64,000 nucleotides of DNA from Apostichopus japonicus (lineage: Eukaryota > Echinodermata > Holothuroidea > Aspidochirotida > Stichopodidae), in NCBI RefSeq assembly GCF_037975245.1, contig NC_092568.1, positions 9,945,501-10,009,500 of the forward strand, read 5' to 3'. Position 1 is the stretch's first letter. Every line of letters starts with the position of its first letter. Of this stretch, positions 1 to 64,000 are shown in pieces. Made by a program: the position numbers and the translations under genes. A model generated the notes under the pieces. That model was not told where the DNA came from. It made no database searches and saw only the letters and a list, made by a program, of their open reading frames with translations.

Positions 1-124
1 AGGGTGCATGCTAGTAGCTGTGGCTGTCCAGCAGGCTACATGAGATGAACAATGGAAATAATTATTAAGGGGCAGTAAACAACGTTCATGTACTCTTGAA
101 AAGCAATGTTTTTTTGCCTTCCAG

Positions 125-366
125 ATTACAACCGGTTACAACTTTCAGAATTCCACTAGTGAGTCAGTGTCCGAAAGAGACTTTGCGAATGGCGAGCAGC
201 TCTATATATTCTACGGTGCTAGACCCAACGCTCACTTTCTACTCTACAGCGGGTTTGTGTATCCAGAGAACGAACACGACACGATAGCTATCCAACTAGG
301 AGTCAGCAAGAACGACAGACTCTACGCAATGAAATCACAGATACTAGCCATGTTACGGATGTCAGA
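125..366 (+). CDS. SETD3: SETD3-like exon a (end of SET domain)
   Basis: The acceptor is TTCCAG at 119-124 and the donor is GA|GTAAGTC at 367. The exon starts in phase 0 and ends after two bases of a Glu codon completed by the A at 1946. It encodes ITTGYN through ILAMLRMSE. Reading past the donor meets TAA at 368-370, so the exon cannot extend in frame. Confidence 0.92.
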
Positions 367-3300
367 GTAAGTCATAGCGACGGCTGTAGACTCTATGCAA
401 TGAAATCACAAATACTAGCCATGTTAAGGATGTCAGAGTAAGTCAAAGCCAGGGATGTAGACTATGGAATGAAATCACAAATACTAGCCATGTTACGGAT
501 GTCAGAGTAAGTCAAAGCCAGGGCTGTAGACTCTATGCAATGAAATCACAAATACTAGCCATGTTACGGATGTCAGAGTAAGTCAGAGCCAGGGATGTAG
601 ACTCTATGCAATGAAATCACAAATACTAGCCATGTTATGGATGTCAGAGTAAGTCAGAGCCAGGGATGTAGACTCTATGCAATGAAATCACAAATACTAG
701 CCATGTTACGGATGTCAGAGTAAGTCAGAGCCAGGGATGTAGACTCTATTCAATGAAATCACAAATACTAGCCATGTTATGGATGTCAGAGTAAGTCAAA
801 GCCAGGGCTGTAGACTCTATTCAATGAAATCACAAATACTAGCCATGTTACGGATGCCAGAGTAAGTCAAAGCCAGGGATGTAGACTTTATGAAATCACA
901 AATACTAGCCATGTTACGGATGTCAGAGTAAGTCAGAGCCAGGGATGTAGACTCTATGCAATGAAATCACAAATACTAGCCATGTTATGGATGTCAGAGT
1001 AAGTCAGAGCCAGGGATGTAGACTCTATGCAATGAAATCACAAATACTAGCCATGTTACGGATGTCAGAGTAAGTCAAAGCCAGGGATGTAGACTCCATG
1101 CAATGAATTAAAAAATACTAGCCATGTTACGGATGTCAGAGTAAGTCAAAGCCAGGGATGTAGACTCTATGCGATGAATTAAAAATACTAGCCATGTTAC
1201 GGATGTCAGAGTAAGTCAAAGCCAGGGATGTAGACTCCATGCAATGAATTAAAAAATACTAGCCATGTTACGGATGTCAGAGTAAGTCAAAGCCAGGGAT
1301 GTAGACTCTATGCAATGAAGTCACAAATACTAGGCATGTTACGGATGTCAGAGTAAGTCAAAGCTACTGCTGTAGACTCTATGCAATGAAATTATTCCAG
1401 CAAAGTTGCTCACACTTGTCCTGATGCAGTAGCACTAATACTGATATGCCAGGCATTGTGGGAATCTGCTGTGGATACTAGTTCAAGATTATGTACTTGT
1501 AGCCCTGCATAGAACCTTATACTCATTACAAAAGGGATTTATACTTTTTACTCATCATAATACCAATGCTGCCGTACTCATACTGCAAGTCTGTAAAGTA
1601 CTGTATAACCTGAGCAATGAATCCACGCAGTCAGTTTAGTCAAGAACATTTTTGTGAGATATCATTTCTACAAAGTCAAGAAGTTTTACCTGGATATTGA
1701 TATCCAGATAAGGTGTTTACATTTAAAATGTGCAATTTTTATTTAATTGGAGATTACCATCCCGATGAGTATGCTACCCTTCTTCCATACACTTTTTCCT
1801 AATCAAGTACTGTACCTGTTCTGCAACTTTTAGACTTACTCCACTGTTGATCCACTCTGTAGAAATATGAATTATTCCTTACACATTCAGGACCATGTCT
1901 ATGTAGTTTCATGTTTCTATTTTCTTTTGGTGTTTGCTTTCTCAGACCCTCGCACACGTTTTATATCCAGAAGAGCATCGAACCGATATCAGTCGAGCTG
2001 TGGGCTTTCCTTCGAGTTTTCTCCATGGACGAAGGTTTGCCGGAGATTCCGTTAAGATGTTAAAAGTTTCACCGTAAATCATTTCAATGGATAAGCATCA
2101 GGCATCAGACTTTTCCCTTTGACATAAAAGTGACCATGCTCAAAGTGAAATCATGTGTGACATTATCAAACAAAAACATGTGGCCTGTATGTTCAGCAAG
2201 GAGGGATAATGACATTTAGGAGTAAATCAATCGAAAGTCACATTTAATCTCCACAATAAATGATTTGGATAAAAAAGTTTAGTGAGTTCGGTGAGAGGAA
2301 GCGAGTAACTAAAAAGCAGATCGTCCTTGCCTGCTGTTGTATACCATTACAGATGCGATGCATGCCTGCGTCCTTGTCACGTCATTAAAATTGGAAACAG
2401 TCCAAACTTGTCGTACCTTTAACAGTTGGTTACTTCGCAATGGTCGTTGCAGCAGAACTTAGCCAGTGCAACAGCACAGTTGTTTGAACCAGAATCTAGT
2501 TCTGAATCAAGAGTATGGCTCTTCATTATGGTTCTTGAAAGATTATCTTTCATTTTAGCTAAAGTCCTTTAAAATTGGAACAAACCAAATCCAGTGTCCA
2601 CCCCGCCCCCCCCCCCCTCCTCTCCCACTACATTATCCTTCTACCACAGTCCTAAATCCCTTTCCTACTGAATAAGACTCTAAAGTGATGTAACATCTCC
2701 TAGTTTAAATGTTCATTCCATCAAAGCTCCACGTTTTGGTTACAGCTTTTATTTCTCTCCTTGCTCAGAGCAACTCAAGGCACTATTGTTAGGACCCAGA
2801 TCGCAAGAACTGATGGCGAACCTGATAAGACCGAACCGTCTGGTCAGCAAGGAGAACGAGAGGAAGGTCTGGTCTTTCCTCGATGTACGTCTCAGGCTTC
2901 TCCATCAGCAGTACCAATCGACAGAAGAGGTAGGCCATGGAACTACTCTAAGAATAACCTTCTTGCCAGAAATTTGATCAGACCTGCCAAGTATCATCAG
3001 TCAAAAGGAAGATTGCAAATTGGTTGAAATGAGACAAATCTGCTAGATTTCTTAAACTTAAATGAATATTCAGTAGTGAATAATTCATTATGCTGTTTGA
3101 TAATAAACATTATTGTTGCCTGGACACTTTCCATAGTAGATTAATTACATTCAAAAAATTCAAATCCAGTTTTCTCCTCAAGCTGTATTGTTTATTGTAA
3201 TTTGTGGAGGTCAAATGTCATTTTGAGTTCATCAGAGGTGAAAGTCTGGAGACCATTTAAATAGGATAACTCAAGAAGGAACTTCTCACTTACAGTCAAC

Positions 3301-4129
3301 AATATTCAAACCTAGAAAATATTATGTGCAGTGTTCCCACTAATATTCTCATTTTAAAATGAGGCTAGGAATCACTAAGCCTGTTGGCTTTCTCCCTAAA
3401 ATAGCTTATACCTTGTTAAACATTTGACCCTATTGCTATGTGGAGTCAATATACAGTGGCTGTAATCTTTGATGCCTAGAGCTAATTACAGTTTCTTTCT
3501 TGTTTTAAAAGTGAATTGCCTTGTCAGCCAATTATTTTCACTATTAATTCCTTTCTCTTTCTTTCTAATTCAAGAGTATTCAAGAGGGACCTGAGAGTGA
3601 CAAGCTAAGCTACAACTCAAAACTGTGCATGAAGCTTAGACAGTGCGAGAGGGAAGTTCTCCAGAAGGCGATTGACCATATCACCCTCCAGAAGCTCCGG
3701 GTGGATGATTTAGCCGAGGACGCCCTCTACTACACCCCAGAGGAGACGGACAATTCGGCCCCGGAGCCTCCTCTCGCCAGCGAGGAAAACAGCGACGTCA
3801 CATCGACCAACGAAAGTCGCAACAGCGGAGAGTACGACCTGGACGTGAACTCGGAACCGGAAGAGCAGGATCTAGGAAACGGGGAAAACACGTGCGGCAG
3901 TAGCGTCAAGAGCGACACGGAGAGTACCTTAACGAACGCCAGTGAACTCTCTCAAGTAACGAACGATGACACCGGTCAATCGCTAGACCAGAACCACAAC
4001 CCAGACAACAAGAGGAAAGACCTGCCAACGAAAGTTGAACCATTGTCAGCAGAAGACGACATTGTAGAATCCAAAGTAGACGAGACCAAGTGCAATGGGG
4101 TTAACTCAGCCAAATCAATTGAAGAGTAG
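125..4129 (+). CDS. SETD3: SETD3-like actin-histidine N-methyltransferase, 3' four exons (5' part outside window)
   Basis: Exons 125-366, 1946-2034, 2769-2929 and 3575-4129 join in frame to give the last 348 residues of a SETD3-like protein; phases match at all three junctions. The family methylates a histidine of actin (known from the family). Visible are the end of the SET domain (ITTGYN, then GEQLYIFYGARPNAHF and LLYSGF), the LGVSKNDRLYAMK segment, and the helical C-terminal domain of the Rubisco-methyltransferase substrate-binding type (ELWAFLRVFSMDE; ENERKVWSFLDVRLRLL; CEREVLQKAI). After that comes a roughly 140-residue acidic Ser/Glu/Asn-rich tail ending IEE-stop, as in other SETD3 proteins, which also end in a disordered acidic tail. 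The start and most of the SET domain lie left of the window. The first intron carries a tandem array made from the exon edge. Identification is firm; the substrate is inferred by family. Confidence 0.93.
318..1391 (+). repeat. 71-bp minisatellite built from the SETD3 exon end and its 5' splice site
   Basis: The last 49 bases of the exon plus the start of the intron (from GACTCTACGCAATG at 318) recur from 389 to about 1391 in tandem units of about 71 bp. I count 15 occurrences of the donor motif CAGAGTAAGTC including the real one, one of them as GCCAGAG near 855. One unit near 880 is shortened. Three copies near 1080-1260 share the variant GAATTAAAAA. The units differ by only a few bases, so the amplification looks recent. 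Confidence 0.93.
1392..1945 (+). other. Rest of SETD3 intron, no feature seen
   Basis: AT-rich intron sequence between the minisatellite and the acceptor TTTCTCAG at 1938-1945. I see no repeats or conserved open frame. Confidence 0.7.
1946..2034 (+). CDS. SETD3: SETD3-like exon b
   Basis: This short exon (phase 2 in, phase 1 out) encodes PSHTFYIQKSIEPISVELWA followed by FLRVFSMDE. It lines up with the human SETD3 stretch around LLAFLRVFCM. The donor is GAAG|GTTTGC. No long open frame marks it, because the longest open frame here is in a different register. Confidence 0.9.
2035..2768 (+). other. SETD3 intron
   Basis: Intron with a C-rich tract at about 2598-2620 and a pyrimidine-rich acceptor TTGCTCAG ending at 2768. 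Nothing else recognised. Confidence 0.75.
2769..2929 (+). CDS. SETD3: SETD3-like exon c (C-terminal helical domain)
   Basis: Phase 1 in, phase 0 out; donor GAAGAG|GTAGGC. It encodes EQLKALLLGPRSQELMANLI and on to KVWSFLDVRLRLLHQQYQST, matching the substrate-binding helical domain of SETD3. Confidence 0.92.
2930..3574 (+). other. SETD3 intron
   Basis: Intron ending in a pyrimidine tract and CAAG at 3571-3574. Nothing else seen. A second AG nine bases further (TTCAAG at 3578-3583) could serve as an alternative in-frame acceptor. Confidence 0.7.
3575..4129 (+). CDS. SETD3: SETD3-like terminal exon with acidic tail
   Basis: The first codons, SIQEGPESDKLSYNSKLCMK, continue the helical domain. 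From about 3700 the composition becomes Glu, Ser, Asn and Asp rich, ending at TAG 4127-4129. This exon is more GC-rich than its surroundings, as expected of coding sequence. Confidence 0.93.
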   Translation, partial: SIQEGPESDKLSYNSKLCMKLRQCEREVLQKAIDHITLQKLRVDDLAEDALYYTPEETDNSAPEPPLASEENSDVTSTNESRNSGEYDLDVNSEPEEQDLGNGENTCGSSVKSDTESTLTNASELSQVTNDDTGQSLDQNHNPDNKRKDLPTKVEPLSAEDDIVESKVDETKCNGVNSAKSIEE

Positions 4130-4386
4130 TCCACAGTTTTTTTTTAGTTTTTTTTATGCTGATCTTCTTTTGTACCAAGTTCTTTTCAATTAATTCTTTG
4201 TATGACTTCATTCCACTTTGAGGTGTATATTACCTTGCCCGATATATTACGTTCCCATTCCGATATGGAATTCAAACATTTTTATCCCACGTATCAGGAC
4301 TTTTAAAAGAGTTGTTCAAAAGAGAACTGAGGCATTCCTTTCGGTACATTTTGTGTAGAAGTTTATTTACATTTCCATGTAGCATA

Positions 4387-4392
4387 AATAAA
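4387..4392 (+). promoter_or_regulatory. Polyadenylation signal AATAAA of the SETD3-like gene
   Basis: AATAAA lies 258 bases past the stop codon and is followed by a T-rich stretch. It is the first AATAAA downstream and the likely 3' end signal. Confidence 0.6.
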
Positions 4393-4992
4393 AAAGCACT
4401 AAGGTTTTTACACAATTCTTTCCTTTTTTAGTTTGGGTGATTATAGTTATAACGTAATGTCCACAACTAAGCACATTTTAGTTACGGAGTATCATAAATC
4501 TGCTGAAATGAATAGGATCAAGTTTTTTGTATCAGACTGGAACCATTTAAAATCTTCATTGAGGTATATTGATTTGTTCCTACAAATATCTTTTATAATG
4601 CGAGTCCACATAGCATATTTTGTTTAATTTATTTATGTGATTTATGCAGTATATATTGCAGAATTGTTCAATTAGCCAGAACATTTTGTCTGTGAAGGAC
4701 AAAATACTCTAAAGGTTGGCACTTGGCAGTAGAATACTTGTGTCTTAAAACCTTAGTTCATACAACTAGTATTTGAATTTTATATTTCAATTTGAGAATG
4801 GGTTTTTTGTTTTTGACCAGCAGTATGGAATATTTTCTTTATCCGTGTTTGAAACAGGAATGTCCTTTCAAGTGTCGCATTATCGGTGACTTGAAAATCC
4901 CTTCATGCAAGAATCGGTCGGAGAAACACATATTTATCTGTATTACCATTGCACTTGATGTAATGCATCTATGTACATTCAAGAAATGACAT

Positions 4993-5027
4993 CTGTCTGT
5001 CTGTCTACCTGTCTGTCTGTCTGTCTA
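4993..5027 (+). repeat. (TGTC)n microsatellite
   Basis: Runs of CTGT with one interruption (TACC). Confidence 0.9.
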
Positions 5028-5265
5028 CTTAGACATGCTACATTTTGTTTAAAATAACAACTTAGTTTTTAACGAGTTTTTAATATCATTTCCAAGTAGT
5101 TGACATTCCATCGGAATATTCCAGTGTTTTAATTGCGGTAATGCAACATATGATAACATTTTGTGATTTTCATATTAATTAGTTAAGGAGTGACTGCACC
5201 AACTCATACTTTCCTTCCATTTTTCCCTTTTGTTTTCACTATGACATAACCATCGTTAACCAATT

Positions 5266-5470
5266 AATCATCACTTGCATACCATGCAACATATGAGAAA
5301 GACTTTGCTCGTTTATGTTAAGGAATAAGTAAGCTGTTGTATTTTATGTCCATATGTCTAGTTTTAGTTAATCATCCCTTGCATACAATGCAACATATGA
5401 GAAGACTGCTCGTTTGTGTAAAGGAATAAGTAAGCTATTGTATTTTATGTCCATATGTCTAGTTTTAGTT
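5266..5470 (+). repeat. Tandem duplication, period about 104 bp
   Basis: The stretch starting AATCATCACTTGCATAC at 5266 is repeated from 5370 with few substitutions and short deletions, both copies ending TCTAGTTTTAGTT. Confidence 0.9.
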
Positions 5471-5639
5471 ACCTCAGTACAAATCATCAATACTGGCTTC
5501 AGTTACGGTACAATCTTGTATTTGAATTTCTATGTACTCGTTCCAAGCACTTGTGTAACATTTGAACATCTTGAATGTATTTTAGATTATATTTGAGAAT
5601 ATTTTAAGATGATATTCAACTTGAAAAGAACAAAGACAT

Positions 5640-5760
5640 TTTAGCCCTAGAGGGGGGATTCAAACCAATGACCTATGGGTCACAAACCCCTGTGATCTAC
5701 CAACTGCCCTTAGTCGGTGATAAATCCCTATGTAGCCATTTGTTTGCCAGGTTATCAGTT
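5640..5760 (-). mobile_element. tRNA-derived SINE piece, reverse orientation
   Basis: On the minus strand there is a tRNA-like head: CAGTTGGTAGATCACAGGGG (end of the D-arm into the anticodon stem), then a T-arm/B-box GGTTTGAATCC. The fold is degenerate, so this is a SINE or tRNA pseudogene rather than a working tRNA. Confidence 0.6.
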
Positions 5761-5959
5761 AGAACAGTAGCTTACATACTAAGGTAACAAGGTGTCACAC
5801 TTCCAACTTCATTTCATACATGGCAATGTATCATGGCAATGTATTCCCAGGCAATGGCAGAAAATGAATTCAAGAGAAATTCAGCGTTTTATTACTTATA
5901 TGAATGAGTAAATTAATAAGGGAAACTGGCTGGGAACTTATATAAAGAATGGGAAAAAA

Positions 5960-6085
5960 TCAAAATACTTCGGCCAGAACAAGGTTCAAACCTGTGACCA
6001 CAGGTTAACAAGCCCTGTGTTCCACCAACCTCCCTCTACTTGGTGGTGATTTCTGTTTAGCCATTTCTTGCTGGGGTTTCCAGTC
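5960..6085 (-). mobile_element. Second tRNA-derived SINE piece, reverse orientation
   Basis: The minus strand has GGTTGGTGGAACACAGGGCT, an anticodon-like loop CTTGTTA, and a B-box GGTTTGAACC. It shares the flanking phrase TTAGCCATTT with the piece at 5640-5760, so the two are diverged copies of one family. Confidence 0.6.
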
Positions 6086-7456
6086 AGAAATAAGGTTTTT
6101 CTCAAAGTTATGTTTCACTTTTCAGAATTCTCAGCCATGCACCTAGTTCCAACTGTGTTTAGGAAAAAGTGTGTCTTGCCAAAGTTGTTATTGAAACGTA
6201 TAAACTTTATAATACCGTGATATCTTTTAATGTGTCAAACTCAGTAACCTGATAAAGCTCCCTTCCATAAAAAATTGGAAACTTTGAGAAAATTTGATAA
6301 ATGAATTTATAGTACTTTCTTTGTTAAATGATGTCATTTAAATAACCATCAAGTGATAAGACATGACCCACAACTCAGTTATTGATTACATTATGCCTGA
6401 TTTTATCATTCCTTCTTTGGTGAAAATCATTCCTTTCCATATGTTCTCATTTGTGTCTGCAAGTATGTTGTATGTCTTGTCATGTATGTTCCATAGTTGG
6501 CCATGGTAGACATCTGGGTTGCTGTTAGAGAAAAAGTTGGGGGGGGGGGAGGAGGGGGTAACAGCAACTGAAGAAGAGATTACAAGCAAAGGCTCTCTCT
6601 CACGTTGGCGTCATGTGATCCTGATACATATTCCCTCATAAGAATCATTGCTGTGTAATGCATTCCAACAGTCTACTATTATCTACAAGAGATGACAAAT
6701 AAACTGAGATCCTACATTTGGTTTCTTTAAAACTTATTCTCTTTATGTTGTAGTGACATGTTCAGCATAAGTATTATCACACGCAATTTCATATACTTCC
6801 AAAGACATATTAACTTCCACAACTGATGTATCTTATGTACAATATTTAGTGAATGAACAATCGTTAGCAATGGCACCCACACCACCCCACCTACGCCCTC
6901 CCCCTCCCCTCGCAAAGGTTGTGCCAAATCCAGATTTTCATGCATTCATGTAGTGTAAGACCTGTCACCTGTAGATACTAAGAAAAGTCACCCAGGAAAA
7001 TACCTCGGCACGAAAAACGTACCGACTGATCCTCTCTCAACCCCAGTCCCCTTGCATCAAGACTGTGCTATCGCCGTCAGGAGCGTATCACGATACCCCT
7101 AGCAGGGGAGAATATATGCTACACATTATCTTAGCCATTTATGGAAGGGATCTCGATGTTTCGCATGGAGGCGCGAGTAGTCTGAATGCGACACGGGGAA
7201 AGGGATATGATACTTCTGTATGCACCCTCAAATGCTTTGTTTTCATATTTCGTTGACACAATTTTGTTGAGTACAACATACAATAACAGGAAGAGATAGT
7301 TGACGACACCCCTAGATTACATCACATGATTGCAAAACGCTCTCTTTCCATAATTCTACCAGTTTTATCCCTTTTGCACCCATGGAGTTCGCTGACAGTA
7401 CAACTGCTTGAGATAATATGATTGACGTTGATAATACGTAAGAAGGGAAAGTGAAA

Positions 7457-7713
7457 ATGGCTACATTCGACTTTAATTTCCGTCACTACATAAGTCTTTC
7501 TTCTTTCGGTTTGTTTATTATACTATCATGTGCTAAAATCACCAGTTGCGCAAAGCCAAATGTGATAATATTCTTCGCAGACGATATGGGGTTTGGAGAC
7601 CTTCCAGTTTACGGACATCCAACTTCTTACTCTCCAAGTTTAAATAAACTAGCGAACAACGGACTTGTCTTCACCCAGTTCTACGTTTCAAGTCCGATAT
7701 GCACACCTTCGAG
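7457..7713 (+). CDS. ARSA: Sulfatase exon 1 (signal peptide and formylglycine motif)
   Basis: It ends TCGAG|GTAAAG, splitting the Arg codon of CTPSR. It carries the signal peptide, FFADDMGFGDLP and the catalytic Cys. An upstream in-frame GTG at 7451 is not a plausible animal start. Confidence 0.93.
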
Positions 7714-10700
7714 GTAAAGTATGCATAGTTTATAGGCTAGGTTCCTGGGCCAATTTCATTCTCTTATTTTATTTTATTTTATGATCCTTCCTTTGAATTG
7801 TCACATTGTTACCACAATTGTAGGTTCTTACACTTACAGGCTATACTTAAGCTTGCCAAATCAATCCTGCACTAGTTTATTTACTTTCAATTATCCACCT
7901 AAGTTAAGGTGACCAGACGTCCCCGATTGTCAGGGACAGTCCCCGTTTACAGTGTGCTGTCCCCGATGAACAAGTGTCCCCGAAAATGTCCCTGATTCGT
8001 CAAAATGTTCAGGAATTTCGAAAATATCCCACATTATTAGTAAAATAATTGTAAAAACAACACTTAGTCAAGTGTGCAGTCGCAGAACGGAACTAACCAG
8101 TATTTCAGGTGGGCCAGTGTAAAGTGGAATATGCTAGATCAATCTAGCCTAGCACTCTTTCATAAAGTATGTAAATTTCATCTAAGAAAAAGCTACATTT
8201 TTGAAAATAAAATTGATTTAAAAAGTGCTTCTAATTATCACCATTTTACATCTAAGCACCTTAGGTACTTGAAAATTTTCCAAAGGGGAGGGGGACACCC
8301 CTTCTCCATGGATCCCCTCCCCTATATCAGTCACGCAAAATAAATGTCCCTGATTCCAGTCAGGCAAATATGGTCACCTTAACCTAAGTCCGAATTGCAC
8401 ACATGTACTGTTTATGTAGGCCTGGCCCTTTTTAAAATCGCATTTAAAGTTGGGTTTTTTTTGGGCAAAAGGTGAAGGAGACCCCTCTCTCCTTATCCCC
8501 TTCCCCATGCTGTGTCCCACTAATATCTATACTCAAGGAATATAAAGTACTTAACCATAAGTGATATGTAATAAATAGCATCCTGTGACCAGTCTAGAAA
8601 TGTTGTTGTGTGAGAAATAGTCCTGGCAATGACATTTTTTTAAGTAGCGTCAGGGTATAAAAATTACAGAATACATGAAAAGTCACTTGGGGTAAACATA
8701 GAATCATACTGTACAGTACTTCAAATTTTGTGTCAAAGCAATTTTTCGATATAAAGAAGTTCTGTTTGGAACAGTTGCATCTGTAGTTGTTTGTCCAGTA
8801 CTTATCACTTGTATAATTCTCTGAAAAACATTGACACATGAGATCACTAAAGTTATTGAAATGATGTTCTATAGTTACATTGTACTGTCAATCTAATGAA
8901 ATCTCTCAGTTCTTCCATGAGTTGGAAAATAGCAAGTCCCTAAATAAAAAATAAAAAATTTATAAAATTATTTGAATTAAGACAAGTCTCTTAATATTTA
9001 CTTCAAATCACCAAATATTCCTAATATGTCATTTTCATTGTCCTTCACAGAGCTGGTCTTTTAACTGGTCGATATGCTACAAGATCTGGTACATATCCAG
9101 ACACATTCAAGCCAGATGACATTGGTGGCCTACCATTGAATGAGACCACAATCGCTGAGGCATTAAAACCTGTTGGCTATAGGACTGGTATGATTGGAAA
9201 ATGGCATTTAGGATACGGGAAAGATGGACAGTACCAACCAAGTCATCAGGGCTTTGACTGGTATTACGGCATACCATATACTCATGCGGAATGCTCTTGT
9301 GGGCCTTGCTATTACCCAGATGCTCCCTGCGACCTGGGTAACTGCCAGCCGCAATACGTGCATTGCCCACTGTTTGCAAATACGACCATTGTCGAACAGC
9401 CCGTTGACCTCTTAACCCTAGATGCCAAATATGCAGCGCTCGCCACCGATTTCATCAGGTTCAACGCTCAAGAGCAGACTCCATTTTTCCTGTACTATGC
9501 GTTCCATCATCTTCACATACCCATCTACTCGGGTAAAAACTTTACAAAGAGCACAATAAGAGGGCACTATGGGGATGCTTTAGCTGAACTAGACTGGGCT
9601 GTTGGAGAGGTCATGGATACCCTAGAAGCTCTGAATATCGACAATAACACTCTAATCTTCTTCTCATCTGATAATGGGTAAGAACTTTGTCAACTTTCTT
9701 TATTTTATTCTCTTTTTTCCCCCCCTTAACACTTAATATCTCACCTATAATTTTGTGTTCTTATAATTCAAACTGCATTTTAATTTTTATTTTGTTAGGA
9801 ATATTAGATTTTTAGGAATATTAGAACTGTGAACAGTGATATTTTAATTAGAAATATTTTGTGGAATTTTGTTGGGATGAAAGATTTACGTGGAATATAC
9901 AACCCTGTCAGATACTTCAACTATGTATGACAAAATACTTTCAAGAGTTGTTAATCCATTGACCCAATCAGGAGGGGTGGGGGGTGGGGGAAATGGATGG
10001 AGTCACTGAATTTAATAAAAACTCAAGTCATAAAATTTACGTATATACTTGTAGTGAATCGATTTGGATAGATCTGCAAATAAATTGAATAGATCAGAAA
10101 TTCTATAACTGTTGTGTGTGGCATCTTTGGAGGATTTTATTTATATTTACTACATTTCTCACAGACCTGCCCTTGCCCTGAAACAACTCGGTGGCAGTGC
10201 TGGACTCCTAAAATGTGGCAAGAGTACCACCTATGAAGGAGGTCCTAGGGTGCCTGGTATAGCTTATTGGCCGGGCAGGATTACACCAGGGTATACCACT
10301 GAATTGGCTAGCACCTTGGATCTGCTGCCAACTATTTGCAGTATTGCCGAAGCGCCTTTACCGCTTGCAACCTTGGACGGTGTTGACATATCACGAGTCT
10401 TGTTCCGTGGGCAGACGGTGAGTGTAATATACCCGTAGAAATTGAACTAGGAAGAATGCTGACACAGTGTATCGCTGTGTGTTTAACCAGTGAAGCATTG
10501 AAGAAAGTGAGGGCGCTTTGCGTTGTACGGCAAAAAGCCAGATCATTTGTACGTCTTCATACATACATTGTGCATTCGATTTTGAAACTGAATTCGATTT
10601 TACCCGCTTTCTTGAAAGAGCCGGTGTACTTTGCACAACAGTGACATGTTATGGCCACCAGAGTGGTAAGTACTATATATTTTAGTGCTCCACTCAGTTA

Positions 10701-11831
10701 GTGTCATATTTTTCCCTGAAAAATGCTGTGAAAAAAACAATCTCACATATCCACACAGTCACAACATTTCAAGAGCTGTGAATGAAACTGACGATTTCTT
10801 TAATCGAAATGATAAACATCTACAATTAATATGACTAATATGGCTATAATTAAGGCGATTACAACCCCTGTTAAAAAAAAAACCACTGCTACAGTTATCT
10901 ACTGTAATGTGACCAACCATTGAGACGGACATCAGATTTATAGCAACAGTAGACTTTATCATATATCCATCAGTGTATCCATCAGTGTATACATGGGATA
11001 AATCTCCATTTCTGTCTGGATATTGTGAATGTTTAATTAATCACATTGAATTTTGTCTCTTTTTCTCTCTTCTTGCATTTTAACCAGAGAGAATCAGATG
11101 TTGACAACAGCAGGATCTGTAAATTATCACACAGAAACTGATTTTACAAACCAAGAGTTTCTCTTAAGGAATAAACTGTTTTTAACTCCAGGACCAGTCT
11201 TGCCTACCTTGAGTTTGAATATACCATCTAAAAAAGAAAGAAAAAAAGTGTGTTGAATTTTTTTCAAATTTTGTGGAAACAGCCTTGCTTATTACTTTTC
11301 TTAAATAATGGATTTCACATCATTTATGATATAGGCTTTTCAAATTCTTTTCTCAACCAGAGCCCAAGGGAGACATTTTACTACTACCCAGGGGAACCGG
11401 AACCGTATGTCGGTGTGTACGCGGTCCGATTCAAACAGTTCAAAGCCCACTTCTTCACCAGCGGGGCCGGAAACTCGGTAAGCAGCGACCCAGATTGCAA
11501 ACCGGGTAACTTCAGACTCCGTAAACCTCCGCTCTTGTTCGACCTCCACGAGGATCCTTCGGAACAGTTCGACATCGCTGGCAGGCCCGAGTACGAGGGT
11601 TTGTTGCAGAAGATGATACAATTGAAAAGAGACTTTGATTACAACATGGTCTGGGCACCTTCACAAATAAACAGAGGTCAAAATGAAGAGTACCAACCCT
11701 GCTGTAAAGCTGGATGTACAGAACAACTTGTGAAATGCTGTCAATGCGATGCCCTCGATGGTATGCCACAGGTCTTCCGATCTCACCTGTATAGCCGTCC
11801 CTCGAACATAGAGGTAATGAAACAACTTTGA
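7457..11831 (+). CDS. ARSA: Arylsulfatase A-like lysosomal sulfatase, four exons, complete
   Basis: Exons 7457-7713, 9051-9677, 10165-10417 and 11361-11831 give 535 residues; junction phases agree (2, 2, 0). The protein starts with a hydrophobic signal peptide (about residues 1-31, ending SCA-K). Family active-site residues are all visible: DD at 42-43; CTPSR at 82-86, whose Cys is converted to formylglycine; GKWHLG at 135-140; an HH-x-H motif near 238-241; SSDNG at 291-295; CGK at 312-314. The C-terminal part (FYYYPGEPEPYVGVYAVRFK, KAHFFT, PPLLFDL) follows human ARSA closely, including late Cys pairs. The closest family member is ARSA, which cleaves cerebroside 3-sulfate; the substrate here is unproven because invertebrates have many ARSA paralogues. 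The start is ATG 7457, the first ATG ahead of the signal peptide. Confidence 0.94.
7714..9050 (+). other. Sulfatase intron 1
   Basis: Contains the hAT-like element at 7905-8381; the remainder is AT-rich without recognised features. Acceptor TCCTTCACAG ends at 9050. Confidence 0.85.
7905..8381 (+). mobile_element. hAT-like nonautonomous element, family B copy 1
   Basis: It begins TAAGGTGACCAGACGTCCCC and ends GGTCACCTTA, giving inverted ends. It is flanked by the perfect 8-bp direct repeat ACCTAAGT (7897-7904 and 8382-8389). GTCCCCGA recurs several times near the left end. Two other copies are at 34352-34876 and 45123-45519. No transposase is encoded. Confidence 0.88.
9051..9677 (+). CDS. ARSA: Sulfatase exon 2 (core alpha/beta domain)
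   Basis: Runs from AGLLTGRYATRSG to SSDNG. It carries GKWHLG, the Cys-rich stretch AECSCGPCYYPDAPCDLGNC, and possible N-glycosylation sites (NETT, NTTI, NFTK, NNTL). Donor is AATGG|GTAAGA. Confidence 0.94.
9678..10164 (+). other. Sulfatase intron 2
   Basis: AT-rich with a G-rich tract near 9972-9990. Acceptor TTTCTCACAG ends at 10164. Confidence 0.85.
10165..10417 (+). CDS. ARSA: Sulfatase exon 3
   Basis: Encodes PALALKQLGGSAGLLKCGKS, TTYEGGPRVPGIAYWPG and on to DGVDISRVLFRGQT. The donor is ACG|GTGAGT in phase 0. The spacing to exon 4 equals that of human ARSA, so no exon is missing here. Confidence 0.92.
10418..11360 (+). other. Sulfatase intron 3
   Basis: No recognised repeat or gene. 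Acceptor TTCTCAACCAG ends at 11360. Confidence 0.8.
11361..11831 (+). CDS. ARSA: Sulfatase exon 4 (C-terminal domain)
   Basis: Starts SPRETFYYYPGEPEPY and ends ...NIEVMKQL-stop at 11829-11831. A GAG|GTAATG sequence near 11812 could be a donor to a further small exon, which would change only the last residues. Confidence 0.9.
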   Translation, partial: SPRETFYYYPGEPEPYVGVYAVRFKQFKAHFFTSGAGNSVSSDPDCKPGNFRLRKPPLLFDLHEDPSEQFDIAGRPEYEGLLQKMIQLKRDFDYNMVWAPSQINRGQNEEYQPCCKAGCTEQLVKCCQCDALDGMPQVFRSHLYSRPSNIEVMKQL

Positions 11832-13414
11832 CCGGATGTTTGCATCTATAAGGCTGAGATGTGTTGACGGTAATGTAGAAGATATCGTCTTGTTTTTCTT
11901 CTTAATGACATCCACTGCCCTCTTCCATAACTGGCATATATTTGCCATTGCTAATTTAACAGATGAACGTTTAGGGCACAGAATTAATCTGGACATTCTG
12001 CAGCCCTTTGCAAAACCACCTCTTTCAGTCCAGTTTGTTCTCTTCAACCACATTTGATATTTGAGAAGTCAACATTTAAACATCTGAGGGTCCATCTATG
12101 AAAGTGGCTAGACTATTTAGTCCAACCATAGACCATATGGCCAGTTCATCAAAAGCAAATACAAAACTTATTGGGAAAAACTTATTTTGACTTTTATGGC
12201 CTTGGATAACATGTTTACAATGTATTTCAAATTTGTCATTGACAAGTGGTGTTGAACGTACTGCAAAGGGTGGTCTGTGGTTCATTCAACGGTTAAAGAA
12301 CACCGGGTAAATTTGCCAGTTTCTGTTCTAACTCTGCCTAAAGCCATTCCTTTAATCACCTTCGTTGTTGCTCTCAAATGTGCTAGATTGATCGTAATGG
12401 CCGACAATGTTCAGATTTTCAACTGTAGCATTACAGTCACCTTCAAACCATTTCAAATTGCAGATATATGCTAATTAGTCAACTGTTATCCATCTGTAAC
12501 ATCCTTCAAATGATGTGGACGGATAAATTATGCAATCGAAAAGTTTGAAATACTTCTGAAAAATTCTTTGCATTCTGCCCATTTTGATGACTTCAGGGTC
12601 TTCTAAGCAACGTAAATTAATGACTTATACAAAATACATTAGGGCTTAATGACAGTTACTGTTAGACCTTTCCTGTCATGCTATTTAAAAATTGCGATAA
12701 GAACACAAAAGGGCATGTTATATTATGAAAGTAAAACATGAGCTTTTGGTCTGAAAATCAATGCAGATTTCCCTCTGGGAATAACAAGAATGATAACATT
12801 TCTTGTGTGTGTTAGACATTCCTCCTCTCTTGATACAAATTAGTAGACTAAAACCAAACAAATAGATCCCTGGACAAATAAGCATCATATATACTACTGA
12901 ACTTTAATATCAGGGACATAAATAATGATTACTATTAGGCTACAATTGTGATAACGTATACAAGGAATATTTATAAGAGACATGACAACTTTCAATTCAC
13001 CAACCGTATCTTTTCACTAGTATGCGGTTTCGTCTCGGTAGGTTTTACATGACTGGTAACTGTTCTGAAGATAACGCGTTGTATCATTATTTTCAGTGGG
13101 TTTGAGATCAGTATCTGTTAGGTCGGGAGCTTTATTTCTTTCTTGATCTGTATCGGGGACAGAAGCTTTGAGTGTGACATCACTTTCTAAATTTTTTACT
13201 TCTACTACAAAAGTCGTCTTCTTTTTCTCAGGTTGTCAATTTTTTCTATGAAAGGGGATATATCTGTGATTTATGCTGCAAAACAAATTATCTCAGCTGA
13301 TTCCAGGCAGTTCAGACTTCTGAGAGATCAATCAGAATTTTGTTATACTTTGAAATGAAAATAAATTTAGCCTATCAGTGCTATTGCACACATGTAAATA
13401 TCATATTACTTGAA

Positions 13415-13790
13415 TGTCAGAGTGCCATTGCATGGCTCAGAGTGTTATCATCGTTTGTTAATGCCACAAAGTGCCATCACTTTGAACGACACTGCCATCA
13501 CATTTGAAGGATGCCCCAGGGTACCATCGCTTTTGAAGGATGGCTCAGAGTGCCATCATATTTGGGTGATGACTCCCAATGCCATTGCTTTGACGGATAG
13601 TGCCATCTCATTTGAAGGACTGCCCAGGTTGCCATCACATTTAAGGATGGTTAAAAAATGACATCATATTTTGATGACCCTTATTGCCATCATAGGATGG
13701 CCTTAGGTGATGTTGCAATTGATGGGTCACTCAGAACTGCCATCAAATTTGAAGGATAGTTCATGTGCCATCACATTTGATGAATAATTC
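13415..13790 (+). repeat. Degenerate minisatellite, core AGTGCCATCACATTTGAAGG
   Basis: About a dozen imperfect units of roughly 25-35 bp, each containing GCCATC followed by a TTTGAAGGAT-like segment, spread through this stretch. Confidence 0.75.
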
Positions 13791-16700
13791 AGTGTCATAC
13801 GTTATGATGATAATCATGTCACAATTTTGATATTTTATGAGTATATTAGAACCAGACATTCCAGAAAGAAAATTATATTTTAAGATTTCTTCACGCTTTT
13901 TCAGTCTCAAAACGTAGCATTTTGTGTATATGTAGAACCTATTTTTTATATGTAAATTGTTATTTAAAAGCAACAAATATTTCAATATACAATTTCCTTA
14001 TGGGAAAATTATGAATTTATAAATCAAGGTAGTGTAGATGTATTAAGCTAGATCAACCTAGGTCATAAAATATTACATTTTTGACCCCCCCCCCCCACCC
14101 CACCTTTTTTTTTTAGGGAAGGACTCAAAAAACTGTAAACTTTGTATGAACATAATCAGATCATGTGCCTTTTAGTGTTTTTCTTTCACGATATTTATAG
14201 AAAGAAAACTATATTATTTACAAAGTTTTTGCAACATTGCATTAAAAGGAGCCTTTTTCATCAGATTTTGTTCAATATGTGATGCCATTTGAACATTGAA
14301 AGACAATAACAACATAGGTCTTTAACTTGTCCAGTCGACATTTCATTGCAAACAACGAATGTGAAAGCCAAAATCTGGCAAGTTTCCTCCGATTTGCTTC
14401 TTGATGTGTGATCAAAATTGCTATGAGTCGTCTGAATAACGCAACGTTAAGGGTGGCATCAAGTTCATTTCTTTACTTGAGAGCTAAGATTTGTTTCACA
14501 AAGAACAAAGAGTTTCTTAGTTTGATCAATTACAAATCATGTTCGGTAAGATTGGTAAAGACAAGAAAAAAATTGTCTCTTAAAAAGGCCATGATTAATC
14601 TCGATATTGGGCCTAAATGATAGCAGGATATAACTAGGCTTCATAGAGTTACAACTTTCGTGAAAGTTTGATCATCAAACCATTCCCATAGATTGTGGTC
14701 AATGTTATAGCCTTAGAAAATCAGATTGAATCTACTTTACCAACGAGGGGGAAACGCTATAAGGTTATAAATAAAGACCTTTTGTTTGCAATCTACAGCA
14801 ATGGTCGTTATTCAAATTTCTAGAATATACGGTTGCTATGTAATTGTCATTTTTCATTTTCATTGTTGCACTGAATTAATATTGCATGTTCTTGTGTTTA
14901 CCAAGTTTTAAGAAGTGACTTCATTTAATAAGGTCTAGTGGAGTCATTGCCAGTAACTTCATGAACTCAAGTAAAGTCATCAACTACACTACCATGTTCT
15001 AGGTAGGAAGATCTACACTTCCCTTCACTTTGGAATAGCTAGAGTCACGACTCTTTGTAAGATTGGTATTGAGGTATTGCAGCAGCTTTGATTACACAGA
15101 CTACATTAATTTAAATTTAATAAAATTATTAATCAAGTTTTGTTGTGGTTTAGATATTTTGATTAATTATTGTAGTGGTTATCTCAACAAACAATGTTTG
15201 TTTTTGTAGCATTTATTTTCAAGGTTTCATTTTTGTTTTATACTTCCTTTTTATATATGTATATTAAAAGGCTTTCAGTCGCAATATTTTTCTTAATAGA
15301 TATGACTGAATGGTAACAGATGATAACTGAGTTTTGGTTTTACTTTTTAACCAACCCAGTGTGACAATCAATTTTCGAGGAAAATGGTGGGTCCTTCACA
15401 AATTTATGAACCTTCCCTCAAAGAGTCAAAGAAGGTAATTTCTTTCATACCTTCCCTAATCGACCCCCTGTAATGATGGCAGTAAGTATAGAAAGGTGGT
15501 TCTTAGCAGACCAAATGTTGTATTGCATATTAGGTCAATAAACCAGTCAGTTTGTGCAGGGATGAGCCTGGGGTAAAAATAACTGAACTTTGTGGGTGAT
15601 ATACTAACGCACAAGGCATCAGTCAGCATGCAGCGCGGAAGTTAGAGGTGGGATCCATGGGCCTGCCTTAGGGCCCATGGTGGGGTCCACGGGAAATGGC
15701 CCATTTGGGGTCCAGGGGTCGAAGCCCAGAGCTCTGAGAAAGGTTTGAGAAAGGTGCCTGTTTTATAAAGAAATTTTAATTGATTAAAACACTCAAAGCA
15801 AAGTTTCAAGTTTTGTTGTGTGCTAGCAGTCATTAGGGTTTAAGCTAATAGTGGAATATAGTATAATCTCAAAATCACTGTGCTGGCAGTTATCACTGCA
15901 AGGCAAGAATCCATTTGATGAGGGGTGGGCCCTAGGATCTTTGAAGATGTCTCCAGTAAGGGGGGGGGGGGTCTGGGTGCATCCTCTCTATGGTTTAAAA
16001 ATGTACGATGTCTATGCTGAATTTTTGAAATTGCTCTATGTGAAGAGCAACATATTTTTCCACATTTCAAAAATCTTTTTGTGAGGTTACTCCAACAAAA
16101 GTAAAGTCTGTTCTTCTGCAACTGATGAGAGAAATGGAGTCACTAATGCAACCAACCAATCAGATGTCCATTAAGATTGAAAGAAAACAAAAAACAACAA
16201 ATATGTAAATTTTAAGGGCTTTATTCTTGGAGTATTCAAAAGTAACATTTTGCTGAAATAAGCAAAAACACATTACACATACTTTTATGTGACTTCATTG
16301 AATTGTTGGGACACAAATAAAAAAGAACTTTAACAAGTTATTCCAAAACACTACAACAAACTTGGGGGCATCTTATAAGTGGGACAGAAAAATGGTTTCT
16401 CCTTATGAAACATATGATGATACCATTCATTTACAAAACAAAATCTAACTTAAGAAATTCTGTGTTCTGTTCTCAAGCATTTATCTGTTGAAAAGTTGTA
16501 AAAATTAATGTTTTAGTTGGATTTGAAGTCTCACTTAGCTGAATTGAAAATAACATGTTCAGACAGTGTTTGACTTCCTAGGGTATTTCCAGCATTATTC
16601 CAGCATTATTGTAGTACATAACATAACAGTGTCATTTCTGTCCTCAAAATTACAGAATGTGTTACTCTTTGACACTTTCCTCACTGTGTATACCCCCCCC

Positions 16701-17249
16701 TCTGTCCTCATTGTGTATACATTTTCAAAATGGTTGAAGCCTGATTCCTGTAAACTCTCTTATTTAATCACTTTATTGTATCCTTTCACTAAACCATTGT
16801 TGCCGGTTGCTCAATTTTGAGGCTCCCTATTATAGTTTCAATGAAACTGCATTTTGCCAACATTTGTCTAAGATACATGGGCAGTACCAATTCCTTAGTC
16901 CTCATTATGCAGAGTATTGATTGGATTGTCGGTGAATGTCAACATGAATTGCAAAGACAATACACACACATCCTTGCCATGACACAATCATATGGTTGCA
17001 GACAGCACTTCCTGAAAATATTTTGATAAGATTTTATTTTGATTTTAAAAATTTGGAGAAGAGGAACTCAAGAACACAGGGTCCATTTAAGTAACACACT
17101 TGAGGGTATGTACACTGTATAGGTTAATAACAGATGGTTCAAAGCCTAACAACATAACTCACAATATTATGTAAACCAAATACACTTTCCAACTTCTATT
17201 TGTTCAAATTATTGTTGTGTAAGGCAATTCACACCGTTCTTACTTTAAT

Positions 17250-17255
17250 TTTATT
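17250..17255 (-). promoter_or_regulatory. Polyadenylation signal (AATAAA on minus strand)
   Basis: The plus strand reads TTTATT, 131 bases beyond the stop codon of the SLC3A-like gene. It is the nearest consensus signal. Confidence 0.45.
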
Positions 17256-17385
17256 TCACTGATAAAGCAATTGAACAGAAACAACAGGATTTTTCCAAAG
17301 GCTCCATTTACATTTAACTGTGCTTATTCAAGGGGGGGGGGGGGGGACAAAATAGCCTAACTATTTTTTGTTTTCTTGTCTTTCA

Positions 17386-17733
17386 TTAAAAGAGACAAGT
17401 TTCGCACTCCTCAAGCTCGATCAAGTACGCATCATTTGTGTCTAGTGACAGCTGAGTTAGGTCAACCATCTCATCCATCATAGTCCCTGATGCCGACAAC
17501 ACCACCTTGCCCATCTGCTTCTTCTCCAAGACCGAAATATCGTTCACTTTTTCGTCGTTCAGATTGATTGCGACCACGAACTTGGGCCACTCTGGGAAGC
17601 TCCTGATGTAAGAGAAGAAGTTCACGTTCATCGATGTGATGTTGAATGAACCAGCGGCGATTGACGGTTTGCTGCTGTATTCCGACAGGTTCTGAACAAA
17701 CTTCAAGAAGGAGCCATCTGTAGTTGCTTGTGT
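17386..17733 (-). CDS. SLC3A2: SLC3A-like exon 11 (C-terminal beta domain)
   Basis: Acceptor CTTCAG; encodes TQATTDGSFLKFVQNLSEYS through FVVAINLNDEKVNDIS to the stop (plus-strand 17386-17388). VVAINLN resembles the conserved VVLNFG beta-strand of the family. It ends ECETCLF. Confidence 0.92.
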   Translation of the reverse strand, partial: TQATTDGSFLKFVQNLSEYSSKPSIAAGSFNITSMNVNFFSYIRSFPEWPKFVVAINLNDEKVNDISVLEKKQMGKVVLSASGTMMDEMVDLTQLSLDTNDAYLIELEECETCLF

Positions 17734-20700
17734 CTGAAGAGAGGACGGAAAGAGAACAGAGTTTGTAGCAAAACAAAATTATGCAAGACTCAATACAGAG
17801 AGACATGTAAAACCACATCAGCATAGGACAAAGATAATGTAATTGAGAAACCCTTCAGCGACATCTCGCTTTACACTAAATCACGAACCGTTTCTGCTGT
17901 ATGATTTATCACATGAAACATCACACGAGTGAGATAAATACCCTATACTTCAATGTAAAGAAAGATCCATCAATACAAAAGAACATGTTTATGATCATTG
18001 GTATTGCAAGGTGCATCAAGTCCTTCTGACTCACCGATACCTGTCTATCTAACTAAGAGACGTATATATAGTCGCAATCACAGCTGTCTCCAGTACTTAA
18101 TTGAGAAGTTATTGTAATCTTAACCAGTGTAGTATATTGTCATTCCACTGTCCCACCAGCTTGCGGTTTTAGAGGACTATAGGTCATAGATGAAGTTTTC
18201 CATGACCTCCCTTTCGGGGTCGAGTATGATGCCACCAGATATTGGGCATAGTTCACCTCGAAATGGAGAATTCAAGTTTTAGGCCCAGTTGCTTACCTCT
18301 GCGTTAATGGTTTCTAAATCTTCTACGACATCCTGCCATGGATCTGTGCCATTGCCCGTAGTGAAACCACCAGAGCTGGAACTATCCCATGGATATGGTG
18401 CAAGTTGTGGACTAACTCCCTGCACACACACACAGACAAAAGGAAATGGAAAAGCAAGACATTAGCTTTGTTCTTGATACATGTATTTTTCTTTCGAGAT
18501 GCAAACCACCCAATAAAAAAAATATAAAAAGTTAAGAATTTAAGGAACTGATTCTTTCAAAAGAAAATTGAAGATATTAGACCGACTTGTCCTGGGAGCT
18601 TTGGTGACGTTTTACTGGGACCATCTTGTAAGTAAACTAGTTCAAAAACGACCAAACTTTGTTACACCAAGGCTAAAAAAGTTTATAGCACCCTTGTCGT
18701 TAGCAGACTATGACATGAGGAATTTTTTACACCTCAACACTGCTCAGTAAGATATAACACAGCTTCCAAAATTCACAAAACACATTCATTAAAACTTACC
18801 CATCAAAGTCTAATACACTGGTTTACATTTCATGGAAAACCAAAAGAAAGACCTAAATAAAATTTCCTCAACGAAAATTTTCCCTTTAACGGAATTGACC
18901 TGTCAAAATGATGAACCCAGTCTTGGAGATATTAAAAGTCATATCTGATATCAAAATGGGAAGTAAAACAGCAAAATTGCCCATTGGTCTGATTGCCTAT
19001 TGGTCTGATTGCCTATTGGTCTGATTTGCCTACGACAAACTCGTAGAGTAAGGACTGTGATACTCACTGAGGACAGATTTTTAAGACCCAGCTCATCTCC
19101 ATAGAAAGGCATCGGAGTTCCAGGTAGTGTGTACAGCAACATGGTCAGGGCTCGAGCCGAATTACCGGCTCTGCTCGCCAATCGACTGATTCCGGCATGT
19201 CCAATCTGTAGAAGATCGGGAAGGAATAAATCAATCACAGCTGTTCTTGTTTTTCCATTAAATTTTGGTTTTGTTTTGGCATGTTGGGTCACCATTTCTC
19301 AAAAATAACCTTCTCAGTTTTTGCTCCAAATAAATAATTATTCAAATTACGAATGCCTACGAGCAAGTATTTGATGGTTCCAAATCAGGATTAAGAATTA
19401 ATTCACCCACACACTTTTCCCCTTCATATAAATTACATGTCGGGAGCAACGTCCAAAATATATAACAATTTATAATAATTTTGTGGTAAAACTTTTACAT
19501 CCGCATCTAGTTTTCACAGTAAATCAGTAAACTAAGACCACTTATCCTCCTCTCCCCCCTCCCCATAAAAGAAGTTGATCCTCACCATCCAACTATCCCA
19601 GAGGTCAGATTTTCCAGCCTTAGCCTTGGCATCAATTAGCTTCGTTATATGGTCTTTGATCATGTAACTATCCGTAGAAGCACCAATCTGGTTTGCAAAT
19701 GAAAGGCTGCTTGGGAATCCTCTCCACCCCTCCTTCTGGTAGAGAACGTTCTGCTCTAAATCACCACTGTGTTGAGGAATGAACACTCTGAACGAAAGCA
19801 AGGAAGAAAGACAAACTGTATTGTTAGTAAACAGCTCTACCAAAACCCATATGCAACGTGACATCATCTAGTAGTATTGATTAAATACTGCTCCAAAAAG
19901 TACAGGAATGATTAAGAATGTGTTTTGCATGTAGTTTAGACTCGTCCCATTTTACTGCGACCAACCCTAATAAGCAATGTTCCTCACTGAGTGATCTAGT
20001 TGTTGACGAAAACTAAAACAGGGAACTTGCATGTGTGGTCATCTAAACTAGAGCGACATCATATATCGGCAGTATGGTTTTGTCACACATACAACTAGGA
20101 CTGCACATGTGTGTATCGGGTAACCAGAGAGCATTTACTGTTTGTTGCTAGAAGTTTGGTCGGTACTTCCAAACAATGAACCAAACTTAAAAGCAAAACA
20201 GCACAAAAGACTCCACAAGAATTATTTGCCTATAATGCAGGTGAATATTAAATTAAGTGCCCATTGTAAGTACAGTTTGTTCATGTGATATGAAAGCATG
20301 ATGCAATCTCACCTGAACTTGCCAAGGTAGCTATTTGCTTCCATGACACTGTACAGTTCATCCAGGACACCTTGTGCAGCTTCCGACAGGCCCCCATCAC
20401 TTCCCATTGTAGAATACTGCAGTACAAAACATGATATATACTTAGTACTTCGTCAAATTTGGACTGTAAATAACAACTTATTGTGAAAGAGGTTTTCCCA
20501 AGAGTCAACAATTTCTAATAAATCTCACAAACCGTGCACATACTATTCACTATACGATGGCAATCGATCAAGCAAAGGCACACAAGTTTCCCCAAACCTC
20601 TGCCTCCCTCCCCTCCCCTACCCACCCACTCCCCTACCTACCCTCTCCTCCCCCCCACACAAAAAATAAAATACTAATCAGCAATGATTTTTACTATCAT

Positions 20701-23700
20701 TTGATCAAAAAACCATTGAGAAACCAAACATTTCACCAAACATTTCACTTCAATCAAATGAATTATATAGCAATGGGAAGCAGACGTTACCTGAACATAA
20801 TCAGCCATCCCGTTGCCCCCAGAAGGATTGGTCTCTGGTTTAGGCTCACTGGACGGATCCACGTCTCCCTCCCCCACACCTGGTTCCCCCTCCATACCTG
20901 GTTCCCCCTCCATTCCTGGTTCCATTGTCGTCGTCATATCTGTTAGCATAGTTGTAACATCAGTAACTACTTGCTTTAAACACAAATGGAAAATAATATG
21001 TTGAGTCACTATACCAATGTTAACATGGCAGGCCAAGACTGTTAGCATAGTTGTAACATCAGTAACTACTTGCTTTAAACACAAATGGAAAATAATATGT
21101 TGAGTCACTATACCAATGTTAACATGGCAGGCCAAGACTGTACTGTACTCTACCCTGTTCCACCAAACAGCAGTATTTTGAAAATGAAAACAGGTGACGT
21201 CTCTTTTCATGGATGTTCTCAGTGTAAAGGAAGGCGTTCACATGTTTTGCACTTGTCGAAGGAAGTACATATTCTGTCTACTGATAAGAAACAAAATCTT
21301 TCCACCGTCTTTTAACTTTCTATGTTTATCTGAATCTGCAATTACTAAAACTTTGCTTCTGAAAAGGCAGACTTACAAGTTTTCAATTGATTCAACTGAC
21401 TTTTTCCCCCCTTGTCAATTGAAACGACAACAATATAGAACCAATACTATGCTATAACCATTCTCAGCTTATAGCAGACACAACCATTTCTCAAATTTGT
21501 TGCTTTTAAGTATTTCCACCATTCTTTGCATTTTCTTTTTATTTTGGGTACTCTCTCACCAGAGTCTGCCATCCTAGTGATGTCAGAAAATCATCAGTAG
21601 TGGCTGCTCCATATCTCTACCCTTGTCAACAATGGAATGATCCAACAAGATTCTATTACTACCCTCCCTTAATATAAATCCCTTAACAATCATGCTACAA
21701 ACCCAAACCACAGCAATTATAGCGCCATTCCATCCCAACCCATTGTGCTAGCCCTTTTGACCCCTTTGGTCTACACTCCCCCTAACAATCCACCCACGAC
21801 CTATTGTTCTCCACCTTTGTGACCGCAACCCATTGGGAGGTTATTTTATGGCATTCCATTACTGTGGGGATCCAAGCAAAGATTACCAGATGTTGATATA
21901 AAATTGCTTCCCTCAATCACATGGGATTGGGACAGCTGCAGAGCATACATAGGGTAAAATAACAGCTTTTTTCAGCCTGAAATATCACAACCATAGAGTA
22001 TAATCTTTTCAGATTTAGTTTCCCAGAAATATATATTTATGCTGGTCATGCTTTCAATCACTAAATGATTATTTGGACAACGCTCCCAAGAAAGCAACAT
22101 GAAACACCCCTCAAATGTGTACAATTTGAAAGATCACTGTGTAAACTTACCCTACGTTTTCGGCCCAATGATGTTGTGATGGGTCCTTCCAACAGTCGGT
22201 CAGCATCAACAATAACAAATCCATCAACTTTGTAGGTTGACAGCCAAAAGTTCATAGCTTCCTGTAAATTTGTACAAGAAATCAGAGAGGAAACATCAAA
22301 AACTTTGCATACAAATCACAGCACCAGTAACAAAGAGCAGCACTACCAGTCAAGGTTCTCACCATCCACCCCTTCCCCACCCCGCACTTTCTCCTCTACG
22401 GAAAAACAAAGGTTAACACCAAAAAAATACCATATTACTGTACCACAATATGCGTTGCTCCTCAGATTCTCCGGGTAGTAATTTTGGTATTTATTTTGCA
22501 GTGGTCTGTGGCCAAGACACATTCAAGTTTGCAAAGATACAAAACTTTTTTGTCTTATATCACAGTTCTGTAAGACATGAATCACGCAACACTAAAGTAC
22601 AGTTAGTATATTCACTGCAGAATGAGTACAACAGTATGAGTACAAATCAAATAGTGAGTAGCAGTTCGAGGCTCTCTATAAGCGTTAGTACCAATACTTC
22701 ATATTTATAATTCCTAAAGGTGGGTGCTCTTAGTAGGACTACAAATCCATGAGGGCGGAGTAAACTGAAGCTAGTACCGGCCATGTACGTGAGTTACCAT
22801 AGTTACCAGCCAGGCATCACACACACACTTAACATGTCGTCACCACCACCGCATAGACTCCTCTTGTTGCCTTTGGCTAGGAACCAGAATTTACCATGGT
22901 AAGTATCATACATGGTCACCATTTATCAGAAGCGCTGTTGTAGTTCACTCTGATGCACAGCACCGTTTTCAACCAATACCTCTCTGCCCTTGGACTGAGC
23001 CACTGCTACTACTGTATTTAATGTGGTATAGATGGATTAGAAAGAAGCAAGCATACCTTAATCTTGGCTGTAACATTTGCATTTCTAAAGTTGAGGTCAG
23101 GTTGAGTAGATTCGTAAAAGTGATAGTAATATTGCTCGCCAAGTTGAGTCCAGGCAGATTCACCCTTGTAGTTTTTCTGTGGGCAAAGCATTTAATGAGA
23201 TGAGACATTTCAACTCACAGATTTGTGGTGAGGAAATGACGATGCATATGTGTCCCCCCGCCCCCCCCACCTATTCCCCTCTCTCCTGCTGCCATACACA
23301 TCAATGGTACACAAAAGAGCTACAAGTTTCAAGGATTAACCAAGATGAAAATACCTGCCAACAGTATGTTAGTTTCTTTCATGACCAAAGTGTTAAGCTT
23401 CTGCAATGTGCACAACACATTCAATCCTCCTACCACCATCACTGTGAAAAGGCAATAGATTTGCTCCAAGGAATGTAGTCAAGACTAGCAGACAAGAATC
23501 TGTACACTGGCAGTTTCCTTAATTTTCTAAAATATTACATGAACTGTGCACAACAGCTTCATTAAGCCACTCCTCCTCTCCCCCCCCCCCCCCAAAAAAA
23601 AGAAAGAAACCCAGTGTTTTGGGTACTTTCATAAACAACTCTTACCCAATCATTTGGTGGTCCACTACCAGAACCTGGTGCCCATGTGTAGAAATCTCTG

Positions 23701-26594
23701 TATTCATTGTCCAGGGACTTTGAACTTTCCACAAACCATTCATGTTTATCACTTGAATGATTTGGGACAAATTCAAGTACAATGTGCATTCCTGGGGGGG
23801 GAAAAGCATTTAAGTTGAAAAGTAATTGTGCCATAAATTGTCAATACACATTAGAGTCGTGTCGAATGTTCCATATTAAAGCATGTTTTCCAATTTGGTC
23901 AGCAAATTGCACAAACGTTTTGGAACTTTCAAATCATTTATTGAAATGAAACTTCCCTGGTCAAGTTCATTATCTACATTTTGATCAGGGCATTTTTTTA
24001 TATCTAAATTTTGGTTGATCCAGCAGCATATATAAATTGTACTTTTCATAAAAATCTTTGTCTCTATGTACAGTCAAGTTCTACCAGCAATACTGTCATT
24101 ATTTTACTCACACAGAGCTGGGGCTGTGAAAGTAGCAAGGGTATATTTGAAATGGCTAAGAATATGCAATTAACATGAACGTCCAACTACAACTGCAGAC
24201 TGACAAACACTGCTGCACCCTTTGCTTCGTTAGAATTGTTACCAGCAGTTTTATCAACTTTATCAAAATTGTACAAAGGCAACACTGCGTACAAGTTAAT
24301 TATAGTCTGTATAGATTTACTTGATGTTTAAAGCAGTACCAGTACATGTACAGTACATGTAGGCTTACAGTAACGCTGGCATATATTGCCAGGTTTGGCA
24401 TCATAACCTGTCATTCCCCTAAACATCAGCAACTTTATAGCTGCCAAACTAAGGTTTGTTTTGACTTATTGCCATTCTCTCTTCCTCACCTACCAACCAC
24501 CCCCCCCCCCCCTTGGCAAGAAATTGTCCTTAATGAACTTTCCCACAGGGATACAATAAACGTTTTAATTATGCATTACAACCATACGAATACACGATCT
24601 ATCCCAGATAGATATATTCAAACAAGAAACTGTTTCAGAAAGAGCTGTAGTTGGCCAAGTGCAATACTATGTATATGTATACATAACAATGATAATCTCA
24701 TACAACATGGTACAAGCTCACCCTCTGTGAAAAGAATTCTGTTTCACTTTACTGGGGCCCCTTTAAAGAATGTTGCCCATGCATTTGAATAAGGCAGGCA
24801 GGCAGGCAGTCTATTAAACCAAAATCCTGAGTGTAACAGAGCTATGTACAGAAATAGGAGCTGTGAGTTAATAACAATTTACTTCAAAGTGATTTCAAGC
24901 AACAAAAAAACGTATTTGCATAGTTGAAAGCCCAGTAGTAAACTCAGAAGGGTTTGGTGACTTTTGTGCAGAATTAACTATTTCAGTACTAAATATGCAG
25001 TGCCCTTGCAAACCCTGAAAATTAAGTAGTACTAAAAAAATAAGTCTGTTAACAATAAAGCCCACACATCAAGATCCAGTACTATATAAAACAGAGTCCT
25101 TCATCTTACACAAGCTAGTATGTACTAAACCATAACTTTTTAAGTTGGCCTGACACAGCAGTTTTAAACTTTTCTGGTTATGTTATTATTATGCTACAAT
25201 CGATAAATTAACCAAACAGTTCTGGTTACAAAATAATGAACTCACCATTGATCTGGATTTGTTCAATAAGGGATTTGAAATCCTCAAGTGTACCCAGTGC
25301 AGGGTCGACGTCCGTAAAGTTCACAATGTTGTAACCAAAGTTAGCCTCCAGGGTGGTATTGGCCGCTTGCTTGAAAATTGGACTCAGAATAACGTTTTCA
25401 GCGCCAAAGTCCTCTTTGATCTTGGCAATTCTGTTCTTCAAACCTGAGAACACCAAAACAAAAACACAAAAAACATGAAGATATACATAGCAAACTACTT
25501 GAAAGCTTTTACAATTCTTCTAAAGACCTGACATTCATGTCAGGCTTCCAAGCAAGTGATGTGTATGTCTATGGTAATTCCAATCCAGGAACCCTGGTCC
25601 AAATTTGCAGCCCCTAGTCCACAACATTTCTAATAATCAACCCAAGCATCCACCCATATAGGCCTATGTGGCATGGTTATATGGATTGATACATTTACAG
25701 TATACAGACTAACAGAGTTGATATATTTAGCCTCTGAGTCCTGCCATCATCCAGTTCATTTTCACAAAATCGCAAATTTTTTCAGCTATCTCAATACAGA
25801 GCCATATATTTACCGGCAAGGGGCTTTTGCCCCTGGCTCGCTGAAGCGGCTTATGGCGGAACCCAGCTAGGCTAGGCCTATGTACAAGACAAATCGTATC
25901 ATAGATATATTCAGTGCAGCATACACTTCCATGGTGTAAAGGTATCTTCTCTTATGTTATACGTAGTGCTATTTCCTTTCCTCACTTTTTTTAAACTATT
26001 GCTGAAAATGGCTGCATCGACTTCTTTATCATGTAGCCTAGGCTAATTCCTATTAGGCTATGATTTACAGTGAAGTCACTCAGTCATAGGCCTATAGCCT
26101 AGTGTTGTAAGGTGTAGGCTAGTACTACTACTACTGTAATAGTGGGTGAGGGGGGCACGGGGTCGGGTAGGCATACTGAATAGACAACGGCGGTTGACCT
26201 TCTTTTGCAAATGACGGAAATATGTCGACTCACCATTGAGGTCACCGATGCCATCACCATCGCTATCTTGGAATGATCGCACGTTGACTCCGTACATCGA
26301 CGACTCTTGATACCACTCTAAATCGGGGCAACTTGGTGCTTTTACAACCAGGATGATGGCGATCACCAGCATTAATATCCAAGCAACCCAAAAGAGGATC
26401 AGGAGGATATTTCGGGTCCAGTTCCATGCAGGTGTGTTCGCAACACGGAGTAGTTCTTCCTTGCCTAAGCCCGACCATTGTTGATCGTCGCCATCATCTT
26501 GAGTCTGTAGCTCTGCTTTTTCAGCAGGAGGATCTGGATTCTCTGGATCACTTGTCGGTGCCATTTCGTAGTCTGCTTTTCTGTCGTCTCCCAT
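17386..26594 (-). CDS. SLC3A2: SLC3A-type amino-acid transporter heavy chain (4F2hc/rBAT-like), eleven exons, complete
   Basis: Minus-strand exons 26594-26234, 25443-25246, 23791-23646, 23176-23057, 22261-22151, 20973-20791, 20416-20313, 19787-19586, 19205-19068, 18419-18297 and 17733-17386 give 677 residues; all phases agree. It is a type II membrane glycoprotein: an acidic cytosolic tail (1-61) with the 4F2hc-like GLGKEELLRVA, one membrane span (62-84), then KAPSC, whose Cys89 sits where the family bonds a light-chain transporter. An alpha-amylase-like ectodomain follows: SDGDGIGDLNG (111-121), EFVPNHSSDKHEWF, TQPDLNFRN, VDGF (287-290), YTLPGTPMPFYGDELGL (500-516). After VDGF the spacing to Asp follows 4F2hc rather than catalytic glucosidases. 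Family role: targeting light-chain amino-acid exchangers to the membrane. Assignment to SLC3A2 rather than SLC3A1 rests mainly on the N-terminal segment. Confidence 0.92.
17734..18296 (-). other. SLC3A-like intron 10
   Basis: Nothing recognised apart from splice signals. Confidence 0.8.
18297..18419 (-). CDS. SLC3A2: SLC3A-like exon 10
   Basis: Phase 0 at both ends. Encodes GVSPQLAPYPWDSSSSGGFT, then TGNGTDPWQDVVEDLETINA-E. PYPWD matches the family's MQWD region. Donor GAG|GTAAGC. Confidence 0.9.
18420..19067 (-). other. SLC3A-like intron 9
   Basis: Contains a CA run next to exon 10 and the 16-bp triple repeat at 18979-19026; otherwise featureless. Confidence 0.8.
18979..19026 (+). repeat. 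16-bp tandem repeat, three units
   Basis: GCC(C/T)ATTGGTCTGATT three times, ending 41 bases from exon 9. Confidence 0.9.
19068..19205 (-). CDS. SLC3A2: SLC3A-like exon 9
   Basis: Phase 0 at both ends. Encodes IGHAGISRLASRAGNSARAL, then TMLLYTLPGTPMPFYGDELG, LKNLSS. TLPGTP...YGDE is one of the best conserved family motifs. Donor TCCTCA|GTGAGT. Confidence 0.94.
19206..19585 (-). other. SLC3A-like intron 8
   Basis: Only a CT-rich stretch (about 19545-19565) next to exon 8. Confidence 0.8.
19586..19787 (-). CDS. SLC3A2: SLC3A-like exon 8
   Basis: Phase 2 in, phase 0 out. Encodes RVFIPQHSGDLEQNVLYQKE to KSDLWDSWM. GFPSSLSFANQ and the closing W-x-x-W-M resemble the rBAT barrel segment before the LLYTLPGTP exon. 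Confidence 0.9.
19788..20312 (-). other. SLC3A-like intron 7
   Basis: Nothing recognised. Confidence 0.8.
20313..20416 (-). CDS. SLC3A2: SLC3A-like exon 7
   Basis: Phase 0 in, phase 2 out; acceptor TACTGCAG, donor TTCAG|GTGAGA. Encodes YSTMGSDGGLSEAAQGVLDE, then LYSVMEANSYLGKF. It is a short exon without a diagnostic motif, supported by phase and by Leu/Glu helix character. Confidence 0.85.
20417..20790 (-). other. SLC3A-like intron 6
   Basis: Contains a C/T-rich stretch (about 20600-20660) near its middle. Nothing else seen. Confidence 0.8.
20791..20973 (-). CDS. SLC3A2: SLC3A-like exon 6 (low-complexity insert)
   Basis: Phase 0 at both ends, residues 313-373: QVVTDVTTMLTDMTTTMEPG, then two further EPG repeats (MEGEPGMEGEPGVGEG), then DVDPSSEPKPETNPSGG and ADYVQ. 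It is a Thr/Met-, Pro/Gly/Glu-rich stretch in the barrel region, with no counterpart I recognise in vertebrate SLC3A proteins. Its acceptor and first 33 bases are duplicated 99 bp upstream. Confidence 0.82.
20941..21138 (-). repeat. 99-bp tandem duplication across the exon 6 acceptor
   Basis: Plus-strand 20941-21039 is repeated at 21040-21138, with no difference I can see. The unit contains the first 33 bases of exon 6, its AG acceptor and 66 bases of intron. Since 99 is divisible by 3 and no stop occurs, use of the outer acceptor (exon starting at 21072) would add 33 residues in frame. Confidence 0.93.
20974..22150 (-). other. SLC3A-like intron 5
   Basis: Contains the outer copy of the 99-bp duplication. 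The remainder shows no recognised feature. Confidence 0.8.
22151..22261 (-). CDS. SLC3A2: SLC3A-like exon 5 (VDGF motif)
   Basis: Phase 0 at both ends. Encodes EAMNFWLSTYKVDGFVIVDA, then DRLLEGPITTSLGRKRR. In catalytic amylase-family enzymes an Arg and the nucleophile Asp follow GF at fixed spacing; here the run is F-VIV-D, with the Arg lost, so glycosidase activity is unlikely. Confidence 0.93.
22262..23056 (-). other. SLC3A-like intron 4
   Basis: No recognised repeat or gene. Confidence 0.8.
23057..23176 (-). CDS. SLC3A2: SLC3A-like exon 4
   Basis: Phase 0 at both ends; acceptor GCCCACAG, donor AAG|GTATGC. Encodes KNYKGESAWTQLGEQYYYHF, then YESTQPDLNFRNANVTAKIK. QPDLNFRN is a hallmark of the rBAT/alpha-glucosidase group. 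Confidence 0.94.
23177..23645 (-). other. SLC3A-like intron 3
   Basis: Contains a C run at about 23579-23593. Nothing else recognised. Confidence 0.8.
23646..23791 (-). CDS. SLC3A2: SLC3A-like exon 3
   Basis: Phase 1 in, phase 0 out; donor TGG|GTAAGA. Encodes GMHIVLEFVPNHSSDKHEWF to TWAPGSGSGPPNDW, the conserved NHSSDKH barrel segment. Confidence 0.94.
23792..25245 (-). other. SLC3A-like intron 2
   Basis: The longest intron of this gene. It contains an AGGC microsatellite (24792-24809), a C run near 24500 and a palindromic GTACATGTACAGTACATGTA near 24340. No gene is supported. Confidence 0.8.
24792..24809 (+). repeat. (AGGC)n microsatellite
   Basis: Four and a half AGGC units. Confidence 0.85.
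25246..25443 (-). CDS. SLC3A2: SLC3A-like exon 2
   Basis: Phase 1 in and out. Encodes LKNRIAKIKEDFGAENVILS through NFGYNIVNFTDVDPALGTLE to IEQIQIN. The VDPALGTLEDF segment matches the family's (V)DPxFGTxEDF motif. Confidence 0.94.
25444..26233 (-). other. SLC3A-like intron 1
   Basis: No recognised feature beyond splice signals. Confidence 0.8.
26234..26594 (-). CDS. SLC3A2: SLC3A-like exon 1 (cytosolic tail and membrane anchor)
   Basis: Starts at ATG 26592-26594 (minus). Encodes the acidic tail, SGLGKEELLRVANTPAW, the span NILLILFWVAWILMLVIAII, and the start of the ectodomain to DGDGIGDLN-G. Donor AATG|GTGAGT. Confidence 0.94.
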
Positions 26595-27147
26595 TGTGAA
26601 CTTGGGTTTTATACAACAGCGGCGGTATGAAATATGAGACGAGACCTTTAGCGGTTGAAAAGACGGCTTTAAAAAGTAAGAGCGAGTCTGTTGTTTTTGA
26701 TTTACGTTACACGCAATGTGAGGTTAATCACTAAATGACTGCAGGCATGCTGTGTGACATATGCGTACGTACGTAAGCACAGTATATAACCTGATTATAG
26801 GCGGGAATGCAATCAATCCAACGTTACTACAATACTACACACAGTGCAATCCTTGGCTCAGCTCCAATACGTGGCTGGTGCAATATCACGCGTCTACCAC
26901 ATGGTGTAGTATGATTCAAAGATATTCAAAGATAAGTACATTCAAAGATATTCCACATCCGAAGGTTTAGCGAGAATTAACATTAATACATTATTAAGCT
27001 GCGCGAGTTCAAATAATGAGATATATCACATTGGATATGACCAACGCTCAATACCAAAATTGTGAAACTTTATTTATGATTTTGGTACATTCCAATGAAC
27101 TTTAGCCTTTTTCTACCTGATCACATTCCTGTATGAGGCGCCGTTTT
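26595..27147. other. Upstream region of the SLC3A-like gene
   Basis: It should contain the minus-strand promoter. TATAAAA on the minus strand (26607-26613) lies only about 13 bases before the start codon, too close to be the TATA box of this ATG. Nothing else defined. Confidence 0.5.
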
Positions 27148-27382
27148 GGAAAGAATGTCGAAGGGATCTACTGTAGAACGAGAGTACAGTAGTTTCTACT
27201 TGTGACTCCCCCCCCCCCCCCCCCAATATCGCGACACATCACACCTACCCCATTTTTGGGTGTTGGATATGCTACTACTGTACTACTTTATTTAAACTGA
27301 AAATGGTTGCCTACAAGCAGACTGAAAATGTGTGTTGCTAGGCTAGCACACACTAAGACACTTTTCTTTGCCATGATATAGG

Positions 27383-27456
<74 letters not shown>

Positions 27457-27684
27457 CCTATATCATGGCAAAGAAAAGTGTCTTAGTGTGTGCTAGCCTA
27501 GCAACACACATTTTCAGTCTGCTTGTAGGCAATCATTTTCAGTTTAAATAAAGTAGTACAGTAGTAGCATATCCAACACCCAAAAATGGGGTAGGTGTGA
27601 TGTGTCGCGATATTGGGGGGGGGGGGAGTCACAAGTAGAAACTACTGTACTCTCGTTCTACAGTAGATCCCTTCGACATTCTTT

Positions 27685-27686
<2 letters not shown>
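27148..27686. repeat. 539-bp near-perfect palindrome around a (TA)n centre
   Basis: The left arm (27148-27384, starting GGAAAGAATGTCGAAGGGAT) recurs as its reverse complement in the right arm (27455-27686, ending GACATTCTTTCC). Arms are about 235 bp with only a few differences, including the length of an internal C/G run. A self-complementary (TA)n run joins them. A partial third copy of the inner arm is at about 27752-27775. Confidence 0.93.
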
Positions 27687-27751
<65 letters not shown>

Positions 27752-27841
27752 TAGCCTATATCATGACAAAGAAAAATAATGTATATATATATATATAATT
27801 GAAATATATATATAGGCCTATATATATATAGATATATATAG

Positions 27842-27874
<33 letters not shown>

Positions 27875-27880
27875 GATATA
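27687..27880. repeat. (TA)n-rich microsatellite tract
   Basis: Several long TA runs broken by GTATA, AGCCTATATC and TAGATATA segments. Confidence 0.9.
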
Positions 27881-28194
27881 GATGGGTCCAAGTAAGTTCC
27901 GTAAAGCTTGATATGTTGACCTCGCCCAGAATATAGGCCCTAAGTTCTACCTACATTGCGTCCAGCCCGTGTGCCCTTAACTGGAAAAGTTGTAGGCCTA
28001 TATGCTAGGAATTCGTCAACGCATAATATATCCTCGTATTAACTCGAATATATACGCGTATTAAATTAGACTGGCATGTCTAATAGCTTTCACCCACATT
28101 GTTGCCTCGCCAGTGCAATAAATGAGAAATTGCGAGGTTAGTCTCTATTGACGTACACCCAGGCCAACCGTACTTGAACTAGACAACAGCAAAA

Positions 28195-28385
28195 CTTAAT
28201 ACGTGTGTATTTTCGAATTAATCCTCATATGTATCCGAATAAATCCTCATATGTTTTCGAATTAATACGTGTTTATATTCGAATTAATACGCGGATGTAG
28301 TTAAGCCTTATGATTGGCTAATACGTGTATATATTCGAATGAATACGCGTATATATTCAAATTACTAATACGCAGATATATTATG
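28195..28385 (+). repeat. Degenerate repeat, core TTCGAATTAATACG
   Basis: Units of about 20-30 bp combining TTCGAAT, TAATACG and TATATAT. A weaker related copy lies at 28030-28065. Confidence 0.65.
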
Positions 28386-28403
28386 CTGTGTTCGTCCCAC
28401 ATG

Positions 28404-29282
28404 CATGGGCGTCAACAGGTGGGGGACGGGGGGGACATGTCCCCCCCACTTTCAAAAGTGGAGGGGATATCATATCATTTGTCCCACCCACTTTTCAGAG
28501 CAGTTATTAAAAAAAATCACATGCATATGCGCGATTTTCTATTTAAGGTCAAGAAATCTGGACTCCCTGGGCCCCTGCTATCTATCACTTGCACCGTCAT
28601 TTATCTCCCATTCTCCCAATATCCTTAATCTGCCCATTTAATTCGTTCGGGGGGGGGGGGACCATTCGAAAGTGTATTGAATCTTGCACACATGTTGTTT
28701 GTATGGGTTCCAAGGGATTAGGTAAGCCATACAGGTAGATGGTGATGAGTTACTATGTTCATATCACTACCTCCAGTCCCTTGGACTGGACGGACGAATA
28801 TGGGTACATGTATTCGCCGGATATGGTAGATCTTTATTGTTGAGTGCCGGCTAGGCGCTACACACGCTCTGCGCGCGGTGCCTTTTTCTGATTATTATTA
28901 TTAAAGTACCTGGGCACATAACAACTGACGTCTCGCACCTACATGCATGTATTATATATACCACTCCACTCATCCCGGAGGTGACGGCGCCACTTTTTCA
29001 ATATTTCGTTTGAGATGGACGCTGTGTAATTCGTCTCCCTTGGTGTCAGAAAGGCATCTTTCTACCAGTACTTTCTGTCGGAATTTAGTTTTGTGAGACA
29101 AAATTTCTCCTCACAGATCTGGTTCTGATGTAACTAAAAACGACTCAGGAAGGCCGTCTCCTGTGATCTAGGGGGTCTTATGTATCCAAAATTTTCTCGT
29201 ACGCTACGCGCCAACCAATGGTGGCGCTCCGCTTAGATAGTATAGTGTCCCCCTCACTTTCTGAAACCTGCTGACGCCCATG
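28404..29282 (+). mobile_element. hAT-like nonautonomous element, family A copy 1
   Basis: Ends CATGGGCGTCAACAGG and CCTGCTGACGCCCATG are inverted repeats with one mismatch. The perfect 8-bp direct repeat CCCACATG flanks it (28396-28403, 29283-29290), the length typical of hAT insertion. No transposase frame is seen. The left ~135 bp and right ~280 bp match the copy at 38583-39385, but the core between them does not. Confidence 0.92.
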
Positions 29283-29290
29283 CCCACATG

Positions 29291-30068
29291 GCTTGCCATA
29301 CACATGCACTGCAGGGATGTTTCTGATGGCAGTTTTATGGAACTGAAAAAGGGTACTTTTTACCGAAAGGAGGTTTTCATAACAAGGGGCCATTTGAGGA
29401 TCTTTTCTCAAAAAATAAAATGCAATGTCTAAAGCAGTCACATATCAAATTTAATTCCTTTGAAACAATAATCGTCCTACATCTTTCAGAATATCCTAAA
29501 ATTTGGAAGCCTTTGAGGGCATATCATCCGACATCATTTCCTGCATCATTGCCTGCATGGAAGAAATTAAAACAACAGTATGAAATGTTTCCCCGCAAAG
29601 TAAATATGGGCGGTATTGAAGAACTTTGCATGTAAACATGATGTGTGACCTGACCATAGAAATTGATGGACCTGACTAATTCACTTTGGCTTCGGCTTTG
29701 CGATCCGCGTTTTTGTCATTTCCGACTTAGCAATCCGCTGTCCCCCTCACAATTTTGCAAGGTCGCTAAGAGTGACTGGATAGTTTTCCCTTTAGGGAAA
29801 CCAAAAAGAGGTATGATTACCGAACGTGATTGTCAGTGGCCGGGATGGTATATTAGCCCAGTATTCATACCCTACTTATTTGCAATGACAATTTTAGCCT
29901 GAGCATTTTCACCGACTACATCATCCACCCACTGGACCAAATCGTTATTTTAATTCAGTACTTCCGCCATACCTAGCTCAAAAGAACATTACGGAGAATT
30001 GCAGGTGCCGTGAAAGGACCAAACGTTTCAGCTGTCCATGCAATGATATACGGTATAGCATGTGTACC
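29291..30068. other. Intergenic, nothing recognised
   Basis: No supported gene or repeat. Confidence 0.5.
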
Positions 30069-30397
30069 GGCAGAGACTACAATAGTTCAATAGATTCAAA
30101 AATAATATGAGACTAACGGCTTATTCATTGTTTAAGTCAATGTCATATGTCATTTTTGAAGCATCTACTTTACGATGTTATTTGCATGAAAGTTGCCAAA
30201 ATCTTGCGGTAGCAATATTGAAATTTAAAAGGTTGGCAGAAACTACAATAGTTCAATAGAATCAACAATTACATGAGACTAACGGCTTATTTGTTTAAGT
30301 CAATGTCATATGTCATTTTTGAAGCATTAACTCTTACCATGTTATTTGCATGAAAGTTGCCAAAATCTTGCGGTAACAATATTGAAATATAAAAGGT
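30069..30397 (+). repeat. Tandem duplication, period about 166 bp
   Basis: The stretch beginning GGCAGAGACTACAATAGTTC at 30069 recurs from 30235 with few substitutions and a short deletion. Confidence 0.92.
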
Positions 30398-31471
30398 ATC
30401 TACCCGAAACACATAGAAATCCCATTTAAGGAAATTGTCAACTTCTCAGTTTGATAATCACTTTTCAGACAGAGATGTAGAACTTTTCAAAGCCTGAGGT
30501 TAAAGTATGACAAAAGGCGGCCCGCGAACCAACTGATTGTAGTCCCCCCCCCCTCTCATTCACCCCGCCCCAACTCTTCATCTCTATCAAATTAATTGAG
30601 AAGCCCCCGGTTCGATTTGTCGAAGTGGAGAGTTCTAAAGGCGCACTGACAAAATATCGATCTGCAGCAGGGCAATGTAGGTAGAAAGCCACAACCAACT
30701 AAAAAAACTGTATTTGCATACAAATGTATGTATGTATTTTAGATCCTCGCGAAGAAGCCTCATTGGCTTATCAAAGCCGTTCTGGACATGCATGACAGAG
30801 AATACACAGAGTCCTGGACACTGATTGGTCAACACTGAACATGTTAACGTTACTGTATCCTATCCTAGTTAGTGGAATTTTACGAACATACGATGGTTTA
30901 CGAAGGTCTAATGCACGATTAATCTAACGAATAAAATCTAGGTCTACAATTGCACAAGTGTAACACTCTCCGGTTTATTAAAACTGCATGCTTGGTCGAT
31001 TTCCTGGCCCTGGTGTATCATCATCCGAAACACGTAATATACGCCATATACGTACTGAGCAGCTAGCTATGGAAACTAGGACTGTGTATTATATAATGCC
31101 ATGCGGCCCATGCCATTACGGGCTAGCTGTTCGTACCCAAGATCACCAAATAACACCGAGTCGTTGCGGATAAATACGTTTAACATTTGTCGCTTCCAAC
31201 TTTTTTGCAGTATGTTTTTTAACTCAAATGCGGTCAAATGTTATACCTGTCTTGTTTAATTGGAGAACAGCGAACCAAAGTAGTGAACTTTACGTATTGG
31301 TTTGAAGAAGTATGCTTCTCAAGGAGATCTATTTTATTTGCGTGTGCAGAAGTAACTGTCCGCCGCCACAATTCCTTGCAAATTTGGGTCTGGATTTTTG
31401 TCCTGCGTAGCCAGCCTGTGAATTTGAGATTGTTAAGAAGAGTATTTGTTCAGCTAGCATTCACCAGCCAG
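30398..31471. other. Intergenic, nothing recognised
   Basis: A C run near 30546 and scattered short open frames. No family recognised. Confidence 0.5.
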
Positions 31472-31531
31472 CCATGTAGATGATGGAGCGGGCTAGTAAT
31501 CCCAATATTGTAGTGCGCATGCGCACTACAA
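31472..31531 (+). repeat. Inverted-repeat partner 1, ending in a perfect 24-bp palindrome
   Basis: 31508-31531 is a perfect palindrome centred on GCGCATGCGC. With the preceding GGCTAGTAAT...CAATATTGTAG it matches the reverse complement of 38490-38530. Confidence 0.7.
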
Positions 31532-31671
31532 CTAATTAGCGATGACTTTTTTGGTGACAAAGTTTAATATATTAAACTATATGGGAAATAAAGCATCAGA
31601 AAGGTTAGCAAACGCAGTAGGCTATCTTGTCAAAATATCCTAGCAAGTAAAATATATTTATATCTCATGTT

Positions 31672-31880
31672 TTTCTAAAGGGATCGTCTTGCCGAAATAA
31701 AATGGTTTTGAAACCTCCACTTGCTGACCAATGCAGCTCTTTCAGTGTTGGAGTAAAATACATCATATTTATACCCTCCGTGTGAACAATTCGAGCAGCC
31801 GCGTGTTCTGGATCTGTTGCAGTTTAGATAATTGAGCAGAAGTTGCGCCAGCGAGTAAAGAATTTGCTTAATCAAGACTG
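31672..31880 (-). mobile_element. LINE reverse-transcriptase remnant (C-terminal region)
   Basis: In shifting minus-strand frames it reads LLAGATSAQLSKLQQIQNT and then FTPTLKELHW, matching the thumb/C-terminal pattern 'LLYGLP..LQ.IQN.AAR.. / .TP.LKELHWLP' of CR1/L2-type LINEs. Frameshifts make it a dead fragment. Confidence 0.72.
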
Positions 31881-31889
31881 ATGGAAATT

Positions 31890-33480
31890 AATGTGTTAAA
31901 AGTTTTTCAGGTGCAGACTTATAAAGATAAGAGAACTATGATTGCTAAAACAAATTAAGTGAAAGTTACTGTTTATATGCATGTGACTTATACGATATAT
32001 GTATTCGGGCGACGCAAACTTAAATGTGCCTAACTGTCAACTAAGTTGACAAGAGGCCACTGATCTTTGAATAACTTACAAGTCTTATACATAAGGTATT
32101 AAAAGCCGCTTCAACTCAATTAAGAAGTGGAAAACAATTGTTTCTGTGTGACTGCATCCACTGTGTAAAATATTACTCTACTCCATGCTTGTACCCTCTT
32201 CCTCTCCCATGCGGTTATTCATTCGGTAGTTATTCTAAGTATTCCTTTGATGTTTGAAGTCAAATTAAGGAAGTGCAAAATTGGAAAGGAAATACTGCTC
32301 AGAAGGACAGTTTGGATTACTATGTATACGAGTATGATGTCCCTATATATACTGCTGCACCTGTATCGAAAAGTGAATAAAAAAAAGTCACACAGTATTC
32401 GTGCCAAAGTATTGGTCAAGATAGCAACGATCGTCATGGTGACACTCGTCTTGGCAACATAAAACTTTGTGAATGAAATGGATCATTATTAATATTCAGC
32501 TGTTTATCTTAATGTTCGCGAATTAAAAGAAAAAAAGACGTAATGGTGAATGGCTTTTACTCTCAAAAAATGATGGTAACATCAATTCCGCCGTTTCAGA
32601 CATTATTGTTAAAAATATTTACTTTTCATGCAGTTTAACGGTAGGCAACACTGTACCCAATAATAGAACCATGGACTATGTTTACAGTTACAAAATTTAT
32701 ATAATATATCGCACCATATTATAGTCTTCATCTTCACCATTTGTTTAATATTCCATTTACCCCCCCCAACCCCCCCCCCCCCGTCTCCCCCACCACTCAT
32801 TCTTTGGTTTCTTTGTGCGCCTCCGGGCGTATCGTTGCTATATACGTGATTCAAAAAGCAAAGAAGTTTGAAACTTTGAAGTTGACAACCAATGATATCG
32901 ACAGCGGTCGAATGTAATGATTAATTCTATAGACTCAGTCATTATATCTGAGTCACTTAAAGTCACAAGATTAAGGATATTATTTCTAGTTTGAAACTAT
33001 ATAGTCGTTACCACAGATGAATTTGATGGTCACATAACACGGAGAGAAACTTCGATTTGTGATGTTGGAGGCTCACGACAAAATCGTAGGGGCAAGAATT
33101 GAATTTAAACACGTTTCTGTGTAGCGCTCTCTATATGATCAAGCGTAAACGAAATAGTATAACGTAAGTCATATAATCTCTTACTTCAATTTCTACGGAT
33201 ATACTAAAATGCGTACAAGGAAATACCAGCCGGGCAATATGATCTTCCACCTTTTTTTTCTCACCAAAATTGCAACAGAAACGTTGCAATTTTGGCATAA
33301 AGTTAGTAGAATAATTAATTAAAACACAGATGTTCTTTAATGAATGAAACAATAACTCGTTAAACTCCTAAATCGAAGCAACCAAATGTTAGTAAACACA
33401 TAATGATAACATCGAAAACAACACCTACAAAAACTTTCTGCCCCATTTAAGTATTATTTTTCTAAAAGTTTTTTTCCACG
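31890..33480. other. Intergenic, nothing recognised
   Basis: A C run at about 32760-32785. No supported gene. Confidence 0.5.
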
Positions 33481-33489
33481 GGTAGTAAG

Positions 33490-33680
33490 TGTATCGCCAA
33501 ATTGGAGGGTTGAAACTGTTACTCCTATTTTCAAAAGAGGTAGTCATAGCTCAGCAGGTATAATTATATCTCCCTAGGAGCTTAACAAGTGTTGCCTGTA
33601 AAGTTAACAAGTGCATGGTGTTCTTCGGGGCTCTGTTTTGGGACTCCTTTTGGGACCCCTTCTCTTCTTAATGTATATAC
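33490..33680 (+). mobile_element. LINE reverse-transcriptase fragment (finger/palm)
   Basis: Translates in pieces to WRVETVTPIFKRGS and GVLRGSVLGLLLGPLLFLMY, i.e. the non-LTR motifs 'W..A.VTPIFKKG' and 'GVPQGSVLGPLLFLIYI' with a small in-frame duplication. Stops lie between them. It is broken and interrupted by the SINE that follows. Confidence 0.8.
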
Positions 33681-33681
33681 C

Positions 33682-34080
33682 GGTGCTGTGGCCGAGTGGA
33701 TAAAGGCAGTGGCATTTGAAGCAATGAGGCTTTGCAATCGGGAGGTTCCGGGTTTGAAATCCTGCCGGGTCATAGTTAGGTGGGGTTTTCATCCAAAAAT
33801 CAATCTACGGTCTTCCCATCTAAAATGACATTCTAAATTTAAAAGATTTCAATTTGAGTTAAAATCTTGAATTGGAAGCCACCCGACGTGTAAGTTGTAA
33901 TCCATAAGCCTTTGCGGGTTTCTCACACAATTGTGGTCGTTTAAGCGGCGTAACTTCCTCTTCCCAGGTAAAGATGTTGTTTGAACTTGTACAAACAATG
34001 ACTAAGGCCGCATCTTGCGAATATGATATACAGGCTTGGAATCCTTTTTATGAAAAAAACAAAAACAAAAACAAAAACAA
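33682..34080 (+). mobile_element. tRNA-headed SINE with (AAAAAC)n tail
   Basis: A Pol III A-box (TGGCCGAGTGG) and B-box (GGTTTGAAATCC) sit in a Ser/Leu-tRNA-like head at about 33685-33770. A roughly 280-bp body follows, ending in the A-rich tail at 34053-34080 with repeated AAAAAC. The anticodon stem does not pair, so this is not a working tRNA. Confidence 0.82.
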
Positions 34081-34250
34081 TTGTACTGGAGCTGATTCAG
34101 AGGAGGGCTACTAGGATTATTTCCAACATTCGGCATCTCCCCGGCAAAGTCGTTTCATGAGCTCTTGAGCTAACTATCACTTGAACTGAGGAGAGTCCGT
34201 GGTGACACGCACGATACAGGTTTACAAGTTCCTTACAATTAGTGATTCTT
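34081..34250 (+). mobile_element. LINE reverse-transcriptase fragment (C-terminal)
   Basis: Translates to VLELIQRRATRIISNIRHLP and LSLELRRVRGDTHDT, matching the non-LTR pattern 'LE..QRRATK.I..LRHL' and 'LE.RR.RGD'. It contains stops. About 150 residues of a normal LINE are missing between this and the fragment left of the SINE. Confidence 0.8.
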
Positions 34251-34351
34251 TAGATGCTTGTGATTTCAAGTTTTTGAGAGTTTCATCTCTGTCTTGAACT
34301 CGTAATCATAGTCTCAAAGTAATTATATAAACCTGGCAGGACGGTTTAGAC

Positions 34352-34876
34352 TGAGGTGACCAGACGTCCCCGATTTTCGGGGACAGTCCCCGATTCCAGC
34401 TTTGTCCCCGATTAACAAGTGTCCCCGAAAATGTCCCAAATTTAACTCAACAAGTCCCTGAAATTTTGAAATCAAATGAGACATTTAATTCACAACAGAT
34501 TTAGAAATGTTGCAAATCTACATTCCTGCCCGTTATACTTTAATTACACGTCATTAAAACCCCATAGATGTACACAAATACCTCGCACAGACGATCGCAG
34601 AGATTGAAACAAGAACTACTATGATGTAGGGTATAGACCTATCCTACTACATATACACGGAGTAACATATATAAGCGTGACAGTGTTTCCTACGACATAG
34701 CAAGTCGTGTTATACTGCTCACCTATAAGCCTATACTCTTGCTAATGTCAAGTCTGCATGTGCTCTACCAGACACGCACTTTTTCCTCAAAGGGGAGAGA
34801 CCGTTCCCCAGGCCGCACATTCCACCTTTAACATTTTAATCCCAGATTCCTATATTAAAAAAAAAAGATCACCTTA
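34352..34876 (+). mobile_element. hAT-like nonautonomous element, family B copy 2
   Basis: Starts TGAGGTGACCAGACGTCCCC and ends GATCACCTTA. The flanking octamers GTTTAGAC and GTGCAGAC match at 6 of 8, a decayed target duplication. The left 90 bp match the copy at 7905, with the same GTCCCCGA repeats. Confidence 0.75.
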
Positions 34877-34884
34877 GTGCAGAC

Positions 34885-35793
34885 CATATCATCATAATTG
34901 CTATGGCGAAGATACGAAGTTTCCTAATTTGGGGATAATTTGATTTAGCACAACTTGATTTACTAAAGCTGTCTGGCGCTTTATTAGCATAATCAACATC
35001 AGACGTTCAACCTGGGGCTTGAAGGTTTACTAATTATAGTAATCCTGTAGGCAGACAGGACGATGGTGTCCTAATTTCATGCATGGCATGAATTCCTACA
35101 GTGTCTTACGAACCCTAAAGTCACTGTAACTCTAATCCTATAGTAATGCCCCCACCCCACCCACTCACCGCGGTATATATGGGCTATACGTAACCATATA
35201 CGGCAAGTTTTCATTTCCCATACCAACCATCAATGTTTGCCGTTTTCTTATCTTTTCAGTTTTAAATAAATAGGGATTGTGCGTTGAGCTAAATAGATTG
35301 TTTCGTGCTGTACAAGGAACCAGGTGCACAGAATTTATTTTAAAAGTCAGACACCACTCCCCTGCAGGACATCAGAAAAACTACAGGAGTCTAATAAGTT
35401 TTTGCCTCGACGTGTGACCTATTATGCAGTCACGCATATAAGCCTCATGTGAATCCATAAGAATACTCAAGTGTAATGGCCCCAAAACTGATCAGTAACC
35501 GAAATCATGCAAGTATTGCGTACCCGACTGACTTGCTCGAATATACTTCCTCTTGTAGACAGATTTTTACACAAAAAAGTACATTTCTCACAAGGGCCTC
35601 CTATAATGGACGCGACCTGATTGGCCTATAATATAACAGTGTGATTGGTTATATGACAGACTTATGACGTCACATCACAGTTACCCACCTTGTCTTAGTT
35701 ACATCAGGGAGTTGTAACAACTCCCTGGTTACATATAGCGTGCTACATCCTTATAAAATGAAACACGCAATATGGCATATGCTCCTATGCATA
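34885..35793. other. Intergenic, mostly featureless
   Basis: Contains one strong hairpin (35705-35727: 10-bp perfect stem CAGGGAGTTG, 3-base loop). No gene. Confidence 0.5.
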
Positions 35794-35802
35794 AGCTTAT
35801 CC

Positions 35803-36167
35803 AAGGGCGTAGGAACCGGGAGGGCTGGGGGCGCCAGCCCCCCCCAGTGAAAAATGTGGAGGGGCGGAAGTATCATTCCGCCCCCCGCTTCGCAAGTCAG
35901 AAAACCCCTTTTTCATTTCCATATGAGAAAAAAATCTCATTTGGAGCACCAAATTGCATCTAAGGCCAGGTGAAAATACAAAATTAATTTTACGAAATGG
36001 AGTCGGTTTTGAAGTGTGCTATATTGCACCAAATTGCATCTGAGGCTATCTGGAAATGCAAAAAATTCCAAAGGGGAGGGGGACACCCCCTCCCCTTAGA
36101 CCCCTCCCCCCAGGTCGGTCATCAGTCTTCAGCCCCCCCACTCAAAAGTACCTTCCTACGCCACTCA
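35803..36167 (+). mobile_element. Inverted-repeat nonautonomous element (hAT-like)
   Basis: Left end AAGGGCGTAGGAACCGGG, right end TTCCTACGCCACTC, flanked by the direct repeat AGCTTATCCA (35794-35803 and 36167-36176). The exact boundary is uncertain by 1-2 bases. The interior holds C/G-rich mirrored stretches. Confidence 0.75.
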
Positions 36168-36415
36168 GCTTATCCACCCCTTCCCCCTCCCTCCAAAACA
36201 ATGTGCATCTCAACAATACGTATATATATCATGCGACCTATGACATTGCATAGTTATTTGTATTGTCCGTTGACGACAACCATGTACAACGGAAGGCACA
36301 AAATTGATTGGTACAGAGCGGTGGAAAGTTCTCATTATAACTGAACATGACAACAGAACAGGAACACAAACGAATTCACGATCACCGTTCTGAAACAATT
36401 TTCTTCGGATACACC

Positions 36416-36585
36416 ACGCTTCTCGGCCTTTTGGCTAAGATCATGTGTAGTATCTGTTCTTTTAGGGAATGGTGATACACACCTGACGATGATCACACAG
36501 TCACAGTCCCGATGCAAGGGGACTGGGGCTGAGAGCGGATCAGTCGTTTGGTAGTTTGGTTTTCGTGCCCAGGTTCTTTCCTGGG
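36416..36585 (+). ncRNA. U2 snRNA 5'-domain fused to unfamiliar sequence (U2 pseudogene, SINE or variant)
   Basis: 36417-36460 matches the first ~45 bases of U2 snRNA almost exactly (CGCTTCTCGGCCTTTTGGCT then AAGATCATGTGTAGTATCTG), including the branch-site pairing sequence GTAGTA. After TTCTT the sequence departs from U2. Two hairpins follow: AGTCCC...GGGACT (about 36507-36527) and CCCAGG...CCTGGG (about 36568-36585, then TGACTTTTT). I see no good Sm site. A chimeric retrocopy or U2-headed SINE is most likely. Confidence 0.7.
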
Positions 36586-37290
36586 TGACTTTTTCTTAAA
36601 AAGTACCATGCATATGCAGGAAACCTCTTGCAGGTCTATCAAGTTTGTGTATACCCGTCCAGTGACATGTTCAAAGGCGTGTGTGTGGGGAGGAGTGGGG
36701 GAAACTTCCCCCGACCGACATAGACATAGGGGCAAGAAACTTTATGGAGCGGCCAAAGGCGGATCCATGGTTTCATAAAAGACGGGGTTGTTGAAGCCGA
36801 CTCCAATGCAGTCGATACTGGGGTTCTCACCCATACAAATAAAGATTTTATACTGAAATGGTGAATTTTTAGACATATTGTAGGCTATGAATTAGGTCTA
36901 TATAGGGAGGATAAAAGCTAGGGTGTGCTGATAACAACAAATTTTTAATTTTTGTGTGAGGGGCACAATCAACATCCTGGATCCGCACCTTAGGGCATCA
37001 CAGTGTGCCCGGAGGAGATCTAAATCTACCGGCGGCTGAATGTAAAATATCCCTCGACGGAACATGTTCCACCCGGTTGGCAATGGAATTGTGGACCATT
37101 CCCCCTTTCCCTCCCCACAGCGCAGACCATTTTACCGATACTTACCCTTTTCCATCCGACGTCCTGTCCCACCACTAACCCCCCCCCCCCCCCCAAACCG
37201 AACCAGATACAAGGCACATAAGCCCTAGGACATATACATGGTGTACCCATCAATTGCAATACCCTCCGACATTCCCCCGCACCAGTTCCC
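36586..37290. other. Intergenic, nothing recognised
   Basis: A C run near 37180. No supported gene. Confidence 0.5.
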
Positions 37291-37371
37291 ACGCAGTGTG
37301 AGTTCTCATGCAGTGCGAGTTCTCACGCAGTGTGAGTTCTCTCGCAGTGTGAGTTCTCACGCAGTGCCGAG
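37291..37371 (+). repeat. 17-bp tandem repeat, about 4.7 units
   Basis: Unit ACGCAGTGTGAGTTCTC with single-base variants. Confidence 0.92.
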
Positions 37372-37740
37372 ATTCGAACATATAGGCCAATATTTCATAT
37401 TCAACGCGCTCTTTCTGTAATAGGGCTGCCAATAAAGAGGGCCTATTGGAGGAAATAATCGTGTACAGATGAGAGAAGACCGGAAAACCTTACTCTCTGG
37501 GGCATATGTCTGCCTATGTTTCCTTCAAACATTATACACATAACAAACAGTCCTTTAGAATAGACGGAGAGAATGCGACTCCATATAAAGTGAAGCGCGT
37601 TTCATAATGTAGAGGAAAATTGCCGTTACAAAAGTTTTTTTGTTTTTTGTAATGCCACATTTCAAATTCAATTGAGAAGTTATGTATAGCTTTTAAAGAG
37701 AAAGAAGGCTATTCATGTAAACGTCTTCTATGTTGCTTTG

Positions 37741-38293
37741 GTTCAGGTGTCTGACATGTCTATCTGAAAGAGTTCAAAAAGGCAAACAGAACAGTGAAGA
37801 AACTACCATGATAGCATGCTCTGTTTAGTAGATATCACGCTTTGAAGATATAAAAATTTCTTTGAAAATGACTGGTGTAGAAAGACTAACTGTGAGGGTG
37901 TGATGTCACATCCTCAATTTCTTAACATGTGTGAATATATTTCAATAAAAATTAATTACATTTTTTTCACAAATCTAAAAAAAATATAATAAAAAATTCT
38001 TCAGATGTTAAATCTCTGATACTTCCCTTGACAAATATGAGATCCACATGCCATATCTTTTGGTTGTAAGTCATAAAATCTCACAAAACATTTTAATAAA
38101 ATAACAAAGACTTTTCAGAAATGTGAGGATGTGACATCACAGCTAGTCTGATTTCAGCAGTTTCTACACAATCAGATAGAACTTTAAACTTGAATATCTC
38201 CATAACGGAATAAGATATTTGAACAGTTTCTTCATCATTGTGATTCTTTTATTGTCTTCTTTCATATAAGATAAACATGTATGACACCTGAAC
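37741..38293. mobile_element. Fold-back element with long inverted arms
   Basis: The left arm starts GTTCAGGTGTCTGACATG and the right arm ends CATGTATGACACCTGAAC. Inner arm segments TGATGTCACATCCTCA (about 37901) and TGAGGATGTGACATCA (about 38124) are also complementary. Arms of about 175 bp are diverged, with a loop of about 200 bp. No coding capacity. Confidence 0.68.
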
Positions 38294-38489
38294 TAATCCT
38301 TTAAAGTTTTATCAGTTACTAAATGAATTTCTGAATTAAGCTTCCCAATGAAATTTCCTACAGAACCAGTCGCAATGCAATGACCGTGAACATGTTTATG
38401 TATATGAATTAAGAAAACAATAATTGATAAAAAAAATAAACGTAAAATTGGCAGCATACAATGAGATATGGGGCCTGCGTCGCATATTT

Positions 38490-38545
38490 ATTGTAGTGCG
38501 CGCTACAATATTGTCATTACTGGCCAAGTGAACGATACCTACAAG
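38490..38545 (-). repeat. Inverted-repeat partner 2 of the 31472-31531 sequence
   Basis: The reverse complement reads GGCCAGTAATGACAATATTG then TAGCGCGCACTACAAT, matching partner 1 except for a shortened palindrome centre. Confidence 0.6.
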
Positions 38546-38582
38546 ACTGGACGTTGAAACTTAAAGTTTCATATAGTCTCTG

Positions 38583-39385
38583 CATGGGCGTCAACAGGTG
38601 GGGGACGGGGGGGGACATGTCCCCCCCACTTTCAAAAGTGGAGGGGATATCATATCATTTGTCCCCCCCCCCCCCCCCCACTTTTCAGAGCAGTTATTAA
38701 AAAAATCACATGCATATGCGCGATTTTCTATCACAATTGCTGAGCTGATTCAAGTAGAATCTAACTTAAGAATCATTATCAATAAATTGCACTGGAAATT
38801 AGAACAGTGCTTGGCCCTTTATCCCCCTTCCTCCGATATTCACCCTCCCCGCTTCGTCCGAGACCTCTGATAAAAGTTTGTGCGATGTTTGAACGATGTT
38901 TTAGAGTGTTTTGTGGAAGCACCCCTTCTCGCCAGAAATGGAATTCCCCTTGCCCTACACTGTGAATCAGAGAAAACGACGCATTTCAACTTGAAAACAA
39001 GTCGAAGACCCCACCAGGAAGGTAATATCATATATTTTAGGCCCTACAGACAGTATTCTGCCTGTATGCAGGGTATTATATGATACCAAACTACCGAAAA
39101 TATTTCGTTTGAGATGGACGCTGTGTAATTCGTTTCCCTTGGTGTCAGAACGGCATCTTTCTACCAGTACTTTCTGTCGGAATTAAGTTTTGTGAGACAA
39201 AATTTCTCCTCACAGATCTGGTTCTGATGTAACTAAAAACGACTCAGGAAGGCCGTCTCCTGCGATCTAGGGGGTCTTATGTACCCAAAATTTTCTGGTA
39301 CGCTACGCGCCAACCAATGGTGGCGCTCCGCTTAGATAGTATAGTGTCCCCCCCCCCCACTTTCTGAAACCTGCTGACGCCCATG
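38583..39385 (+). mobile_element. hAT-like nonautonomous element, family A copy 2
   Basis: Same ends as 28404-29282, flanked by the perfect 8-bp repeat AGTCTCTG (38575-38582, 39386-39393). The left ~135 bp and right ~280 bp match copy 1 closely; the core (about 38730-39095) is unrelated to copy 1's core. A C run interrupts the left end. Confidence 0.92.
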
Positions 39386-39453
39386 AGTCTCTGTATATTT
39401 TGCAGTTTCAGAGGCTATAGCTTCGTAGCCAACTTATTCTGAGCCTGTCACGG

Positions 39454-39494
39454 TAGAGACCCTATAGTAGGGTATGGTCTCTATAGGGTCTCTA
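39454..39494. repeat. 14-bp perfect inverted repeat (hairpin)
   Basis: TAGAGACCCTATAG at 39454-39467 and its reverse complement at 39481-39494, 13 bases apart. Confidence 0.9.
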
Positions 39495-39499
39495 TGTCA

Positions 39500-41290
39500 C
39501 GGCGCTCAAAAGCGCCCTCACCTTGTAGGTACCTACAATATGACTGTACTCCCTGATGTGTTGTCCGCCCAAAAAATAACGCCATGAACAACCGAAAAGT
39601 TCTTCCTAATACTACAAGCACTTCGCGCGCACTATACAATACTGCGTATTTGCAGGCAAATGCAGTTCTAGTTATTTAAGGGCCTTGCAAACATTTTGAT
39701 CATGTAAATCAATTAGAGCTGTACTTTTTAATGCATTTCTTCAGTCTGTCCAAATATTCATCAGTTGAAATTTTTGTGCTGTCTGTCACCTTATTATATG
39801 TATTGTTGGTGTAGAGTTATAGTCCTACCTAGTGCCACAATGTTGTGGCAAAGTCAACTCGAGGTGCACTTCTAATACTTCCAACCATGCGATGCTTGCA
39901 TACCGGTTAATGATGCTACACGTCTGTCCAGTAATTATGAAAGAGGAAGGCAATATGTCATGCGCTCAAAGGTCAACTACCATTGTTGTACAGTCAACAA
40001 CCACCAGAGTTGCGGTTTTCAGAAAAAGGAACAATGGGGTAATACCTCCGGAGAGCCTATTATCTATTTAGGTGTAAAAAAACAACTTAAAAATAAATTT
40101 CCCAAATATAATCAGTCAATTTGATGAGGAAAAAATGCATCTTCTTTGATTTACCTTTTTTTAAATTTAAATGTTTACGAATGCATGTGGAGGTACAAAT
40201 AGTATATTTTAATTTGTTAGGTGTACTAGATTATCTACGCACATAATGGACGCGTCCTAACAGAGTATTTCGAAACATCTCTACCAGCTGATTCTAATAC
40301 AAGTTTCAAATACCACTGCCTGTTGTCAACTATTCCATCTCACATGCAGATAGGAATTTATACGCTAAATCCGGATAACCTAGACCAGAGAGTTACAGAA
40401 GTCTTCTGTATAAAGATACTTTCTTGAGAAGAATACAATTATATCGTGAGTAAAAACCCCTCCCATTTTCTTAGTTTTGTTTTAGAGGAATGACGCTAAT
40501 GCTGCATTTAACTATAATCTCTCCATCGCCCATTGAAGTTACAGTAGTTAGTAAAGGTTACATACTGGACTGTCTCTCATGCTGGACTATATATATATGT
40601 ACTGTATATGTACTAAAAAGACTCAAGTTCGCTTTAGAACTTTCTTTGTGTTGGGGAGGTGGAGCGGAGGGAGGAAGGGTGTGGTAAATGGTAAAGATAC
40701 TTCCACAGGTCAAGTAATGCATAAATGTACTAACCATTTTGATAGAAGAAAAAGGAGTAATGTATAGCCCTTGTAATGCAACTTCCAAGAAAATTCACCA
40801 AAGAGATTAATTCGGTATAGATGTTAATGATTACTGCCCATTTTGTGTTGTGATGGATCACTTTGAAACTTCAACCAAATTCTGATCTTTTTTTTTGTGG
40901 GCATTACATGATTCTATTTTCACTCATTTCTCTCCTTTTTTTTCTGGTGGAGAGGGGGTGTGCAGTGGGGGAGGTTTTAATTTTTTTAAACTGCTTAAAC
41001 CACTATGTATCATTGCCAGCAATCAAGTTTCGTTCCTATTTTTTGTACCTTTTTTTGTTGTTATGAAACTTTTCTTTAACATTAAGAAAGAGAGATGCTG
41101 TTAGGATTTTACGATGTAGGAAAAGGTGAGGAAATGGAAAGCAAAATGTGCGTCTTTGGTGATATTTTCTTCTTTTTTTTGGTCACTTTTCCAGTTTATG
41201 GGGGAGAGGTACAATGTATATGATTTTACCTGGCTGCTGAATCCTTCTGCATTGAGGGGCATTTGTGCGTGGCAGATAGACATGCTGTAC
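39500..41290. other. Intergenic, nothing recognised
   Basis: No supported gene; short open frames only. Confidence 0.5.
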
Positions 41291-41325
41291 TAAGCTTCAT
41301 TAGCTCTTGAAAATTCCACTGGCAT

Positions 41326-41580
41326 CTAATTCCTTTCTTGAAACCAATCAGTGTCTTGGTTAGCGCTACTTCTTCTGGTATATTTATTCCATAATTTCCA
41401 TGCTCTCCATTGAAAAAAGTATTGCTTTCTGACTTCTAAGTGATTTTGGTGTTTATCCTGTGAACAAAATTTGGAGTACTTCTCTGGCTCTATGTCAATG
41501 TTACCATGCATGGTTTTACATACAGTAATTAGGCCCTGCCTCATTTGGCATTGTTCCAGTGTTTTTATATTTTTTATTCC
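41326..41580 (-). mobile_element. LINE remnant (RT C-terminus), part 2 of an interrupted copy
   Basis: Minus-strand reading LITVCKTMHGNIDIEPEKYS then KQYFFQWRAWKLWNKYTRRS matches the non-LTR C-terminus 'LI.VYKI..G..DIDPEKFF...RK.FFS.R....WN.LPEEV'. Open but diverged; the Leu-Pro motif is lost. Confidence 0.8.
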
Positions 41581-41596
41581 CTGCATAAGCTTTTTC

Positions 41597-41990
41597 ATAA
41601 TAATAATAATAAGAAACATTTATACACAGCGCTTTACATAACGAATATCTCAAAGCGCTTTACAAAGAATGCAGAGAAAAACCACTACTAATTGAAGTAC
41701 TTACCAAAGAGGTAGGTTTTGAGATGGGACTTGAAAGTTCGAAATGATCAAGATTGTGGTAAAGGTATTCCACAAACGTGGCGTGCAAACATGGGTCGAA
41801 CGCCCTATCGTCGTAGAACTTGGTATTTCCGATAGGTTGGTGGAGACTATATGCATTTAAGCGAAGCATGCGCCCACTACTGCGTATCCATAGTCCGTAA
41901 TTCTGCTAGATAAGCCAGTGCCATGTCATGTAAGATTTGAAATGTAAGACTTATAATTTTGAATGCATTTTCGACTCCCAAGTTTAACAA
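41597..41990 (-). mobile_element. LINE (L2-like) 3' end inserted into an older LINE
   Basis: On the minus strand, degenerate coding (NTKFYDDRAFDPCL; HFELSSPISKPTSL) is followed by GTAAAGCGCTTTGAGATA, GTAAAGCGCTGTGTAT and an ATT-repeat tail at 41597-41610. It separates the two LINE pieces at 41326-41580 and 42050-42330. Confidence 0.75.
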
Positions 41991-42049
41991 GATTGATGTC
42001 TTTCCTTAGCTATGCATGCATTCCTTGCTGGGAAACAATAATCTTTGTG

Positions 42050-42330
42050 AGGTCTTTATCAGTGATTTATATTGGTTTATGACAGTTTTACTATCATGTT
42101 GCTGAAGTTTTGCCAATTATCATGCCTATAACTTTATTGTCCTTCTTGACTTGCTTCGGCACATTGTTTACATGGCTTTTTTGTTTTTTTTTGTGTGAAA
42201 AATAACCCCCCAGATCTTTCCCTTCTTCCTTACTTGGTATTATTCTTCCATTGAGATTATGCTCAGCTTGTGGTCCTTTGTAGAGCTTGGTCATTTTGGT
42301 GTTTTCTATCCCATATTTCTAAAGGATCCT
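42050..42330 (-). mobile_element. LINE remnant (RT thumb region), part 1 of the interrupted copy
   Basis: Minus-strand MTKLYKGPQAEHNLNGRIIP and KEEGKDLGGYFSHKKKQKSH through NKVIGMI matches the 'EKDLGV.....F..H.....KKANKVLGMI' pattern of non-LTR reverse transcriptases. Confidence 0.82.
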
Positions 42331-44437
42331 ATATAGTATGCTATACCACATTTACAATAATTACTATCAATGTAGTGTAGTGTCTGAGGTTTGCATCAAA
42401 AATTCTTATTACTATTATGAGATCTTTCTTTCTCTGAAGGTGTGTAAACATGATGTAATAAGCTTGTAAATTATCACTTACCCGATTTTTACAGATCTAT
42501 TTACCCCTGATCTTGACTCATTTGTGAAATGATGTGGGCTTTGAAGTTTAAAAAAGTATCAAAAAACAAACAATTAAATTGAGTTCAGCCAATTACTTTA
42601 CGAAGGCCTCGATAAAACAGCTTTCTATTATTTCACATGACCGGGATAAACGCTATCTCTATGTCGATACGCTCTTTTGTGTACTCGAAGGTCACGCAGT
42701 GGTGATTCACTAGTGCTGTTGGTGTTGTGTCTTTGATGGACAGCTGTTCGAATAAATGATTGCGAAATAATGACGAAATTGTACTTAGTATAGTAATAGA
42801 CTACTCACGTAGAACACAGACAATAGATATACACTAACACGAGGACCTAAGACTAACAGTTGTGATTACCCGATATCCACGAGTATATTCTTGAATGCAG
42901 CCATAAAACACGAAGGAATAATACATGAGAGATTTAAACATGTAGTTATTCATTTTCCACTAGGTTCGTGCAGAAAAAGCAAGCATTTTAGTTCATATAT
43001 TCAATTCGACGATAGACTACGTACGAAAACTTGCCTACGATCACTGATTCTACGAGTCTGCCTAGCTAACTGTATGATAGACTATAGCGCAAAAAGGCGG
43101 CAATTGTACTTGTAGTTGTAAAATATTAATGTAGGCCTAACCGTGTTATGTTACGTTATGAAAGTATGATCGTAACTTACTACCGTCTCGACTAAAGCCT
43201 AGGTGTCAGTTTCGCGAATCGGAAAATAATTCATGGCAAAAAATGTTACTAGGCCTACACAATGCCATTCTGAATTTTTTCGTGGTTGTCTGGTAATTTA
43301 ACATGTTTTCTTATTTTGATTGTGAATGTTTACTAAAAGTAACAGTAAAAAAACTTATTTCACTGAATATTATTTTGTATTGACAATTGATCATTGCAAG
43401 ATAAAGTTAAAAAGCAATGTTGTGAGTACCACAATCTGATCACAAGAAGAAAGTCAGGCAATAATTGACAACATTGCAAAACTGTTAGAGGCATCTGACC
43501 ATTGGTGCTTTAAAAATGTCTTCCTCTTGTCTGATTTTGATATAAAAGGTTCAGGGACTGTTATCAGCATCATGTTGTTATGTTTCAAAATGTAGTCAGT
43601 TAAAGAGATTGGAAAAGCTATGAATCTTGCACATAACTAGGAATCATTCTAGGATAAGATATAAAACTGAAGAAATCTACGTTAATGTTTACATTGCCAT
43701 GCTGGTGGTGTAAGATAACTTCTCAATGCTAAAAGCTGAAGACTAGAATGTTTATAGTTCAAAGGTAATATAAAAAATTGTTGAAAATGAAGCCTTTACA
43801 ATATGCATGAAATATAGGACTCTTGAAGTTAGGCTAGGCTATTAAAGTCAAAGAGTGTATGCATCCATGGGCTAACTTTAAATCAAGCCTTGGTTGTAGT
43901 CAGAATTTGATAGCAACCTGAGTGGATGTACGGTAGCACAACTGATTTTCAGGCTTATTTCACTAAGTAATTAAAAGTTTACTAAATATCACTTGAAATT
44001 TGTCATAATCTATAATTAATAAGATGAATGTCTGCATCCTGCTCCCACTCTCATTTGCCAGCCCACCTGACACCCACTCCCCAGGTTCAGAATTCTCATT
44101 TGTCATAAACTGGAATTACAGTAATTTGGCTTCCCAACTTCTAATATGTAATGGTGATGACTTATTGACACAATATGTAAAACCTGAAGTACAGTAAGAG
44201 TTCAGTAAGTAGCTGCTTGTAAATAAGCCTTAATTTATTTCTCCTGTGTCTTGTAACTCGATAAATGATGTACTGTACAGAAAGGTTACAGAGCAAACAG
44301 GGTTCCAAGAATTTAAGTTCATAGATTAGTAATTTGATAATAAACTTGTTTACTGTACCCATGGGGAAAGTATTTGAAACTGACCTCAGAACCGATATCA
44401 CACGCACTCTCTTTCTCTCTCTCCCTGTTCTTTGCAG
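42331..44437. other. Region upstream of the nucleoside-transporter coding exons
   Basis: No coding exon recognised. It may include 5' UTR exons or the promoter of the downstream gene, since the first coding exon starts at a splice acceptor. Confidence 0.45.
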
Positions 44438-44820
44438 ATATATTCACTTCAAGCCATATTATTAACAAACACAGCTATGGGTTCTTCAGAGGTGACATGG
44501 AACCCCAAGGGTGGTGCTGAAATTGAGTTCTCAGTTAATGGTGGATCAGCCAATCACAGCCATGAAAATGGTCACAGTTTACCATCAATAGGTACTCCAT
44601 CGAGAAGGCAGAATGGTTACACAACTCTGCCACAAGAAGACATTTCAGATGGCACAGTGCAAGAGAACGGATCCAAACACAACCACTTAACAAAGACACC
44701 AAAGGGTTACACGTCTATGGAGGACATACAATTAACAAACAATTCTCACCAGAATGGTGGAACAAAGGAGAAGTTAGAGAAAGGTGTTGATGAAGGAGAC
44801 ACAGGCCCACCAATAGACAA
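44438..44820 (+). CDS. SLC29A3: ENT exon with start codon and N-terminal tail
   Basis: Acceptor CTTTGCAG ends at 44437; 39 bases precede ATG 44477. Encodes MGSSEVTWNPKGGAEIEFSV to DEGDTGPPIDK. Donor GACAA|GTAAGT. NGYTT and KGYTS occur as two similar short motifs. Confidence 0.85.
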
Positions 44821-47800
44821 GTAAGTTGCTTTTATCATGTCTTTCGATATATTTTTTCTTTGACGTATCTGTTGGTTTTCAGTAAAATACCAAATTACCA
44901 AGTTATCGAACATTGCATGTACTATCAAATGCCAAATTAGTGTAGTCAGTATTCATAACCCATGCTTCATACAGTTCCTACAGTGATAACAACAAAAATT
45001 TCTTCCTTAATTTTCTGTGAGATTTCTTATAAATTATATGTTTTTAAAAAATTGTTACACTGTCACTTATGTAGTGTATCTGTAATTTCGAGGTCTGTGT
45101 GTAACACAAGATAAGTTTCAACTAAGGTGACCATATTTGCCTGACTGGAATCAGGGACATTTATTGCTTGACTGATATGGGGTAGGGGTCTAAGGGGAGG
45201 GGGTGAAAAATTTCAAGTGCCTAAGGTGCTTAGATGTAAAATGGTGATACTTAGAAGCACTTTTTAAATCAATTTTATTTTTAAAAATGTAGCTTTTTCT
45301 TATAAAATTAACATACTTTTTACACTGGCCCACCTGAAATACTGGTTAGTTCCGTTCTGCGACTGCACACTTGACTACATTTTGTTTTTACAATTATTTT
45401 ACTAATAATGTGGGATATTTTCGAAATTTCTGAACCTTTTGACGAATCGGGGACATTTTTGGGGACACTTGTTCATCGGGGACAGTACACTGTAATCGGG
45501 GGGACGTCTGGTCACCTTAGTTTAAACAGCAGACTCTTTGTTGTTTATACGTTGCGCTGTCCAGCTCCAATGCAAAGAATAATGGCATGTAGTCTACTGT
45601 AATGTTTACAATTGGATAGTTCTACATAGCCTAAGCTTCTCGGTACTAAATTCTGCTCTGACATTGATTCCGCCATGTTTCACCGTTCGATGTGCCAAAT
45701 ACTTTTCAAGCTTCCTTTTACTGTAAAGTTCCTTTGTGAATTTTATTTCAGCAATTTGGAAGAAGAGTTCATGAACTGTAGTTTGAATGTGAGAGTGTAT
45801 TATGTGCAATGCTATGTACATACCAACTGGGCATGGTAGGCTGTATATGTACGTTCGAAGTTGTTAGCTCGTCGTGTTGAGCGGTCCTAATTGAAGTTGA
45901 AAGTCTAAGTGGTGTAAGTTCAAACTAGCGATACTACTACGCAGGTATATAATTGAGTAACCTTTGTAGTAACTAGCGATACTACAAAGGAACAATACAT
46001 AAATGTATTGTTCCCACTTTGTCTACAAATGCCTGCAGCGAGGAGAGTTTGACAGTTGGGATCAGGTTTTCGTCCTTTCAATTGTTTTGTCTGAAGTTAT
46101 CAGTTTAGTCTGGACTATTCTTGCAACAGTTTAGTTTAAGCTCATTGTCTACGATTTACTATAATTATGATTAAAATAAATTTGTATAGATGAAGCTTCA
46201 TCGACTTAGGCTTTATTCATTCAGCCATTACAAACTGTCTGTCCATCGGTATTATTACTGTACATTAAGTGGCTTAAGCCTGTATAGTCGTTGGAAACAA
46301 TATTTGGCCTATTCTAACGACTCGTCAGTCTGTGTGAGTTCACCCGTAGGATGTTGGAATTACATGCTGCAGCTTCCAAGTATTAAACAATAACGGATTA
46401 ACTTTGGACAGTCGATATAACAATGGTATAAAGTTATAAACATACTGTACACTGTATGACTATGATATATATCATGCATGGTAGCAGGTTATCTCGTTGG
46501 GTAGCATGTGGCGAGGGGAGGGGTATGTGGGGCGTCGTAGTGATGACAGAAAGCAACATAATAGTTGGATAATATTCAACTTGAGACGCATTTTGCCCGT
46601 ATCAATTTGAGAATTCCTGTCAATTATGGATTAACATCAACCACGAACTGGCTTAAACAGAGCCTTTAAATGCATTTTGTAATTTTCGTCCAATATTTTT
46701 TGGTGCCAACCAATGTCAACCGGGGAAGGGGGGAAGGGGAAAGACATTTGACTGGGGGTTCCCATCCCAAGTCCCCCACCCCTTGCTTGTTACGCCACTG
46801 CCTGAAATGTACAGTATATATATAGGATATTTGAACCTTTACAGTAAGTCTGTAATGATGTCAAATACTTTACTTCCTGAACAGGAAACGCTAAGGGTTT
46901 CTTGAGAAAAAAAAATGTTGTGTTGCTTTTGGTAATTTTATGTTCTAGCAATATGAAAATAATGTACTATGATAACACTTAAACAGTTAATGTTCATTGG
47001 CATTACTAATTCAGCTTCTGTTTAAGTGGGAAGGGCTCGATTAAACATTGAAAATTTCAGATACAAGGAAATTGAATCATCCATTCTATTAACTTTTTAT
47101 AATTTTCATTTGATAATTGTTTGAGGATGTTTTTTTTACTTTAGTAAAGGTTGCCAGAAATGGCTGACAAAATACAACCAAACTGTTACTTTTTCATTTA
47201 TGAAACAAACAGTAACTATAGTAGGCCAGTCGGCCTACAGTACTTTGACAATTTTTAGCAAATTACATCATACCAACATTTGAAAGTGGAGTCTTAAAAC
47301 CATTAAAAACAGGACATTTGACTTGAATGAGAAAAAAGAAAGCAGACAGCACCAATCTATAAGTTTATCTTTGTCAGACCCGGGCTTACTCATTCATCTT
47401 CATCTTGTGTGTTTCTGGTATTTAAACTTGTCTGTCTGCCTCTGACTATTGGTTCTTGAACTAAATGAACTTGTATTGTTGTTTTTTACTTTCCAAACAT
47501 CCAGCCTGGAAAGTCAGCTGCTGTTTGATGAATTAGCACAAGTGGTGAGGATCAAAACCAGTCGATACTGTTCACTGACCTATAGCATGTTTGAAATTAC
47601 TTACATACTACAACTGTACACACCATGTTTGGACACCCCACTAATGCAAATTATGAACAATATCAATCCCCTACCTAGTACACCGTTTGGAATGCATGTG
47701 TACATGTTGCTGATGCAATGGAATGGAATGAAAGAATCGGTTGTTAATATCAAATGATACAACACACAGTAGTAAATAGTGTGTGGAACTGTGGATTGTC

Positions 47801-50800
47801 AAAGATACAGTACATTAATACAGTACCTCTCCCTGTGGATGGCATAGTAAAATATCAAGGCATCAATGAAATGTGTTCATGGTCTGTAACCTATCAGTGA
47901 GATGAATCACATGTCATTCACAGAAAATCATGACTGAGATGTTGTATGCATAGTCATTAGGTAAATTTTAGTATACACTTCTCTAGTACAGTTTCAGTGT
48001 AGGTAGTGTGAGCAAAGAGCAAAGAAACTGTTTAATTTAGTAGATTGCATACATGTAGTTGATGATTCAACTGGCTTGGTTAGTTGGTACAGTACCTACT
48101 GAAGAAGAAATTCTTCCCACAAACTTCTGATGAGGACCAAGGAAGGGGTTGGACACGAACTTGATATCTATGCTAGGGTTCACTTTCTTGGTACTGGACT
48201 GTTCTGATATTAGATTCACAGACAGGCCTACAGTGTGTAAGGGTTTCTCTTCCCCGAACTCTTAGTGTGTGTGAAGTTTATATAGATTATACAGAATTAT
48301 TGTTTTACTGGGGAATTAGACTAAGTGAAAAGAATTTGAACTTCACCATATTGTACATGTTTAGCCAAGTAGATGGAAACTATTTTTGAGAAGTGGGTAA
48401 TGGAATAAGGTCTTTCTATCTGTGATTTTATTGAAATAATTTGAATTTGAAGTGAACTCTCAGTAAGCAATATTATGTGTATACATACAACAGAGCTGAG
48501 TTTGTGTTCAGTGCATATACATGCATTGTATGGTTTTATCCTGGCACTTGTAAGATACAGATTGTAAGAGAGTACACACTATATGTTGTCTTGGTGTGTA
48601 CAGCAGATTGATCATTTCTGTCTTGCAGCTTCATGGTATGATAGAATTATGTAACTTGTTTAAACATGCGTTATGTGTTGTGGCTTGATTAAGCGCCATA
48701 TATTTGTAACATTGCGTAAATAATATGTTATCTACTTTATGAACCTTAGAGCCAAATGTGCGTACAGGTAAGAGAGTAAATTTTGAATATGTTTTCTTTC
48801 CTCATTTCTTGACATAGATGGATGCTGGCATTTATTATCTTCGCTCTCCATGGAGTGGGAACTTTGCTGCCTTGGAATTGTTTCATCACGGCTGAAGCTG
48901 TAAGTTGATGCTGTTGTCATCTCTTGTCATAATTTTACATGTGTACATAAAAGAGGGAGCATGTCGCCTAGACAACAGAAAGTATGAATACAAAACGAAG
49001 AAACCCCAGTTCTGTATAAACACTTAGACAATTGACATCTCACTCTATTACACTATCTGTCAGTATGCAAATTCACCCAGCACGTTCGCATGCTTGCGAG
49101 CCCTTTTCATGCAAAGTGTGTGCCTTGATTTCAAAGATCCTTAAAGGCATTGAAGACTCGCCCCAAACGGCATGCGGCCATCTGAAAAAGTTAAAGTTCT
49201 TTCTGTGGCTTGCAAGTGACGTTTTGTTTGTGTCTCTACAAAATGCAGACAGTAATGAAACGTGATACCTTGTTATCTTTAGCTGGACCTGAGATGCCCA
49301 TCGCTGTATCGTTTATACATTCTGTGGGTATTGACCGCAGCTGTATGTACTGCGTGCACTAGTGTCTTATTACCGAAGGTAGCAAGCTCTGTGTGTATTT
49401 ACTGGGATCGATGGTGGCGTCTAACACTTCTGTCACACCTTGTTCGAAATTAGGTCAGATTACCGGCATTAGACATTTCTTTTTGCACAAGTCTTCACCG
49501 GCTTTAAACAGTATAGATCGTGCAAGTCAGGACCGATTTGACAGCGCGGCCACTGTTTGAGATGCATGAGGGCCCCATTAGCCTACCATAGAACATCTAA
49601 CTATATATAAGTAGTTGATAATGCATCTACAGTACTGTAAATATACTATAAAAAGAGCAGGCATACCAGTAACTTCATGATAACTTACATGCCTTGATTT
49701 ATCTCTCTCAGTACTGATAGTCACTGTCTAGTGCTTTCAGCTTTGCACAATGCGGTAGTTGTCGTTGTTTTCCACAACTTGGCCACTTTCTTCACAAGAA
49801 TGAATACTTAATGATAATAGATAATTCCATAATCAGTGCCAACATCAGAATTTGTCTGCAAATTATGCATTGGCTCATAGCTGCACAGACGTAGAGAAAA
49901 CTGTCGTCTGGACTTGACATATAGTAATGTTCTCATAATGATAATCGAGAAGATGTAACTGTTACGTTGGATATTGATCTAATTGTATGTGGATGGCTAT
50001 GAGTTACAATGTAAATGCATACAATAGCTGAAATTCAAAGTTGAAAGCGTAAAAGGATGCTTGGTAAAAAAATTCTAAAATGTGTCGAAAGTACTTCGGG
50101 AATGGATGCTCCATTTGACTAGATATTTGCCAAATAACTGAGGTGGGCTCCATCAGACATTTTCAGGAGGAACTTTAATTTTTAAATTTTTTACTGAATG
50201 TTATGAGTACTTGTAGGTAGACTTTCAACTATTTGTGCTTAATTTCAAAGCTCCAAAAGAGGAAGCTGACAACAGTACTTATATGATGCACCAGCATGTG
50301 CCCTATCCTGTTAAACTTTCCAAGTTTGGTCTTATCACTTCCTCCAGTAGCAACGTTGACGTCATGCTTGATAAGGAATGAAGTTAAAGTACTTCAGGCT
50401 TCCTTTAAATGTGTATGTCATGTGAAGATTTTAAATACTGTACATGTTGTCACTTTGTGAGAAAAAAAATGCAACTCTAGAGATGTTTTGGGAGAAATAA
50501 CAAAGAAAAAAAGAAGAAGAAAGAGGCCAATTCTATGGAGGGCAATGGGCACACTGTACAAAATCTCATGTTTCATCTGCATTATTTTCCATAATTTTCT
50601 CAGAGCTGTGATCTTTGAGTGTGGTTGTAAACTTAATAAAGTTATCTTGATTTTCCCAGACATTTACTGTACAGTAAACATGAATGTGTAGTACTTTATG
50701 GAGACTCTTTTGGGCCTGCTAAGTAAATTCCGTAGGGTCAGAACCCCAAGAAAGTACTGCTGAAAATTTTTTGGGGGGTCAATTTTAGATACAGTAGCAG

Positions 50801-53800
50801 GGATGTGCCCAGGATTTCTTGAGTGCCGGGTATACTGATCGCCGTCCTGGGGGAGGGGTCTAAGGGGCGTGTGGTCTCCCCCTCCCCTTTGAGAAATTTT
50901 TCGATTTTTGAAGGTGCTCAGATGCCAAATGCTGGTACTTGTGTAGCTTTTTAAGCACATACACAAGTACTAGTTTTGCTAAAAATTTACATTTTTAATT
51001 TTTTTTTTCTTCAATTTATGTTGAATATATAGTTAGGAATGTCGGTTCTTAGATGAAAATAGTGCTGGGCGGGATTCACGATTTTTAAGACAGTGCTGGG
51101 CGGTAATATTTAGTGCTGGGCGGGGCCGCCCAGCGTGGGCACATCCCTGAGTTGCTAAAAATTTGGGATAAGACAGCATAACCTTTAAGCTAGAGAGATT
51201 TTCAATGAGTGAGGAAGTACCCTTAGAATGGTATTAAAAAACTGGTTTACGTAAGTTTAGATTGTCATAAATTTAATTCTAGTTTCCAATCTTGCTGTTT
51301 ATATCCAACTGTCACAAAGATTAATGATTTGTGAGTACTCACCCAGGGTCTTAAAAATATCTACATTCCAATGAAGTCTGAAGATGATTGCCTAAATTTC
51401 AAAACAGCATTTTTGTATGGCAAAGATGATAATTTTGTTCTTCAAATATGGTGATATTTTGTGAATAACCCTTAAGGAATGATGTCATCATGGTATTGAA
51501 AGTGTTAAATGTTTTAATTTTTGCTTTATAATATTTTCAATCATTTTCATATCAGCAGAGGAAAATAATAATTTTTACAAGAAAGTAGCATCTTGAAAAA
51601 TTGCTAAATTACAGATAATATTGACAGCTCAGCAAATATTTCAAATGTATCACATTCCAAAGATTAATCAGCATTGATAGTTTGGAATGATTAGCATCAC
51701 AAAAGGTGTTTAATAGTGTGCAATTTTTAAGTCTCATAATTTTTTCTAATCAAATATCAACAATTTATTAGAACAACAAAAGTTTCATACCAGAGTATAG
51801 TTATTGTAGATTGATTTTAATTTGAAGATATATAATTCATTTTCATTCCCTCATTGGTTGAGTTTAAAAATTTAAATAATGTATCAGTTGATAGGGCACA
51901 TTTTTTTTCCGGCCAAAATAAATTTCTTTTAACCTTGATATGGGTGATACCATTACACTGTTTATTGGTCAGACTTAGGGATAAGTGGAGTACTGTGTTG
52001 TTGACACCAGCTGCTTCAATTGTGTATGACTTCCTTCTGATTATAGTACAATGAATTGATGCAATATCAGGCAACCAAACTTCACTAATAAAGTTCTAAA
52101 GGGTAATTGATGGTGTTACGGTCAAATTTGCTGAACAATACAGTACTATCACTAAAACAAAACAGGATGTCCTTCCGCCTGATTTGATTTCTCAGAGAGT
52201 AATGGTTTCGATTTTGGGAGCCATATTAGTTCCATGACCATCTCATGGCTTAGTGCGCACATTGCTTAGATTTGTCAGTGTGATGAAATGAGTATACTAT
52301 GTTCTGTAGAATTGCCTCCAGCTATTGAAACTGTTGCCCAATTTCTACCAACTTTGATTTTCTTTTCCTTTTCGTTTTTAACCTACCTTTCATATGTTGT
52401 GTATCGACATACTGTACTCTGGATATGAAGAAATAAGTGTTTTACAACACACGTTGCAATTTATGACAAAGTACTAATGATGTTTGAAACATTTAATCCT
52501 TTTGTGAATATCACAAGCTGCCTTACTATGTTTACTCTGTGAAGAGTCTTAGTATCCGATCTAACCTTGTGTGTCAGTGTATACTTCAACTCTTGAAGTT
52601 GAATCATTGGTTATTGTTTGTATTTACTTCACCAGTCCTCTCTTACCTGTCTCCATGCTACATATGCACTCAAATCTACTAGATACAAGCTTACAAACAT
52701 GGGTAGCATTTTATCACTGCACCCCCACTGACCTACTTCAGGGGTCAATGTCTACTTGCTCTACCTTCCAAATCTACCATTCTCAAGGCTTACAACTGTA
52801 ATTTCCAGTGTGATTTACATCCATTGGAAATCTTGTTGATTTTAAAGTTTCGTTGAAGTTTCTAAACGCGGCAAAGCCCCGAATTCAAACATAAATGCCC
52901 AAACCAGTAAGTTTCTTTTTTATGTGTGAGGATATTCGTCAAGAAGTGATTGTCATTACACAAACAAATACTGAAGAATAATTTTATGACAAAATTTAAT
53001 TAATTACTGTACCACTTTATGTATCAAAGGATAGCAACCTTAAGAATAGTGGACAGATTGGGACAGAAAGAAATTAACCATGAAATTTAAAAGGTAAAAG
53101 GTGATATACATTCAGCATTTTGTATTTCTTTCCTATCTTTTTCGCCCAGTATTTCACAGAACACAAGTTTGGAAATCTTTCCGATGATGTCCAGTACAAG
53201 GACAAGTTTATCGCCTATCTCGGTCTCTGCGGCTTCCTGCCTAACCTCACATTCCTCGCAATTGCCTTATTTTTCCCGCCAAAGTGAGTAACTCGTTACT
53301 TATGTGTAGATGTGTTGAAGCAGAGGAAAGGTGTCAACTATGTCTTAAAGAACTGTGGATTTGCACTAATATTTAGTTTGCTATTTGTGGACAAGTGTTA
53401 AGTTGTAGTTTGCTTAAAAAACTGTCACTACAGTACAGAGTGATATAAACCAAACATTACGATATTAAGATTGAAATATTTTACATCAAAATGATCCAAA
53501 TAATATCAAGATGCATTTTTGAGTTTGACCGCTGGTTTGTAATTTCTAGCCAAACATACAAAATGTTGTTGGATTCCAGTTTCTGAGGCTGACAAACCCG
53601 TTGAGCTTTTCTTTCGCAAAAGTTGCTGGTTAGCAAGTACTGTATAGCAACACCTTGACATTTCTCTATCAATATTGCACCCTTACAGTTTTGTTAAGTT
53701 TAATACAGTACATTATAATAAAAACATAAAAAACAAAACAACAAAATCAGTGATTCAGGCACAATGAAATTTGATGATAATTGAATTGCAGGTACAACCT

Positions 53801-56800
53801 AGCAAACTGTTTGGCAATGGAAGTATACCACATACAGAAATCTTCAGGATTGTCAAATTTGATGCATTGCATTTGTTGACTTCTATAGTTGATAAATGGT
53901 CTGCACTTGGTGAGCGAGTGGCTGCACCCCTATTTCGTCAATGGCTTGGGCAAGATTCCAAAAATATTGCAATATTTGCAGGCTGAAATGACAAAAAAAG
54001 CAAATAACAGATGGCTTTACAGGTGGGTCGAGTAAACTGTGGATGCCAAATAATAAGTTTGTTTTGATACCAGTGAATTTGAACATGGTGGGTGTTACAA
54101 ACAAAAAATTAAAAAAAGAATTGACATTAACATTGCACAATCCTTGTGGTTACACAAAGATTAAATGTCTTGTTTGTTTTGTTTTTCATTTTCAGGTCAA
54201 ATCGTGTCATGACATTTTTGGGGTTGATTGTAATGATGTTACTTTTCGTCTTAACAACCATCTTGGCCGTTGTTGATACATCAGACTGTAAGTATTCCAT
54301 TGTGAGCTTCTTTGAGAAATAATGGCCAGTCATTTGGGGTCACCAGGGGTCAAATTGTGTAAACCTTTATAATCAAGATATCTCAATACTGGAAGCTTGG
54401 ACCAACCTCTCATTAAGTGTGTAAAAGTACCACATTGAGTTAAAGAATCATGTCGTTTTCGGTGGAGGTCAAAGGTCATGTGGGGTCATCACAGGTCAAA
54501 TCGTGAAACCCTTGTAAACATGTACACCCTCACTACAGTATATACATTACATCAGATTCATAAAGAAAACTGCTCATGTTACATCATCGACACCACAATG
54601 CAATTTTTGCATTCTGGTTTTATGAGTGAAACTTGTGAAGCTAAGTAACAGCAGTTTGACTAATGCACTGGCTGACTAGCTGGTTAAATAGAACACTACG
54701 TAGTACGTACGATTCTTTTGATGTAGCAAAGTAACAGGTAGACACACAGTATGGCACTTACCCACAAGTGCTTTACATCTCTTGTTGAAGAACCCTGTCT
54801 CAATATCTGTAGATATGAGGGTAGCTTCGTTAACCTCTACGTTGCGTATGAAGGAGATAGCAATAGTCTGTGATGTCGCTAGCAATACACATTCTTAAAG
54901 ATAGTTTTCTTCCCTGTAAATAATAAATTTTTCTTTATATTGTCCTTGTTATATTGTAAGGAACGGTAAACTACAGTATTGTACTTTGTATTATACAGAG
55001 TTACCATTGTTACCTTCTGAGTTTTGATCCCCAAGACCCACATCATCTTACAGTTTAAATTCAAGCACCACTGATCGCAAGGCATTTCCTGTTTTCTAAA
55101 ATTGTTTCTCTCATCTGTAGATGACTTTTTCTTCAAAATCTATAAATAAACCATCAAAATAAGCATTTTCACAGCTCACTTGCCATGATAGTGTCAATGC
55201 ATCCACATCCGTTGGTGGCAAGGTACATTGTTCCTGTTTAACAAAACTGAATAATCACATGGGCATTATAAAAACAAACTGCTATTAGTATGTGGTGGCA
55301 TTGAACCGTTGATGCAGACAATTCAAAGCTAACAATTTGAAATGATCAGCACGTTTCCTTTTGAAATGTCCCATTAATTTTATAAAACGGAGTTTATACA
55401 GTTTTAGTACATTTTTGTCTCAGGAGAATTGACAAGATGGTTAGTACAGTGTTATGTCATCCTTGCAGGGTTTGATGAACCTAGGGACAGTAAGTTAGAA
55501 GGCAGCTCTTCACATTGACATGTTTAAATTCAAATACTTAGCCACTGCCATAAATACTTCCCTACATGTGTCTGTGATTTCAAATACATAGTCACTCCCA
55601 TAAATACTTCCTACATTTACTTTGTTCCTCGCTTACCTGTCTCCCCACAACCTTAGCACCTCCTACCGTGCCTAGAATGAACTGGTAACCTTTTAACGCT
55701 GTGCGCCCTCTATGACCGGACCCCTCGGTCTATGCCCTTCCTTCTCATTCTACCATCCAAAGTGCCAACATCGTGCGTTTTGTTGTCCAGATTTCCTACA
55801 GCAATTTTTGTACGTAATTGGAACCTACAGTAGGTTCTTGGTCTTTACCATACTTTGGATACTGAAGTATTACCAATCGTGCACAGCCGGATACGATTCT
55901 ATTCAAATACATATTCTTTTCAAATACAGATTTCAAAATACATAGTCATTGCCATAAATACTTCCGACATGTGTCTGTGATTTCAAATTCTTAGCCACTG
56001 CCCTAATTTGTAATTGCAGTATAACAGTTTGGACTTGTGGCAACGTTGACAAAGGGTTCTAACTCTATAATTGAACTTCAGGTTCCATGCATTCCTTTCA
56101 ATACAGAAATTAACTGGTGCTCTAAATCCTTCATGTACAGTCCCCTGCCGATCCTTCACCTCAGTGACATGCACCTTTAAAATAGCAGCAAGTCACTTTG
56201 TGGAAACCTTTCCTGAATTGTGAAATATTAAACGTCCATTGTTTTAAACAGACATCAGTATTTGCTGTATGTTGATTCAGTAGATATATCTTATCAGTTT
56301 TCTAGAGTTGGTAATACCGAACAAGCAATCTGGAATATTTGTTCAGATGACATCTAACATTCTTAACAAAATTTGATCAGCCATCAATCAATCAATTGTT
56401 ATCTCCCTCTTAAAAGGGATATTGGCAGAGGTTAATGGTGGCTAATGGTTTGCTATTAAAAAAGTATTACTTGTGGAGTGAATTTTCATATTCTAATGAC
56501 TACTGTCTGGTAATAGAATCCTGTAATTTTATAGGTTGTAATTTGCTTTACAAGTGAAATCATATTTCAAATTGGCAAGTATGGGTTTGTTCCTTCATTT
56601 GAGGAACAACATTGGGGATGGCTTTCAAGTCACTTATATAATCTTCTTTTGAATCACATGTGGTACAGGTTTATGTTAGAATTGCTGTTATCAATCATTT
56701 TGTCTTTTGAAATATTTTTCCAGGTTATATTTCAAGCAGATTAGGCAGAGGCATCACAATCACATGTTAAGATGTTCTACTTAGCTGTAGTCATGTTCAT

Positions 56801-59800
56801 TGCTATGCATGGTACAAGTCATGTGACTTGATGTGCTGTTACTTGATGCCATGTTACTTTTTGTTTACCGTTATTTTGAGGGTACTCTTCCATCATATCT
56901 GTCGTCTGTTTTGTGTACTTACCAACCACCACGCGTTCTTCGTTCCTCTTCCGAAAAAAACTGCTAAAAATTCCCCTGGCTAACCTTAAGTCTGCCGGTG
57001 AACATTCTTTTAAATTTGCTGCCACCGGCTTTTTGGAATTCACTTCCAATTAGCCTTCGTAACATTCCTGTTTTCTCATTTTAAAAGCAATTTCAAGACA
57101 CATCTCTTCCGTCAAGCTTTTCCCGATTCCTAGATTTCTTTCGTGTGTGTACTTTTGTCCTTGTGCGCTCTGTGTTCTTCGGAAGATTTTGCGCCTTAGA
57201 AGTACAGTACCATTTATTATTATGATTATTATTATGATTATTACTTAATGTTTTTGGAATTTTGTTTATCACGGGAATCAGGGTTCGCAGGTTTCTTCCG
57301 GGGGTGGAAAAAACCGCGGAATAAACCGCGGTTTATTCCACTCGGAAGAAATAGGTTTCTTCCAGTTTCTTCCGGACAAAATGGAAGAAACTCAATTTTT
57401 GGGGAAAAACTGTTGATAAAGTTTCATAACAACCTGCAATGATTTTTAACTATGTAATAAATGGACAAGAAGCACTATAGTGTCATCTAGGTAGTCTATA
57501 TCTAGGTTTGGAGCACGTGACCTGCTTGCAGCATATGCTGTACACAATATAGTACTAGGCTACTAGCAGCGGACAATTCAGGGAACAACTATGGGCAAGC
57601 TATATTTTGCAGACAAGGATGGTCGTGATTATAGCCCAGTTCTTAGTTAAAAACTAGTTTCTGAGTGGAGGGGCAAGTGTTCCCTAGAAATTAGTGTCCG
57701 CCTACTACAATGCACACTCATTACTACGATTACATTGACCACTATGACCATATTTTGTGGAGATTGAACTCAAGACATGAGGGTTGCAGATTCGACTGGA
57801 AGTTGTAGTGTGAAATGAGGAGGGCTGGCTCATGGCCAGCTGTGTTTAATTGTGGATGTTTGTTCTTTTCGCTGTTGGGATGACAAGTCCTCCTGTTATC
57901 TACAAGTTGTAATTTAGGGAGTTGCAGAAATTAGACTGTTGCCTAAATCTAACAGATATTGTTCGGCTATTTTCTTGGTGTTCATTGTATTAAATCCTCA
58001 GTTCATGGGCCAATCCAGGTTAATCATTCATACAGTATGGCCAGTTATGCAATTCTGGTTGATGGGGGGATCGCGAGATGATAAGTAGTCCTTCAATATT
58101 GTGATATAAAGCAAACATCTTTTGGTGTAGAAAAACAACCCAAAATTATAATCAAAACAAAAATATCATATTTTGATGGTTTCAATGGTATGCATTTCAG
58201 TCAGATGGTGGTAAACTATTTGTCTCTTTATCATGTATGTGGGTTGTGCTGCGTATATGCCAATTTTCACAGTTTCTTCCAGTTTCTTCCGGTTTCTTCC
58301 AGTTTCTTCCGGAAGAAACTGGAAGAAACCTGGAAGAAACAGGTTTCTTCCAGTTTCTTCCACATCCCCGGAAGAAATAGGTTTCTTCCGGAAGAAACCG
58401 AACCCTGACGGGAATGTTAACTCTGGGCTGGTGTTAAACTTTTACCAAGTTTATGATTGTCACCAGCTATAGACAGGTTATCTCTGTTTGTTGCACAATT
58501 TATTTAACATGTAGGAATGAATAGAAAATAACATTAGCTTGCAAACATACATGCCACATGCACCCTGTGGCAGCTTGTCCAAATGGCGACTTAACTGATG
58601 TGGCATGTGCCCACTCTCAGCCTAAAGGAATTTGGGAAGGATAAGCGTTCAAAGAAGTTCATGACTAGAACAATAGATAACAGCAAAGCAGTGCTTCTTG
58701 TCTCTCAAAAATCTAACCCCTCCTATCCCAAGTCTCCTCAGTGCCTCTCAGTTTTAGAAAGAGATAATTGGTATGGTTCAGGTTGCCATTGTTCCATTGT
58801 TTCAATGTGTACCATTTTAGCTTAAGTATTAAGTATTAATACCAAATCTGTTTCAATCATTGTTGTTTGTCAATAAAGTGTTAGCTTGCTCAAAGTTCTG
58901 TATGCGTTTATATTACATCAGTAAATTATGTTTATTAACCATGACCTAGCTGTGTGAACTTCACCTCATAAAGCAATATTAAACTTCAAGTTGCTGTCAT
59001 TTTGTTGCATTTGCAGCTGTTTCCCCCTTTGCTGTGCCTTGTACTTTATAGAGAATACTAAGATGTACCCCATGAACATGTATTCTGTCTGTGAACTCTT
59101 CCTCATATAGTATAATTAGCAAACTTACTGTGCAAAGGTTGCTGTCGTTTGACGCTTATGAAAGATAAAAAGGAAATTACAATTTTCGCATTTTTGCTAT
59201 GCCTTGGGCTTTACAGAGCAAACTAAGGAACACCCCCTCCCCACCCCACCCCACCCCACAAAAAAAAAAATTGATAAGGCTGAAAAAAAGTTATAGTAGG
59301 TTTCAAAAGCTTGTGTTTGTCTTCTTTCCTATCCTGCTCAATATCTTTCCTCAGATTTAAATTTGGAAGTGCTTGTCATTGTTTCAGGTTTTATAATAAT
59401 ATGACTAATGTTCACAATAAATGTTCACAATAAATGTAAAACCTATTGCAGTTAAGTTAATTCTTCTCTGTTGTATTATATATATTTTAAACTGTGCAAC
59501 ACCACCCCCCCCCCACCACCCTCCCTATTTCCTTTGTCAAGGAAGAAAAAGACTAGCCAATAATATCCAACAGGAAATTCTATGTCTGCTCTACACTGGA
59601 TGTACATACTTAATTCCTACTTTGTTATCTATACATCATTTTCAACCGATTGTCAATCAGGCTACTGGTGGCTTATACCATATTGAAGGAAGCCTAGGCT
59701 CTGGACCAGGTTGATCTTCAATGTAGGACACAAGTGTGTTGAGTGGTTAATGTATTATAAACTAATCAGATTTTATCATGAGGAAGACACTTGGTATAGT

Positions 59801-62650
59801 ACTGTAGTAGACATACCAAGATAGTGAAAAACACCTCGGAGTGGTACAGGTAGTATATATGTCATCATGGATCCTAATGAGTGCTTTTTGTCTCTGTAGG
59901 TTCGTTTAATCTAATAATAGTACTTACACTGTTTATAGATAGAATGAGGATCTGAATACTGGCACTGTCTATCTGCCCCAATTTGCATTCAGCAAATTCT
60001 TGGAGACTTTTACATCACCCACCCCCCCCCCCCCTCTGCACACCAGACAGTGTCTGTCTGGTAGTTAACCTTTTCAAGTATGTCAAGCTTCAGGGCATCA
60101 ATGTAAGAAGGAAGCAGAATGAGGGCAGTATATTGATTGTCTGAGTCAGCCAGAGAGTGGATATAGTACTTGTGATGGGGATGAGGGCGTAAATTGGGTT
60201 GATAAACATAATATAGTTACATATAAAAAGCACATTATCTGTCAAGTGCTGCACTTGAAAGGGAAATTGTTGTAACATTTTAACTTCCAAGAGTTGAGGA
60301 CATTTTGAAGACAGGCCTACTTTGCAAAATCTCTCAAAAGTAAGAAAGAAAGGAAGAAAGAAATGATATTTTAAAGACCAGCCTGAATTTAACCAGAATC
60401 CCAACCATAAGATATCACAAGATAATGAAGCATAACAGTCCTGTTGTGGTAGGATAAAAGGTGTATTTTCTGCCAACCACACAATATTCTCAATTATGAA
60501 AACAAACAAAGTCCTAGCATCTCATCTTTAATACAGATAGCAGTGTGTAACCATTTTACCCATCAATCAACTGGTTACATTTTACAAGTTTTAATCAATA
60601 TAATCATAGGCCATTTGTCACCAGATCCATTCAAGCAAATATAGTGAAAGTGTGTGTTATAACAGTTTCAAAATAGAATGATGTAATTAGCATGTAATTA
60701 GCCATAACGGTTCATAGCAATGGAAACACATTTTGCTCAGTAAGTACAGTAATGCCCATTATAAGTACTGGGTTGTCTGCTTTGAAAGTATTGCTGCCAT
60801 ACTGCTAGCTACAGTTTTGTTATTGGCCTCGAAGAATTTGAACGACTTTCTAAAATCGGTTGTTACTTTTAACAAGAAGTAGCTTGATTCAGTAGATGAT
60901 CTATATTTTTTGCTTAGCAGGTGATGGGATATGTGAGAACAAGTAGTTAGTGTTATACTTGAGTACCATTGGCCGCATTCTTTCAAAGTATATTAAAACA
61001 AAAACAAAAATTGCTTCATTCTTGCGTACCCATGAGGATGTGATAGGGGAGGGTTGGAGTGTGGTCTCATTGTTAGATTAAACAGAGACCAGACAGATTT
61101 ATGTCTGTGACTGCTTTGTGTCTACAAATTTCTTGAACCATTGCCAAATTTGGCATGTACAGTATGTGTATATTACGGTCTCTGCTGAATGCAGATAGTG
61201 ATTTGCTGAAGGAGATCACCTTACAATAAAGAAGTTAAGTGAACTCCTGTCTACTGACACTTTATTACTTTGGGGAAAAGGGCTAGACTTTAAATCCAGA
61301 AAGGATAGGTTTCCACCAATATCGGAAGCAACAGAGGGCAGGAAATTTTCGAGAAAGTTATAACTGAAGTATTGTTTTGGTATATGCTAGCGATTGAAAT
61401 TTTAGGTCCCAGTTATCATATTAATTTACTCCACGTCTTAGAATGTGACCTTTGTAATGTAGATTAGTAGTTGTGCAACCTTTAATGTAGTCAGTACAGG
61501 CCCCAAATTATAGCATGCTATAATTGCTAGAAGTTTTCAAAAAGTACTTTCCTGGAGGTCTTTACTCTCCAAATTGTTCTCAGACATTGTTAAGGAACAC
61601 ACAAGATGACTGAATGTCCCAGTGAGGAAAATTTCCTCGAAGGTTGTAATAAAAAACAGTTTAAGAATTTTGTCCAAAGGTGACCATATTTGAATATCTA
61701 GCATATTTGAGGCCAATACAGCATGTACCTTTAAAAAGTGTTTTTGTTCCCAACCTAAATTAGAATTGTAGAAAACATTTAAACTTAAGAACCAAACTTG
61801 TATGGGATCTAGAGTACTACTGAACTGTTGTAGTATAAATCAACTTGACAGAGACATTGATGTTTTTGACATGTTGTTGAGTGTAACAGAGCAATTGAAC
61901 AATTTCACTGTCATTAGTGTAACATAAGTGTTAGATAGCGTAATAGCAACAACTGTATGACGCCTGATGTCCTGGTCTAATGACACATCTTGAATGTCAC
62001 TTCAAGGCCACCATACACATAGGCGTAGGAGGCGGGGGGGGGCTGCAGCCCCCCCCCAACCAAATTTTTTGGGTGAAAATTCGGGCAATGTGCTGAGAAT
62101 TTTTCGGGCACCTACTGAAAAAAACAAAAATTTGCAATGTGTATCAATGGTTAAACTGATATTATTATTATCATTATTATTGTAACAACTTCCCCAATAA
62201 TTATAACCAATATGGAAGGGTAATAACACGGCAAATGATTGTATGTTATTGGCATGCAGTGTAATAACCCATGCATGTCTATTTGATATGCACTTTAATA
62301 TGTTTAACGCGCACGGAACGTGCAGAAAATTTTGGTTATATTTTTCAGGCAAGTGGTTACAATCAAACTGGGTTCCTATTGGGCCCTACAAGGGAGAACC
62401 TCAGGTTCTGTCACCACATTAATATGATATTGTTTTTCATTCGGATAATCAAATTCAGATAATCAAACAACAACGTCTACTAACCAAGCATCGAAAATGT
62501 TTAAAGAAAAACTCTTGTTTTACAAAGAATCATTTAAAATATTGTCGTTGAGCTGCGAAAACCTTAGTAATATTAATATTTTTTTCTTTTGTTTCATAGG
62601 GCCTGGAGCTTTCTTTGCTATAACCATGGCAACTATTGTCATTTTCAATG
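44477..62650 (+). CDS. SLC29A3: Equilibrative nucleoside transporter (SLC29 family), first five coding exons; gene continues past window
   Basis: Coding exons 44477-44820, 48818-48899, 53150-53283, 54196-54287 and 62600-62650 join in phase (2, 0, 2, 1, 1) to give 234 residues. A hydrophilic Ser/Asn/Gly-rich cytosolic segment (1-115) is followed by the ENT signature of span 1, LHGVGTLLPWNCFITAEAYF, then further spans: about 163-184 (IAYLGLCGFLPNLTFLAIAL), about 192-212 (MTFLGLIVMMLLFVLTTILA) and one starting at FFAITMATIVIFNG (221 on). ENTs move nucleosides across membranes down their gradient. The TSDW-x-x-FFA stretch and long N-terminus look most like ENT3, the lysosomal member, but ENT1/2 are possible; the remaining spans lie to the right of the window. 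The ATG at 44477 is the first in its exon, but an upstream coding exon cannot be excluded because the frame stays open back to the acceptor at 44437. Confidence 0.86.
45123..45519 (-). mobile_element. hAT-like nonautonomous element, family B copy 3 (inverted)
   Basis: Starts TAAGGTGACCATATTTGCCT and ends GGACGTCTGGTCACCTTA. Flanking octamers GTTTCAAC and GTTTAAAC match at 7 of 8. It matches 7905-8381 in reverse orientation through much of its length. Confidence 0.88.
46735..46799 (-). mobile_element. Possible single end of an inverted-repeat element
   Basis: The reverse complement starts CAGTGGCGTAACAAGCAAGG followed by a G-rich stretch, a typical hAT-like terminus. No matching left end was found. 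Confidence 0.4.
48818..48899 (+). CDS. SLC29A3: ENT exon (span 1)
   Basis: Acceptor GACATAG, donor GCT|GTAAGT. Encodes WMLAFIIFALHGVGTLLPWN, then CFITAEA, the family-defining first span. Confidence 0.93.
48900..53149 (+). other. ENT intron 2
   Basis: Contains the inverted-repeat element at 50798-51149. Otherwise AT-rich without recognised features. Confidence 0.8.
50798..51149 (+). mobile_element. Inverted-repeat nonautonomous element (CAG...CTG ends)
   Basis: Left end CAGGGATGTGCCCAGGAT, right end GCGTGGGCACATCCCTG. AGTGCTGGGCGG recurs three times near the right end. I cannot see a clean target duplication (TACAGTAG versus AGTTGCTA). Confidence 0.72.
53150..53283 (+). CDS. SLC29A3: ENT exon (span 2)
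   Basis: Acceptor TTCGCCCAG, donor CCAAA|GTGAGT. Encodes YFTEHKFGNLSDDVQYKDKF, then IAYLGLCGFLPNLTFLAIAL and FFPP-K. NLSD and NLTF are possible glycosylation sites, the first being in the expected luminal/extracellular loop. Confidence 0.92.
53284..54195 (+). other. ENT intron 3
   Basis: Nothing recognised. Confidence 0.8.
54196..54287 (+). CDS. SLC29A3: ENT exon (span 3)
   Basis: Acceptor CATTTTCAG, donor GACT|GTAAGT. Encodes SNRVMTFLGLIVMMLLFVLT, then TILAVVDTSD. Confidence 0.9.
55529..56005 (+). repeat. About 50-bp tandem repeat split by a ~300-bp segment
   Basis: Units containing TTCAAATACATAGTCACTGC and CATAAATACTTCC start near 55529, 55578, 55931 and 55981. The stretch 55620-55925 between the second and third is unrelated. 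Confidence 0.75.
56930..57242 (+). mobile_element. LINE 3' end (CR1/L2-like), broken
   Basis: Translates to AFWNSLPISLRNIPVFS and then, after a frameshift, FKSNFKTHLFRQAFPDS-stop. This is the typical C-terminus 'LWNSLP..LR....SFK..LKTHLF'. An ATTATTATGATT-type tail ends near 57242. Confidence 0.82.
57279..58407 (+). mobile_element. hAT-like nonautonomous element with TTTCTTCC subterminal repeats
   Basis: Inverted ends CAGGGTTCG and CGAACCCTG; perfect 8-bp target duplication ACGGGAAT (57271-57278, 58408-58415). Many copies of GGTTTCTTCC/AGTTTCTTCC and their complements cluster within 120 bp of both ends. 1129 bp, no transposase frame. Confidence 0.92.
62018..62060 (+). mobile_element. C/G-rich element end of the GGCGTAGG type
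   Basis: CATAGGCGTAGGAGGCGGGG followed by a mirrored G run and C run, like the left end of 35803-36167. No right end identified. Confidence 0.45.
62600..62650 (+). CDS. SLC29A3: ENT exon (start of span 4)
   Basis: Acceptor GTTTCATAG, donor AATG|GTAAGT. Encodes W-PGAFFAITMATIVIFN-G, matching ENT3 'FFAVTIVCMVILSG'. It is the last exon of the gene visible here. Confidence 0.9.
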
Positions 62651-63423
62651 GTAAGTGATTTCATATTTTACAGACCCATGATGTACGGTACCGTAGGGCG
62701 GTATTCACAAGACCCTGCCTCATCTCCCATCATTTACTCCAATTTTAGGTCTGACACTGTAAACCCATCTGTGAGGGTTTGCTCCGAATGCGAAAGTAAA
62801 TTGCTTGCATATTTGAATCGAAATACTGATATATCATGTTCATGTGCATAATTTTTCACTTTTCATATAAAATAGGAGACACATTACTAGCTCATCCTGG
62901 GCTGACAATACCAATGGGGTGAAAAGCCTCGTAAAATGTGGAGGAGCAACCATAAATGTTGGATTGATTTGTACTAAAACTGTGGCTTTGTAGATAAAAC
63001 TGGTGGAAATCAAACAAGCTTCGTGTAGTCCAGGAAGCCATCCGGGATTAAAGTCTAAGTAAATGAACAACAGCAAACAAACTGGGAAATTATTTGTCGA
63101 TCTCCTCATAAAGAACTTGTATATAGTGTCTGAGCAAGACACAAGGTTGTACACAAACTTACCTACACTTGCAGGGGTCTCCTAATTTCAGTACAAACAT
63201 TGCAACCTGCCACAGCTTACAAGAAATAAAGTGCAGATTGATTGGAGTGCTGAGAGACTGGTTATATCAGTTAACTGGTTATATCAGTTGTCTTAGAGCC
63301 CTCCAATCCTGTCCCCCCCCCCCATCCCTCTCCATCCTCCTTCTTTCTACAGGAACATTAAATTAGTAACATTCTCAGTCAATTACCCTTCTACCGAGAG
63401 TTACAGTAGCTGCAGTTCTTGCA
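62651..63423 (+). other. ENT intron 5 (continues past window)
   Basis: No further ENT exon recognised before the LINE fragment; C run near 63313. Confidence 0.7.
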
Positions 63424-63441
63424 TATATATATTTATATATA

Positions 63442-63471
<30 letters not shown>
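63424..63471 (+). repeat. (TA)n/(TAA)n tract at LINE tail
   Basis: A TA run followed by TAATAATAATAA. On the minus strand this is the ATT-repeat tail of the LINE. Confidence 0.9.
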
Positions 63472-63472
<1 letters not shown>

Positions 63473-64000
63473 ATGAGACTTATATAGCGCCAAATCAGTA
63501 GACAAAAGCCACCGCGCAAGGCGCTTTACAAAGAAAACAGATTAATTTACAAAAGAACAAGTGAAAAGATGGGTCTTAAGTAGACTTTTGAATGTAGAAA
63601 GTTTAGAGCATGTTCGAATGTGATCTGGTAAATTGTTCCAGAGATAAGAGCCAGAGTATTCGAAGCTTCTGTAACCATATGTCTTCAAACGTGGTTTAGG
63701 AACAGTTAAATACAATTTGTTGGACGAACAAAGTGTGCGGGTTGGAATATATGGCAAGAGAAGTTGCGACAGGTATACAGGCTGTTCCAGATGATGAGCA
63801 CAAAACGTGAGAAGTAGTTTATACTGAAGAAGTAGTTTATACTGAATTCTATAGCTGATAGGGAGCCAGTGAAGTTCCTTTAGAAGTGGAGTGGTTCGGC
63901 ATTTTCTTCCCTTCCTTTTCACAATATGGGCAGCGGTGTTTTGGATCTTTTGAAGTTTCTGGATGGTTGAATCAGGGAGGCCGAATAAAAGAGAATTTAA
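63472..64000 (-). mobile_element. LINE (CR1/L2-like) 3' end with open reverse-transcriptase C-terminus
   Basis: The minus-strand frame is open from the window edge (64000) to a stop at 63542-63544. It reads LNSLLFGLPDSTIQKLQKIQ, LLKELHWLPISYRIQYKLLL, RLKTYGYRSF, LWNNLPDHIR and FKSLLKTHLF, a textbook non-LTR C-terminus. A 3' UTR follows with GGCGCTATATAAGTCTCATT and an ATT tail. An 18-bp tandem duplication gives QYKLLL twice. It looks younger than the other LINE remnants here. Confidence 0.9.

Follow-up and report, generated by a model that had tools for sequence, protein, structure and literature searches.

Why should an intron open with a field of identical splice donors, and does their presence alter the output of the gene that carries them? 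In the window analysed here (a stretch of 64,000 nucleotides of the Apostichopus japonicus genome), the 3' edge of a coding exon of SETD3 and the 5' splice site behind it are repeated in tandem. The sequence-only reading of this DNA had offered two interpretations side by side, a neutral array or one that competes for U1 and tunes SETD3 output through nonproductive splicing. Two reports on amphioxus describe tandem repeats of exon-intron boundaries, termed mirages, in the genes for Adh3, troponin C, globins, and PGBD5 (PMC3087553, PMC3902484). A mirage minisatellite can be understood as the tandem expansion of a stretch that crosses such a boundary, and the SETD3 array is of this kind; we consider it to be probably tolerated and neutral, with the first donor in use.

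The SETD3 locus and its array

The gene product matches SETD3 (actin-histidine N-methyltransferase) in PDB with an E value of 1.2e-46 and Pfam Rubis-subs-bind at 3.5e-18, which upholds the gene name first proposed. The exon with the amplified edge codes for ITTGYN...ILAMLRMS and the first two bases of an E codon, and its frame is open (Table 1). When 20 kb of upstream sequence were added, 13 exon matches spanned residues 1–630 of the SETD3 protein P0241, and a whole-genome search for SETD3 gave 14 matches, 13 at this locus and one weak match (29% identity) on contig C10; SETD3 therefore seems to be a complete, single-copy gene. Its neighbor is an arylsulfatase A gene (three open frames joined), whose product is 99% identical to a protein of A. 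japonicus and 73% to one of Holothuria leucospilota. At window positions 63542–63922, on the minus strand, an open frame appears to resemble a reverse transcriptase of non-LTR retrotransposons in its C-terminal part.

Table 1. Positions of features at the SETD3 locus (window coordinates) and of arrays with homology-backed or putative exon edges elsewhere in the assembly
Feature	Position	Strand	Evidence or remark
SETD3 exon with amplified 3' edge	125..366	+	tblastn P0241, 90% identity, residues 281-361; acceptor tract ...TTGCCTTCCAG
71-bp tandem array	317..1392	+	TRF, unit list, alignment; 15 full units and a partial unit of ~19 nt
Intron, 1,579 nt, starting inside the array	367..1945	+	
First donor AGA|GTAAGTC	367..373	+	Frame-keeping; junction ...SE or TE|PSHTFYIQ conserved in P0241 and P0242
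In-frame TAA, read with any later donor	368..370	+	
GTAAGTC copies 2-15	438, 507, 578, 649, 720, 791, 862, 928, 999, 1070, 1141, 1211, 1282, 1353	+	
Next SETD3 exon	1946..2034	+	tblastn P0241, residues 362-390, 93%; acceptor ...TTTGCTTTCTCAG
SETD3 exon	2769..2929	+	Homology to P0241
Last SETD3 coding exon, including stop codon	3575..4129	+	tblastn P0241, residues 445-630
L037, YJU2	G000:C1:1922101-1923300		Pfam Saf4_Yju2 2.8e-12; PDB YJU2 2e-12; exon end ...NPMK|
L038, L039, Aa_trans-like exons	G000:C1:2432801-2433700, G000:C1:2474301-2475200		Pfam 1.1e-8 (L038 sequence tested)
L042, SPTLC1-like	G000:C2:10268301-10269300		PDB 1.1e-5
L036, putative exon edge	G000:C2:13554701-13555900	-	

TRF places the array at 317–1392 with a period of 71, 15.3 copies, a 93% match, and a score of 1830, in agreement with the earlier description of a 15-donor minisatellite drawn from the exon edge, whose 71-bp unit spans exon and donor. 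Each unit consists of 50 nt of exon edge, rather than the roughly 49 first estimated, and 21 nt of intron; in unit 1, the coding part occupies 317–366 and the intron part 367–387, while the terminal partial unit (1374–1392) holds no donor. The intron does open with a field of donors, as had been claimed, and these are not merely near-identical, since AGA|GTAAGTC is the same in all 15 full units. Spacing between successive donors is 71 in 11 of 14 cases and 69, 66, and 70 in the other three. On the plus strand of the window, the word GTAAGT occurs 36 times, 15 of them within the array. A chance origin of the array was ruled out by the TRF score together with the homology of the first unit.

Donor choice and its predicted consequences

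Across the first donor, the frame runs ...ATG TCA GA|G TAA, which puts the TAA directly behind the exon in frame, and the initial claim that this stop is read by all donors but the first is confirmed by the frame analysis. With any of donors 2–15, the new junction would lie 67–982 nt downstream of this stop. By the usual 50–55 nt rule, a stop that far upstream of a junction marks an mRNA as a target of nonsense-mediated decay, and mRNAs spliced at the later donors are therefore predicted to be such targets.

Evidence on which donor is used comes from two SETD3 proteins, P0241 (630 aa) and P0242 (655 aa), whose contigs (2,385 and 2,426 bases, respectively) include the whole frame and are most likely cDNAs. 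They are 71% and 66% identical to the SETD3 of the window, compared with 40% for a starfish sequence, and this closeness suggests other sea cucumbers as their source. P0241 reads ...MSE|PSHTFYIQ and P0242 reads ...MTE|PSHTFYIQ at a junction that corresponds exactly to 366|1946 in the window. From these relatives, we infer that SETD3 of A. japonicus also uses its first donor. Annotation lends this no support, since no row named as A. japonicus SETD3 appeared among the best 120 of 273 listed protein matches (lengths 191–609; some rows nameless) or among the 24 rows of a second protein search (lengths 348–1106). In the mechanism that we favor, the outermost donor, adjoining the complete exon, would be used and the other 14 would leave with the intron; transcripts spliced at a later donor would stop at the TAA and then be destroyed by nonsense-mediated decay, so that the array would cost little and drift, presumably as a neutral element.

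The same geometry could also serve as a copy-number-dependent brake, in which U1 binding at the 14 additional donors sends a share of the transcripts into RNA that contains the stop or retains the intron; the level of SETD3 would be set in this way, with array length as the tuning knob. Every later donor would lead to an in-frame stop at the distances given above, and the products would be good substrates for decay. The 15 donors are, moreover, fairly strong as well as identical: 355 of the 7577 GT sites in the window, array copies included, pair with the 5' end of U1 as stably as the array donor or better. About 95% of these sites thus pair no better than the array donor, which makes competition for U1 physically plausible. 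In human genes, intron retention can be favored by additional splice sites close to an authentic one, as a study on VWF reports (PMC8706089). Against such a brake, the amphioxus authors concluded that mirages leave regular splicing undisturbed, on the basis of Adh3 data and of RT-PCR for globins (PMC3087553, PMC3902484), and similar arrays on unrelated genes (see below) point to a general by-product of minisatellite formation. The neutral half of the original pair of interpretations is favored by these two lines and by the weakness of the donor-core evidence presented below, whereas what speaks for tuning is geometry. A brake on SETD3 is possible on that geometry, although we regard it as unlikely.

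Origin and turnover of the repeat units

The tandem units include an exon edge, backed by homology, together with the adjoining intron, and the repeats sit in the intron next to an intact authentic exon. Under the mirage explanation, a first duplication would have placed the exon edge and the start of the intron, donor included, into the intron, and slippage or unequal exchange would then have expanded the duplicate to 15 units. Mean identity among units is 92.1%, rising to 93.3% among inner units and falling, in comparisons with the rest, to 88.9% for unit 1 and 88.5% for the last unit; inner units are therefore homogenised and edge units diverged, and identical units occur at a distance from each other (u5 and u10, u4 and u6, u12 and u14). 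This pattern is that expected of slippage or unequal exchange sparing the edges, and it has also been reported for amphioxus BflGb6 (PMC3087553).

Two sites in the exon part distinguish the first unit from nearly all others, TAC/TAT in 13 of 14 units (with one gap) and CAG/CAA in 14 of 14, and both differences are synonymous. Some variants in the intron copies would change or disrupt the protein, namely CGG to TGG in u5, u7, and u10 and an in-frame TAA in u12–u14. No unit of the 15 departs from the others at positions −3 to +6 of the donor (column shuffle, P = 0.028, uncorrected); the longest stretch without variation is of ordinary length (P = 0.16). The constancy of this core is at best suggestive, a weak hint of constraint or selection.

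The units hold a complete donor and, directly before the exon part, a TGTAG, and this raises another interpretation, that one of the later units has been, or is going to be, recruited to form a new exon, the array being an intermediate in intron or exon gain as modelled for amphioxus globins (PMC3087553). However, the TGTAG sites at 388 and 459 are preceded by 20 nt with 45% and 35% pyrimidine, compared with 75–90% at three SETD3 acceptors, in a test of composition on two sites with the acceptor of the last exon left out. Recruitment of this kind is very unlikely in our judgement.

A shorter true repeat might instead have been falsely expanded in assembly. The precedent is an amphioxus mirage that was apparently misassembled in a draft genome, as stated in a supplement legend (PMC3087553). 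The assembly used here (671,581,487 bases in 35 contigs) nevertheless agrees in size with the chromosome-level A. japonicus assembly published from PacBio and Hi-C data, which has 671.6 Mb, 34 scaffolds, and 38.56% GC (PMC10344927); GC content of the window is 38.2%. Private unit variants and differing edges are not expected from the false stacking of one unit, and similar arrays occur at other genes. An artefact is thus highly improbable, while the exact copy number of 15 is an unverified figure from one assembly.

Insertion of a dispersed satellite or transposon fragment at the exon edge was rejected, and we give it next to no credence. Nothing was found in its favor, and when two units were searched against the 671.6 Mb assembly with a tool that skips very common words, all seven matches fell inside the SETD3 array, so that no dispersed satellite or transposon is evident. 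The unit furthermore carries the coding sequence of the exon itself, with its two near-fixed differences synonymous.

Exon-edge arrays beyond SETD3 and in other animals

Within 284 contiguous kb around the window, 14 distinct arrays were detected (period of at least 25, at least 2.5 copies), and that of SETD3 was the only one with a donor motif in every unit. Genome-wide, we searched for three AGGTRAGT words at 53–83 bp spacing, with the backward pattern as control, and obtained 891 raw triple matches (441 + 450) for the donor pattern and 710 (403 + 307) for the control. Among the matches listed, which span C1 (21.65 Mb) and C2 to 13.56 Mb, or about 35 Mb, nine donor clusters compare with six control clusters, four of the latter being simple sequence by eye. 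Neither raw counts nor cluster counts among the matches listed demonstrate genome-wide enrichment of donor arrays over the control, and the argument therefore rests on exon homology at the arrays.

Flanks were fetched for all nine donor clusters, four chosen by eye first and the other five afterwards. An exon 3' edge backed by homology was found at four of the nine, on YJU2, an SPTLC1-like gene, and two near-identical copies of an amino-acid-transporter gene. In YJU2, at least nine AG|GTGAGT donors follow from the ...NPMK exon edge on, mostly in units of 39 bp, each of which includes about 18 nt of exon. The transporter copies (L038 and L039) lie about 42 kb apart and share a unit of about 76 bp, of which about 21 nt are exon, with apparently different array lengths; they may be a tandem gene pair, which would date the array, or two unmerged haplotypes, which would show length variation. 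The SPTLC1-like exon had no match in a Pfam search, and the 38-bp unit of its array is nearly all intron besides the donor. Two more arrays, L034 and L036, probably also sit on exon edges, as open frames end at their first donor, and no relative of either was found in Pfam or PDB. In L036, with 33-bp donor-bearing units, one frame stays open through the array, and later donors would add in-frame peptides if the putative exon is real. No clear exon edge was found in the fetched flanks of L035, L040, and L041. The nine donor-bearing arrays are new here, and that of SETD3 is one of several mirages in the A. japonicus genome.

A separate repeat in the window is an exact 99-bp duplication (20940–21141, minus strand) at what is probably the 5' boundary of an exon belonging to an SLC3A1-like gene, an assignment that comes from other exons, with the repeated piece outside the matched stretches. 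The acceptor TTTAAAG|CAAGTAG is repeated there, and its phase fits the preceding exon, provided that the two are direct neighbors. Splicing to the upstream copy would lengthen the protein by 33 in-frame residues. This may be a two-copy mirage of the acceptor type.

Mirages on SETD3, YJU2, SPTLC1-like, and amino-acid-transporter genes suggest that such arrays originate at any place where a minisatellite is seeded across an exon edge. They amount to natural experiments on how donors are chosen, offering up to 15 equal donors with the full protein obtained from the outermost only, and existing RNA-seq could measure both the preference of the spliceosome for the donor adjoining the real exon and the effect of array length. 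A bolder proposal is that exon-edge minisatellites form a class in sea cucumbers, on tens to hundreds of genes including YJU2, whose fields of copied donors make some of the transcripts unproductive, the share depending on copy number. We regard this as a long shot; if true, gene output could be dialled up or down by array length, a setting that mutates fast, is inherited, and perhaps also shifts somatically, and YJU2 is itself a splicing factor.

According to the amphioxus reports, mirages differ in length between haplotypes and are somatically unstable at Adh3; found in a handful of amphioxus genes, they are suggested to be perhaps general in cephalochordates (PMC3087553, PMC3902484). Like those described there for Adh3, troponin C, BflGb6, BflGb9, and PGBD5, the SETD3 units span an exon-intron boundary and carry a splice site, and their diverged edges and homogenised interior resemble BflGb6. 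The 71-bp unit lies within the amphioxus range (10–72 bp in Adh3, 150–160 bp in BflGb6), whereas its 15 donor copies compare with six and three units in two BflGb6 haplotypes, and the host is an echinoderm rather than a cephalochordate. Among the open-licence papers listed in full-text searches, none reports by its title a mirage-type array in an echinoderm, which is no proof of absence. Human introns are also said to have arisen from tandem arrays, as Zhuo et al. reportedly described in 2007, with repeats that contain splice sites giving rise to spliced introns. The SETD3 array shares with these the tandem duplication of splice-site-containing sequence inside a gene; its repeats, however, lie within a single intron, with no sign of a new one. 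The decoy exons that drive intron retention in SF3B1 and OGT likewise present close-set splice sites that could compete with an authentic one; they are, however, noncoding exons with splice sites in retained introns, whereas the donors of the SETD3 array are not accompanied by good acceptors at the sites that were scored.
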